Shown here in pieces: positions 1 to 42,731 of a stretch of DNA of 42,731 bases. Numbering within the stretch: position 1 is the first letter of the stretch; every line of letters starts with the position of its first letter. The translations under genes and the position numbers were made by a program. The notes beneath the pieces were generated by a model, which was not told where the DNA came from, did no database searches, and worked only from the letters and a program-made list of their open reading frames with translations. The stretch comes from an uncultured Bdellovibrionales bacterium (GTDB lineage Bacteria; Bdellovibrionota; Bdellovibrionia; Bdellovibrionales; UBA1609): contig CAILEP010000006.1 of the NCBI GenBank assembly GCA_903833275.1, positions 323,652 through 366,382 of the forward strand, in the 5' to 3' direction.

Positions 1-47
1 GAAAGAAACAATTGATATAAACAACTATGTAAAAAGGGAGAATCGTG

Positions 48-959
48 ATGGCAGATTTTGATTTTTCGTCGCCTGAATTTTGGGCTAAATCGGCAAGTAA
101 GGTTATGGTAATCGTCGTTACGCTGGTGATTGTCGTTCTTCTTTCAAGTTCGTATTCGATCATCTCACCCGGCAATACTGGAGTAGTTTTTAATATCTGG
201 ACGGGTTCGTTGCGAACTGTCCCGCAGGGGATTGCTTGGCGCTTTCCGTTTGTGACCCAGGTGCAAAGTTACCCCACGGCGCTGCGAACCTACACGATGG
301 TTCGACGATCAGGCGAAGGCTCTTCATCTGGTGACGACAGTATCGATTTGCCCACCCGCGAAGGGCAGCATATCACTCAAGATATTTCTGTAACGTATAA
401 TACCTCTGAGGAGCTTGCTGCGCAGGTTTTTAAGGCTTTTCGGGGCTCCGATATTGTCGATATAGAAAACACCTTCGTTCGCCGAACGATTATTACTGTC
501 GCGCAAAATTCGGCTGGGCAGATGTCCCTATCTGAAGTTATTTCTTCGAAGCGAAACGACTTGCAAGAGAGCATTCAAAAGAATCTTACGATCGAATTAG
601 AGAAGATGGGGTTTCACCTCGATAAAGTAAATCTCGGGGCCAGCCATTTACCGCAGTCTCTCGAGAAGCAAATGCAAGAAAAGATGGCGGCTCAACAACA
701 GGCGCAACAGGCCGAATATGAGCTGCAAAAGCAGCAAATGTTAGCAAAGGCTGAAGTGGCGAAGGCTGAGGGCGAAGCGCAGTCGATCTTGGTTCGCGCG
801 AAGGCGCAGGCCGAGGCCAATCGCTTGTTGCAATCGACTCTGAGTTCAAATTTGATTCAGAGCAAGGCTATTGATAAATGGGATGGCGTATTGCCACAGG
901 TGGCGGGTGGGTCGACTCCGTTTATTGACCTCAAGGGCTTGAAGTCGGCAAAAGAATAG
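48..959 (+). CDS. SPFH/prohibitin-family membrane protein
   Basis: Band-7 (SPFH) protein of 303 residues. One N-terminal membrane segment lies near residues 17-36, followed by the typical start of the fold (ISPGNTGVVFN) and a prohibitin-like SPFH domain to about residue 200. A long Ala/Gln/Glu/Lys-rich helix (about 205-275) is expected to form the coiled coil used for oligomerisation. Family members assemble membrane-anchored rings that organise microdomains or regulate membrane proteases. Which side of the membrane the domain faces and its partner cannot be read here. A GTG lies one codon upstream, but GGGAG at 36-40 is spaced properly for the ATG at 48. The gene stands alone and converges on the next gene. 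Confidence 0.85.
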   Translation: MADFDFSSPEFWAKSASKVMVIVVTLVIVVLLSSSYSIISPGNTGVVFNIWTGSLRTVPQGIAWRFPFVTQVQSYPTALRTYTMVRRSGEGSSSGDDSIDLPTREGQHITQDISVTYNTSEELAAQVFKAFRGSDIVDIENTFVRRTIITVAQNSAGQMSLSEVISSKRNDLQESIQKNLTIELEKMGFHLDKVNLGASHLPQSLEKQMQEKMAAQQQAQQAEYELQKQQMLAKAEVAKAEGEAQSILVRAKAQAEANRLLQSTLSSNLIQSKAIDKWDGVLPQVAGGSTPFIDLKGLKSAKE

Positions 960-986
960 TCTGTTAAAAAAAATATTTGCGGTGTT

Positions 987-2135
987 CTAATCGCGCTCGC
1001 GTTTGAATTTGCGAGGGCCGCCGTCACGTTTACCGTGATGGTTGGGTCTGCCCGTTGAGGGGCGACGCGGAGACTCTTCGCTATCACGACGTGGTGGTCG
1101 GCTGTCGCTCGAGGGTCTGCCGCCGCGTGAAGTTCGAACATCGCGCTTACCATGGTGGCTGGGTCGGCCGGTTGGTGTGCGGCGTGGTGTTTCTTCGCTA
1201 TCACGCTCGGGCCTCGGGCCTCGAAACGAGTCTGGGCCTCGGGTCGTCGTTCGACGTACAGTTTTCACGCCTTCATTGAGGCCGTGAGCGCGGCGGTATT
1301 CTTCGCGTTTGCGATTGCGCTCATCCAATTCTTTGGGCTCAGAGAAAATGCGAGCCAGATCTTCATCAGTCAAAATTCGAAACTTGCCCTTTTCAAGGGT
1401 GCCCAGGCGTAAGCGCCCGATGGCCACGCGTTGAAGTTTCATCACATCGTAGCCAATTTTTTCAAACATCTGGCGGATCTGGCGATTGCGCCCTTCATTG
1501 ATAATAACTTTGACCCAGTCGTATTTTTCGCTCGATTTGCGTTCGGCAGTTTCAGCAAGCAAAGCAAACGCTCTTCCGCCAATGATCGAAACACCACGCA
1601 TAAGTTTTTGCATATCTTCATGGGTCGGCTGCCCGTCAACTTTGACCAAGTAGGTCTTCGCGATTGAACTCTTGGGGTGCGAAACTCGTTGAGCGAAATC
1701 GCCGTCGTTGGTGAGAAGCAGTAGGCCTTCAGAGTCCCAATCGAGACGACCAACCGGAAACATGCGTACGCGAGCTTTTTCAAAGTAATCGGCTACGCTG
1801 GGGCGCCCGTCGGGGTCATTCATCGTCGTCACGATGCGCGGGGGCTTATTGAACATAACGTAAACAAGATCTTGAAAGGGTTTAATCGTTTTGCCTGAAA
1901 CAACGATGGTGTCTTTTGAGGGGTGCACCATTGAGCCGAGCATGGTGATCGTCTTGCCGTTTACGCGCACTTCGCCGGTGGCAATCAACTGATCGGCGCG
2001 GCGACGGCTTACAGTGCCGCTTTGAGCGATGTACTTGTTAAGGCGAATGGTGCCCGATTTACCCGTTATCTCAGAGCGAAACTGTGGGTTTTTGGGGCCA
2101 TTGTCTTTGCTGTGTCTGTGTGGCTTGTGTTTCAT
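987..2135 (-). CDS. rluB: RluB/RsuA-family rRNA pseudouridine synthase with long basic tail
   Basis: Converts a specific uridine in rRNA to pseudouridine. An S4 RNA-binding domain (about residues 30-75, LNKYIAQSG then SRRRAD) precedes the catalytic domain, with the signature GRLDWDSEGLLLL holding the catalytic Asp132. The NEGRNRQIRQM motif typical of RsuA/RluB/RluE/RluF enzymes follows. Residues from about 275 on are a very basic Arg/Gly/Pro/Ser-rich tail with a 39-residue duplicated unit, probably disordered and RNA-binding. The start overlaps the end of the upstream gene by 65 bases, and no later start would keep the S4 domain whole. Assignment to RluB rather than RluE or RluF rests on length and tail only. 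Confidence 0.85.
   Translation of the reverse strand: MKHKPHRHSKDNGPKNPQFRSEITGKSGTIRLNKYIAQSGTVSRRRADQLIATGEVRVNGKTITMLGSMVHPSKDTIVVSGKTIKPFQDLVYVMFNKPPRIVTTMNDPDGRPSVADYFEKARVRMFPVGRLDWDSEGLLLLTNDGDFAQRVSHPKSSIAKTYLVKVDGQPTHEDMQKLMRGVSIIGGRAFALLAETAERKSSEKYDWVKVIINEGRNRQIRQMFEKIGYDVMKLQRVAIGRLRLGTLEKGKFRILTDEDLARIFSEPKELDERNRKREEYRRAHGLNEGVKTVRRTTTRGPDSFRGPRPERDSEETPRRTPTGRPSHHGKRDVRTSRGGRPSSDSRPPRRDSEESPRRPSTGRPNHHGKRDGGPRKFKRERD
1020..1210 (-). repeat. 117-bp degenerate duplication inside the rluB tail
   Basis: Two versions of a unit beginning DSEE(T/S)PRR and containing TGRP(S/N)HHGKRD occur 39 residues apart in the C-terminal tail of the pseudouridine synthase. The DNA copies are alike but diverged. 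This looks like an internal duplication in a disordered RNA-binding tail. Confidence 0.6.
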
Positions 2136-3114
2136 GGGTCGACTGAACCTTTGTAGTGAGTGTCTCGTTCATCCGCACATTAAGCTGTGCGCTTCTCTGG
2201 TCACTCATTTTCTCGTTCAGCATTTCTTCGTAAATCTTGCTGTAATCGGGGTCTGTGATCGGATTGACGTAGAAACGCTCGATCCGCTTAACCGCCTGAA
2301 ACAACTCGGGCACTTCGTTTAAAGGCCGTTCAAAAGATTCGGTACGATGAAAGCCAGTGCCTTGAACAAAGGAGCCTTTGAGTCTGGGCCCCCACTTTTC
2401 AAATCTTGCGACTCGCATGAGTGATGTGGCCAGAATTTGATCGACCTTCGGCTCTAAGTCAAGCTCAGCATTGTAAATAAGGCGTGTGTGGGGTCGTACA
2501 AGATGGGGTTCGCCTTCGAGTAAAATCGCAATATTGCTGTAAGCTTCAACAATTAGCCGCCCGGTTTTTTGCAGTCGAATCATCAATTCTTCGAGGGGGG
2601 CATGCGAGCGAAACTCTTTTTCGAGAGAGAAAGAGCGTATTTTATCCCCAGATTGTTCGAATTTTTTTACAATTTTACCGAGTAGGGCCTGAAAGTCGCG
2701 CGGCTGATCAAGGGTTATAACCTGCAGATCGCAGGCATGTAAAACCTGTTCTGGGTCAAAAGAAAGCGACCTGCGGGCCGCAATGGCGATTAAATCCGAG
2801 CGCAGCGTCTCGCCCAATTGAATGCGATTACTTTGCCAATACTGAAGCATCAGGGTGCGATCATAAAAACCATCAAGCATATCTTGGGTAAAGACGTTTT
2901 GTAGGGGCAACAGATTTTTTAAGTAGTGATAAAACGCCAAGCGCGCGGGGTTCTTCTGTGGCTCGAGAGATAAGAACTGTTGCGCCAGATCACCAACGAT
3001 TAAATGCCCGTCGGGGTGACCGGTCAGGTGGGTGGTCGCCGGCGAAGTCGGCTGTGCTGACGGTTGAGAAATTTGTTGAGAAGATTGCTGAGAAGAACCA
3101 TTTACTTGTGCCAT
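2071..3114 (-). CDS. Hypothetical cytoplasmic protein
   Basis: I do not recognise this 347-residue protein. There is no signal peptide or membrane segment. The first 35 residues are low-complexity Ser/Gln/Pro/Thr. A mixed helical region follows from about 38 to 315, with blocks such as FYHYLKNLLPLQ and YSNIAILLEGEPHLVRP, and the end is Gln/Thr-rich. It may form an operon with the downstream pseudouridine synthase, whose start lies inside its last codons (65-base overlap), which suggests translational coupling. It is divergent from a small coiled-coil gene, so the 86-base gap 3115-3200 must hold promoters for both. No strong ribosome-binding site is visible before the ATG. Confidence 0.7.
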   Translation of the reverse strand: MAQVNGSSQQSSQQISQPSAQPTSPATTHLTGHPDGHLIVGDLAQQFLSLEPQKNPARLAFYHYLKNLLPLQNVFTQDMLDGFYDRTLMLQYWQSNRIQLGETLRSDLIAIAARRSLSFDPEQVLHACDLQVITLDQPRDFQALLGKIVKKFEQSGDKIRSFSLEKEFRSHAPLEELMIRLQKTGRLIVEAYSNIAILLEGEPHLVRPHTRLIYNAELDLEPKVDQILATSLMRVARFEKWGPRLKGSFVQGTGFHRTESFERPLNEVPELFQAVKRIERFYVNPITDPDYSKIYEEMLNEKMSDQRSAQLNVRMNETLTTKVQSTHETQATQTQQRQWPQKPTVSL

Positions 3115-3200
3115 ACTCTGACGATAGAGAGAAATTCTGTTTACAGTCCAGAAAAAAGTGCCAAAATAGTGTCGTTAGAGCTTTTTATCAGGAGTCTTAC

Positions 3201-3647
3201 ATGTCACGCAGCTTGAATCCGCAACTTTTTGGTCATCACGAAGCCCCAATCGTCAAAGTTGATGGCGCCGGCATCCAACAACGTAAGGTCAGTGAGATCG
3301 AATCGCAGATCGAAATCGTGAACCAAAAGCTCGATCGTTGGGCCCAGCTGATGGAGCAAAAGATTCAACAGCTGAACACCAGCCAGAAAGCTTTGGGCGA
3401 GCAAATGAAGAATATGGCTGAAAATTTCTCAAAGCAAACAGCCAATCTGAGCTCGAAATTAAACGAACGTCGTATGATGGATTCAAAAACTCAAGAGATG
3501 ATCGATCGGCATAATCAAATTGTGAATACTTTTGAAATGCGCTTTCAACACTTGCAGAAGGTCACGACCGAGCAAGAGATCAAGCTCATGACCTATCACT
3601 CAACCTACGACGAAGTTTTACGTGAAATTCGCGGCTTGAAGCGCTAG
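3201..3647 (+). CDS. Small coiled-coil protein of unknown function
   Basis: Hydrophilic 148-residue protein with no signal or membrane segment. Residues from about 30 to 140 are almost wholly helical and rich in Gln, Lys, Glu and Met with heptad spacing of hydrophobic residues (for example IESQIEIVNQKLDRW), so a coiled coil is likely. The frame is open further upstream (to 2958), but AGGAG at 3190-3194 sits six bases before the ATG at 3201 and the upstream part lies inside the divergent gene, so 3201 is the start. Function is unknown; a structural or scaffold role is only a guess. Confidence 0.75.
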   Translation: MSRSLNPQLFGHHEAPIVKVDGAGIQQRKVSEIESQIEIVNQKLDRWAQLMEQKIQQLNTSQKALGEQMKNMAENFSKQTANLSSKLNERRMMDSKTQEMIDRHNQIVNTFEMRFQHLQKVTTEQEIKLMTYHSTYDEVLREIRGLKR

Positions 3648-3657
3648 GCACGTTAGA

Positions 3658-5484
3658 CTATTTATTGGCCTCGACCGCGCTTCGCATTCTTTTCATAAAT
3701 AACTCAGGTGGCTCAAAGCCCAAGAGTGTTAGATCACGTCGCCACTCGCCGTGCGAGTCGAAAATGGCAATAAAAGGTAGACCGCCAATTTGGTATCGCG
3801 CGCGCAGGGTTTCAAGTTCAGGTGATGATGAGGTGGCGTCAAATTCAAGCCAAAGAAATTTTTTGCCGTAGGCCAAAACGGCGGCGTCGCTGAATGTTTT
3901 TACATCGAGCTCTTTGCACGAAAGACACCAGTCGGCTTTGAAATCAAGAATGACGGGGCGACCTTCGGCCGCAGCTTTTTTTAAGAGTTCTTCTGAATAG
4001 CGAAACCATTCGGGGCTATCAGATCTTACTTCGTGCTCGGGTGCGCTCGGTGATCGTAAGAATTGATTCATTATGTGGTCAGGCACTAGGGCTTTTGCGG
4101 CGTAGAGTAGACCAAAAACAAAAACCATTCGCATCGCGGCCTGGTGGCTTTTTTGCCACTTGGTGTGCGCCACATTGCGGGTGCGAAAAGCGCCAAAGAA
4201 TACTGCAAAAACGAGAAGCCCAATGGCGAGCAGGCCGTCAAAAATGTGCCCGTGGGTGACGGGGTAAATATAATAAAAGGCCATGGCGATCATGATGGTG
4301 CCGAACAAAAATTTCACTTGCTCGAGCCATGGGCCTGAGCGCGGCATTTTGTGCCAAAAATTATGATAGGTGCCGATCACCAAAAAAAGTTGGCCGAGGC
4401 CCAAGGCAAAAGTAAAAAGCAAAGAGAAACCAAGCAGTACGTTTTGAGTTTGCGCCACGTAGGCCAGGACACTTATCAGAACCGGGCCCACGCATGGGCT
4501 GGCGACTACTCCGGCGACCAGGCCCGAGCCGAACGCTCCGATGTAGCCTTTTGGTTTATCTTTGTGATGCCCGTGGGTCAGCCGACGAGTGATAAATTGC
4601 GGCATTTGAATTTCAAAAAGGCCGTACATACTTAAACCCATGAGTACAAAAAGAATGGCAACGAAACCGACGACGAGCGGTGAGCCTAAGAACGCGCCAA
4701 AAAGCGAACCTGTTTTCGCCGCTACAACACCGAGAATCGAGTAGGTTGTGGCGATGCCAAGAACATAAAAAGCACTGATCGTGAACGCTCGCCGCTTAGA
4801 GTGCGAATGGTCGGTCGTGCCAAGAATGGCGAGTGTGATTGGTATCATCGGAAAGATGCATGGGGTGAGACTTGTGACGACTCCGGCAAAAAACACCGCG
4901 ATCAGGGCGTAGAGCCAACCTTTGTTTAGAGCTTGAATAAAAATATCGTCGCCGGTGCCGGCTACTTGCAACTCGGCGGTAGTGGTTATTTTTTTCGGAA
5001 ACAAACAAAAGTCTTTGCCGCAGGCTTGGTAGGTGAGTTCGAATTCGAGAAGGCGAGCGCCTGAATTTGAGTTTTTCGGTACTTCGAGAAGACTCACCAT
5101 CTCGGCGTAGTTTTCGGTCCCTACTTTTTCACGATGGGTCATGGGGTCTTGAAATTTAATCGTCGGCTGAACCTCGAAACCACTGAGATTAAAATTTTCA
5201 GGTGACTTCAAAACGAGGCGGTATTGTTCGACGTAGGCGTGAAAGCCGGGGGCGATTTTAATTTTTAATCGAACCTCGACCGATTCGCCAGCCTTTGGTA
5301 GTGCGGGTTTTAATTCAACAGCGGTAATCTTTACCGGATCAAGCTTCGAGGGGTCAGTGAGGTCGGCCGCGACCAAGGTCTGGCCCACCAGACTCAAAGC
5401 CAAAAACGTTACGGCCCCAAGTCGAGTAAACACCTGACCTAGGTCGAGAGTGCGAGTTGTTTTTTGAATGCCTACTGCTGCCAT
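3658..5484 (-). CDS. dsbD: Thiol:disulfide interchange protein DsbD, three-domain form
   Basis: Carries electrons from cytoplasmic thioredoxin across the inner membrane to periplasmic thiol proteins. All three parts of the family are visible: a signal peptide and N-terminal domain with the Cys155/Cys160 pair, an eight-helix membrane core with proline-flanked Cys209 (SLTPCIFPMIP) and Cys331 (VASPCVGPVL), and a C-terminal thioredoxin domain with the CLSC pair 520/523 after FKADW. The 608 residues are close to the 565 of E. coli DsbD. GAGG just before the ATG supports the start at 5484. It stands alone. A second, shorter carrier of the same superfamily lies in the redox operon ending at 37553, so the two may feed different acceptors. 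Confidence 0.93.
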   Translation of the reverse strand: MAAVGIQKTTRTLDLGQVFTRLGAVTFLALSLVGQTLVAADLTDPSKLDPVKITAVELKPALPKAGESVEVRLKIKIAPGFHAYVEQYRLVLKSPENFNLSGFEVQPTIKFQDPMTHREKVGTENYAEMVSLLEVPKNSNSGARLLEFELTYQACGKDFCLFPKKITTTAELQVAGTGDDIFIQALNKGWLYALIAVFFAGVVTSLTPCIFPMIPITLAILGTTDHSHSKRRAFTISAFYVLGIATTYSILGVVAAKTGSLFGAFLGSPLVVGFVAILFVLMGLSMYGLFEIQMPQFITRRLTHGHHKDKPKGYIGAFGSGLVAGVVASPCVGPVLISVLAYVAQTQNVLLGFSLLFTFALGLGQLFLVIGTYHNFWHKMPRSGPWLEQVKFLFGTIMIAMAFYYIYPVTHGHIFDGLLAIGLLVFAVFFGAFRTRNVAHTKWQKSHQAAMRMVFVFGLLYAAKALVPDHIMNQFLRSPSAPEHEVRSDSPEWFRYSEELLKKAAAEGRPVILDFKADWCLSCKELDVKTFSDAAVLAYGKKFLWLEFDATSSSPELETLRARYQIGGLPFIAIFDSHGEWRRDLTLLGFEPPELFMKRMRSAVEANK

Positions 5485-5621
5485 GGCCGCCTCGATGAAA
5501 TTTCGATATCAACTGCTCTGCTAGCTTGCACTAGACTTCAGTCTTATTCAGCATAAATGGTAGCAAATTTCACTACATCCATCAAACCGAACTACCGATA
5601 GAACCTATGACGAGGTGTTAT

Positions 5622-6482
5622 ATGGGCGTAGTCGGTATAATCATAGTAATCGTGTGCGTGTTCGGGGGCTATATGCTCAACGGCGGTCACATGCATGTTG
5701 TTTGGCAGCCGTTCGAATTTATGATCATCGGCGGCGCTTCAATCGGTGGCTTTATCATTTCAAGCCCGATGTCGACGATTAAGGCCGTTGTGAAAATGTC
5801 GATCCATGCCCTTTTCAGCAAGGGTGCTACCAAGAAAGACTTTCTCGAGCTTCTTCAGATGCTATTTCAATTGTTTCAGATTTTTCGTAAAGATGGCCCG
5901 CAAGCGGTTGAAAAACATATCGAAGAACCGAACAGTTCTGAGATCTTTAAGAATTATCCAAGTTTTTTGAAGAACCACCACGCTGTTGAGTTTCTTTGCG
6001 ACACCATGAAGATCACTTTGTCTGCCGATCTCTCTCAGTATGATGTTGATGATCTTTTAGACACTGACATTAAGGTCATGCACGAAGAAGAGCACAAGGC
6101 TCAGCATGCACTTCAGAACGTAGCCGACGGTTTGCCGGGTCTAGGCATCGTGGCCGCAGTTTTGGGGGTTGTGCACACAATGAGTTACTTGACCGCCGGG
6201 GTTGAGAAGATCGGTGAGTTGGTCGGTGCCGCCTTGATCGGAACATTTCTTGGGGTTTTGATGTGTTACGGGTTTATTGGCCCGATCGCCGGTAAAATCA
6301 AAAACGACATTGAAGACGTGGGTCGCTTTCTTTCGGTAATCAAAGCTGCGATGGTGGCTTTGCAGCGTGGGGCGCCTCCGCTTGTTTGTGTTGAATTTGC
6401 GCGACGAAGTATTTACCCGACTGAAAGACCGACATTTGAAGAAATGGACGCCGCGACTAAAGAAGGCAAAAAAGCCGCTTAA
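5622..6482 (+). CDS. motA: Flagellar motor stator protein MotA
   Basis: Inner-membrane stator subunit that, with MotB, couples ion flow to flagellar rotation. Four membrane segments are visible (about 4-20, 33-48, 174-190, 203-222). The cytoplasmic loop keeps the charged pair at Arg89 and Glu97, matching the residues that contact FliG in E. coli. The two functional prolines appear as Pro172 (GLPGLG) and Pro221. An in-frame ATG occurs at 5607, but GAGGTG at 5612-5617 fits the ATG at 5622, and the protein then begins just as other MotA proteins do, giving 286 residues. motB follows after seven bases. Confidence 0.95.
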   Translation: MGVVGIIIVIVCVFGGYMLNGGHMHVVWQPFEFMIIGGASIGGFIISSPMSTIKAVVKMSIHALFSKGATKKDFLELLQMLFQLFQIFRKDGPQAVEKHIEEPNSSEIFKNYPSFLKNHHAVEFLCDTMKITLSADLSQYDVDDLLDTDIKVMHEEEHKAQHALQNVADGLPGLGIVAAVLGVVHTMSYLTAGVEKIGELVGAALIGTFLGVLMCYGFIGPIAGKIKNDIEDVGRFLSVIKAAMVALQRGAPPLVCVEFARRSIYPTERPTFEEMDAATKEGKKAA

Positions 6483-6489
6483 GGAATAA

Positions 6490-7455
6490 ATGGCAGCCAA
6501 CGAGAAGAAACAGACAATTGTCATAAAGAAAATCACCATTGCTGCCGCCGGCGGCCATGGCGGTTCGTGGAAGGTCGCTTTTGCCGACTTTATGACAGCT
6601 ATGATGGCATTCTTTCTTGTGATGTGGCTGGTAAATCAAAGCGAAGAGGTCAAGAAGAGCGTAACCGACTACTTTTCAACCCCCTCTATCATCGAATACA
6701 ACTTCTCAAATTACGGAGTCGAGTTAACTCTTGAAAAATTGTTTCTCGACCTTATGAATCAGCCCCTGAAGGCGCTCGAAGACTTTATTACTCCGGTCGA
6801 CAAAAAGCCCAATGTTCTCGATATGGGTCTTAAGAAAATCCAGTCGGCTTATATGCTCGATAAGATGGGCGACTTTGCGGAGAACATTAATATTGATAGC
6901 GACGAAGTGACATTCGACATACCCGCCGAAACCATCTTTAAACACAATAGCTACGAGACAAAACCACAGTTTGTTGCGGCGATGGAGCATGTTCGCAGTC
7001 TAGTCGAGGGCTTGAGAGACGCCGATATATTTGTCAATTCTGAATTGCCATACCGTGACGGTCGTAAAGGGCAAGAAACCAAAAATATTGCCGACGGCCG
7101 CCTTGATCTTGTATCGAGCAAGGTCGAGCAGGGCATGAAAAACGAAGGTGTCGATATTTTTGGCAAAATCACAGTTGAGAAAATCGGCGCCCTCGAGGGT
7201 AAGCGCGACACCCGCGGTTATATTAAGTTTAGAATCAAACAGAAAGACAAGCCGCAGTCAAAAAAAGAAGCTAGAGCCGAGGCCGCTACAGCAAAAGCCA
7301 ACGAAAGAGTTGCCCAAAAAGAAGCCGCCAAGAGCGAAGACGAAACTGCCGAAAGATCAACGGCTAGCGAAGGTTCAGACGACAAAGTGTATGATAACTT
7401 TGTCGATAAACTGACCCGCAAAGCCGAAGGCCGAGAAAACAAGAACAACAAATGA
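6490..7455 (+). CDS. motB: Flagellar motor stator protein MotB with divergent C-terminal domain
   Basis: Partner of MotA. The N-terminus has the family's GGHGGSWKVAFADF lead-in and a single membrane helix with the ion-carrying Asp33, then a plug-like stretch. The OmpA-like region (about 130-245) that normally grips peptidoglycan is recognisable only by layout: where the usual GHTD-type motif should be I read NSELPYRDG, and only an ADGRLDLVSSKV helix resembles the binding helix. From about 250 an Ala/Lys/Glu-rich tail, probably disordered, has been added. AAGGA eight bases upstream supports the start. The final TGA overlaps the ATG of the exonuclease gene, so the three genes are likely one transcript. 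Confidence 0.9.
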   Translation: MAANEKKQTIVIKKITIAAAGGHGGSWKVAFADFMTAMMAFFLVMWLVNQSEEVKKSVTDYFSTPSIIEYNFSNYGVELTLEKLFLDLMNQPLKALEDFITPVDKKPNVLDMGLKKIQSAYMLDKMGDFAENINIDSDEVTFDIPAETIFKHNSYETKPQFVAAMEHVRSLVEGLRDADIFVNSELPYRDGRKGQETKNIADGRLDLVSSKVEQGMKNEGVDIFGKITVEKIGALEGKRDTRGYIKFRIKQKDKPQSKKEARAEAATAKANERVAQKEAAKSEDETAERSTASEGSDDKVYDNFVDKLTRKAEGRENKNNK

Positions 7456-8312
7456 TAAATCGCAATGCCACATGGGGTGAGTCGACGCTCATCGCTTTCG
7501 ACATCGAAACCTCTGGCAAATACCCGCTCGAGTCTGAGGTCTGCGAGATCGCCGCTGTCAAATGGCGCGGCGGTAAAATAGTCGACGAATTTCAAACTCT
7601 GGTTGCGGTGTCGCGGCCCATGTCGGCCGAAGTTATTAATATTCACCATATCACAAATGAAATGTTAGTCGGCGCGCCCAAAATTTCAGAGATAATAAAG
7701 AAATTCAGAACTTTTGTAGATGACGGGTTTGTTATCGCCCACCATGCGCCCTTTGACCTTGGTTTTATGGCGCATGAATTTGAAAAAGCGGGTCTCGCTT
7801 TGCCGGTGGCGCCTGCTTTTTGTTCGAGTATTTTATCGCGAAGAGCCTTTCCGCAAGCGGCGAATCATCGATTGCAAACATTGATAGGCTTTTTCAAATT
7901 GCCACAGGGCCAGGCGCACCGAGCCCTTGATGATGCGCGGGCTTGCCTTGAGGTCGCGCTTAAGGTTTTTGAGAAAGTTGGGCCCGAAAAAACGATTCAA
8001 GAAATATTAGATTACCAAACGACTCGCCTCGAGTGGCTGCAGTTTTCGACCCAGCAATTGCGCAAAAGCTCAGTGTTTAGCGTGCTCTTAAAGGCTCTTG
8101 AGACCCGCGAAGACGTGCAGATTGTCTACGAGGGCGGCTCACGCCCCGGGCAGGCGCGCACCGTAAAGCCCATTGGGCTTGTGCGCACGCCGATTGAGCG
8201 CGCGGCAATTATAAATGCTGAGGGCGGGGGCGATTTTCTAGTCGCCCAAGAAGAGGGCGAGCCGATCCCGAAACGCTATTTTTTAAAAAAAATATCAGCC
8301 GCGCGACTGTGA
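7452..8312 (+). CDS. DnaQ-like 3'-5' exonuclease with WYL-like C-terminal domain
   Basis: The first 170 residues form a DEDDh exonuclease like the proofreading subunit of DNA polymerase III: Asp17 and Glu19 (FDIET), Asp102 (HHAPFDLGF) and the His156/Asp161 motif HRALDDA. The last 75 residues (about 212-285) read like a WYL ligand-binding domain: VQIVYEGG, then RTVKPIGLVRT, then a final KRYFLKKI strand. This match is by pattern only. WYL domains usually sense single-stranded DNA or nucleotides in regulators, so the fusion may steer or gate the nuclease (inference). The start shares the ATGA overlap with motB, and the stop overlaps the convergent lspA gene by 18 bases. Confidence 0.82.
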   Translation: MINRNATWGESTLIAFDIETSGKYPLESEVCEIAAVKWRGGKIVDEFQTLVAVSRPMSAEVINIHHITNEMLVGAPKISEIIKKFRTFVDDGFVIAHHAPFDLGFMAHEFEKAGLALPVAPAFCSSILSRRAFPQAANHRLQTLIGFFKLPQGQAHRALDDARACLEVALKVFEKVGPEKTIQEILDYQTTRLEWLQFSTQQLRKSSVFSVLLKALETREDVQIVYEGGSRPGQARTVKPIGLVRTPIERAAIINAEGGGDFLVAQEEGEPIPKRYFLKKISAARL

Positions 8313-9242
8313 GCGGGCATCGGGCGTGTCGACGCCTTCAGGTAAGATGCCCTTCGATTCAAACTGTTTACGCAATCGAATCGAGAGCTCTTCGAGGTGT
8401 TGAAAGTCATCCCCAGCTCGCAATTTGAGCTCTCGCGTTTTACCATTCAAAAGGTCTTCTAAAAACTTTTCAAATGCATAAAGCGGCCCAGCCATTCGAT
8501 GCGATAGAATGCGACCTACAATAACTAAGATCATGACAAAGCCTGAGGCAATAATTGAAAAGGTAATGAAAAATGGCGAAAGAAAGCGATGCTCCACTTC
8601 GGGCGCGGAACCCACAACGAGAGCATCAATTGTGACTTTAAGATAAGTGTAAAAGAAAGTTCCGCTAATAATAACGAAACCAAAGCCCATTGCCATAAGC
8701 ATACCAATGTATTTCACCTGAAAACTGGGGTTCACCCAAAGGCGACGGCGAATATTGTATTCGGGCCAAAACAAATTTCCGTCGCGAATCAAGCTGTAGA
8801 CAATCATCCCGTAACCAACCCACTGCACCATATCGGCGACGTTAAAAGCGGGAGTGGTCCAGTGCGACGGCGAACCTATAAGCAAAAAATCAGTAACCGA
8901 CCCGCGTAAAATTCGATCGGTGACATTACCAAGAATACCGCCCAACAAAATCGACATGCCAAATCTCAATACGTTCACATTTGAAGGGATCAAATATTGG
9001 ATGGCAAGGTAGATAAATACCAAAAAGGCGCCGCCGGTCGAAAGTGAAACCACTCGCAATATGGGGGGGAGTGTTGAAAATGCGCCAAGCATTGCGCCGG
9101 GGTTAAAATGCAACACGACCCCAAACGGGCCAAAAAACGAAATACCCCTGATATATTCGGCGGCAAGCCACTTTGTAGCGGCGTCGACGGCCCAGATACT
9201 AAAAACAATTGCTAAATTTAAATACCAGTCGCGTTTCGTCAT
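8295..9242 (-). CDS. lspA: Lipoprotein signal peptidase (LspA) fused to a two-helix HAMP-like module
   Basis: Residues 1-160 are signal peptidase II, which cleaves the signal peptide of lipidated prolipoproteins in the inner membrane. The motifs are HFNPGAMLGAF, GGILGNVTDR, then the catalytic aspartates Asp118 (GSVTDF) and Asp137 (AFNVADM), with four membrane segments. Normal LspA ends here at about 160-170 residues. This protein continues to 315 with two more membrane helices (about 178-200 and 222-246), a loop on the periplasmic side, and a cytoplasmic HAMP-like stretch (SHRMAGPLYAFEKFL, then GDDFQHLEELSIRLR). No kinase or effector domain follows. No ribosome-binding site is visible before the ATG, so it may be leaderless. 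Confidence 0.88.
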   Translation of the reverse strand: MTKRDWYLNLAIVFSIWAVDAATKWLAAEYIRGISFFGPFGVVLHFNPGAMLGAFSTLPPILRVVSLSTGGAFLVFIYLAIQYLIPSNVNVLRFGMSILLGGILGNVTDRILRGSVTDFLLIGSPSHWTTPAFNVADMVQWVGYGMIVYSLIRDGNLFWPEYNIRRRLWVNPSFQVKYIGMLMAMGFGFVIISGTFFYTYLKVTIDALVVGSAPEVEHRFLSPFFITFSIIASGFVMILVIVGRILSHRMAGPLYAFEKFLEDLLNGKTRELKLRAGDDFQHLEELSIRLRKQFESKGILPEGVDTPDARSQSRG

Positions 9243-9269
9243 TGATCAATACTAACGATCAATTACAAT
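9242..9269 (+). promoter_or_regulatory. Predicted dacB promoter giving a leaderless mRNA
   Basis: TTGATC at 9242-9247 and TACAAT at 9264-9269 are separated by 16 bases, a fair match to a housekeeping promoter. Transcription would start near 9276, one base before the dacB ATG at 9277, and no ribosome-binding site is present. The TTGATC also pairs with GATCAA at 9257-9262 as an inverted repeat and overlaps the divergent lspA start codon. Confidence 0.5.
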
Positions 9270-9276
9270 ATTGGCT

Positions 9277-10758
9277 ATGAGAAGATCTTATCTCTTTGGT
9301 CTAGTTGTTGGCTTTTTTTGCATCGCAATTTCAGCGCTGTCGCAGCGATCTTTGGCGGCAGAGGCCGGTGCAAAACTGCCGTGGCAAAAGCGTTTCGACG
9401 AAATTGTACGTGCGTCGCATATCTCCGAAAAAAAACTAGGCCTGGTAATTGCTCGTGATGCCACCGAAACTTTAGCCGAGCTCAACGCCGATCAGGCTAT
9501 GACCCCGGCGTCACTTACGAAAATATTTACGGCAGCTGCGGTTTTACAAAAATTTCCGGTGGGGCACCAATTTCTAACTGAAATTTTAGGCGATAGCGAG
9601 CCGAGTGGCGAAAGCTACAATGGCCCGATCTATTTGCGTGGCTCGGGTGATGCGGGGTTTGTTTCTGAGTCAATGTGGTTTCTGGTCAATGAGTTCGTTC
9701 GCACCGGCATTAAAGAAGTAAAGGGTGATATCGTCGTTGATGATTCGTATTTCGATTCGGTTCGTCGCGACCCGAGTCGTGATCAAACGGCCGTCGATCG
9801 CGCCTATGATTCGCCCGTTGGTGCAATGACGATGAACTGGAGTGCCGTTAGCGTTTTTGTTCGACCAGCTAAAAAAACCGGTGAAGCGCCGATGGTTTTT
9901 GCCGACCCTGTGAATGACTATATTAGAGTTATAAACAAAGCGAAAACGGTTAAGTCGGGCCCCACCAAGATTGAAATCACAAACGAAAATATTGGCAAAA
10001 GCAGCGGTGGCTTAAAAAATGACGACCAAGAAACGGTATTGGTAACCGGCACGATCGCCCTGGGAGCGAACGAATTTGTGGCCTACAAAAGCATCACCCA
10101 ACCTGATATTTGGGCTGGGCACAATCTTAAGGGCTTTCTAAAACAAAGAGGTGTTACGGTCACTGGTGAGATTCGAACCGGAGTAACGTCGTCAAAAGCA
10201 AACGTGCTAGCGACCAGCAAGAGCCGGCCTGTCGGCGAGCTCGTCAACACCATGATGAAATGGTCAAATAATTACGTCGCCGAAATTTTAACCAAAGGCT
10301 TGGGCGCTTTCGTCAAAGGTCGACCTGGCACCATGGAGAAGGGCACGCAAGTTGTTCGAGAATTTTTGAAACAAGTGGGTCTAAAAGATATCGACTATGA
10401 GAACCCATCGGGGCTTTCTCGTAAAAATAGTTTTCGCCCGCGTGATTTGTTAACGATACTTCAATACGGCGAACGACATTTTGAATTCTGGCCCGAATAT
10501 TTAACGGCGCTGCCTATTGGCGGCGTAGATGGCACTCTTCGTAAGCGGTCTCATCAGACCGACACTGTTGGTGCCGTGCGAGCGAAAACCGGTCACTTAG
10601 CCGGGGTCACCGGGCTTGCCGGTTACGTCGGCGGCAAAAGCGGCCAGGTTTACACTTTTGCGTTTCTTTACAATGGCAACGCCGACGAGTCTTATAAGGC
10701 TCAAGAACTTTTCGATAAATTAATTTACGACTTACAAAAGGCTGATCAAAAAGAATGA
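9277..10758 (+). CDS. dacB: D-alanyl-D-alanine carboxypeptidase/endopeptidase (PBP4, DacB family)
   Basis: Penicillin-binding protein of the S13 family that trims or cuts peptidoglycan cross-links in the periplasm. A signal peptide covers about the first 28 residues. The three active-site motifs are present in the right order and spacing: Ser79-Leu-Thr-Lys82, Ser330-Asn-Asn332 and Lys437-Thr-Gly439. The large insert between the first two motifs is typical of DacB. The frame allows a TTG at 9271, but ATG 9277 begins a proper signal peptide. It overlaps mltD by four bases (ATGA), so peptide cutting and glycan cutting are co-expressed. Confidence 0.93.
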   Translation: MRRSYLFGLVVGFFCIAISALSQRSLAAEAGAKLPWQKRFDEIVRASHISEKKLGLVIARDATETLAELNADQAMTPASLTKIFTAAAVLQKFPVGHQFLTEILGDSEPSGESYNGPIYLRGSGDAGFVSESMWFLVNEFVRTGIKEVKGDIVVDDSYFDSVRRDPSRDQTAVDRAYDSPVGAMTMNWSAVSVFVRPAKKTGEAPMVFADPVNDYIRVINKAKTVKSGPTKIEITNENIGKSSGGLKNDDQETVLVTGTIALGANEFVAYKSITQPDIWAGHNLKGFLKQRGVTVTGEIRTGVTSSKANVLATSKSRPVGELVNTMMKWSNNYVAEILTKGLGAFVKGRPGTMEKGTQVVREFLKQVGLKDIDYENPSGLSRKNSFRPRDLLTILQYGERHFEFWPEYLTALPIGGVDGTLRKRSHQTDTVGAVRAKTGHLAGVTGLAGYVGGKSGQVYTFAFLYNGNADESYKAQELFDKLIYDLQKADQKE

Positions 10759-12404
10759 CTAAGTCGAAGATCAAATTAGGGCTCTCGGTGGTGGCAACGG
10801 TCACAGTGGCATTTGGTTTTGCGCGGGTTGCTCATGGCTGGAGCGAGCCAAAAATCCTCAACGAACAAGAAAATTCGGTGCCCGCTGACACCGAAGAAGA
10901 TGAAAAAGATGATGTCGCCGAAAAAGTAAAAGACGAAAGCGTTGTTAATCAAACCGAAACAGCCGTCGAAGCGGCCCCGAAAATTGAAATTAAAGAACGA
11001 CGCCCCTGGCAGGCGCCTAATTTCAGTGCCCAAGATGGCGCGCTCGGTTGGTCGGCCACGGCGTTTGACGTGCCGAAAAAACTAGAAGCGCGGGTTAATT
11101 TTTGGAAGGACGTCTACACTCGTTACACCACCGACCAAGGGCTTCTTCACGACAGCCAGTTAGTTTCGGTGATTTATGAAAAAGTCGATTTTAAGCGCGA
11201 GACGAGTCGTAGAGAGCGAAAGCATTTTCTTGAGGCCCGAAAAAAAGACATTCGCGAGCGCCTGCTGAAGCTTGATAAGTTTGATACCGAATTTCAGAAA
11301 ACTCAGGTTATACCGAAGCTCGAGGGTGAAGATCTTCGTATTTGGACATTGTTTAATGAAATCACCGAGCCCCATCGTTTTAAAAAAGCGACCGAACGAA
11401 AGCGTCTGCGATTTCAGCTCGGGCAGCGCGATCGGTTTATACAAGGCATTTATTATTCAGGTCGCTATCTGCCAGAGATGGAGCGTGTTTTTAAAGAAGC
11501 CGGCATGCCCCGCGAGTTGACGCGACTTCCGTTTGTCGAAAGCTCATTCAACGTGAAGGCGCGTTCGAGAGTTGGGGCGAGCGGAGTTTGGCAATTTATG
11601 CGTTACACGGGTCGAAAATTTTTGCGCATTCACTATGCGGTGGATGAACGCAATGACCCGATTCGGGCCACCGAAGCGGCAGCTCGACTTTTTCGGCTGA
11701 ACTTTGAAATGCTCAGCAAGTGGTCGCTGGCGATCACCGGTTACAATCACGGGCCGGTGGGCGTGCAGCGCATGATTCGCAAGTTTGAAACCGACGACAT
11801 CACAGACCTTGTTGACGAACGTCGCGGCCGCTTCGGTTTTGCCTCGGCTAATTTCTTTTCTTGTTTCTTGGCCGCCCTCGAGGTTGAAAAGCAGGCGACA
11901 AAATATTTTGGGCCGGTGTATTGGGATGCCCCGATGGATGCCAGAGAAATTAAGCTCACGCGTTCGGTGAGTCATAAAGTTTTAGAAAAGTGGTTCGGTG
12001 GCGATGTTGAAAAAGCCAAAGAGCTGAACCCGCATCTGGCTCGAGTTTTTTGGCTGGGCTATGCGCAGTTAGGCGCCAAAGATTTCGTGCGTGTGCCGAC
12101 CCCGCAGTTTGAAATTGCAAAGAAAGATCTAGAGAATTTGCCGGCGGCGACCAAAGCGGTGGCCAGTGTGTCGAGCTCCGTCGGCGCTGCGAACACGGGC
12201 CTAGCTGCAGGCACGGTTGTAGCGGCTGGTGGGGATGGCGAAGCTAGCGTGCAGTACTACGTCATTGCGCCAGGTGAAACGTTGGGCCAGATCGCGCGTG
12301 AGCTCGGCGTTAGCATCGTGGCACTAACCGAGATGAACGGCATCGACAACCCGCGCGCCCTGCACCCGGGGCAGAAATTGATGGTCCCGCCTAGTAAAAA
12401 GTAA
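10755..12404 (+). CDS. mltD: MltD-like lytic transglycosylase with LysM domain
   Basis: Cleaves the glycan strands of peptidoglycan. The lysozyme-like (SLT) domain shows the catalytic Glu262 in LPFVESSFN, then ASGVWQFM and AITGYNHGP, the three hallmark motifs. One LysM peptidoglycan-binding repeat sits at about 505-548 (YYVIAPGETLGQIARELGV). The N-terminus has a signal-like or anchoring helix (about 8-27) followed by an acidic linker, with no clear lipobox, unlike E. coli MltD. About 130 residues before the catalytic domain (95-230) are helical and charged and not assigned. Translation is coupled to dacB through the ATGA overlap. Confidence 0.92.
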   Translation: MTKSKIKLGLSVVATVTVAFGFARVAHGWSEPKILNEQENSVPADTEEDEKDDVAEKVKDESVVNQTETAVEAAPKIEIKERRPWQAPNFSAQDGALGWSATAFDVPKKLEARVNFWKDVYTRYTTDQGLLHDSQLVSVIYEKVDFKRETSRRERKHFLEARKKDIRERLLKLDKFDTEFQKTQVIPKLEGEDLRIWTLFNEITEPHRFKKATERKRLRFQLGQRDRFIQGIYYSGRYLPEMERVFKEAGMPRELTRLPFVESSFNVKARSRVGASGVWQFMRYTGRKFLRIHYAVDERNDPIRATEAAARLFRLNFEMLSKWSLAITGYNHGPVGVQRMIRKFETDDITDLVDERRGRFGFASANFFSCFLAALEVEKQATKYFGPVYWDAPMDAREIKLTRSVSHKVLEKWFGGDVEKAKELNPHLARVFWLGYAQLGAKDFVRVPTPQFEIAKKDLENLPAATKAVASVSSSVGAANTGLAAGTVVAAGGDGEASVQYYVIAPGETLGQIARELGVSIVALTEMNGIDNPRALHPGQKLMVPPSKK

Positions 12405-12434
12405 AGGCCCTGCGTCGTTCTCGGGGTAAGTCGC

Positions 12435-12463
12435 TTGTGACCAGCCCGTCCTATTGCTATAGC
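12435..12463 (+). promoter_or_regulatory. Predicted promoter of the alpha/beta hydrolase gene, leaderless
   Basis: TTGTGA at 12435-12440 and TATAGC at 12458-12463 are 17 bases apart. The predicted start of transcription (about 12470) is two bases before the ATG at 12472, and no ribosome-binding site lies between. Confidence 0.45.
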
Positions 12464-12471
12464 TTACCCCT

Positions 12472-13335
12472 ATGCAACAGCTTGAAGCGAACTTTCATAC
12501 GGTCGAAATCGATGGTCGACCGGTTTCATACCGCCGTTTCGGAAATGGATCTCGAAAGATTCTTTTTTATCACGGCTTTCCGGGGTCGAGCGTACAGATC
12601 GATTTTATTCGACCGCATGTTGCTATCTATGATCTTGAAATCGTTTGTTTTGATCGCCCAGGTTACAACGGTTCGCATTTCAATAAAGAGCCGCAGTGCA
12701 AACTGACTTCGAAAATTTCAAAGGGTTTGTTAGCGTCGTTGGGCTGGAGCCAGTGCGAAGTCGTATCTGTAAGCGGCGGTACGCCTTTTCTTTTTTCGTT
12801 TGTGCGCAGTCACCCCGAACTGGTGAGTCGAGTGACCATCATCAGCGGTCTTGGGCCCATGTCGGGCGTTGGCTTTAAACGAATAATGGGTTGGAAGTCT
12901 AAAGCCGCGCTCAGAATGTTGCCCTTTGTCCCCGAGCGTATTCTTAAGCGCGTTCGAACTATGCCGCTTCAGCGACGTACAAAAATGATGGGTCGTTTTC
13001 TGCCGGCCTCGAGGCCTGACCAAGAGTTTATGAGTCACCCAAAGGCCAAGAGCATGGTCGTGCAAGGGCTGAATGAGGCCCTGATGCAAAACGGTCGTGG
13101 CCCGAAGCGTGATGCGCGGGTGCTGACCTCAAAATGGAATGCTGACTTAGGTCAATACGCCGGCCCAGTTGATATTTGGCACGGTGACCAAGATAAAATT
13201 GTACCAGCGGCGATGGCGCGTAGTTTGTCGGAGGCCCTTGCGGGCTCCCGACTCAATATCGTTTCGGGTGAAGGTCATTACAGTTTGCCGGTGAGAAATG
13301 TCGGGCAAATTTTGGCCAAGAGAAAGCCAGTTTAG
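12472..13335 (+). CDS. Alpha/beta hydrolase
   Basis: A 287-residue hydrolase of the alpha/beta fold, cytoplasmic by the lack of a signal peptide. The oxyanion loop HGFPGS is at about 36-41. The nucleophile elbow reads VSVSGGTPF (a slight variant of GxSxG with Ser in place of the first Gly). The acid is likely the Asp in HGDQDKIVP and the base the His in GEGHYSLP near the end. Family members hydrolyse esters, epoxides or acyl groups, and the substrate cannot be told. It lies after mltD with its own predicted promoter and overlaps the next, convergent gene by four bases. Confidence 0.85.
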   Translation: MQQLEANFHTVEIDGRPVSYRRFGNGSRKILFYHGFPGSSVQIDFIRPHVAIYDLEIVCFDRPGYNGSHFNKEPQCKLTSKISKGLLASLGWSQCEVVSVSGGTPFLFSFVRSHPELVSRVTIISGLGPMSGVGFKRIMGWKSKAALRMLPFVPERILKRVRTMPLQRRTKMMGRFLPASRPDQEFMSHPKAKSMVVQGLNEALMQNGRGPKRDARVLTSKWNADLGQYAGPVDIWHGDQDKIVPAAMARSLSEALAGSRLNIVSGEGHYSLPVRNVGQILAKRKPV

Positions 13336-13604
13336 GCTTCTTTCTTCCAATCCCATTTTGGGTTTTCCCAAACTTGATTGGCCCACGTCGTGTGGGTCGA
13401 AGCCACCCAGTTCTTTTTGCGAAGTTTGTTCCAGATAAAACTCTCAACGTCGGCGGGGGTCTCAGCTTTGATAGTTAAAAGCATGTCCCAATCGCCCATG
13501 ACAGACCAAGCGGTCTGAACCTCTTTCCAATCTTTTAGCCAATTCCAGTTACCGTTTTGAGGGGCATTTTCATTCCACTTCACCCATACTTGTGCCTGCC
13601 ACAT
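13332..13604 (-). CDS. Tryptophan-rich small protein, Lrp/AsnC ligand-domain-like
   Basis: A 90-residue protein with 14 tryptophans, an extreme content. The middle (about residues 33-75: WSVMGDWDMLLTIKAETP, then a helix and a short VASTHTTW strand) follows the beta-alpha-beta pattern of the dimeric ligand-binding domain of Lrp/AsnC regulators, where a GxxD turn is typical. No DNA-binding domain is attached. Such single-domain proteins are known stand-alone relatives of Lrp; the function here is unknown. A strong ribosome-binding site (CGGAGG) precedes the ATG at 13604. It is downstream of hpt and may share its transcript, though 112 bases lie between. Confidence 0.75.
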   Translation of the reverse strand: MWQAQVWVKWNENAPQNGNWNWLKDWKEVQTAWSVMGDWDMLLTIKAETPADVESFIWNKLRKKNWVASTHTTWANQVWENPKWDWKKEA

Positions 13605-13716
13605 AACAAACCTCCGTTTATTTGATTTGAGTCTTAAGATTGAAATAGGATAACAGCTAGAGCTGGCGAGCGGTAACGGCGGCGGCCAAAAATGTACCTA
13701 AGTTTAGGCTATAATT

Positions 13717-14259
13717 TTAGTTAAGATTCTCGACACGAGCGATATACGGCAAGTGGCGATAGTAGTTCTGATAGTCGAGGCCATAGCCGACCACAAAGTC
13801 ATTCGGGATTTTAAAACCGACCTGATCAATTTTGCAATCGACCTTCTTAGCGTCTGGTTTGTGCAGCAGAGTGACTGTCGTAATGCTCTTGGGTTTTCGC
13901 GGTTGCAAAATTTCTTGCAGGTAGTTCATCGTGAGGCCGGTGTCGATGATGTCTTCAACTAACAAAACATGCTTGCCTTCGATGGCGGTATTCAGATCGA
14001 GAGTCATTTTAACTTCACCAGAAGATTGATGGTGATTTTGGTAGCTCGACAGACCAATAAACTCGCAAGTCATGTCGCAATCAATTTGGCGAATAAGATC
14101 TGAGAAAAAAATAAACGAACCTTTCAAAACGCAAACCGCGACGAGCGATTTTTTTTGAAATTTATCCGTCAACGCAGTGGCAATTTCTTTAATGCGTTTC
14201 TGAATTTCTTTTTCAGTAATTATGGTCTTCAGCTGCAGGTTATCGAGATCGTTTTTCAT
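13717..14259 (-). CDS. hpt: Hypoxanthine phosphoribosyltransferase
   Basis: Purine salvage enzyme that joins hypoxanthine or guanine to PRPP to make IMP or GMP in the cytoplasm. The PRPP-binding signature VEDIIDTGLT is at 101-110, the early LKGSFIFFSDL loop at 45-55, and the base-contact region FKIPNDFVVGYGLDY near 148-162. The 180 residues are the usual length. It lies 54 bases behind tdk on the same strand, so purine and pyrimidine salvage are probably co-transcribed. Confidence 0.94.
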   Translation of the reverse strand: MKNDLDNLQLKTIITEKEIQKRIKEIATALTDKFQKKSLVAVCVLKGSFIFFSDLIRQIDCDMTCEFIGLSSYQNHHQSSGEVKMTLDLNTAIEGKHVLLVEDIIDTGLTMNYLQEILQPRKPKSITTVTLLHKPDAKKVDCKIDQVGFKIPNDFVVGYGLDYQNYYRHLPYIARVENLN

Positions 14260-14313
14260 ATTATTAAACAGGTTTCTTTTAAAACCCCGATAAAATCAAG
14301 GTTTTTGTAGGGT

Positions 14314-14952
14314 TTATGCCTGCGCAAAGTGAGTGGCCTCTTGATTCGTGGCTTTTTCATGCGTCATCTTGATTCGCGTCACAAATTCGGGGTCAAAGTG
14401 GCGGCGACAGCGTGCTTCGTATGAATCTGTCGAGCCCAAGAGAAACTGCGACTCTGTCGGCACAATCCGCTGGGTGCGGGTTGCAGGCGCCCCGCAAACC
14501 ATGCAAATGGCGTACTGCTTATGAATAGCATCGGCCACTGCCAAAAGCTGCGGCATCGGCCCAAACGGCAGCCCCTTCCAATCGGTATCGAGGCCTGCGA
14601 CCAAAACGCGACGACCACTCGAGGCGAGTTCGGTCGCGACCTTTACGATTTCATCATCAAAAAACTGCACCTCATCAATGCCGACGACTTCGGTAAAGGG
14701 CGCCACTTTGGCCATAATTTCGCGCGCACTTTTGACATTTACGGCCGGAAACTTTGATTTATTATGTGAAGCTACAGAGTCGGTCGAGTAGCGCGTGTCA
14801 ATTTCGGGTTTAAAAACCTGAAAGCGCAAACGAGCGATTTCGGCTCTTCGAATTTGAGTGATGAGGGCTTCGGTTTTACCACTAAACATGCAACCGCAGA
14901 TGACTTCAATCTGCCCGTGGCGATGCAAACCCATTGCCGAATAATCGACCAT
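14314..14952 (-). CDS. tdk: Thymidine kinase (type II)
   Basis: Phosphorylates thymidine with ATP to give dTMP. The P-loop is GCMFSGKTEA (20-29), the Walker-B-like site is GIDEVQFF with Asp93 and Glu94, and the lasso zinc site uses Cys150, Cys153, Cys182 and probably His185, with the substrate-binding Tyr in DSYEARC. Length 212 matches the family. The ribosome-binding site is strong (CGGAGGGGGAG before the ATG). hpt follows. Confidence 0.95.
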   Translation of the reverse strand: MVDYSAMGLHRHGQIEVICGCMFSGKTEALITQIRRAEIARLRFQVFKPEIDTRYSTDSVASHNKSKFPAVNVKSAREIMAKVAPFTEVVGIDEVQFFDDEIVKVATELASSGRRVLVAGLDTDWKGLPFGPMPQLLAVADAIHKQYAICMVCGAPATRTQRIVPTESQFLLGSTDSYEARCRRHFDPEFVTRIKMTHEKATNQEATHFAQA

Positions 14953-15022
14953 TTTCTCCCCCTCCGTTAGACTCGTGTTAGCGACAAAATCAAAGCAGTC
15001 GGTTAAGGTCTGAGCAAGTTTT

Positions 15023-15973
15023 TTATTTAGGCTGGATGACTATGACGAATTCCGTCAGGCCGTTAATAAAGTCTGGGGACTCATATATCATCAATGGCGA
15101 CCCATTAAAGCTCCAGAGGTCGTCTTTTAAGATCTTTTGATGAGGTAAGAAACCTGCCAAAAGCAACGCTGACTTGGGTGGTATCGAATAGCTGCCATTA
15201 ATGGCAGTGGAGAGAAGCGACCCGCCGGTTTCATTTTTCAAATTTATATTGGCTTCAACTGTGAAATCCCAGACGCCATCGGTCATGGCGGTCGGATTGA
15301 GCACCAAACTGAGGCCAACGGCTTCGGGGGTTCGTTTGCCGCCCATGTGGGTGAAGTCTAAATTAAACGGAGTGCCTACTAAAAACGCCTCGATATGGGG
15401 TTCGCCATGGCTTCGCGCCTCGGGGTCGATCTCTTTAATCTTGGCGATGGCATCAGGGACATGAAGTAAAAACGATTTTGTCTGTTGGGTTTCATTTAAG
15501 ATTTGGCCATCGGTTGCGAGTTGGGCCACTCCAGCTTTAGAAACTTCATAAAATGCAACACTAAGGTCTTTGAACTTTCGCACATCAGAAGAGACAACAT
15601 TTAAGGCGGAGCGGCTTTTCGGCGAGGCCGCGACAGGCGGGGCGTTGGGCGGCTCGGGGCGCAAAGCGGCGGTGATGGTGGGCGTTGGCGAGTCTTGGCT
15701 TTTCGAAGAATCAGAGGTCGGCATTGAGCGCTTCATCGAAGGTATTGCGTTGGCTAAATGCTGGGCGATGCGGTCTCTTTGCGAAATAAAGATGGCGATA
15801 GCCATGGCGATTACGATCAAAATGACAATAGCAATCTGCAGGCCCGTGTTCTTCGATAACCGAACGAACAGCGAGTCTGGAACTGGCTTATACGACTCGA
15901 TATCGAGACCGCAATTGGCGCAGTACTTGTCTTTTGGCTGAACAAACCCGCACTTCGGGCATTCATGCATCAT
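15023..15973 (-). CDS. Zinc-ribbon single-pass membrane protein, unknown function
   Basis: The N-terminus carries a zinc ribbon with Cys5, Cys8, Cys18 and Cys21 (CPKCG and CANCG), then a charged linker, one membrane helix (about 44-63), a low-complexity Pro/Ser/Ala linker and an extracytoplasmic domain of about 190 residues rich in beta strands. The topology puts the zinc ribbon in the cytoplasm. I do not recognise the outer domain. The frame is open to a GTG at 15997, but tandem ATGs at 15973 and 15970 sit directly before the zinc ribbon and are more natural starts. It is divergent from mraZ. Confidence 0.7.
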   Translation of the reverse strand: MMHECPKCGFVQPKDKYCANCGLDIESYKPVPDSLFVRLSKNTGLQIAIVILIVIAMAIAIFISQRDRIAQHLANAIPSMKRSMPTSDSSKSQDSPTPTITAALRPEPPNAPPVAASPKSRSALNVVSSDVRKFKDLSVAFYEVSKAGVAQLATDGQILNETQQTKSFLLHVPDAIAKIKEIDPEARSHGEPHIEAFLVGTPFNLDFTHMGGKRTPEAVGLSLVLNPTAMTDGVWDFTVEANINLKNETGGSLLSTAINGSYSIPPKSALLLAGFLPHQKILKDDLWSFNGSPLMIYESPDFINGLTEFVIVIQPK

Positions 15974-16011
15974 ATTGTCCGCAACCTCTTGCCCCACCTT
16001 TATTTCATATC

Positions 16012-16039
16012 TTGACGCATGCGAGTCATATGGTAAAGT
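16012..16039 (+). promoter_or_regulatory. Predicted promoter of the mraZ division and cell-wall operon
   Basis: TTGACG at 16012-16017 and TAAAGT at 16034-16039 with a 16-base spacer. The -10 element overlaps the first of three AGTGGAA boxes, so MraZ bound there would block polymerase. Transcription would start near 16046. Confidence 0.5.
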
Positions 16040-16064
16040 GGAAATTAGTGGAAAATAGTGGAAT
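16037..16064 (+). promoter_or_regulatory. MraZ operator: three AGTGGAA boxes at exact 10-bp period
   Basis: AGTGGAA occurs at 16037-16043, 16047-16053 and 16057-16063, one helical turn apart. MraZ in other bacteria binds tandem TGGG-type or AAAGTG-type boxes with the same 10-bp spacing upstream of its own gene, so autorepression of the operon is the likely role. An inverted copy, ATTCCACT, lies at 16083-16090. Confidence 0.8.
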
Positions 16065-16096
16065 TAAGCTCGCAAGGCCCAGATTCCACTTTTTTT
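16057..16096 (+). terminator. First terminator-like hairpin in the mraZ leader
   Basis: AGTGGAAT (16057-16064) and ATTCCACT (16083-16090) are perfect complements with an 18-base loop, followed by a run of seven T (16090-16096). The stem uses the third MraZ box. It is only half GC and so is weaker than the second hairpin. Confidence 0.4.
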
Positions 16097-16098
16097 CA

Positions 16099-16127
16099 GA
16101 AGCCCATGGATGGGCTTCGTTTTTTTT
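16099..16127 (+). terminator. Intrinsic terminator (attenuator candidate) in the mraZ leader
   Basis: GAAGCCCAT (16099-16107) and ATGGGCTTC (16110-16118) form a nine-bp perfect stem, then G and eight T (16120-16127). It ends 20 bases before the mraZ ATG. The gene to the left is divergent, so there is no plus-strand gene upstream for it to end. It should cut short transcripts of the division operon itself unless it is overridden. On the minus strand no T run follows the stem, so it is not a terminator for the other side. Confidence 0.7.
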
Positions 16128-16147
16128 GTTTGAGAAGGCAGGTTAGG

Positions 16148-16648
16148 ATGACCGGTTTTCAAGGTCGCGCACACATCAAGATCGACCCAAAAGGGCGCAT
16201 TCATCTGCCCTCTTCATTTGCCGGCGTATTGAAAAAACAAAATCAAATCGTGGTAACGAACTCGGTTTACGGTAGTGAAAAATTTCTTGATTTTTATGCT
16301 CTCTCAGAATGGCAAAAGCTCGAAGCTAAAATTTCGCGATTGCCTCAATTGAAATCAGAGGTTCAAGCCTTTCGCCGGTTCTATCTCTCGAGCGGCGAGG
16401 TCATCGAGCTCGACAGCCAATCGCGTATATTAGTGCCTCAGCACCTGCGTGAGTATGCCCAGCTCGAGGGTGACGCCGTGATGGTGGGCATGGATTCTAA
16501 AATTGAAATTTGGAATAGTAAAAAATGGAATAAACTTTTCGGCGAGATCGCCAACCGCTTCGATCAGGTGCTCTCGGTGATTTCAGATTTGGACGAAACC
16601 TCTACGAATGGTTCTCTTAACACTCCGATAAAGAGAAATAAAAAATGA
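16148..16648 (+). CDS. mraZ: Transcriptional regulator MraZ
   Basis: DNA-binding regulator of the AbrB-like MraZ family, first gene of the division and cell-wall cluster. Two MraZ repeats are seen: GRAHIKIDPKGRIHLPSSF (about 6-24) and EVIELDSQSRILVPQHLREY (about 80-99), each with the strand-turn pattern DxxGR/DSQSR. The 166 residues are slightly longer than the usual 150 because of a polar C-terminal tail. The frame is open upstream to a GTG at 16058, but that stretch is the operator and terminator region. ATG 16148 starts the fold. It overlaps rsmH by four bases. Autoregulation through the three upstream boxes is likely. Confidence 0.93.
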   Translation: MTGFQGRAHIKIDPKGRIHLPSSFAGVLKKQNQIVVTNSVYGSEKFLDFYALSEWQKLEAKISRLPQLKSEVQAFRRFYLSSGEVIELDSQSRILVPQHLREYAQLEGDAVMVGMDSKIEIWNSKKWNKLFGEIANRFDQVLSVISDLDETSTNGSLNTPIKRNKK

Positions 16649-17538
16649 AACGGACCGCCCTTCACACCCCGGTGCTATTAACGCCCTTTCTCGAAATGTT
16701 AGCGCCGCTGCCCGATGAACCCTTTCTTTTTCTAGATGGCACTTTTGGTCGGGGCGGGCACACGCGCGCGATTCTTGATTTTAAAAAGAACTGGCGTGTG
16801 ATGGGCCTCGACTGCGACGAAGAGGCCATTGTTTATGGCCGCGAACAATTTGCTGACGAGGTTAGGGCCGGTCGCCTCGACCTACGTCGAGCGAACTTTA
16901 GCGATTTCGCAGCCGAACTTGCTGGCCAAAAAATTATCGGTGGCCTGCTCGATCTTGGCGTTAGTTCGCCCCAACTCGACGAAGGTCGTAGAGGGTTTAG
17001 TTTTTATCACAACGGCCCGCTCGACATGCGCATGGATCAATCGGCCGAGCTAACGGCGGCGACAATCGTTAACACTTGGACAGAACAAGATTTGAACGAC
17101 GTCTTTCACGAGTTGGGCGAAGTTCGCAGCCCCTTTCGAGTGAGTAAAAGAATCTGCGAGGTTCGGCGCGAAAAGGCTTTCGAAACCACAAGTGATCTCG
17201 CCAAGTTAATTGAGGGGGCCGACGGTTGGCGGCAGAAGGGCTATCACCCGGCCACCAATTACTTCATGGCGCTGAGAATTGCGGTCAACTCTGAATTAAA
17301 AAGAATTGAAAAAGTACTGCCCGATTTCTCGCGCGCCTTAGTTAAAGGCGGCCGTCTTTTCGTGATTACATTTCATTCTCTTGAAGATAGAATTGTAAAG
17401 GTGGCATTTCGGGCTTTGGCCGACGCGGGGGCGGCGGCATTGATAAATAAAAAAGTCGTGCAAGCGACTTGGGAAGAAAAAAAATCGAATCCGCGCGCGC
17501 GAAGTGCCAAAATGCGGGTTCTTGAAGGGGTTTTATGA
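16645..17538 (+). CDS. rsmH: 16S rRNA m4C1402 methyltransferase RsmH
   Basis: Methylates N4 of C1402 in the decoding centre of 16S rRNA using S-adenosylmethionine. The start HTPVLLTPFLEML and the SAM-binding loop DGTFGRGGHT (31-40) are the family signature. Further motifs are LLDLGVSSPQLDEGRRGFSF, the substrate segment AALRIAVNSEL in the form MALRIAVNSEL, and FHSLEDRIVK near the end. The 297 residues are a normal length. It sits between mraZ and ftsL with ATGA overlaps on both sides, the standard arrangement. Confidence 0.96.
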   Translation: MKRTALHTPVLLTPFLEMLAPLPDEPFLFLDGTFGRGGHTRAILDFKKNWRVMGLDCDEEAIVYGREQFADEVRAGRLDLRRANFSDFAAELAGQKIIGGLLDLGVSSPQLDEGRRGFSFYHNGPLDMRMDQSAELTAATIVNTWTEQDLNDVFHELGEVRSPFRVSKRICEVRREKAFETTSDLAKLIEGADGWRQKGYHPATNYFMALRIAVNSELKRIEKVLPDFSRALVKGGRLFVITFHSLEDRIVKVAFRALADAGAAALINKKVVQATWEEKKSNPRARSAKMRVLEGVL

Positions 17539-17834
17539 GTCGCAATCAATTAAATCAACTTTTGCCACTGTTGAGTGTCTCGATCGTTATCATCGCACTC
17601 TTTACATTAGTATTTTTGCAGATGGAAACTCGCCGCATGGGGTACGTTGTGCTCAAGCAAACGCGCGCCTTCAAAAAGCTTGAAGATCAGCAGCGCCTAA
17701 AAACAATGCGTTACTCTCGCATTATGCGCCCCGAGCACGTTCGCGAATTCGCAGTCACTAAATTGACTCTCAATGAAGTGAAGGCCGGTCAAATTATACA
17801 CATGTCGGGCGAAAAAATTGCGCTTCGGCAGTAG
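17535..17834 (+). CDS. ftsL: FtsL-like cell division protein
   Basis: Small bitopic protein of 99 residues: a short cytoplasmic start, one membrane helix (about 9-29), and a periplasmic helix with coiled-coil pattern that ends in a short KAGQIIHMSGEKI-type tail. FtsL proteins share little sequence, so the call rests on size, topology and its place between rsmH and ftsI. In the divisome it links FtsB and FtsQ and activates FtsW-FtsI. Its ATG overlaps the rsmH stop by four bases. Confidence 0.8.
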   Translation: MSRNQLNQLLPLLSVSIVIIALFTLVFLQMETRRMGYVVLKQTRAFKKLEDQQRLKTMRYSRIMRPEHVREFAVTKLTLNEVKAGQIIHMSGEKIALRQ

Positions 17835-17850
17835 CTCTCAGCAATAGAAG

Positions 17851-19821
17851 ATGAAGAAGCAGAACTCGAGACTTATCATTATTTTTATAATCTCACTGGC
17901 GGCTTGGTCGTTGGTAATTCTGCGTGCAGCCCAACTTCAAATTTTGCCTAACTCGCGCTTGGCTGATCTAGAAAAACGCCAATACCGAGCTCTTGTCGAA
18001 TTGCCGGCGCGGCGGGGGCTTATTACCGATCGGCGCGGTAAAGATTTAGCCGTGACAGTGCCGAGCTATTCGGTTTTTGCCGACCCGAGCGAAATTGAGA
18101 GGCCGAAGGCCGTCAGTCGAATTTTGGCTCGTAAGCTGGGCCTCTCGGCTTCGCATATTTATGATAAAATTAGAAACGACGAAAAGCATTTTGCCTGGGT
18201 CAAGCGACATATTTCAAAAGATCTTTCTGATGAGCTGAGAGAGTTGAAAATTCGCGGTCTTGGTACTGTCGAAGAATCTTTGCGCGTTTACCCGAACGAA
18301 CACCTGCTTTCGCAGTCTCTGGGTTTTGTTGGCGAAGAGGGCGGCGGCCTTGAGGGCGTCGAATTAAAATATGACTCAATTCTTAAAGGTCAAAATCGTA
18401 AAGTAAAAATCGAGCGCGATGCTCGCGGTCGGCCGTTGCTCGAAGAGGGGCGAATATTTACCGATGTACCCGCGGGTTACGACTTGCAACTGACCATCGA
18501 TGCCGACCTTCAATACAAACTCGAAAAAGATTTGGCTGACGCGGTCACGCATCATTTGGCCGAATCGGCTATCGGGGTCATTCTCGACGCTCAAACTTCA
18601 GAAGTGCTCGCTATGGCAAACGCGCCCACCTATGACCCCAACCACGCTCATGACTTTGCGCCGAGTTCATTGCGCAATCGAGTTGTCACTGATGCCTTTG
18701 AGCCCGGCAGCACGATTAAGACTTTGCTAATCGCCGGGGCACTTCGTGAAGACACGACAAAGCCCAATAAAAAATATTTCTGTGAGAACGGTGAGTTTAA
18801 GGTTGATGATCGTATTATTCATGAGGCCGATGCCCACCATCACTTTGGTTTTCTTACCACCACTGAAATTCTAATGCACTCGTCTAATATTGGCGTCACT
18901 AAAATCGCTTTCGAATTGGGCGACGAGCGCGTGCGAAAAATATTTTCAGATTTTGGTTTAGGTGATCGTCTGGGCATTGATTTGCCGGGTGAATCACGTG
19001 GGGTCCTTCAGGCCACGCCATGGCGTCACCACTTGCTATCGAATATTTCATTTGGCCATGGCCTAACGGTGACTCCACTGCAAATTGCTGCAGCTTACGC
19101 GGCGATTGCCAATGGCGGGGTGTTGCGCGCCCCTTACCTCGTAAAGTCGATGAGCAATCAAGAGCTTGGTGAGCGCAAAGAATTCTCACCTCGCGATATC
19201 CGTCGCGTGTTGACTCCTGAACAGGCGGCCACCATGCGAATCATGTTGAACGCGGTGACCTCCGAAGCGGGTACAGGATTTTCAGCTCGCGTCGCGGGTT
19301 ACCCAGTCGCTGGTAAAACGGGCACCGCACAAAAAATTCAAGTTGGTCACGGTTATGCCAAGGGCCAGTACATCTCTAGTTTTGCTGGGTTCATACCAGC
19401 TAACGACCCAAAGTATGTGATCTATGTTGCGATCGATAACCCACGCAATCAGTATTACGGGTCAGAAGTAGCCGCACCGTTGTTTGCGAAAATTGCGAGC
19501 TACGCCGTTCGCCAGGCGGGTCTTGCGCCAGTTATTTTAACCGACAAGAGCGTGATTAAAAATAAACCGCCTGAAACTGAGTCGGTTACGCGTGAGAAAT
19601 CTATAGCCAAGATTAGAGAGATGGCGCGAGTTTTAACTGACGATGAACAAAATTTAACTCCGAATTTCAATGGGCTCACCCTTCGTGAAGTTTTTAATCG
19701 CGTGCGGGGCACGCCGATTCGTGTTGAGACTTCAGGTCGTGGGGTTGTGTCTTTGACCTTTCCGCCCCCTGGCGAGCCCTTGCCGCCCAATAAAACAGTG
19801 CGCGTCTATTTGGGCCAATAA
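17851..19821 (+). CDS. ftsI: Septal peptidoglycan transpeptidase FtsI (PBP3) with PASTA domain
   Basis: Class B penicillin-binding protein that cross-links peptidoglycan at the division site. One N-terminal membrane helix (about 8-27), a pedestal domain (about 45-200, RRGLITDRRGKDLA), then the transpeptidase with Ser287-Thr-Ile-Lys290 (FEPGSTIK), Ser344-Ser-Asn346 and Lys489-Thr-Gly491. A C-terminal PASTA domain (about 600-656, NFNGLTLREV) is present, which E. coli FtsI lacks but Gram-positive and delta-type proteins often have. The 656 residues fit. AGAAG just before the ATG is a weak ribosome site; coupling to ftsL 16 bases upstream probably helps. Confidence 0.95.
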   Translation: MKKQNSRLIIIFIISLAAWSLVILRAAQLQILPNSRLADLEKRQYRALVELPARRGLITDRRGKDLAVTVPSYSVFADPSEIERPKAVSRILARKLGLSASHIYDKIRNDEKHFAWVKRHISKDLSDELRELKIRGLGTVEESLRVYPNEHLLSQSLGFVGEEGGGLEGVELKYDSILKGQNRKVKIERDARGRPLLEEGRIFTDVPAGYDLQLTIDADLQYKLEKDLADAVTHHLAESAIGVILDAQTSEVLAMANAPTYDPNHAHDFAPSSLRNRVVTDAFEPGSTIKTLLIAGALREDTTKPNKKYFCENGEFKVDDRIIHEADAHHHFGFLTTTEILMHSSNIGVTKIAFELGDERVRKIFSDFGLGDRLGIDLPGESRGVLQATPWRHHLLSNISFGHGLTVTPLQIAAAYAAIANGGVLRAPYLVKSMSNQELGERKEFSPRDIRRVLTPEQAATMRIMLNAVTSEAGTGFSARVAGYPVAGKTGTAQKIQVGHGYAKGQYISSFAGFIPANDPKYVIYVAIDNPRNQYYGSEVAAPLFAKIASYAVRQAGLAPVILTDKSVIKNKPPETESVTREKSIAKIREMARVLTDDEQNLTPNFNGLTLREVFNRVRGTPIRVETSGRGVVSLTFPPPGEPLPPNKTVRVYLGQ

Positions 19822-20820
19822 ATGATCACCAAAATAATTGGGTTCTTTATTTTTTTTGTCGCGTTGAGCGCCTTTGCGCAGAGCGAACCGTCAGACGAGG
19901 GTGACCCATTAGATGACCCGCTCAATGATTCGTCACCGGTCGCCTCGAGCGGAGGTTATCTATCGTCGTTCGAAAATAAATATCCAACCGAGCCAGGTCG
20001 GGCGCGCAATGGTTGGATGCCTGTAGTTTCGTTCATCTTGCCGGGGTTCGATCAAATAATTCAGGGGCAGTATGGGGCGGGGTTTACTTACGCTGGTTAT
20101 GGATTGTTTGGCCTAAGCCTTTCATCTTCTGTGCGAGACAAAGCGACGACCCCGGGGCAGGCTGATATTTCATCTCGTAATAATGTAAAGCGCCAAATTT
20201 TATTGGGCGATCAAATGTACGAAATGGCCGGTGCCATGAGCGCCTTTCAGTCGTATCACTCAATCATTGATGTTTATCGAAAGTCGGGCACGGGTTATAC
20301 ATTTATTACCAACGACGACACCTCACTCGATTTGATTTTGGCGCCGCTTCATTTTCAATTCTTAACCAAAGTCACAACTTGGTTGCCACTTGCCGGTTTG
20401 CTCGCCGGGGTATTGGCCGTTCAACACAATCCGATGGCCGCAAATTATTTAGATGCCACCGACGCGGGTTACCTCAGCGCCTTTTCAGTTCAAGCCGGAG
20501 TCGCCGAAGAAAGCCTCTTGCGCGGCGCCTTCATGCCGTCACTTCGTCAATGGTGGGGTAGTGATTTTTGGTCGAACACCACTCAGGCCACGGCATTTGC
20601 GGCCCTTCACATTTCGAGTCAAAACCCGGTGCCCTTGCCGCAGCTGGCTCTCGGTTGGTATCTTGGTTGGCTGACCCAGCGCAATGGCTACAGCATTCGT
20701 GAATCAATTTTTATTCATGCTTGGTGGGATGTGATTGCTTTTACCGCGACCTATCTCGATCAATCAAATTACGATCGTGCCACCAACATATATATGCCAG
20801 TGGTTGACGCTCGCTTTTAG
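19822..20820 (+). CDS. CPBP-family intramembrane metalloprotease, last gene of the first division block
   Basis: Membrane protein of the CPBP/Abi (Rce1-like) protease family. The family motifs are present in the last third: Glu229-Glu230 and Arg234 (AEESLLRGAF), His263 (FAALHI) and His299/Asp303 (HAWWD). The N-terminus has a signal peptide ending near FAQS and an acidic Asp/Pro/Ser linker, then several membrane segments. Its ATG starts on the base after the ftsI stop, so it is made with the divisome genes. CPBP proteins are not normal members of this cluster, and the substrate is unknown. It overlaps the convergent gene by four bases. Confidence 0.85.
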   Translation: MITKIIGFFIFFVALSAFAQSEPSDEGDPLDDPLNDSSPVASSGGYLSSFENKYPTEPGRARNGWMPVVSFILPGFDQIIQGQYGAGFTYAGYGLFGLSLSSSVRDKATTPGQADISSRNNVKRQILLGDQMYEMAGAMSAFQSYHSIIDVYRKSGTGYTFITNDDTSLDLILAPLHFQFLTKVTTWLPLAGLLAGVLAVQHNPMAANYLDATDAGYLSAFSVQAGVAEESLLRGAFMPSLRQWWGSDFWSNTTQATAFAALHISSQNPVPLPQLALGWYLGWLTQRNGYSIRESIFIHAWWDVIAFTATYLDQSNYDRATNIYMPVVDARF

Positions 20821-21290
20821 TCGCCTTCTACGAAAGAAACTTCAAATTGAAAAGGTGAATTTTCGTCCAGCCGAGAGGCATCAATTGTAATTCGACGCGT
20901 TTCAACTTGTTGAAGTTTGCGACGTACAGCAATCTGGGTCGCTGGTATGGGCGACATTTCAATTACAACGGTATTTGAGCGGCGGACTTTTTCAGTTATA
21001 AATTTTTTCACGCTCTTTGCGGAAACTTCGAATCTTGAAATCACATCAATATCGCAGCTGCCATTTAGCACGGTTTCTTCGAAGTCGTCCGTCGAACACT
21101 CGATTGAACCAAAAGCAAGCTCAGTAGAATCGGCTTGTCTCGTTTGGAGGGCTGCGAACATTTTGAGCACGGTGGTTTGATTTTCCGAAACGACATCTCT
21201 AAGATTTTTTATTTTGTTCGGAGCCACATCCGATTTAGCTGAAGCGGTCGTCGCGGCGAGAAGTAAAAGTGTAAAAATAAAACGTTTCAT
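20817..21290 (-). CDS. Small secreted protein of unknown function
   Basis: A 157-residue protein with a clear signal peptide (MKRFIFTLLLLAATTASA, cleavage after about 18), so periplasmic or outer-membrane located. The mature part is charged, with two cysteines in the middle (IECSTDD and GSCDIDV) that could form a disulfide. I do not recognise a family. It lies downstream of the sigma-54 activator, separated by 127 bases that hold a long hairpin, so the two may be separately expressed. The stop overlaps the CPBP gene's stop. Confidence 0.65.
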   Translation of the reverse strand: MKRFIFTLLLLAATTASAKSDVAPNKIKNLRDVVSENQTTVLKMFAALQTRQADSTELAFGSIECSTDDFEETVLNGSCDIDVISRFEVSAKSVKKFITEKVRRSNTVVIEMSPIPATQIAVRRKLQQVETRRITIDASRLDENSPFQFEVSFVEGD

Positions 21291-21332
21291 AATAATTTAA
21301 CCTAATGGGGGCTCACCCCGCAGTGACAGTCA

Positions 21333-21396
21333 GGCATTACTTTTCGTGTCGGGCGATCTAACAAAATCGCCGGACACTTTTACGAAAAGTAATGCC
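21333..21396. repeat. Long imperfect hairpin, possible interspersed repeat
   Basis: GGCATTACTTTTCGT (21333-21347) is a perfect inverted copy of 21382-21396. Inside it, 48-50 pairs with 73-75 and GGCGAT (21352-21357) pairs with ATCGCC (21366-21371), with a six-base bulge at 21376-21381. A second small hairpin, GGGG-CTCA-CCCC, follows at 21307-21319. No T run follows the stem on the minus strand, so it is not a plain intrinsic terminator. It sits just downstream of the sigma-54 activator gene. Confidence 0.65.
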
Positions 21397-21417
21397 GTAC
21401 CTTTTACGCAGTACGTT

Positions 21418-22467
21418 TTACTCTTTGGTTCGAGAATGAACAGCGTACTTATCAAATTCGCCATACTCATGAAGCTTGTTATAAAGCGTCTTAATCGTGA
21501 TCCCGAGTGCGTTGGCGGCTTGGGTCTTGTTGCCTTCGAAATAATTCAAAGCCTTCAAGATGTAGCGCTTTTCTAGCTCATGAATCGATAGAGTTGGGTC
21601 ATAATCTTCGATGATGGCTTTGTACTCAGGGTTACGAATCGTCTCAGGCAAATCATTCGGCATGATCATGTGGCCGTCTGACAAGATCTGTAGACGCTCG
21701 CAAGTGTTTTGCAACTCACGAATGTTACCTGGCCAGTCATACTTCATCATAATTTTCATTGATTCTTCGTTCATCTGGCGACCGCGGCCAAGGATGCCGT
21801 TTGTTCCGGTAGCAAGAAAATGTTCGACCAGAAGTACGATGTCTTCTTTACGACGACGAAGGGGCGGAGTCTGAACCATAATCGTGTTGATGCGATAAAA
21901 AAGATCTTCGCGAAAGTTACCGCGTACGACTTCTTTTTCAAGTTCGCGGTTCGTTGCTGAAACTAAACGAATATCAACTTTAACTGGGTCTTTGCCACCG
22001 ACGCGATAAATTTCGCCTTCTTGCAAGAAGCGCAAAAGTTTCGATTGAATGCCAGGAGACAATTCGCCGATCTCGTCTAAAAAGAGAGTTCCGCCGTTTG
22101 CAACTTCAGCTAAACCGATCTTTCGGGCGTAGGCGCCGGTGAAAGCACCGCGCTCATGGCCGAAAAGTTCTGATTCAAGGAGTGTTTCGCGAAGTGCGCC
22201 GCAGTTAATCGCGACGAAAGGCTTGTCTCTGCGATTCGAATTCTTGTGGATCTGTTGGGCAATCAATTCTTTGCCAGTGCCAGACTCACCAAGAATGAGT
22301 ACAGTTGCATGTGACGGTGCCACACGCTCGACCATACGCATCAGTTGTCTCATGATCTCTGATTTGTAAACGATCGGACTGTTCTCTAAAATCTTAGCTT
22401 GGGGCACAAGCGTCTGACTTTGTTCGCTAGAAGACGGTAAAAATGAAGAGCTATCAAATTCCGACAT
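21418..22467 (-). CDS. Stand-alone sigma-54-dependent transcriptional activator
   Basis: Enhancer-binding protein that remodels sigma-54 RNA polymerase with ATP. The AAA+ domain shows Walker A GESGTGKE (60-67), the sigma-54 contact loop GAFTGA (107-112), Walker B LFLDE (128-132) and an arginine-finger region. A Fis-type helix-turn-helix closes the protein (NKTQAANALGITIKTLYNKL). The N-terminus is only about 25 residues of polar sequence, so there is no receiver, GAF or PAS domain to sense a signal. The frame is open to 22533, but GAGAGG eight bases before the ATG at 22467 sets the start. It splits the division cluster and is divergent from xerC. Confidence 0.92.
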   Translation of the reverse strand: MSEFDSSSFLPSSSEQSQTLVPQAKILENSPIVYKSEIMRQLMRMVERVAPSHATVLILGESGTGKELIAQQIHKNSNRRDKPFVAINCGALRETLLESELFGHERGAFTGAYARKIGLAEVANGGTLFLDEIGELSPGIQSKLLRFLQEGEIYRVGGKDPVKVDIRLVSATNRELEKEVVRGNFREDLFYRINTIMVQTPPLRRRKEDIVLLVEHFLATGTNGILGRGRQMNEESMKIMMKYDWPGNIRELQNTCERLQILSDGHMIMPNDLPETIRNPEYKAIIEDYDPTLSIHELEKRYILKALNYFEGNKTQAANALGITIKTLYNKLHEYGEFDKYAVHSRTKE

Positions 22468-22529
22468 ACGTACAACCTCTCTTTTACGCGGTTCATGCTT
22501 TCGCGATGCGCCGCAGTGTTTCCCATGAC

Positions 22530-22562
22530 GCACTGTATAACAAACATTTGAAAACAGTGCAA
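22530..22562 (-). promoter_or_regulatory. Predicted promoter of the sigma-54 activator with overlapping dyad operator
   Basis: On the minus strand TTGCAC (22562-22557) and TATACA (22539-22534) are 17 bases apart. A perfect inverted repeat, GCACTGT at 22530-22536 and ACAGTGC at 22554-22560, overlaps both elements, so a dimeric repressor bound there would cover the promoter. Confidence 0.5.
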
Positions 22563-22600
22563 CTTTATTTTCTTTTGTTCATCATTTGGTGGGCCAATTA

Positions 22601-23551
22601 ATGTCACCACGTAAAGAACAAAAATTGGCAGAAGCTGCAGCTAACTACTTGAATTATCAAGAACTAGCTCGATCTGCCAGTCACTTAACATCCAAATCTT
22701 ATGCCAACGATATCAACCAATTTTTACAGCCTTTGCACCTAGGTAAGATAATTTACCAAAGCCAAAAATGGGGCCCCCAAAAGCCGTTTGGGCCGCCGAT
22801 TTCACTCGAACTTCTGCGTACTTTGCTGCGAAAGGCTCAGAACCTTTGGGCGGGCCTAAGCCCGGCCTCTCGCAACCGAAAGTCGGCTTGCCTCAAGAGC
22901 TTTTTCAAATGGCTTTTGAACGAAGAAATTATCTCTGAAGATTTGGCGGCGCAGGTGGTTTGCCCAAGGGTGCCGGTCAAAGTTCCGCATTTTCTCTCGC
23001 TTGATGAGGCGCTGGCGCTCGTTCAATCCCTTGCAAAGAGCGAGAAGCCCGAGCGTGATCGAGATCTCGCGCTCATTTTGTTGCTATACGGGGCGGGTTT
23101 GCGCGTTAGTGAGGCGAGCCACCTTAAGTGGGCCGACGTCGACCTCAAAGAACGTCTGATTCGAGTCAATGGTAAGGGTGGTAAAGAGCGAGTTGTTGCA
23201 CTGGTGCGACTGTTGGTTGATGCGCTCGCAAAATTGCAGAAAAACTCGCTAGGCAAAACGCGATTTGTGTTTGGCGAAGAGGCTCTCGACACTCGCAAGG
23301 CCTACGAAATCGTCAAGCACGCCGGGGTTTCGGCGCAGCTGCTCAAGCCGCTTCACCCGCACGCACTTCGCCACAGTTTTGCGACTCATCTTCTCTCAAG
23401 CGGAACCGATTTGCGCGTGCTTCAAGAGCTGCTCGGCCACGAATCGTTGGTGGCGACGCAAAAATATTTGCACTTGAGTATTGAAAGTCTCTCGCGCACC
23501 ATAGAGGCGAACCACCCAATGGGCTCGAGCAGAAAAATAAAAACGCCATGA
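22601..23551 (+). CDS. xerC: Xer-type tyrosine recombinase (XerC/XerD)
   Basis: Site-specific recombinase that resolves chromosome dimers at dif in most bacteria. An N-terminal core-binding domain (about 10-115) is followed by the catalytic domain with all six residues at XerD spacing: Arg168 (GAGLRVSEA), Lys192 (GKGGKER), His254 and Arg257 (HPHALRHSF), His280 (LLGHES) and the nucleophile Tyr289. It could equally be XerD or a sole Xer, since only the class is sure. ATG 22601 is preferred over TTG 22586 because GGTGGG precedes it. It opens the second cell-wall block and overlaps gmhB by four bases. Confidence 0.9.
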   Translation: MSPRKEQKLAEAAANYLNYQELARSASHLTSKSYANDINQFLQPLHLGKIIYQSQKWGPQKPFGPPISLELLRTLLRKAQNLWAGLSPASRNRKSACLKSFFKWLLNEEIISEDLAAQVVCPRVPVKVPHFLSLDEALALVQSLAKSEKPERDRDLALILLLYGAGLRVSEASHLKWADVDLKERLIRVNGKGGKERVVALVRLLVDALAKLQKNSLGKTRFVFGEEALDTRKAYEIVKHAGVSAQLLKPLHPHALRHSFATHLLSSGTDLRVLQELLGHESLVATQKYLHLSIESLSRTIEANHPMGSSRKIKTP

Positions 23552-24132
23552 ATGCAAAAAAAGCTTCAACTCTGCCAAATGATCTCGTACCGCATCCACG
23601 AGCTGTCTTCTTTGATCGCGACGGCACGTTGATAGTTGATAAAGTTTATTTAAATGACCCTGATCAAATTGAGTATTTGCCGGGTGTCTTTGAGGCCCTG
23701 CGCTCACTCAGAGATGTTGGGTTTGTATTTTTCGTCGTCACCAATCAATCAGGTGTCCCACGGGGGCTCGTTCAGCCCAAAAATTTGATCGAAATTCACC
23801 GCCGCATGCGAGCCGCGTTCGCCGAACATGGCGTTGATTTGGCTGATTTCTACTATGCCCCCTACCACACAGATCATGATCACCCTTATCGTAAGCCCAA
23901 CCCTGGTATGCTTTTGCAGGCGGCGCAAGAGTATCGCGTCGATTTAGGTCGAAGTTGGATGATTGGCGACCGGATGACCGATGTTGAGGCTGGGCATCGA
24001 GCCGGCGCGCGTACGGTTTTAGTAAATTCGTCTGAAAAACCCGAAAAGTCGCAATATGCAGCTCCCGATTTTGTCTGTGCCTCTATCGTCGATGTGGCAA
24101 AGATGATTCTGTCGCAAGAGAGCGCCATTTGA
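23548..24132 (+). CDS. gmhB: HAD-IIIA phosphatase, GmhB-like (heptose 1,7-bisphosphate phosphatase)
   Basis: HAD phosphatase of 194 residues. The nucleophile Asp23 and Asp25 sit in FFDRDGTL, motif II in VVTNQSG and the metal-binding motif in MIGDRMTDVEAG. The family member GmhB removes the C7 phosphate of heptose bisphosphate for the lipopolysaccharide core. The loop that normally holds zinc through Cys and His residues reads YYAPYHTDHDHPYRKP here, with no cysteines, so zinc is probably absent and substrate choice may differ (histidinol-phosphatase and related sugar phosphatases are close relatives). It overlaps both xerC and murE by four bases. Confidence 0.8.
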   Translation: MNAKKASTLPNDLVPHPRAVFFDRDGTLIVDKVYLNDPDQIEYLPGVFEALRSLRDVGFVFFVVTNQSGVPRGLVQPKNLIEIHRRMRAAFAEHGVDLADFYYAPYHTDHDHPYRKPNPGMLLQAAQEYRVDLGRSWMIGDRMTDVEAGHRAGARTVLVNSSEKPEKSQYAAPDFVCASIVDVAKMILSQESAI

Positions 24133-25622
24133 AAATTTCGCAGCTCTTTAGCCTCTACTCGCAATTTAAAATGGGTGCGAGCGCTATGCGCGACGTCACT
24201 GGTCTAACCTTTGATTCGAAGAAAGTCGAAGCGGGTCAAGTTTTTGTCGCGATAAAAGGCGACCGCGCCGATGGCCACGATTATCTAGCCGAAGTTTGCA
24301 AAACTGACGTCGCCGGTGTTGTGGTTGAAGATGCGAAGCGGGTGCCGACTGATTTTAATGGGGCCATCTTAGTTGTCGAAAATGCTCGAGTGGCGCTCAG
24401 TCAATTGGCGGCGCGATATTATGGCAACCCGGCCGCGAAACTATTTTGTGTGGCCATCACGGGCACCAGTGGCAAAACCAGTACCAGTTATTTGGTCGAG
24501 CATATTTTAAATTCTTTCGGAATGAAAACAGGAGTGATCGGTACGGTCAATCATCATATCGGCGAACAAGTTTGGCCGAGCGAATTGACCACTCCAGACC
24601 CGGTGACGTTGCAAAAGCGCCTCAGAGAATTTGTCGCCGTCGGGGGCAAGGCTCTTGCGATGGAAGTCTCAAGCCACGCCCTCGAGCAGGGCCGAGTCGA
24701 CGGTATCCCATTCGATGTTGGCGTTTTCACCAATCTTTCGCGCGAGCATCTTGACTATCACAGCACGATCGAAAAATATTTTGCGGCCAAAGAGCGGCTC
24801 TTTCGTGTGCTTCCGGCCCTGCACCCTCAGAAAAATGTGTTTGCCGTACTCAATGCTAACGACGAGTGGGTAAATAAAACTGAGGTTGCGCCCAATGTCC
24901 ATGTCATTCGTTTTGGCGAAGTTAAATCTGATTTTCAGTTTCAAATTCAAGAAATGGGTTTCGATTTCACGCGATTTCATCTTTTGACTTCGAGAGGGGC
25001 CGTTCAGGTTGAGTTGCCGCTCGCGGGTCGCCACAATGTCTACAATGCCGTCGCGGCTTTGGCCGTAGGAGTCGCCGCTGGGGCTGCGCTCGAAACTTGC
25101 GTTGCGGCGCTCAAGAACTTTCGAGGCATACCGGGGCGCTTGCAGCCGGTGCCGAACGCATTGGGTCGCCATGTTTTTGTCGATTACGCTCATAAACCAG
25201 AAGCTCTTCGCGAGGTGCTTAAATTACTAAATCATGTGCGCGAGACGGGGCATCTTAAAAGCAAGATCATAACCGTCTTTGGTTGTGGTGGTGATCGTGA
25301 TCGCGGTAAGAGGCCGATAATGGGCGAAATCGCCGCGAGTTTGTCAGATATTGTGGTGGTCACTAGTGATAACCCGCGCAGTGAAAGCCCAGAGACTATT
25401 GTTAGTGAAATTTTAGCCGGAGTGCCAAAAGATTTGTCGAGCTCAAAAGTGTTAGTTGAAATAGACCGACGAAAGGCTATTCAGCGAGCGTTTGAGCTTT
25501 CAGGCTCGAATGATGTAATATTGATAGCGGGCAAGGGGCACGAAAGTTATCAAATTTTGGGGGACAAAAGAATTCCGTTTGATGACGTGGCCATTGCCGG
25601 AGAATTAATGAATGGCGTGTGA
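24129..25622 (+). CDS. murE: UDP-MurNAc-tripeptide synthetase MurE (meso-DAP adding)
   Basis: Adds the third residue to the peptidoglycan stem peptide. The ATP loop is AITGTSGKTSTS (109-120), the carbamylated lysine is probably Lys221 (FAAKERLF), and the DNPR motif at 414-417 marks the enzymes that add meso-diaminopimelate rather than lysine. The likely start is TTG at 24129, overlapping the gmhB stop (TTGA), with AGAGAG upstream. The next ATG (24171) would drop 14 residues of the first strand. It overlaps murF by 11 bases. Confidence 0.95.
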   Translation: MKISQLFSLYSQFKMGASAMRDVTGLTFDSKKVEAGQVFVAIKGDRADGHDYLAEVCKTDVAGVVVEDAKRVPTDFNGAILVVENARVALSQLAARYYGNPAAKLFCVAITGTSGKTSTSYLVEHILNSFGMKTGVIGTVNHHIGEQVWPSELTTPDPVTLQKRLREFVAVGGKALAMEVSSHALEQGRVDGIPFDVGVFTNLSREHLDYHSTIEKYFAAKERLFRVLPALHPQKNVFAVLNANDEWVNKTEVAPNVHVIRFGEVKSDFQFQIQEMGFDFTRFHLLTSRGAVQVELPLAGRHNVYNAVAALAVGVAAGAALETCVAALKNFRGIPGRLQPVPNALGRHVFVDYAHKPEALREVLKLLNHVRETGHLKSKIITVFGCGGDRDRGKRPIMGEIAASLSDIVVVTSDNPRSESPETIVSEILAGVPKDLSSSKVLVEIDRRKAIQRAFELSGSNDVILIAGKGHESYQILGDKRIPFDDVAIAGELMNGV

Positions 25623-27042
25623 ATTCACAATTCATCAGGTTGTTGAGGCGACTGGCGGTCGCGTGCTTTCAACTGTCGAGAAAGCATTTGTTGGGGTCGG
25701 TACCGACACCCGTGATAATTTGCAGAATCAAATTTTTGTTGCGCTTAAGGGTGATGAGCACGACGCGCATAAGTTTCTCGCCAAAGCAGCGGAGCAGGGC
25801 GCACGCTGTCTGCTGATACATGATGAGGCGGCGGCGAGCCCTGAGCTTCTTCAAAAAGTTTCAGTCGTGTTGGTGCCCGATACTCTTCTCGCGTTGCAAG
25901 CCATGGCCAAATATTGGCGCAAGAAATTGACTGGCAAGGTTTTGGCAATCACCGGCTCAAACGGAAAGTCGACAACCAAAGAATTTGTTGCGGCCATTTT
26001 GGCGACCCAATTTAAAGTTCACGCCAATCGCGGTAGTTTTAATAACCATTGGGGAGTGCCACTGACTCTTCTCGGCGCCTCTCAATTTGATCAAGCCATC
26101 ATTGTTGAAATGGGTATGAACCATCGGGGCGAGCTTGCCATGCTTTCAAAAATTGCAACCCCAGATGTGGTGATTTGCACCACCGTAGGTCGCGCCCACA
26201 TTGGTAATTTCGACGGTTCGCAACAGGGCATAGCTGATGCGAAAGAAGAAATCTATTTAAGCAACCCCCGTTCAGTTAAAATTTTTAATTACGACAACGA
26301 ATACACCATAAAGATGTTTGAGCGTGTGTCGAAACTGCAGGGTACCGAAAAGACAATTGTGTTTTCGTCTTTTAGCGCCGGCGCCGAAGTCAATTTGCGC
26401 GCGGCCCACATGGATTTAGATGGCCTTCAAATCGCCGGTCAAATTGGTGGCGTGAAGGGCGAGTCTAAAGTGCCTGTATTCGGTCGGCAAAATGTGACCA
26501 ACTTAATGGCGGCCGCAAGTTTGGCTCTCGCGATGAATATGGCTTCAGAGCGGGTTTGGGCGGCACTGCCAAAGTGCCAGGGGCAGTGGGGTCGCAATCA
26601 ACTTTTGAAGCTCGAGAATGGCACGCGCATTTTGTTTGATGCCTACAACGCCAACCCAGATAGCACGGCGGTATTAATTAAAAATATGTTTGAACTCAAT
26701 CTTGAAAAAGATGGTAAAAAAATTGCGATTTTGGGCGAAATGCTCGAGCTCGGCGATGGTGCCGAGAAGTTTCATCACGAAATTGGCGAAATGCTCGGCA
26801 ACACCGATGTTGGCATGGTGTGGTTTATGGGCCCAAGCCGTGCCGCTTTCGAAGCCGGTTTAAAGAAAAATGGCTGGAATAAAAAGTTTTACTCTTCAGC
26901 GATTTTTGACGAAAAAATAGCAGCTGAGATCCAAGGCGTTCTCCGGCCTCGCGATCTTGTTTTTATGAAAGGCTCTCGCGGGATGAAACTCGAGCAAGTC
27001 GTGAAGAAATGGGTGCCGAGTTTTCATAAACCAAAAAATTAA
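25612..27042 (+). CDS. murF: UDP-MurNAc-pentapeptide synthetase MurF
   Basis: Ligates D-Ala-D-Ala to the UDP-MurNAc-tripeptide in the cytoplasm. The ATP loop AITGSNGKSTTKE is at 112-124, followed by the family signatures NNHWGVPLTLL and VEMGMNHRGE, and FDAYNANPDS and LGEMLELG in the C-terminal half. The 476 residues are a little above the usual 450. The start lies 11 bases inside murE, so the two are translationally coupled. 120 bases separate it from mraY. Confidence 0.95.
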   Translation: MACEFTIHQVVEATGGRVLSTVEKAFVGVGTDTRDNLQNQIFVALKGDEHDAHKFLAKAAEQGARCLLIHDEAAASPELLQKVSVVLVPDTLLALQAMAKYWRKKLTGKVLAITGSNGKSTTKEFVAAILATQFKVHANRGSFNNHWGVPLTLLGASQFDQAIIVEMGMNHRGELAMLSKIATPDVVICTTVGRAHIGNFDGSQQGIADAKEEIYLSNPRSVKIFNYDNEYTIKMFERVSKLQGTEKTIVFSSFSAGAEVNLRAAHMDLDGLQIAGQIGGVKGESKVPVFGRQNVTNLMAAASLALAMNMASERVWAALPKCQGQWGRNQLLKLENGTRILFDAYNANPDSTAVLIKNMFELNLEKDGKKIAILGEMLELGDGAEKFHHEIGEMLGNTDVGMVWFMGPSRAAFEAGLKKNGWNKKFYSSAIFDEKIAAEIQGVLRPRDLVFMKGSRGMKLEQVVKKWVPSFHKPKN

Positions 27043-27162
27043 AATAACACAGTAAAATCAAATAGTTAAGATCTTTGTCTTGATTTAAGAGGCGTGAATG
27101 TGCTAAAGGTGTCGCCTCGTGCAAATCTAAATCTTAATTTTGTCTTAAAGGTTCATTCAACG
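27043..27162 (+). other. Untranslated gap between murF and mraY with paired segments
   Basis: Within this 120-base gap AAATCAA and TTGATTT face each other (about 27056-27086), and GAGGCG pairs with CGCCTC (about 27089-27117). No T run follows either, so these are not terminators. A GTG at 27094 is in frame with mraY, but the MraY fold begins at 27163. Confidence 0.35.
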
Positions 27163-28239
27163 ATGGTCTATCAATGGCTTCAGAAACTGTCAGAACATTT
27201 TTTTGCGTTTAACGTTTTTCGATACATCACCTTTCGCGCTTTTATTTCTTTTTTCACTGCGTTTTTCGTTTGTTATTTTTGGGGCCCAAAATTTATTCGT
27301 CACTTGGTGAAAAAACATTTCGGTCAGAACGTTCGCGACGATGGCCCGCAAACTCATTTGAAAAAACAAGGCACTCCGACCATGGGCGGCGCCTTGATGT
27401 TAATGAGCATTTTGATTTCAGCTCTTTTGTGGACGGACCTTTCGAATTGGCTCGTTTTAGTCACCTTGCTCGTGACCTTTGGCTTCGGTGCCATTGGCTA
27501 TGTTGATGATTGGCTTAAGGTCAGTAAGAAAAACACGAAGGGCCTGCCCGGTCGTTTGCGGCTCGCCATCGAATTTCTAATTGTTATTGTGGCATGTGCG
27601 GCCCTGGTTCATACGCACACCATAAACACGTTGGTGTATTTTCCGTTTTTTAAACAATTTTCTGTCGACCTCGGGTGGTTCTATCCGATTTTTGCGGCCC
27701 TTGTTGTTGTTGGCACCGCCAATGCGGTTAATTTGACTGACGGCCTCGACGGGCTGGCCATCGTGCCGGTTATTATCGTCGCCGGCACTCTGGGTATTTT
27801 TGCCTACGTAACGGGTCACAAAGAAATATCATCTTACCTTAATATCCCGCACTTAGTGGGGGCGAGTGAGCTCTCGACACTTGCGACGGCCGTCATGGCG
27901 GCAGGCTTGGGCTTCTTATGGTTCAACACCTACCCAGCCCAAGTTTTTATGGGCGACGTCGGCAGTCTTTCTCTTGGTGGCTTTCTTGGCATTATGGCGG
28001 TGTTTACCAACAATGAACTTTTGATGCTTATTCTCGGCGGCGTTTTCGTTGTCGAAGCGCTTTCGGTCATCACCCAAGTGGTTTCTTTTAAGCTGACCGG
28101 CAAGCGGGTGTTTAAAATGGCGCCGATCCATCATCACTTTGAGCTCAAGGGCTTAGATGAAACTAAAATTATCGTTCGTTTTTGGATTATTTCGATTTTA
28201 CTCGCGGTGCTCAGTCTCGCGACTCTTAAGTTACGTTAA
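27163..28239 (+). CDS. mraY: Phospho-MurNAc-pentapeptide transferase MraY
   Basis: Makes lipid I by moving phospho-MurNAc-pentapeptide from UDP to undecaprenyl phosphate in the inner membrane. About ten membrane helices are evident. Key motifs are GTPTMGG (70-76), the Asp115-Asp116 pair (YVDDWLK), [22 protein letters not shown] and the cytoplasmic IHHHFELKG. The frame is open to a GTG at 27094, but starting at ATG 27163 gives 358 residues, almost the E. coli length, and the same N-terminal layout ([10 protein letters not shown]). murD follows after 53 bases. Confidence 0.96.
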
Positions 28240-28292
28240 GGTTTTGATTAAATTATTGAGAAATTGATCACAAGTTTTCATTGAGGTGAAAA

Positions 28293-29681
28293 ATGGCAAG
28301 AGATGTTTCAGAATTAGCAAATCAACGCATTTTAGTAGTGGGTTTGGCGCGCACCGGTGTGTCGCTCGCAAAATTCTTAGTTAAGTGCGGGGCGCAAGTG
28401 ACGGTCAGCGACCATAAGTCGAAGGCTGAGCTTGCCAACTACCTCGAGCTGATGGAGGGCACGCCGGTTACTTTTGAATTGGGCGGGCACACCCCAAAAA
28501 CTTTTCTTCAGCAAGATCTTATCATTCTCAGCCCAGGCATCTCGCCGGCGCTCAAGATTTTTGATTACGCGCGAAGCAACGGCGTAAAAGTGACGGGTGA
28601 ATTCGAGTTTTGCACTCAGTTTATTAAAGAGCCGGTCATTGCCATCACCGGCACCAACGGCAAAACGACGGTTGCCCATTTGACTCATCTTTTTTTGAAA
28701 GAATCTGGTATTGCAACGTGGGTGGGCGGCAATTATGGCGCGCCATTGTCAGAGTATTTAATGGGCCCTCAGACGGCACAAGTTCTGATCTGTGAGATCT
28801 CAAGTTTTATGCTCGAGCACAGCGAGGCGTTTACTCCTAAAAATATTATTTTTACTAACTTGGCTGAGAACCATCTCGATCGTTATAAAAATATGGAAGA
28901 ATACGTCAACGCCAAGAGAAAAATATTTTTAAACACCAACCAAAACACCACAAGCATTTTGAACGCCGATGACAATGCGGTTGTTGAATTAGCCCGCGAC
29001 CCCGCGGTTCAGCGCGGCCGCATATTCTATTTCTCGCGAAAACAGTCTCTCGAGCCCCAAATTATGAATATTGGCGGCGCGGTGGCGATCAAAGATAAAA
29101 TTCACGTTCGCACCGGCCCAGAGATCGAATATTACACCCGTGGTAATATTAAAATGAGAGGCGCGCACTCGGTTGAGAACATCATGGCGGCTCTGTTGGC
29201 GGCGCGAGAACACGGCGCAAAGCACGATGCGATTCAAACCGTGATGGACAGCTTTCAGGGCATGGCGCATCGACTCGAGTACGTTCGACGAGTTGGTGGT
29301 GTTGAGTTCTTTAACGACTCAAAAGCCACAAACGTACAAGCGGTTAAGCGCGCCCTTGAGGCCTTTGATGAGAACGTGATTTTGATCATGGGTGGTAAGG
29401 ACACTAATTTGACTTACACACCGATTGCCGAGGCCATTAAACGAAAAGTAAAAAATCTGATTTTAGTGGGTGAGGCAAAAGAACGCATCAATCGCGATAT
29501 CGGTGATTTCTCTGAAACGTTTTTAATCGGCACTTTTGAAGAGGCCGTTTTGATTGCCTTCCAGAAGAGTCGAATCGGTGACGTTGTTCTTATGTCGCCT
29601 GGATGTTCAAGCTTCGACATGTTCGAGAACTATGTCGAGCGCGGTAATTATTTTAAAGAAATCGTTAATAAATTTAAATAA
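28293..29681 (+). CDS. murD: UDP-MurNAc-alanine:D-glutamate ligase MurD
   Basis: Adds D-glutamate to UDP-MurNAc-L-Ala. An N-terminal nucleotide-sugar domain starts ILVVGLARTG (13-22); the ATP loop is AITGTNGKTT (117-126); NDSKATN and LSPGCSSFDMFENYVERG are the diagnostic C-terminal motifs. Length 462 is typical. GAGGTG precedes the ATG. It is the last gene of the cluster here: a bidirectional terminator follows, while in most bacteria ftsW, murG and murC come next. Confidence 0.96.
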   Translation: MARDVSELANQRILVVGLARTGVSLAKFLVKCGAQVTVSDHKSKAELANYLELMEGTPVTFELGGHTPKTFLQQDLIILSPGISPALKIFDYARSNGVKVTGEFEFCTQFIKEPVIAITGTNGKTTVAHLTHLFLKESGIATWVGGNYGAPLSEYLMGPQTAQVLICEISSFMLEHSEAFTPKNIIFTNLAENHLDRYKNMEEYVNAKRKIFLNTNQNTTSILNADDNAVVELARDPAVQRGRIFYFSRKQSLEPQIMNIGGAVAIKDKIHVRTGPEIEYYTRGNIKMRGAHSVENIMAALLAAREHGAKHDAIQTVMDSFQGMAHRLEYVRRVGGVEFFNDSKATNVQAVKRALEAFDENVILIMGGKDTNLTYTPIAEAIKRKVKNLILVGEAKERINRDIGDFSETFLIGTFEEAVLIAFQKSRIGDVVLMSPGCSSFDMFENYVERGNYFKEIVNKFK

Positions 29682-29695
29682 ATCGTCAAAAAGAT

Positions 29696-29721
29696 TAGGC
29701 GCCCTGGCGCCTAGAGTTTTT
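29696..29721. terminator. Bidirectional intrinsic terminator after murD
   Basis: TAGGCGCC (29696-29703) and GGCGCCTA (29706-29713) form an eight-bp GC-rich stem. Five T follow on the plus strand (29717-29721) and ATCTTTTT follows on the minus strand. It ends the murD transcript from one side and the proB-proA-peroxidase transcript from the other, and its right arm includes the stop codon of the peroxidase gene. Confidence 0.75.
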
Positions 29722-30262
29722 CTTCGAGTGCTTTCTCGATATCTTTTGCTGTCGCCTCGGGTTCGGTTTGTGGGGCGAAACGCTCGATAACTTTGCCGTT
29801 TCGCCCAACTAAAAATTTTGTGAAGTTCCACTTAATCGCTTCGCTGCCGAGCAGGCCCTTGGCGTTTGATTTTAACCAAGCATAAAGCGGGTCGGCTTTG
29901 TCGCCATTGACATCAATTTTCGACATTACCGGAAAGTCGACGTCGTAAGTGAGCTTACAAAACTTCTGAATTTCTTCGTTTGAGCCAGGCTCTTGGGCTC
30001 CAAACTGATTGCAGGGGAAGCCCAAAATCACAAAACCCTTCTCGTGATATTTTTTATAGAGGTCTTCGAGCCCTTTGTACTGCTTGGTGAAGCCGCACTT
30101 GCTGGCGACGTTGACGACCATAACAACTTTGCCTTTGTAATCTGAAAGAGCGCGTTCGGTGCCATCGTTGGCTTTAACTTTAAATGAGTAAAAATCGCGC
30201 GTGTCGGCGTTTGCCATGGTAGCTCCTAGTAAAAAGGTGACGATCAGAAAAGTTATTTTCAT
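29711..30262 (-). CDS. Secreted glutathione peroxidase-family protein
   Basis: Thiol-dependent peroxidase of the GPx family with a catalytic triad Cys56 (NVASKCGFT), Gln86 (FPCNQFGAQEPG) and Trp145 (IKWNFTKF). It is a cysteine, not selenocysteine, enzyme. A second cysteine in FPCNQF is family-wide, and Cys102 (KFCKLTY) may resolve thioredoxin-type catalysis. Unlike cytoplasmic BtuE-type enzymes it carries a signal peptide (first 19 residues, ending ANA), so it should act in the periplasm. It starts six bases after the proA stop and is probably in the proB-proA operon, ended by the terminator at 29696-29721. Confidence 0.92.
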   Translation of the reverse strand: MKITFLIVTFLLGATMANADTRDFYSFKVKANDGTERALSDYKGKVVMVVNVASKCGFTKQYKGLEDLYKKYHEKGFVILGFPCNQFGAQEPGSNEEIQKFCKLTYDVDFPVMSKIDVNGDKADPLYAWLKSNAKGLLGSEAIKWNFTKFLVGRNGKVIERFAPQTEPEATAKDIEKALEEKL

Positions 30263-30268
30263 AAATTA

Positions 30269-31564
30269 CTATTCTCTCACTTGGCCATTGCCATCCATTA
30301 TCCAGCGCGTGCTGGTCAGTTCGCGCAGGCCGACAGGGCCACGGACATGAAGTTTTTGAGTCGAAATGCCGAGCTCGCCACCGAGGCCGAGTTCAAAGCC
30401 ATCGGTAAATCGGGTTGAGGCATTCCAGTAAACGGCGGCCGCATCGATTTCATTTTGAAATCGTCGAGCCCGAGTTTCGCTTCTTGTTATGATGGCTTCA
30501 GAGTGTTTCGAGCCGTGTTTTTCGATATGCGCGAGGGCCTCATCAAGACCCTGCACGACTCGGCAATTGAGAATAAGCTCGAGATATTCGGTGTCCCAAT
30601 CTTTTGGGCCGGCGGCTTTCACTTTCGGTCGGCCGCTCAAGATTTCGCAAGAGGCTGGGTCGGCGTGCCATTCGAGATTCACGCCTTTGGTTTTCTCAAA
30701 AAGCATCGGAAGAAATTCGGCCGCGACTTTCTGATGCACGAGCACTGTTTCGAGCGAGTTGCAAACGCCGGGTCGCTGAACCTTGCCATTGGCCACAATT
30801 CGCACGGCCATTTCAAGGTCGGCTTCGTCATCGACGTAGGCGTGGCACAAGCCGCGGTCATTTTTTATAATCGGCATCGTCGCGTGGGTTTGAACGTACT
30901 CAATAAGTTGGTCGCCGCCGCGAGGTACGGTGACGTCGATTAAATCTTTTCTTTTTAAAAGCTGGCTGACAATTTCGCGATCATAATTATTGAACCCGTA
31001 AAACGGTGAGAGTTCGAAGCCGCCGGCCGTTAGTGTCTCGCGCATCATTTCGTAAATAACTTCGCTGGTGCGGCTCGATTCTGAGCCGCCGCGTAAGGCG
31101 ATCACGTTGCCAGATTTAAAAGCGAGCGAGAAGGCCTCAAGAATAACATTAGGGCGTGATTCAAAAATCATAAAGATGACGCCAAGGGGGGCGCGAACCC
31201 GTGAGGTTTTGAGGCCATTTTTAAGTGTTCGAGTCTCAACAACTTCGCCAACCGGGTCGGGCAGGGCGGCAACTTGACTGAGGCTTTCGGCCATCGCCTC
31301 AAGGCGCTTCAGATTCAAGGTGAGGCGATCACGAAAAGCAGCGGGGCGGTCTGACGAGAGCCTTGCGAGATCTTGCTCATTGGCCGCTAAGATTTGGCTC
31401 GAACGCAAGATCAAATTATTGGCGAGAAACTTGAGCACATGGTTTTTTACTTTTGCACTGGCCTGGCGATTGAGGCGGGCCGCAGTTCTCAGCTCAACGA
31501 AAACTTTTTCAATTTCAGGCGAGAGGTCACTAGCCGCCAACGCGGCCCCCGATTTGGGTGCCAA
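30269..31564 (-). CDS. proA: Gamma-glutamyl phosphate reductase
   Basis: Second step of proline synthesis, reducing glutamyl 5-phosphate to the semialdehyde with NADPH. The aldehyde-dehydrogenase-type fold shows FESRPNV and LRGGSES near 134-164, and the catalytic Cys268 in QRPGVCNSLET preceded by RGLCHAYVD. Length 431 is normal. Its start lies 35 bases inside proB, so translation is coupled. A secreted glutathione peroxidase gene follows. Confidence 0.95.
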   Translation of the reverse strand: MAPKSGAALAASDLSPEIEKVFVELRTAARLNRQASAKVKNHVLKFLANNLILRSSQILAANEQDLARLSSDRPAAFRDRLTLNLKRLEAMAESLSQVAALPDPVGEVVETRTLKNGLKTSRVRAPLGVIFMIFESRPNVILEAFSLAFKSGNVIALRGGSESSRTSEVIYEMMRETLTAGGFELSPFYGFNNYDREIVSQLLKRKDLIDVTVPRGGDQLIEYVQTHATMPIIKNDRGLCHAYVDDEADLEMAVRIVANGKVQRPGVCNSLETVLVHQKVAAEFLPMLFEKTKGVNLEWHADPASCEILSGRPKVKAAGPKDWDTEYLELILNCRVVQGLDEALAHIEKHGSKHSEAIITRSETRARRFQNEIDAAAVYWNASTRFTDGFELGLGGELGISTQKLHVRGPVGLRELTSTRWIMDGNGQVRE

Positions 31565-32309
31565 CCGGTATACCCTTGGCGATGTCGAGCAGATTATTGG
31601 GCAAATCGCCTCGCACGAAGTGAGTAACTATGCCATCTCGATTGGCTCGGTCGGCGGCGAGAATTTTTGATAACATCCCGCCAGTGCCAACTGATGACGT
31701 CGCTTTTTTAGCCGCCATACGTCTTTCGGTTTCGCCGATGGTTCGGCAGTACGAAATAAGTCGCGCGTTTCGATCTTTTTTTGGGTCGTGATCGTAAAGA
31801 CCGTCGACATCTGTTAGCAGTACCAATTTTTCGGCGCCCATCATAACGGCAACGAGTGAGGCAAGAGCGTCGTTGTCGCCGAATTTAATTTCATCAGTAG
31901 AGACTGCATCATTTTCATTGAGAATCGGGATTGTCTTCCAGCGCAGAAGTTCATTGAGTGTATTTTGTAAGTTGCGGCGGCGAATTCGATCTTTCATGTC
32001 GCCCGCGGTAAGTAGAACTTGCGAGCCGAGCAGGCCAGTTGATTGCAGCGAAAGAATATATTGATCCATGACGAGGGGCTGGCCGATAGCGCTTAAGGCC
32101 TGCTTTTGTGGTAAGGTTTTTTTTAACCTTCTAAAATTCGTGCGTTCAGCGGCCCAGGCGATGGCGCCTGAGGTCACCCAGATCACCTCGACGTGGTGTC
32201 GTTTTCTTAAAGTAGAGACTTGTTGCATCCAGGTGCGCATAAGAAGTGGCCCGCCTGCACAGACCATTTGACTACCGGCTTTTACGACCCATCTATGAAG
32301 TTTTGCCAT
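31530..32309 (-). CDS. proB: Glutamate 5-kinase without PUA domain
   Basis: First step of proline synthesis, phosphorylating glutamate. The amino-acid kinase fold is seen in VVKAGSQM (8-15), VTSGAIAWA, NENDAVS with DNDALASLVA, and LTDVDGLYD; the ATP-side motif GTGGMLSKILAA is near the end. At 259 residues it lacks the C-terminal PUA domain found in the 367-residue E. coli enzyme. PUA-less forms are known in other bacteria. The start ATG 32309 faces a 131-base gap shared with the divergent YceI gene. It overlaps proA by 35 bases. Confidence 0.93.
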   Translation of the reverse strand: MAKLHRWVVKAGSQMVCAGGPLLMRTWMQQVSTLRKRHHVEVIWVTSGAIAWAAERTNFRRLKKTLPQKQALSAIGQPLVMDQYILSLQSTGLLGSQVLLTAGDMKDRIRRRNLQNTLNELLRWKTIPILNENDAVSTDEIKFGDNDALASLVAVMMGAEKLVLLTDVDGLYDHDPKKDRNARLISYCRTIGETERRMAAKKATSSVGTGGMLSKILAADRANRDGIVTHFVRGDLPNNLLDIAKGIPVGTQIGGRVGG

Positions 32310-32440
32310 TAAAAAATTCTAACGAATACGTAGCGCTCTGTCATTGGTTTGTTGCGAACACGATGCAGATAGAAAAACTAAACAGAAGGTGTTAGTTCTA
32401 AGTTCGGCTGCCACTAGTCGGTGGGGCGAAAAGGGGTTTT

Positions 32441-32998
32441 ATGGGCAGTTCTAAATTTGTTTTATTAGCGTTTTTGATTTCAGCAATTTTGGGTATTCAG
32501 ATACCAGGTTGGGCGGCCCCTCTTGCGGTCAGTAGCGGCAAGGTGCACTTTCTGGCCGTAGGTCGGCCAGCCATGATCAAGATCAACGGCGAGAGTGACC
32601 AGTTGATGGGTTCTGCTGAATCCCAAGATAATAAGGCCCGCGGGCATTTTGATTTTGATTTGTCGACTTTGAAAACGGGCGTCGATTTGCGCGATCGGCA
32701 CATGAAAGAAAAATATCTCGAGACCGATAAATTCAAGACAGCCATTTTGTCTTTTTTAGATGTTGCCATGCCCACAGATGATAAAGAGACCGAGCAAGTT
32801 CTGAAGGCAAAGCTTATTTTCCACGACGTCGAAAAGCCGGTGGACGTAAAATTGAAACTTAAAAAAATGGCGAGCGGCTTCGAGGGCCAGGGGTCATTTT
32901 CGATATTACTGACGGACTTCAATGTTCAAATACCAAGTTACATCGGCATTAAGGTGGCGGATCAGGTTCAAGTGACAGTTGATTTTAAGGCTCATTGA
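32441..32998 (+). CDS. YceI-family periplasmic protein
   Basis: Lipocalin-like YceI protein of 185 residues with a signal peptide (about 1-25, ending GWAAP). Family hallmarks are the GHFDFDLSTLKTGVDLRDRHMKEKYLET block and the repeated beta strands that form an extended barrel around a long isoprenoid chain. YceI proteins bind polyisoprenoids or quinones and often sit near cytochromes. Here a diheme cytochrome c gene follows 86 bases downstream. GGGG before the ATG serves as ribosome site. Confidence 0.88.
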   Translation: MGSSKFVLLAFLISAILGIQIPGWAAPLAVSSGKVHFLAVGRPAMIKINGESDQLMGSAESQDNKARGHFDFDLSTLKTGVDLRDRHMKEKYLETDKFKTAILSFLDVAMPTDDKETEQVLKAKLIFHDVEKPVDVKLKLKKMASGFEGQGSFSILLTDFNVQIPSYIGIKVADQVQVTVDFKAH

Positions 32999-33084
32999 TC
33001 GCTCATTGATTTTAGTCATACCGTAAAAGATACATAATCACCTGGCCCGGTGACCCAGGTCTTACTGTGTGTTAGCGAGGGGGT

Positions 33085-33951
33085 ATGAAAATAAACCTCG
33101 CATTTTACATTGGGTTCTTTTTAATCGCTGGCTCGACGGGTTCATTTGGGGCCGAGGTCGATTCGATTCAGCGTGGCCAATATCTCGCAAAAGTTGCGGG
33201 TTGTGTAACCTGCCATACTGAAAAAGGTGGCGAAGTCTTGTCGGGCGGCCGCGCCTTCATGACCCCCTTCGGGACTTTTTATACTCCTAATATAACGCCA
33301 GACAATAAAACCGGAATTGGCAGTTGGAGTGATAAACAATTTGTCAGAGCCGTGCGGCACGGTCGGCGCCCTGATGGTAAAAATTATTTTCCGGCGTTTC
33401 CGTATACCAGCTTTACCAAAATGACGACGGCTGATGTTCTTGCTATCAGGGCCTATCTTAAATCGGTGACGCCGATTGCGAAAATTAATTTACCGCAAAA
33501 AGTGAAGAAGCCGTTCACTCGTTTCGCGGTGAACTTTTGGAAGTTGCTTTATTTTCGTTCTGGCGCCTTGGCGCCGATTGATGGTCAATCTGCATTGTTT
33601 AATCGCGGCGCTTATTTGGCCGACGCGGTTATGCACTGTGCAGAATGCCATACTCCGCGTGATGGGCTGGGTGGGCCGCTTGTTGATAAATATTTGGCCG
33701 GTATGAAAAAAGGAATAGTCGGTGACAAGGCTGTACCAAACATTACGCGTGATCAGACAACGGGCCTTGGCTCGTGGAGTCGCGATGACTATTTAACTTT
33801 GCTTAAAACCGGCGAAACTCCAGACGGCGATAATATGGGCGGCGAAATGAAAGAAGTCATAAAAGAGACTTCGGCGCTGACCGCAGAAGATCAACTCGCG
33901 CTGGTTGAGTACTTGATGCAGGTGAAGGCCGTTAAAAACAAAGTCGATTAA
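33085..33951 (+). CDS. Periplasmic diheme cytochrome c
   Basis: Signal peptide (about 1-22) then two class I cytochrome domains. Heme attachment sites are Cys40-Cys43-His44 (CVTCH) and Cys185-Cys188-His189 (CAECH). Each domain has the NITPD or NITRD and TGIGSWS or TGLGSWS pattern of cytochrome subunits of membrane dehydrogenases. The second domain has nearby Met251 and Met255 as possible heme ligands. In the first, the usual PxMP motif reads FPAFPY, so the sixth ligand is unclear (Met113 is the nearest). It is an electron carrier, partner unknown, and lies just before the thiol-redox operon. Confidence 0.9.
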   Translation: MKINLAFYIGFFLIAGSTGSFGAEVDSIQRGQYLAKVAGCVTCHTEKGGEVLSGGRAFMTPFGTFYTPNITPDNKTGIGSWSDKQFVRAVRHGRRPDGKNYFPAFPYTSFTKMTTADVLAIRAYLKSVTPIAKINLPQKVKKPFTRFAVNFWKLLYFRSGALAPIDGQSALFNRGAYLADAVMHCAECHTPRDGLGGPLVDKYLAGMKKGIVGDKAVPNITRDQTTGLGSWSRDDYLTLLKTGETPDGDNMGGEMKEVIKETSALTAEDQLALVEYLMQVKAVKNKVD

Positions 33952-33983
33952 ACTGCTAATTAGATCGCCGACTAGACAGGCGC

Positions 33984-33999
33984 CTAGACTTTGGTCTAG
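33984..33999. other. CTAGAC-TTTG-GTCTAG hairpin between cytochrome and redox operon
   Basis: A six-bp perfect stem with a four-base loop inside the 206-base gap 33952-34157. A second CTAGAC lies at 33972-33977, 12 bases before it. No T run follows. The gap also contains AGAAAG and CTTTCT (34129-34134 and 34140-34145) just before the AAGGGGG ribosome site of the next gene. Confidence 0.4.
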
Positions 34000-34157
34000 C
34001 CGAGCCGCGGCGTACAGGCACGCGCCCGCCATTCGATTCGCCGTGGCGTTAAAAGTGGGCCCTAAAACTATATTTGCGGCGCAATTAAACCCAGTGCTAA
34101 GCTCCCTGGCAGTAACGATTTCAAAAATAGAAAGACAATCTTTCTTAAGGGGGAACA

Positions 34158-34661
34158 ATGAAGCATATCCTAATTATAATTGCGACTTTGATGACGGCGC
34201 ATCTAGCGCACGCACTTGAAGTGGGCGAGCAAGCTCCGTGCGTAGAATTGAATCAGATCGCGGCCGATGGCAGCGAAGCAGAGCATTGCATCCGTGACCG
34301 TAAAGTTAAGGGCCAGCCAGTGGTTCAAGAGTATTTCTCAGTCACTTGCTCAGATTGCTTTGATAGCTTTGCGCTTATGAACCCGCTATCTAAAGAGCTT
34401 GATGCAAAAGCAACTTTTCGAATGGTGACCGTTGATCGTGATGAGAAAGAAGTGCGCGCATTTTTGAGCCAGAACAAATCACTTATTTCGCACGAAGTGG
34501 CGCTCGACAGCGAGCGAACGGCAACAAAGGTTTATGGCGTAACGCAAACCCCAACAATTTTTGTTTTAAACGGCAAGAATGTAATTGTTTATAAGCATGT
34601 CGGTATCGTCACTGAAGATTCGGCTGCTAAACTTAAAGAAGCCATTCTCTCGAATCAGTAA
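34158..34661 (+). CDS. Secreted thioredoxin-like protein, first gene of the redox operon
   Basis: A 167-residue periplasmic protein with a signal peptide ending near AHA (residue 19). The thioredoxin fold of TlpA/AhpC type is seen in VVQEYFSVTCSDCFDSF with redox pair Cys64-Ser-Asp-Cys67, then a central strand and the cis-proline segment GVTQTPTIFVLNG. Two extra cysteines (28 and 44) lie before the fold and may form a further disulfide. A strong ribosome site (AAGGGGG) precedes it. 23 bases separate it from the lipoprotein gene. Probable role: passing electrons to or from the CxxC lipoprotein downstream (inference). Confidence 0.85.
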   Translation: MKHILIIIATLMTAHLAHALEVGEQAPCVELNQIAADGSEAEHCIRDRKVKGQPVVQEYFSVTCSDCFDSFALMNPLSKELDAKATFRMVTVDRDEKEVRAFLSQNKSLISHEVALDSERTATKVYGVTQTPTIFVLNGKNVIVYKHVGIVTEDSAAKLKEAILSNQ

Positions 34662-34684
34662 TAATTTTTTCTGGGAGGGCGCAA

Positions 34685-34894
34685 ATGAAAACGAAAGTTT
34701 TAATATTAAGCGCCCTCTTGGTTCAATTGCTAATGGGTTGCGCCCAAATTGAACCCAAGGACCTCAGTTTACTTAACCACCCATCGCTTGATTTAGGTCT
34801 TAGCTTTGCTTCAGACGCGGTGACAACAGTTACGGGACTGAAAAATTTTTCGGCTCCAGCTGGGGGCGGGTCATGCACGGTCTGCGCGCACTAA
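34685..34894 (+). CDS. Tiny lipoprotein with C-terminal CxxC, DUF4266-like
   Basis: Only 69 residues. A lipobox puts the lipidated cysteine at Cys19 (LLMGC), so the mature form is about 50 residues, membrane-anchored. The C-terminus is GGGSCTVCAH with Cys64 and Cys67. Glycine-rich, cysteine-ending short lipoproteins of this shape, beginning with an IEPxxLSLLNHP-like block, resemble DUF4266, whose genes are usually next to DUF3570 outer-membrane proteins; the next gene looks like one. The exposed CxxC at the very end suggests a redox-active or metal-binding tail. The stop lies 22 bases inside the next gene. Confidence 0.75.
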   Translation: MKTKVLILSALLVQLLMGCAQIEPKDLSLLNHPSLDLGLSFASDAVTTVTGLKNFSAPAGGGSCTVCAH

Positions 34895-35901
34895 TATTTT
34901 CGGTCGGTCTATTTTTTCTTTGTGCTGTGGGCTTCGCCCAGGGCGCCGATAGCGTTCAGTTTCTCGTCACATCGCAGGCGCTCAATGGCACGGCTGGCGC
35001 ACAGAATCTTAACCCAACAAACAACACCAGTTCAAATTCTCAGCAATTATTTGGTGATGCCAAGCTTTCAAAGAATCTTTCGGCTGAGATTGGCTTAACG
35101 GCGAGCCAACGTGATTACAGTTCGATCGTGCTTCTTGAAAAAAATGGCCAAAGTCAAAATCTCGGCACGCGGTTTAATAAAACCGAATGGGCAGGGCAAA
35201 TTAAGGCCTCTTGGGCCCAAGCCGCGCATCTAGTCGAAGTCGCCGAAAAAAAAAGCCTGAGTGATTCGCCTTACTCGCAGCGCTCGCATACATTTTCATA
35301 TACCGGCCGTGGCCCGTATGATGTTTTCAAGGCGGGCGCGACGTTGAACGAAACCATTACAGATCAGCCTGTGAGTTTTTTTGTGGCGCGAGATTATTCG
35401 ACTCAACAAAGGCCTGATTTGCTCGATGCCTACAGCCAATCGATTTGGCTAGAATACGCTTTATCAGAAGAAGCCAAAATTCGTGGTACGCTTTTGCACG
35501 GCTCAAGGCACGCCGATCGGCCCGACCATTATGGTGAAGAAATCAAACTTGGTTACGCTCTGAGCCCTCTTTATTCGCTTCGGTTTGCTTTGCAAAACAT
35601 TGACGAGCAACAAACTCCTCTTCTAGATGAGCGCGGTCGTTTTAACAGCAAATCAATCGACGCCGAGCTAACGTGGCTTATTAACTATCGGGCCGCATTG
35701 ATGTTTGGCTACGGGCTTGTTCTTGAAGAAGAAAATAATAAGGCCGACGGTAGCAGCGAAAAGATTGGGCACGATATTTATTCGTTCGGAGCAAGTTATC
35801 GAGTCGCCTCGGTCATGCTGACTTCGAATTTATTATACCAGGCCACAAGTCAGCACACTGAAGAGTTTCAGGCCCAAGGGGGGGTGTTGTGGGAGCTTTA
35901 A
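34873..35901 (+). CDS. Outer-membrane beta-barrel protein, DUF3570-like
   Basis: A 342-residue protein with a signal peptide (about 1-25, ending GFAQG) and alternating hydrophobic strands with aromatic girdles through the whole length, ending in a strand finished by the aromatic-rich VLWEL, as outer-membrane barrels do. The pairing with the DUF4266-like lipoprotein and thioredoxin-like genes is that known for DUF3570. I cannot confirm the family by search. It overlaps the lipoprotein gene by 22 bases and the next gene by 13, so it is tightly coupled. Confidence 0.72.
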   Translation: MHGLRALIFSVGLFFLCAVGFAQGADSVQFLVTSQALNGTAGAQNLNPTNNTSSNSQQLFGDAKLSKNLSAEIGLTASQRDYSSIVLLEKNGQSQNLGTRFNKTEWAGQIKASWAQAAHLVEVAEKKSLSDSPYSQRSHTFSYTGRGPYDVFKAGATLNETITDQPVSFFVARDYSTQQRPDLLDAYSQSIWLEYALSEEAKIRGTLLHGSRHADRPDHYGEEIKLGYALSPLYSLRFALQNIDEQQTPLLDERGRFNSKSIDAELTWLINYRAALMFGYGLVLEEENNKADGSSEKIGHDIYSFGASYRVASVMLTSNLLYQATSQHTEEFQAQGGVLWEL

Positions 35902-36431
35902 GCCGACTTACTCCAATCATAATTCTCGTGTTTTTTTGTTCTATTTTAGGTTGTGGCGTACGCATGGGCGAAGTTTCGGGCGGTGCCGTAATGACTACGG
36001 CTGGGGCTATTGGCAATGGCACTCAGCTTGAGGGGCGATACACCGACCTTGACGGGCGGCCCGTGCAACTTGAAAAGTTTAGAGGTACTACTCAGGTCGT
36101 TATCTTTGTGCAAGACACCTGTTCGGCCTGCTCGGCCGAGGCCAAAGAATTGGCGGCGTACGCCGAAGCCAACGGCAAGCCTAAAAACTTTCAATTACGG
36201 CACCTCTTGGTGGGTTCGGTGCAGCAAGATGCACGCGATTGGGTTGAGTATCACAAAATTTCGTGGGACGCCGGTATCGTAGATGTTGAACTGTTTAAGA
36301 GATACTGCCCGGCGCGCAAGGTGCCATGTCTTTTGGTGTTTAAGCCGGGGTTGGGCCTGACTTTTCATCACACCGGGTCGTTAACGATCGAAAAAATCAC
36401 GGAGGCTGCAGGCGAATGGCATCAAAACTAA
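35889..36431 (+). CDS. Thioredoxin-like lipoprotein with CSAC site
   Basis: A 180-residue protein whose signal sequence ends in a likely lipobox (SILGC, Cys22), so it is probably lipid-anchored. The thioredoxin-like domain has VVIFVQDTCSACSAEAKEL with redox pair Cys77-Ser-Ala-Cys80, and the cis-proline position near RKVPCLLVF carries an additional cysteine after the proline. Cys295-type resolving partners are absent; one more cysteine lies in RYCPARK. Start codon is GTG, 13 bases inside the barrel gene. Together with its neighbours it would act at the periplasmic face of the membrane on thiols. Confidence 0.8.
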   Translation: MGALSRLTPIIILVFFCSILGCGVRMGEVSGGAVMTTAGAIGNGTQLEGRYTDLDGRPVQLEKFRGTTQVVIFVQDTCSACSAEAKELAAYAEANGKPKNFQLRHLLVGSVQQDARDWVEYHKISWDAGIVDVELFKRYCPARKVPCLLVFKPGLGLTFHHTGSLTIEKITEAAGEWHQN

Positions 36432-36883
36432 TTTTCACCGCACTTTTATTTTTTGTTTCGACGGCAAAAGCCAATTTAGACGAGTTTCAGATACAAGATG
36501 TTCAAAAAAATAAGATTGAGTTTAAAACTTCGAAAGTCTTAGTTTATTTTTGGGCCACATGGTGCCCTGACTGCAAGCAGGGTTTGAGGCAGAAGTTGCC
36601 TTCGCTCGGTGGCCCTGACGTGACAATGCTCGGGGTTAACACAGACGCCACCGAAGACAAAGTCATAGATTACTTAAAAACTGAAAAGATAACTTTGCCC
36701 TCGCTAGTTGATCGAGACAAAGCCCTGCGCAAAAAATATTCGGTATTCTCGGTGCCGACGGCTTTGGTTTTCAAAAAAGACAAAGGGCAATACATCCTAT
36801 CAAAAACTTTAGTGGGGGCCGATCTCGATGAACTTAGGGCTGAACTGAAGAATGAGATTCGAAAAGAGCCCTCGCATGACTGA
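36416..36883 (+). CDS. Periplasmic TlpA/ResA-like thioredoxin
   Basis: 155 residues with a short signal peptide (ending AKAN, about 19). Classical reductase motif VYFWATWCPDCKQ with Cys50 and Cys53, and cis-proline segment FSVPTALVF. Such proteins reduce disulfides in apocytochromes or partner proteins and receive electrons from CcdA/DsbD, whose gene follows directly and overlaps by eight bases. It starts 16 bases inside the previous gene, with GGAGG upstream. It is the most likely direct partner of the membrane carrier in this operon (inference). Confidence 0.88.
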   Translation: MASKLIFTALLFFVSTAKANLDEFQIQDVQKNKIEFKTSKVLVYFWATWCPDCKQGLRQKLPSLGGPDVTMLGVNTDATEDKVIDYLKTEKITLPSLVDRDKALRKKYSVFSVPTALVFKKDKGQYILSKTLVGADLDELRAELKNEIRKEPSHD

Positions 36884-37553
36884 ACTGTTTGCATTTAAGT
36901 TGGCCACAGTTTTCTCGGCCGGCTTTTTGACCTCCATAAGCCCCTGCGTTTACCCAACCTTGCCGTTGACCGTCAGCTTTTTAACTTTTCAAGCCAAAAA
37001 TTCGAGCTCAAAAACCCCGACCGTATTATTTTTTCTCGGCCAGACCTTGTCGTATGTTTTTTTAGGTTTTCTAGCGGTTAAAATGAGCGAGGTTTTTGGT
37101 TTTTCTTCTCAATCATTTGCGTTGAATGTCGTTCTGGCCGTTCTATTGGGTATTATGGCGGTATTTTCTATTGTTGGGTTTGTGCCGAAAAGAATGGCCA
37201 CGGGTATGGGGCGACTGCAGAAGAGAATTGAAATGCTATCGACAGTATTTCGGTTTGCGCCTTTTTTCATCGGCTTCGGTGCCGCCTTGGTGGCCTCGCC
37301 TTGCACGAGCCCCGTGTTGGGCAGTGTGCTGCTTTCGGTTTCTCGTGACCCGTGGTCGATAAAAACATTTTTTGAAATGTTGGCCTACGCTGTCGGGGCC
37401 TCGCTGTTGGTTCTTATTTTAGGTTTGGGTCTGATGCGGGCCAAACATTTGCCGCGATCAGGGGCTTGGCTGCACTCGGTGCACAGGCTTACCGGCGTGC
37501 TTATTTTGACGGGCGCTTTTTACTACTCTTATCGCGCCTTCGAGCTTTATTAA
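36876..37553 (+). CDS. CcdA/DsbD-type transmembrane electron carrier
   Basis: Six-helix membrane protein of 225 residues that passes electrons from cytoplasmic thioredoxin to periplasmic thiol proteins. The two reactive cysteines are proline-flanked: Cys24 (SISPCVYPTLP) and Cys143 (VASPCTSPVLG), the same motifs as in the core of the DsbD at 3658. There is no N- or C-terminal periplasmic domain, so separate thioredoxins must take the electrons, which the three upstream genes can supply. An ATG at 36852 is in frame, but 36876 gives the normal start just before the first helix. It ends the operon and converges on the next gene four bases away. Confidence 0.9.
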   Translation: MTELFAFKLATVFSAGFLTSISPCVYPTLPLTVSFLTFQAKNSSSKTPTVLFFLGQTLSYVFLGFLAVKMSEVFGFSSQSFALNVVLAVLLGIMAVFSIVGFVPKRMATGMGRLQKRIEMLSTVFRFAPFFIGFGAALVASPCTSPVLGSVLLSVSRDPWSIKTFFEMLAYAVGASLLVLILGLGLMRAKHLPRSGAWLHSVHRLTGVLILTGAFYYSYRAFELY

Positions 37554-37557
37554 AATA

Positions 37558-38625
37558 CTAAAATGGTTGGGCTGACTTGGTCAGTTTGGTTTTGTCAAAA
37601 AGTAAGACCATAGGGCGATCGTCATTATTTGGGTTGTACGAGTACCTCAAGCCGAAATTGGCGAGCAAGTGACTTCGCCCATCAAGGTTTTCGGGGGAGT
37701 TTAAAATCCGACCGATCATGGCAACCAATTTATAGTTGGTGCTCAGTGCATGGGTAAAACCAATTTCAACTTTTACGATTTTACTCGGGCCCATGGCATG
37801 AAGGCTCTCTTTGCTATAGGCCATGACAAATTGATTGAGAGGAGTAACGGCAAACCCAGTGCCCAAGGCCCAATACCACTCATCTGGAGCACCATGAGCA
37901 CCATACTCGTAGCCAATGTTGGCAGTAACGGCCGTGGCAATATTTTTGATGGCAAATTCTTTAGCTACCAATAGAGGCAAAATGTAGGCGCGCCCAGGCT
38001 CAGCGGCACCTCGGCGTGCAGAGTTGCCCGGTGGTTCAGTTCGAACGGTGGGGTAGATGCTAACGGCAAATTGATGAAGCAGGCGGTTGGTTGAGTTCTC
38101 TCCTGTATAAAGTGGTATCTTGGCCCCGACAGATATGTCGCTCAAGCCCTCAACGTAATTCGGGTTGTTAGCCGAGCGCTTACGGCCATAGGCGCCTTCA
38201 ATTTTTAACTGATATTTGCCGAATCGGCCAGAGTGTGAGGGGCAGCCGCCCCAATTTAAATCATAGTGAAGTTCATTGGTGACATCGCCGCCATGGGCCC
38301 GATCGGTATCGCCAAAATAGTTAAATTCTTTTTCTTTACAGCCGAGCGGGGCTGGGTCGTCAATATTGTCGAGCGGAAGGCCGCCCACCGAAAACTCGAA
38401 ATCGTCGGGTTGCAATTCTAGACGTTTTGCGGCGTCTTCAATTTGAAGCGCGTTTTCAACTTCAACTGAGGTCACCTTAATGTATTCAATTTGGGGTAAA
38501 GAGTTACTCTCATCTGGTTTTGCCGGCGCCGAAGTAGGAGCCAAAAACATAAGTGCAGAAAAGTAGGTCGAGATAAAAATAAAAGCGTGTCTTCTGACAA
38601 ATTTATTTGTGGCCAAGTAAATCAT
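37558..38625 (-). CDS. Outer-membrane protein, MetA-phenol-degradation-like barrel
   Basis: A 355-residue secreted protein: N-terminal hydrophobic signal (about 8-33, ending SAPAKP), a spacer with two cysteines (LGCKEKE and GGCPSHS), then beta strands with the GLSDISVGAKIPLY and TANIGYEYG patterns of the putative outer-membrane channel family first named from phenol-degradation clusters (PF13557). The last strands end in YSYNP rather than a terminal aromatic. The frame is open to 38658, but ATG 38625 is a better signal start. It overlaps the upstream gene by 23 bases, so the two form an operon. Substrate unknown. Confidence 0.7.
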   Translation of the reverse strand: MIYLATNKFVRRHAFIFISTYFSALMFLAPTSAPAKPDESNSLPQIEYIKVTSVEVENALQIEDAAKRLELQPDDFEFSVGGLPLDNIDDPAPLGCKEKEFNYFGDTDRAHGGDVTNELHYDLNWGGCPSHSGRFGKYQLKIEGAYGRKRSANNPNYVEGLSDISVGAKIPLYTGENSTNRLLHQFAVSIYPTVRTEPPGNSARRGAAEPGRAYILPLLVAKEFAIKNIATAVTANIGYEYGAHGAPDEWYWALGTGFAVTPLNQFVMAYSKESLHAMGPSKIVKVEIGFTHALSTNYKLVAMIGRILNSPENLDGRSHLLANFGLRYSYNPNNDDRPMVLLFDKTKLTKSAQPF

Positions 38626-39046
38626 CGCAATTTTGTTTAGAAGTTCGGGTGTTTGCAATCTGAGGGTTGCCGAGGCCAGCCAAAATCACTTTGCCAGCAA
38701 GATTGAATTTTTTAATGACCGCCACGATTTGTCGGGGGGTGCCCACAAGGCGAAAACTGCTGACTCCGTCCGAGAGAATTTTCGTTTGTGATTTATTGAC
38801 TTCACAGCCCGAGGCCTCGAGCATTTTTATTTGTTCATCGAGATCGGCGGGTTGGGTGCCTTTGATAATAAGAAAGAAACTCAAGTCGCTGGCTTTATCA
38901 GCAGCTTGAAAGGCGGTTTGTAAGCCAGGTGTCATGACATCCCAGGGGCGTAACGAACTGGCCAGGGCCGAAACACTCAGTAGTGAAGACATCAGTAGTG
39001 AAGACATCAGTAGTGAAGAAATAAGTATTGAAATGCAAAATCTCAT
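38603..39046 (-). CDS. Small secreted protein with repeated signal-peptide core, unknown
   Basis: 147 residues beginning MRFCISILISS, then a hydrophobic signal core built from near-identical SSLLM units, cleaved near LASS. The mature part (about 115 residues) has an alpha/beta look (SFFLIIKG, a helix, IVAVIKKFNLAGKVILAGLG) and two cysteines. I do not recognise the family. ATG 39046 is chosen over the in-frame ATG at 39073 because it directly begins the positively charged signal. It lies upstream of the outer-membrane protein and overlaps it, suggesting a joint role in the envelope. Confidence 0.6.
   Translation of the reverse strand: MRFCISILISSLLMSSLLMSSLLSVSALASSLRPWDVMTPGLQTAFQAADKASDLSFFLIIKGTQPADLDEQIKMLEASGCEVNKSQTKILSDGVSSFRLVGTPRQIVAVIKKFNLAGKVILAGLGNPQIANTRTSKQNCDDLLGHK
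38978..39022. repeat. Three tandem 15-bp repeats in the signal-peptide coding region
   Basis: CAGTAGTGAAGACAT occurs at 38978-38992 and 38993-39007, with a third copy changed at its end at 39008-39022. On the minus strand it encodes repeated MSSLL units. As the period is a multiple of three, gain or loss of a unit would lengthen or shorten the signal core without a frameshift. Confidence 0.85.
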
Positions 39047-39088
39047 AGGCCGGCAATATAGCAGAACAGCCATTCGAATTCGCCTGTT

Positions 39089-39115
39089 ACTTTTCTGACG
39101 ATCGTGAAGAAAAGT
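39089..39115. repeat. Hairpin resembling the 21333 element
   Basis: ACTTTTCT (39089-39096) and AGAAAAGT (39108-39115) are perfect complements around an inner palindrome ACGATCGT. The TTACTTTTC core and the place (just after a minus-strand gene stop) recall the longer hairpin at 21333-21396. No T run follows on the minus strand. Confidence 0.5.
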
Positions 39116-39138
39116 GAAAGGTCAGTAGCTAACCAAGT

Positions 39139-40143
39139 CTATGATTTTTTTGGGGTATTGCCGTTGAGCATGCCCATCATTGCAGCCGGGTAGCGATCGC
39201 CTGAGACCGCGCCTCGAGGCATAATCGCATCGATGTCCTGAAGTTCTTTTTTGCTCAGTTTGACTTCGACCGCGCCAATGTTTTCATTGAGAAACGAAAT
39301 TCTTTTTGTGCCCGGTATTGGCACAATATCTGGGCCCTGATTCAAAACCCAGGCCAAGGCCAGTTGCGATGCTGTCACGCCCTTTTCTTTGGCCAAGTTT
39401 TTAACTTTCGTCACGAGAGCTAAGTTCTTTTGAAAATTTTCACCTTGAAATCTGGGGGAGTGCCGACGGTAATCATCAGCGGCGAAGTCTTCGATCTTTT
39501 GAATTTGCCCAGCCAAAAAACCGCGGCCGAGCGGGCTGTAAGGCACAATGCCTACTCCGAGTTCGCGGCAGGCTGGTAATATTTCTGTTTCAAGATCGCG
39601 ACTCCACAAAGAATATTCAGATTGAAGCGCCGAGATTTTATGTACGCGATTGGCGCGGCGAAGGGTGTCGGCTGAGGCTTCAGAAAGGCCGATGTGGCGA
39701 ATCTTGCCCTCTTTAACGAGCTGTGACAGAGCGCCAACGGTGTCTTCGATCGGCACTGTTTGATCAACGCGATGTTGATAGTAGAGATCGATGTAGTCTG
39801 CTTTCAGGCGTTTGAGGCTCGCTTCACACGCTTTTTTTACGTAAGCGGGCGTGCCATTGACACCTCTCACTTGTGGATTATTGGGGTCGCGCACAATCCC
39901 GAACTTGGTCGCGATCACGATTTTATCTCGCGGCATGCCTTTAAAGGCTTCACTCAATAATTCTTCGTTGGCGCCAATGCCGTACATGTCAGCGGTGTCA
40001 AAGAAGTTGATACCGCGCTCGAAGGCGTGACGGATGGTTTTAATCGACTCTTGATTGTCGCGGGGGCCATAAAAATCTGACATGCCCATGCAGCCGAGGC
40101 CAAGCGCCGATACTTCAAGTGACCCAAGTTTTCGTTTTTGCAT
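39139..40143 (-). CDS. Aldo/keto reductase
   Basis: NADPH-dependent oxidoreductase of 334 residues, cytoplasmic. The catalytic tetrad is visible: Asp49 (FFDTADMYG), Tyr54, Lys80 (IATKFG) and His124 (YYQHRVD). [10 protein letters not shown] and VPIPGTKR are further signatures of the AKR13-type (YajO/Tas-like) group that reduces aldehydes. The ribosome site is AAGGCGGGG before ATG 40143. It stands alone. The physiological substrate cannot be told. Confidence 0.92.
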
Positions 40144-40339
40144 TGTGCCCCGCCTTTTTACTAAAAAATAAATTTAGACATGTGGAGACTATTTTAGGCG
40201 TGCCATGGCAGGGGGATCAAGGTTTGCCTTTCGCTTTAAAGCGTCAATCGCCGAGAACCACTAGACTTTCGACCGTGCGTTTATCTCGGTTTACAAATTT
40301 AGTACTCACCGAACGGGTTCGAACCTAAACTTTGTGTAT

Positions 40340-40636
40340 ATGGAAAAGGCGAGAAGAAAAACCAAAAAGCGAAGCGTACGATTTCCCCCCGACCCTGGGA
40401 CCTTAGCCGTCGTCACAATTTCTACATCGGACGAAGTGCCGCGAGCACTTTTCGGTTTGGTATTGAACGAATCGTTCACTGGTTGTGCGGTCGTGCTGAT
40501 GACAAACCTAGTCGTCAAAGAGGACATGAAGTGTAAGTGTCGTATCGGCGAGTTGGGTGAAGTGAAAGCCACAGTTCGTTGGGCCAAAATGCTCGACCAA
40601 GAATTAGTGAAGGTTGGCCTCGAATACGCTCTTTAG
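40340..40636 (+). CDS. PilZ-domain-like small protein
   Basis: 98 residues. The sequence begins with a basic patch (ARRKTKKRSVRF) followed by strands and the motif LNESFTGCAVV, which contains the NxSxxG element (Asn43, Ser45, Gly48) of PilZ domains; the basic patch could provide the arginines that bind cyclic di-GMP, though a strict RxxxR is not clear. PilZ proteins pass the c-di-GMP signal to motility or secretion systems. A GTG two codons upstream (40334) is possible. No ribosome-binding site is visible. A DUF421 gene follows 13 bases later. Confidence 0.65.
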   Translation: MEKARRKTKKRSVRFPPDPGTLAVVTISTSDEVPRALFGLVLNESFTGCAVVLMTNLVVKEDMKCKCRIGELGEVKATVRWAKMLDQELVKVGLEYAL

Positions 40637-40649
40637 TTAGGGGCCTGGC

Positions 40650-41159
40650 ATGTGGCAAAATTTAACTCACCTCGATATTTCGGCAGTTAATTTAATCTCT
40701 CGGGCTACCATTGTCTATTTGAGCGTCCTCATTCTTTTGCGAATCTCGGGCAAGCGACAAATCGGTCAGATGGGCGCTACAGAATTCGTCGCGATTCTAT
40801 TAATAAGCAACGCCGTTCAAAATGCCATGAACGGCGGCGACAACTCGTTGAGCGGTGGTCTGCTGATCGCCGTAGTGATTATCGTTTTAAGTACGACCAT
40901 TTCTTTTCTGACCTTCAAAAGCAAGTTTATAAAGGCCGTTTTCGAGGGCACACCAACTCTGCTGGTTCATAAGGGGGAGGTCATTAAAAAAAATCTAGCA
41001 CAAGAAAGATTGGACGAACGCGAATTAAAAGTTCTGATGCGCAAGCAAGGGGTGCACCTCTTACGCGACGTCGAAGCGGCAATACTTGAGTCGAACGGCA
41101 CGCTCACGATATTTCGCACAAACGAACCGCCCATTGGCGGCACCACACTCAAGATTTAA
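40650..41159 (+). CDS. DUF421 (YetF/YcaP-like) membrane protein
   Basis: 169 residues with three membrane segments in the first 90 (for example LSVLILLRISGKRQIGQMGATEFVAILLI broken by the family motif GKRQIGQM) and a soluble C-terminal half (LLVHKGEVIKKNL, MRKQGVHLLRDVEAAILESNG) typical of DUF421. The motif RxSGKRxxGxM is the clearest family mark. Function is unknown; members affect spore or cell-surface properties in some bacteria. It forms a small operon with the PilZ-like gene (AGGGG before the ATG). It converges on the next gene. Confidence 0.85.
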   Translation: MWQNLTHLDISAVNLISRATIVYLSVLILLRISGKRQIGQMGATEFVAILLISNAVQNAMNGGDNSLSGGLLIAVVIIVLSTTISFLTFKSKFIKAVFEGTPTLLVHKGEVIKKNLAQERLDERELKVLMRKQGVHLLRDVEAAILESNGTLTIFRTNEPPIGGTTLKI

Positions 41160-41162
41160 AAT

Positions 41163-42218
41163 CTATTTTTGGCCTTCAGCCGGCTTCGGCATGCTCACGA
41201 CCCGCCCATTGCGAATCAGCACCCGAATCTGTTCTTGAATTTTTTCAGATCGAGCTCGCGACTCGGCAAGGTCGCGAAGATATTTCTCTTCAAACTCTTT
41301 CATTCGGCGAGTGTAAATCGACCAACTTTTATATTTCTCATTCATCTTCCAGGTGCCATAATAAAAATCATCATCATTGATATCGCTGCAAGCCGCCTGC
41401 GCTTGCGTATCGACCTGGGCAGTGTGTTTTATTTTTGTTCCGAACCCGAATGCATTGGGTCGAGCGCGAGCGCAAACTTCACAGATATTCTTAGAATTAT
41501 TGTATAACTTCAAATCACCTGAATCAGACTTTGTTTCAAGTTGAAAAGTGCCGGGGTAAGCCTGGGCCGTGCAGGCGTAGACGACATCACTGGCGAGACC
41601 TGGTTGCGGCGGGGTATTGATAATGCTCAGAACAGCCTTTGTGTGTCGGTTCGCACTTTCGTTATCGGCCCCGGCGAAGTGAAGAAATTCGTGAAAGGCG
41701 GTCATTCGAAAATACACAGGTGAGCCACCAATAAGTTTCAACAGACCGGGGGCGCGAACTGAAATGCTCGACTGATAGAATGGATTAAAATGCTGGTCTT
41801 TTGTGTAAGCACCCGCATAGTATAATTTGTCGGTGAGATCACAGTGCCAATCTAATTTTTGATTTTGCGCATTGGCGAAAATCATTTTCAAAAGGTCAGG
41901 GTTAATTTTAGCAATTTTACTGAGCCCGTTAAAAACTCCGATTAGTGCTTCATTTCGATATTGTTCAACAACGCCCTCTTCAGTTATTTCGGCCATAGAA
42001 GTTGTGCCTTCCTTGGGTGGCGTCTTGGCGTCAACCTGAAGCTGAATCTCAGACAAAAAGTCTTTCGTAAGGTGGCAATCGAAAGTCCAGCGTTGGGCAA
42101 AACTTTGGCTGAAATCCTCGAGGCTGTCGAGAGCTGAGAAGCTATTTGAAGCCGAGGCCTCTGCCGTCAGACTAGCGAAAACGAAAATCAAAGAGATAGT
42201 CGCGAAAATAGTTTTCAT
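41163..42218 (-). CDS. Secreted protein with HExxH zinc-protease motif
   Basis: 351 residues with a signal peptide (about 1-23). In the middle is His176-Glu177-Phe-Leu-His180 followed by FAGADNESANRH, with His192 and Glu187 as possible third zinc ligands, the usual pattern of metallopeptidases. Eight or so cysteines lie elsewhere (WTFDCHL, DWHCDL, VYACTAQ, NICEVCAR, AACSD), so disulfides are likely. The C-terminal 60 residues are a charged coiled-coil-like helix. I cannot place it in a known peptidase family, so activity is inferred from the motif only. Confidence 0.72.
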   Translation of the reverse strand: MKTIFATISLIFVFASLTAEASASNSFSALDSLEDFSQSFAQRWTFDCHLTKDFLSEIQLQVDAKTPPKEGTTSMAEITEEGVVEQYRNEALIGVFNGLSKIAKINPDLLKMIFANAQNQKLDWHCDLTDKLYYAGAYTKDQHFNPFYQSSISVRAPGLLKLIGGSPVYFRMTAFHEFLHFAGADNESANRHTKAVLSIINTPPQPGLASDVVYACTAQAYPGTFQLETKSDSGDLKLYNNSKNICEVCARARPNAFGFGTKIKHTAQVDTQAQAACSDINDDDFYYGTWKMNEKYKSWSIYTRRMKEFEEKYLRDLAESRARSEKIQEQIRVLIRNGRVVSMPKPAEGQK

Positions 42219-42371
42219 ATGACGAGGCCCTCTCGGTAGAGTTTAAATAGTTAGACTGCGATAGTAATAGTTTTGCGTCTTAGTTTATATACCGACGGGC
42301 AAAAATAGAAAAAGATCTAGATTTGTCAAAAAGTTAGACAGGCAGCGCGATCTTTCTTCTTTTTGTGGATA

Positions 42372-42463
42372 TTGAATTAGACCGGGTCTCCGCCCCCGCA
42401 ACAGGTTTCAGCAACTGCCCCGCTTCTGTGGGCTGCCGTCTGTGGACTGAAACTGTAATTCAA
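42372..42463. other. Structured intergenic element with nested inverted repeats
   Basis: TTGAATTA (42372-42379) pairs with TAATTCAA (42456-42463). Inside it CAGGTTTCAG (42402-42411) pairs with CTGAAACTG (42447-42455) with one bulged base. The inner 35 bases can form a GCCC/GGGC hairpin, and the 22 bases on the other flank a CGGG/CCCG one. It makes a forked RNA or DNA structure of 92 bases. It lies just 3' of the bAvd-like gene, in a 261-base gap (42219-42479) with no gene. Confidence 0.55.
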
Positions 42464-42474
42464 CTAACTGCGCC

Positions 42475-42491
42475 GGCCCTTATTGCGGGCC
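42475..42491. other. Hairpin around the stop codon of the bAvd-like gene
   Basis: GGCCC (42475-42479) and GGGCC (42487-42491) are complementary with a seven-base loop that contains the stop codon (42480-42482). No T run follows on the minus strand. Confidence 0.4.
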
Positions 42492-42731
42492 CCTTTTTAT
42501 CAAGCACCAAGTTGTAGCGGCCAAGCGGTCAACTTTGACAAGAATCTCATCATTTTTGATTAAATCAAGTATGGCCTGTACCTCGCGGATTGAACCAAAC
42601 GAAATTTTGAAAAAGCGCTTCTGCTCATTCTTCTCAAATTTGCCAGAACCTTCAGCTAAATTGAGCACAATACTGAGTGCGGCTCTATTTAACTGAGATT
42701 TAATCTCACCTTTCAATGGTAGTTTTTCGCA
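42480..42731 (-). CDS. Four-helix-bundle protein, S23/bAvd family (5' end outside window)
   Basis: Partial: the frame runs through the right edge and the part seen is 83 codons including a KLP-type N-terminal bit. The hallmark is SQLNRAALSIVLNLAEGSGK, followed by RFFKISFGSIREVQAIL. This family includes proteins coded within intervening sequences of 23S rRNA genes and the accessory variability determinant (Avd) of diversity-generating retroelements; most members stand alone and have no known role. They form pentameric basic barrels that bind nucleic acid. No reverse transcriptase is near, so this is probably a solitary copy. A structured element lies downstream. Confidence 0.85.
   Translation of the reverse strand, partial: CEKLPLKGEIKSQLNRAALSIVLNLAEGSGKFEKNEQKRFFKISFGSIREVQAILDLIKNDEILVKVDRLAATTWCLIKRGPQ

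Follow-up and report, generated by a model that had tools for sequence, protein, structure and literature searches.

The window analysed here, a 42,731-nt stretch of DNA from an uncultured Bdellovibrionales bacterium, carries mraZ as the first gene of a division cluster, and the features of the mraZ leader are collected in Table 1. The left neighbour was read in the sequence as divergent, as the preliminary description had it; it encodes a zinc-ribbon protein of unknown function, and most of the relatives that were read also have its cysteine-motif N-terminus in divergent orientation to mraZ or rsmH. The predicted promoter that had been placed upstream of the hairpins was reproduced, and it overlaps the first of three MraZ boxes. 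A TTGA[CT][GC]-type element lies 10–30 nt ahead of a box in 33 of 50 mraZ leaders, and GTGG repeats are present in nearly all of the relatives' mraZ leaders too. Because similar promoter elements precede the boxes in so many leaders, the hairpins are probably transcribed within the mraZ message, and a transcription start upstream of both hairpin 1 and hairpin A appears most likely. The fold of the leader beats 200/200 dinucleotide shuffles (z -3.62), and no Rfam family matches the window at gathering score.

Table 1. Features of the mraZ leader and its surroundings (positions are those of the window)
Feature	Position	Strand	Remarks
Zinc-ribbon protein gene	15023-15997	-	divergent from mraZ
Sigma-70-like promoter, TTGACG-16-TAAAGT	16012..16039	+	runs into MraZ box 1; site reproduced
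Three MraZ boxes, GTGGAAA / GTGGAAA / GTGGAAT, 10-bp spacing	16038..16064	+	sequence
Hairpin 1, terminator-like	16057..16096	+	pairing of box 3 with ATTCCAC, followed by T7; fold -11.7 kcal/mol
Hairpin A, GAAGCCC-AUGGAU-GGGCUUC, putative high-affinity CsrA site (CANGGANG hexaloop)	16099..16118	+	covariation, model search
U8 tract directly behind hairpin A	16120..16127	+	G, then T8; candidate intrinsic terminator in this species
Hairpin B, GGUU-AGGAU-GACC, second putative CsrA site	16141..16153	+	overlaps ribosome-binding site and AUG; covariation
mraZ (Pfam PF02381)	16148..16648	+	first gene, mraZ-rsmH-ftsL-ftsI; ftsL named by position

Both of the hairpins that had been described in this leader are present, with small corrections to their stems. 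The first (hairpin 1) is indeed formed by MraZ box 3 and runs into the T7 (16090-16096), with 9 bp in the fold (16057-16065 paired with 16082-16090) where 8 had been claimed. The second (hairpin A) is GC-rich and has the T8 behind it; its arms, GAAGCCC at 16099-16105 and GGGCTTC at 16112-16118, enclose the loop AUGGAU at 16106-16111 (-12.0 kcal/mol), and the stem is of 7 bp, or 8 if an A-U pair closes a tetraloop, rather than 9. A third structure, hairpin B, had been overlooked: its pairs reach probabilities of 0.97-0.995 in the fold of the source leader, and its AGGAU loop (16145-16149) lies over the AUG at 16148, placing a second GGA site at the start codon.

Conservation was assessed in a comparison sample of 50 mraZ leaders from the class Bdellovibrionia, drawn from the family, its order and one further order of the class; the relatives compared are Bdellovibrionales/Bdellovibrionia MAGs, and the leaders for the covariation tests were picked by sequence alone, so that choice by structure was avoided. 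Hairpins of the CANGGANG type occur in 32 leaders. Hairpin A is conserved across about ten families, where the loop stays A-N-GGA-N and the closing pair C-G on stems that include GAAGCCC/GGGCUUC, AUGCCC/GGGCAU, GUGCCC/GGGCGC, AAGAUGUCU/GGACGUCUU, GGGGUCC/GGACUCC and others. The in-frame AUG in its loop was rejected as an upstream start, because the loop varies (ACGGA, AAGGA). Hairpin B takes such forms as CACC-AGGAU-GGUG, CUUC-AGGAU-GAAG and GGUCC-AGGAU-GGACC in the relatives.

Over the eight pairs of hairpin A in the 32 leaders, 91.0% of cells are paired as against 77.4% in shuffles, with two-sided changes in 30 cells against 11.5 and a covariation score of 0.473 against 0.220 (0/500 in each case), whilst the four pairs of hairpin B in 31 leaders have 91.1% of cells paired against 63.8% and 34 two-sided cells against 12.0 (again 0/500); these shuffles ignore relatedness, and the two-sided changes nonetheless span several pairs and several families. 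Sliding the partner columns as a control left a much weaker signal for hairpins A and B alike. Cells with G-U outnumber those with A-C by 43:5 in hairpin A and by 20:4 in hairpin B, which argues that the structure forms in RNA of the plus strand rather than as a palindrome in the DNA. The compensating base changes sought in the second stem were found, with six of the eight pairs of hairpin A changed on both sides, and the preliminary description was right to call for a second, RNA-level layer of control in this leader. Judged from these comparisons, the two conserved and covarying A(N)GGA hairpins are almost certainly a real RNA structure on the leader of the division operon.

The conserved pairing that had been envisaged for the first stem did not emerge. 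The box-3 inverted repeat is significant (p<=0.05) in 0 of 44 mraZ leaders and is itself marginal against shuffles in the source leader (p 0.06, repeat taken alone); hairpin 1 was accordingly rejected as a conserved element and is private to the source genome. Inverted repeats near the last box were noted by eye in three leaders (L004, L024 and L025) and are unlike one another. The latter two leaders are without hairpin A and have MraZ-box palindromes just before mraZ (GUGGUAUCCACCAC then U7; GUGGGAAAUUAUCCCAC), which, like hairpin 1, are possibly recurrent operator hairpins.

Proteins of the CsrA family recognise ANGGAN hexaloops closed by C-G, the CANGGANG of CsrA/RsmE, and a CsrA dimer can span two sites separated by 10-63 nt, in the classical case a hairpin and a ribosome-binding site (PMC7652899, PMC4894983). 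The source leader has the layout of the known CsrA targets glgC and Campylobacter flaA, in which a hexaloop of this type is combined with a GGA at the start: C-AUGGAU-G (CAUGGAUG) at 16105-16112 supplies the hairpin-loop site, and hairpin B the other. The distance between the two GGAs is 20-74 nt among the leaders, and 23 of the 25 that were scored automatically for both sites fall within 10-63 nt. The conserved stem, the A-N-GGA-N loop and the covarying GGA hairpin together indicate CsrA-type translational control, and not termination, as the conserved function, and the two-hairpin leader is probably a CsrA site. Some features count against a CsrA reading: most CsrA ligands selected in vitro are shorter and less stable than hairpin A, with four or fewer contiguous pairs in the majority (PMC7652899), hairpin B has four pairs only and a pentaloop, and csrA is present in several genomes whose mraZ leader has neither hairpin.

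The CsrA–FliW systems of C. jejuni flaA and B. subtilis hag resemble the mraZ leader in that two A(N)GGA-loop hairpins sit in a short leader, the second of them over the ribosome-binding site, and in that csrA and fliW are neighbours within a flagellar operon, as they are in the source genome. The structure of the flaA leader is backed by compensating changes (PMC4894983), and the mraZ leader has the same kind of support. They differ in their target, which is here mraZ and the division operon and not a flagellar gene, in the spacing of the GGAs (35 nt in the source leader, 21 there) and in the U8 that follows hairpin A. In E. coli glgC, likewise, the CsrA dimer is anchored by a GGA in an upstream hairpin loop and reaches across to the ribosome-binding site (PMC7652899); the gene is a different one, and in E. 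coli sRNAs antagonise CsrA, whereas here the antagonist would be FliW.

The CsrA of the source genome is encoded at G000:C6:285937-286095, retains L4 and R44, and matches chain 2jpp of an RsmE-RNA structure. Directly behind csrA lies fliW, the two following flgI-flgJ-flgM-flgN-flgK-flgL. CsrA was found in 102/102 near-complete genomes of the order, and since it is nearly universal its co-occurrence with the element cannot discriminate; presence or absence of CsrA was dropped as an uninformative test.

In the 3.08-Mb source genome the best match to a covariance model of hairpin A (R1) is mraZ, followed by the flgK leader and then by a site between flgI and flgJ. When the whole genus was left out of the model (R2), mraZ was still at the top (E 2.9e-6, 33.3 bits), with the flgK leader second (18.5 bits, E 0.13) and the flgI-flgJ site fourth; both flagellar sites lie 3-5 kb from csrA-fliW (the flgK leader at 3 kb), on a contig that makes up 12% of the genome. 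R1 also has several matches inside coding sequences of other genomes, which were treated as chance, so that single weak matches mean little. In the family, most of 25 flgK leaders show, roughly at -20 to -60, a hairpin with an A(N)GGA loop and a varying stem, and most have a GACAGGAUGUC-like sequence at the flgK start. In a genome of another family (G128), a flagellin gene 11.5 kb from csrA is preceded by the hairpin-A-like site GACUCC-ACGGAU-GGAGUC (L158:201-230). Taken together, the rankings of the two models, the flgK leaders and the flagellin match argue that the design of the mraZ leader is common to flagellar genes near csrA-fliW. The flgI-flgJ intergenic stretch (L116:2676-2760, on G000:C6) contains the hairpins ACAC-AGGAU-GUGU and UUGACC-AUGGAU-GGUCAA along with further GGA motifs, and is a possible multi-site CsrA leader or CsrA sponge. 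Strong hairpin-A-like matches of the form AGACAGAGCCC-AUGGA(A/G)-GGGCUCUGUCU were also seen in two genomes, G026 and G027 (L139 and L146), where no obvious gene lies downstream and the mraZ leaders are without the element.

The main alternative to a CsrA site is attenuation by intrinsic termination, in which hairpin 1 and hairpin A would stop most transcripts at 16096 and 16127 and read-through would set expression of the dcw operon; we consider this a serious possibility, somewhat short of an even chance. Its anatomy is in place, as a GC-rich stem with U8 and another stem with U7, and hairpin A is the only terminator-like match in 16000-16160 (0.1 expected), hairpin 1 having been missed by the terminator scan because its loop is long. 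A run of at least five T follows hairpin A in 9 of the 32 leaders against 0.44 expected from other windows in the same leaders, an excess that is an upper bound because some of the U's may belong to the 3' arm of the stem; the tract is found in four of six members of the genus. There is also a precedent in the UpsM/dcw leader of the Rhodobacteraceae, where a hairpin with a U tract separates mraZ from the dcw promoter, the operon may be terminated prematurely and read-through is about 1 in 100 (PMC5089854), and a short RNA could be formed here as UpsM is in Rhodobacter. Leaders of the UpsM type have been described as exclusive to the Rhodobacteraceae (PMC5089854), and they differ from this one in length (268 nt, here about 100 nt); the U tract here is not conserved, and conservation of the loop and of the hairpin at the start suggests a protein partner. 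In 23 of the 32 leaders the stem and loop of hairpin A are kept without a U tract, which argues against termination as its conserved function, and the invariant ANGGAN loop is not needed by a terminator. The earlier view of the second hairpin as a terminator is partly right: its anatomy in this species fits, and nine leaders have the tract. Hairpin 1 is unconserved, and the weak antiterminator pairing that had been proposed was rejected: GGCCC/GGGCU gives -27.2 kcal/mol against -41.7 kcal/mol for the free fold, a penalty of 14.5 kcal/mol that leaves no viable mutually exclusive pairing, and no counterpart was seen on reading the relatives' leaders. Attenuation is possible in some lineages, the source genus included, and the chances that hairpin A is a working terminator in this species seem to us evenly balanced. 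Termination may act together with CsrA, and E. coli pgaA, which is subject to CsrA and Rho, is alike in having CsrA sites in a leader able to stop transcription (PMC7652899); termination there depends on Rho, whereas the mraZ leader has a hairpin that in itself looks like an intrinsic terminator. A leader that joins MraZ boxes on the DNA with a two-hairpin CsrA site, which would couple mraZ translation to the flagellar checkpoint of FliW and CsrA, one hairpin of which doubles as a terminator in the genus, and in which CsrA binding could change termination too, is a tentative and rather unlikely reading; such a leader would connect motility state directly with cell division in Bdellovibrionia at the level of RNA.

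The remaining alternatives are weaker. Control at the DNA level only, with the boxes and the box-3 inverted repeat as operator and the hairpins as by-products of operator palindromes, would suit the three GTGG boxes in register and ATTCCAC as an inverted box; it is very improbable, given that neither hairpin A nor hairpin B falls within the boxes, and that both covary and accept G-U where they do not accept A-C, the pattern to be expected from RNA. Recognition of the two GGA hairpins by another RNA-binding protein or a ligand, as in an r-protein-like leader or a riboswitch, would agree with a conserved structure that has an invariant loop core and is covered by no Rfam family. The loop, closing pair, start-site overlap and spacing nevertheless all fit CsrA sites, flgK beside csrA-fliW has the same hairpin pair and no larger conserved aptamer was seen, which makes a different binder improbable.

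The reading that we favour is that the mraZ leader is a CsrA-responsive RNA on which CsrA, held off by FliW, represses translation of mraZ; this is likely as a whole, and we infer CsrA binding, repression, control by FliW and actual termination. Transcription would start near 16045, and hairpin A would fold in the nascent RNA, its ANGGAN hexaloop holding one face of the CsrA dimer; some transcripts may end at hairpin A and its U8 in this species. That the effect is one of translational repression is reasonably probable, repression and not protection or activation being the assumed sign. FliW, encoded beside csrA in the flagellar operon, would keep CsrA off, and the flagellar state would thereby set translation of both flgK and mraZ. 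If this is right, the regulator that keeps flagellin supply in step with flagellum assembly would also gate the first gene of the division cluster; no paper joining CsrA with mraZ or the dcw operon was found in the literature searched. In the best-known predatory member of the class, a swimming phase without division alternates with a dividing phase without motility (PMC3627812), and the leader suggests that motility and cell division are under one common control at the RNA level. It also illustrates that a leader hairpin resembling a terminator can serve as a conserved putative protein-binding site, with a U tract that is present in some lineages and absent from others.

About ten mraZ leaders of the order are without both hairpins (L013-L015, L021, L024-L026, L081 and others), and of 140 genomes of the order only 48 were found to have mraZ with its boxes. 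Neither boxes nor the hairpin element were present in 20 rsmH leaders from genomes without mraZ, so its occurrence on dcw operons that lack mraZ was rejected and the element goes with mraZ; it seems that mraZ and the leader hairpins have been lost together across the order. MraZ was mostly not found by the search used in the Bdellovibrio-like closed genomes of one family (f3), and the finding therefore need not hold for B. bacteriovorus itself. The source genome also encodes a second, distant RsmH (MraW) paralogue, 33% identical (G000:C16:20390-21262), which occurs in four further genomes as well (G021, G120, G123 and G124).

Follow-up and report, generated by a model that had tools for sequence, protein, structure and literature searches.

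The locus at positions 34158-37553 of the window (here, the entire stretch of 42,731 nucleotides that was analyzed) raises the question of what several thioredoxin-like proteins, a transmembrane thiol carrier, a tiny lipoprotein and an outer-membrane beta-barrel could be doing together in the cell envelope. On balance, we favor the answer that this operon encodes an all-thiol relay that would pass electrons from the inner to the outer membrane, and that it is related to the DUF4266/DUF3570/thioredoxin/DsbD system as a sister without flavin. This reading is suggested by the recurrence of these genes, with their order kept, in distant families of the phylum, by the invariant CxxC motifs of both lipoproteins and of the secreted thioredoxin, along with a further C...PC in the lipoprotein thioredoxin, and by the presence of a CcdA gene within the operon.

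Gene content of the locus

All six ORFs are real and co-directional (+ strand), and each overlaps the next or lies at most 23 bases from it. In gene order, the junctions consist of a gap of 23 nt followed by overlaps of 22, 13, 16, and 32 nt, the last of which would shrink to 8 nt with translation of CcdA from the second ATG (36876). The ORFs and their redox motifs are as the original prediction described them. Scans for promoters and terminators gave results near chance.

The first gene (34158..34661) codes for a secreted ResA/TlpA-type thioredoxin, Trx1, with the motif CSDC (C64-C67), additional cysteines at positions 28 and 44, and a Pfam Redoxin match (1.6e-8). The fourth (35889..36431) encodes a thioredoxin-like lipoprotein, hereafter lipo-thioredoxin, with the lipobox LGCG, the motif CSAC (C78-C81) and a second cysteine pair (C140 and the C147 of P146-C147), and the fifth (36416..36883) a TlpA/ResA-like thioredoxin with the motif WCPDC (AhpC-TSA, 6.9e-12). 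The Redoxin, AhpC-TSA and Thioredoxin models of Pfam recognize the first and fifth of these proteins, and AhpC-TSA and Redoxin weakly match the fourth. The lipo-thioredoxin is of the ResA type, and comparison with a PDB sequence profile identifies ResA as its nearest solved relative; its own structure model is too weak for use (pLDDT 63.7). Within its family the CxxC motif and P146-C147 are invariant and C140 is conserved in at least 90% of the members. Given that C147 directly follows the cis-proline, which lies beside the active site, an internal relay is plausible.

The sixth gene (36852..37553) encodes a CcdA-type transmembrane thiol carrier of 233 aa, in which DsbD_TM (PF02683; 4.9e-21) covers residues 16-225 and two conserved cysteines occupy the motifs SPCVYP and ASPCTSP, as expected of a CcdA protein. 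Because DsbD_TM over these residues is the only match, the carrier possesses no periplasmic domains, in agreement with the earlier claim that those of DsbD are missing from it. The complete DsbD predicted elsewhere in the window (3658-5484) is indeed present, with DsbD_N, DsbD_TM, and a C-terminal Thioredoxin_7 domain, and apart from it and the CcdA of the operon, no DsbD_TM protein was found in the genome.

Conservation and gene neighborhoods

A search of 192 genomes of the phylum with the single barrel protein matched 7 besides the window's own, and a profile built from these matches, applied to 369 genomes, detected 16 loci in 14 of them, representing 13 genera and 8 families; among the high-quality genomes, 11 of 235 carry the module. 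Its distribution is patchy, given that five further genomes from the genus of the window do not have it. The complete set of six genes, in the order seen in the window, recurs in four other loci (L057, L058, L085, and L086, the latter two from close relatives), and the first five genes are found in L055, L056, L059, L084, and L089, as well as in L088, where Trx1 has been relocated to the end. L054 begins at the barrel gene at the end of a contig and continues with the genes for lipo-thioredoxin, TlpA, and CcdA. Trx1 and CcdA are missing from L053, and TlpA and CcdA from L087, in which the lipo-thioredoxin gene is doubled; in L082 and L083 the set is short and combines lipoprotein, barrel and lipo-thioredoxin with a glutaredoxin-like lipoprotein. 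The lipo-thioredoxin of L053 and the lipoprotein of L089 were located by reading frames, beyond the ORF calls.

The small lipoprotein, the barrel and the lipo-thioredoxin are present in every readable locus and form the constant core. Around it, Trx1 has orthologs in 11 other loci, with CxxC and the cis-proline invariant, TlpA occurs in 13 of the 16 loci and is missing from three, and CcdA occurs in 6, the window's included, so that seven loci contain TlpA with no CcdA adjoining it. These seven loci and the three that lack TlpA count against the relay. The prediction of one envelope thiol-redox operon holds, and the operon is conserved elsewhere in the phylum, in several loci with its own CcdA feeder; conservation of all six genes together extends to the four full sets, but only three genes are constant, with CcdA, TlpA, and Trx1 variable. 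DsbD_TM proteins are encoded in 13 of 13 other genomes with the module, yet their presence is uninformative by itself because they were found in all 35 genomes tested.

The spacing within the core is nearly constant: the overlap between the lipoprotein and barrel genes measures 22 nt in 13 of 15 loci and 13 nt in the remaining 2, and a 13-nt overlap joins the barrel and lipo-thioredoxin genes in 13 of 15. These overlaps suggest coupled synthesis of one assembly, for which they count as support rather than proof, since the barrel start codon sits within the codons of the CxxC motif of the lipoprotein and the constancy is in part forced by that conserved motif.

The neighborhoods of the 16 loci contain no acceptor or substrate gene that consistently travels with the set, which also counts against the relay. 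They do bear on cytochrome c maturation, in which the CXXCH motifs of apocytochromes would be reduced by CcdA and the ResA-like proteins: a diheme cytochrome c gene (33085-33951) lies 206 bp upstream of the operon, a multiheme cytochrome gene adjoins L055, and the affinity of the lipo-thioredoxin to ResA in the profile comparison points the same way. Nevertheless, we regard this function as very improbable, given that cytochrome genes adjoin only 2 of the 16 loci, that Cytochrom_C_asm proteins are encoded elsewhere in the genome, and that the pathway has no place for the lipoprotein or the barrel.

Another alternative is envelope disulfide repair, in which a Dsb/Scs-like reductase or isomerase system would act on outer-membrane or secreted proteins and the barrel would be only a partner or client. 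Proteins of the CcdA/TlpA type commonly take part in systems of this kind, and the several thioredoxins with differing active sites would fit this role. However, the constant core consists of a tiny lipoprotein, a cysteine-free barrel and one thioredoxin, with no isomerase; Pfam detects no domain of the DsbC/ScsC type; and the distant relatives of the system have been interpreted as electron-transfer clusters (PMC8238504). Taken together, these observations make a repair function quite unlikely.

In peptide-pattern scans of genome and virus collections, the single protein matched nothing and the viral collection yielded no relative, a pattern derived from an alignment retrieved only three loci, all already known, and a wider alignment yielded no usable pattern. 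These scans are too insensitive to support a statement that the set occurs in this phylum only. Plasmids gave no match, and the literature collection that was searched contained no paper on such a thiol system.

The small lipoprotein and the barrel

The second gene (34685..34894) encodes a lipoprotein of 69 aa with the lipobox MGCA and the C-terminal sequence CTVCAH. The family alignment reveals the hallmark LNHPAMxL...CxxCA[HKY], which ends at the extreme C-terminus; among the first seven members, no variation occurs at C19 of the lipobox, at N31 or in C64xxC67-A68, and all 15 readable members terminate in CxxCA[H/K/Y], with histidine as the last residue in about half and lysine or tyrosine in the others. 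Neither Pfam nor NCBIfam contains a match. Neither this protein nor the lipo-thioredoxin has aspartate at position +2, which under the E. coli sorting rule is consistent with both being outer-membrane lipoproteins, although the host phylum may differ in this respect. Heme binding by CTVCAH was considered and rejected: the c-type heme motif is CXXCH, and here the histidine is one residue too far away and is replaced by lysine or tyrosine in other members.

The same tail could instead bind a soft or transition metal (copper, zinc, or iron) where the barrel opens, and the barrel would import or export the metal while the thioredoxins only keep the ligand cysteines reduced. CxxCxH is a plausible set of metal ligands, the terminal histidine is present in about half of the members, and the iron transporter VIT1 is encoded in 25 of the DUF3570 clusters that have been published (PMC8238504). 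Against this stand the absence of any recurrent metal transporter, regulator or chaperone beside the 16 loci, the lysine or tyrosine in other members, which weakens the case for a fixed metal site, and the deployment of three thioredoxins and a carrier, which is much for one reduced site. We therefore consider metal handling rather unlikely.

The third gene (34873..35901) encodes a protein of 342 aa with a signal peptide and antiparallel amphipathic strands, as expected of an outer-membrane beta-barrel. An AlphaFold2 model from four sequences has 16 long strands (pLDDT 75.7, pTM 0.70); in VIA-align it comes closest to general channels of the outer membrane (4y25, Z 19.4; CymA, 19.1; OmpG, 17.6), and Foldseek likewise ranks general porins. 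This resemblance to many general porins and channels supports the assignment as an outer-membrane barrel and offers no pointer to electron transfer. The protein contains no cysteine after the signal peptide, and no cysteine is conserved in the mature part across the 16 barrels; hence the barrel itself cannot be a thiol carrier. As it lacks the flavinylation motif as well (see below), the proposal that electrons move on to the barrel as a carrier is not supported.

Relationship to the flavin-dependent system

The original prediction stated that DUF4266 and DUF3570 genes travel with thioredoxin-like genes. Membership in either family failed at the level of Pfam: the DUF3570 model (PF12094) gave 0 matches above the cut-off for the barrel and 7 relatives, the DUF4266 model (PF14086) does not match the small-lipoprotein family, and filing the two proteins under these families was rejected. 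The statement nevertheless points in the right direction, in that a distant homology is seen, in profile-profile comparison only. When the mature parts, with signal peptides removed, were compared with DUF4266 proteins of the same phylum, hhalign gave a score of 26.9 (60 column shuffles: mean 8.2, maximum 19.1) and hmmsearch 7.9e-10 in a small set; the common stretch is IDRxxLxxxxMxL, and the C-terminal CXC of DUF4266 (CGCN) appears in 0 of 15 readable lipoproteins. At the sequence level, then, the small lipoprotein is a distant homolog of DUF4266. For the 16 barrels against 19 DUF3570 proteins, hhalign gave a collinear alignment of about 270 positions with a score of 53.5 (P 2e-6), compared with a maximum of 33.1 in 30 block shuffles, 30.7 for the reversed alignment and 13.9 for an unrelated barrel of the window. 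With fewer sequences the values are weaker (P 2e-4 to 4e-4), and therefore homology of the barrel to DUF3570 is likely rather than certain.

In the DUF3570 systems, ApbE attaches FMN to [S/T]GA[S/T] motifs of the barrel, and the clusters encode a thioredoxin-like protein and a DUF4266 protein that terminates in CXC, joined in some of them by DsbD (PMC8238504). The flavin parts are absent from the present set. The motif is found in 14 of the 19 full-length DUF3570 proteins of the phylum and in none of the 16 barrels; ApbE adjoins 20 of 21 DUF3570 clusters of the phylum and none of the 16 module loci. Moreover, no ApbE was found anywhere in 9 of the 14 module genomes (84-99% complete), the window's included, so that the flavin transferase mentioned in the original prediction is missing both from the locus and from its genome. 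This absence is the most interesting feature of the module. It might be argued that flavin is nevertheless attached to the barrel, either at a site that is not canonical or through another transferase than ApbE, in view of its distant DUF3570 homology and of the 5 of 19 canonical DUF3570 proteins of the phylum that lack the strict motif even though ApbE adjoins or is near. Yet, with the motif absent from every barrel and ApbE from most of the genomes, hidden flavinylation is scarcely credible.

A predicted thiol relay

Starting from the observed gene content, conservation, motifs, missing flavin parts, and distant homology to DUF4266 and (likely) DUF3570, we infer the direction of the electrons, the order of the carriers, the contact between lipoprotein and barrel, the sorting to the outer membrane and the nature of the acceptor. 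CcdA, or in loci without it the chromosomal DsbD, would take electrons from cytoplasmic thioredoxin and reduce TlpA, which would pass them to the outer-membrane lipo-thioredoxin, whose second cysteine pair could relay them onward. The lipo-thioredoxin, perhaps together with Trx1, would then reduce the CxxC with which the 69-aa lipoprotein nearly ends. The cysteine-free 16-strand barrel could serve as a scaffold or pore that holds or threads the lipoprotein, allowing its dithiol to meet an acceptor located in the outer membrane or outside it; threading through the barrel is speculation on our part. A bolder version is a heme-free and flavin-free outer-membrane conduit that works by thiol-disulfide exchange alone, with the C-terminal dithiol of the lipoprotein, threaded through a dedicated barrel or presented there, delivering cytosolic reducing power to or beyond the cell surface. 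We put this version forward tentatively, as a possibility on the unlikely side.

Comparison with known systems

CcdA/ResA, CcdA/StoA, and SoxV/SoxW likewise combine a carrier that consists of the DsbD membrane domain only with a TlpA-type thioredoxin that it feeds. The targets of these pairs are soluble or reside in the inner membrane, whereas the conserved partners in the present set are an outer-membrane barrel and lipoproteins. The porin-cytochrome conduits of the MtrCAB type are similar by analogy only, in that a redox carrier is placed at or in an outer-membrane barrel; the present set contains no heme protein and shows no sequence relation to them. If the relay proposed here is real, thiols would be an alternative outer-membrane redox carrier beside heme and flavin, and the module, with three to six genes, offers a simple testable set.

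The closest likeness is to the DsbD-type flavinylation clusters, which comprise ApbE, DUF3570, DUF4266, a thioredoxin-like protein and, in some cases, DsbD (PMC8238504). In both, the genes overlap and run from small lipoprotein through barrel to thioredoxin; shared, too, are the link to DsbD or CcdA and two signature proteins that appear distantly homologous. In contrast, the present set has neither ApbE nor [S/T]GA[S/T], CxxCA[HKY] replaces CGCN, the barrels are 333-362 aa long vs. 363-456 aa in DUF3570, and a lipo-thioredoxin, a secreted thioredoxin and sometimes a CcdA of its own are added. The DUF4266/DUF3570 system is widespread and has so far been read as flavin-based, with its job unexplained. 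Judging from sequence comparison, the present set appears to be a previously unlabeled, flavin-free variant of that system, scattered through one phylum. That such a sister would have kept the core of lipoprotein, barrel and thioredoxin without the flavin transferase and its site implies that this core, rather than the flavin, is the essential machine.

The lipoprotein and barrel genes of the thiol module overlap by 22 nt (window 34873-34894), with the codons for the redox cysteines of the lipoprotein containing the start codon of the barrel, and an overlap of this length is retained in 13 of the 15 loci. Two genes lie upstream of the module on the same strand (window 32441-33951), one for a YceI-like protein and the other for a diheme cytochrome c that is secreted; neither the cytochrome gene nor the module was detected in five congeneric genomes. 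Encoded close to the operon is a further envelope thiol enzyme, a member of the glutathione-peroxidase family that carries a signal peptide (window 29711-30262; GSHPx, 6.3e-47).

Two related genomes each carry the module twice (loci L082, L083, L085, and L086), as one full six-gene copy and one short copy that is followed by a gene for a glutaredoxin-like lipoprotein with paired cysteines.

At another module locus, L089, two minus-strand genes located immediately 5′ of Trx1 (L089:8520-9781) encode an ankyrin protein and a secreted protein of 195 aa that contain FMN-attachment-like motifs (DALTGATSP and DGKTGATK, respectively), although Pfam detects no FMN-binding domain in either. The genome encodes two ApbE proteins. 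In this organism, the thiol set may have flavin carriers coupled to it.

Among the distantly related DUF3570 systems, the comparison locus L061 encodes a DUF3570 protein (L061:7154-8245, minus strand) that lacks the flavinylation motif, with ApbE encoded approximately 2 kb away on the opposite strand; this combination of a motif-less protein and a nearby ApbE possibly represents an intermediate state.
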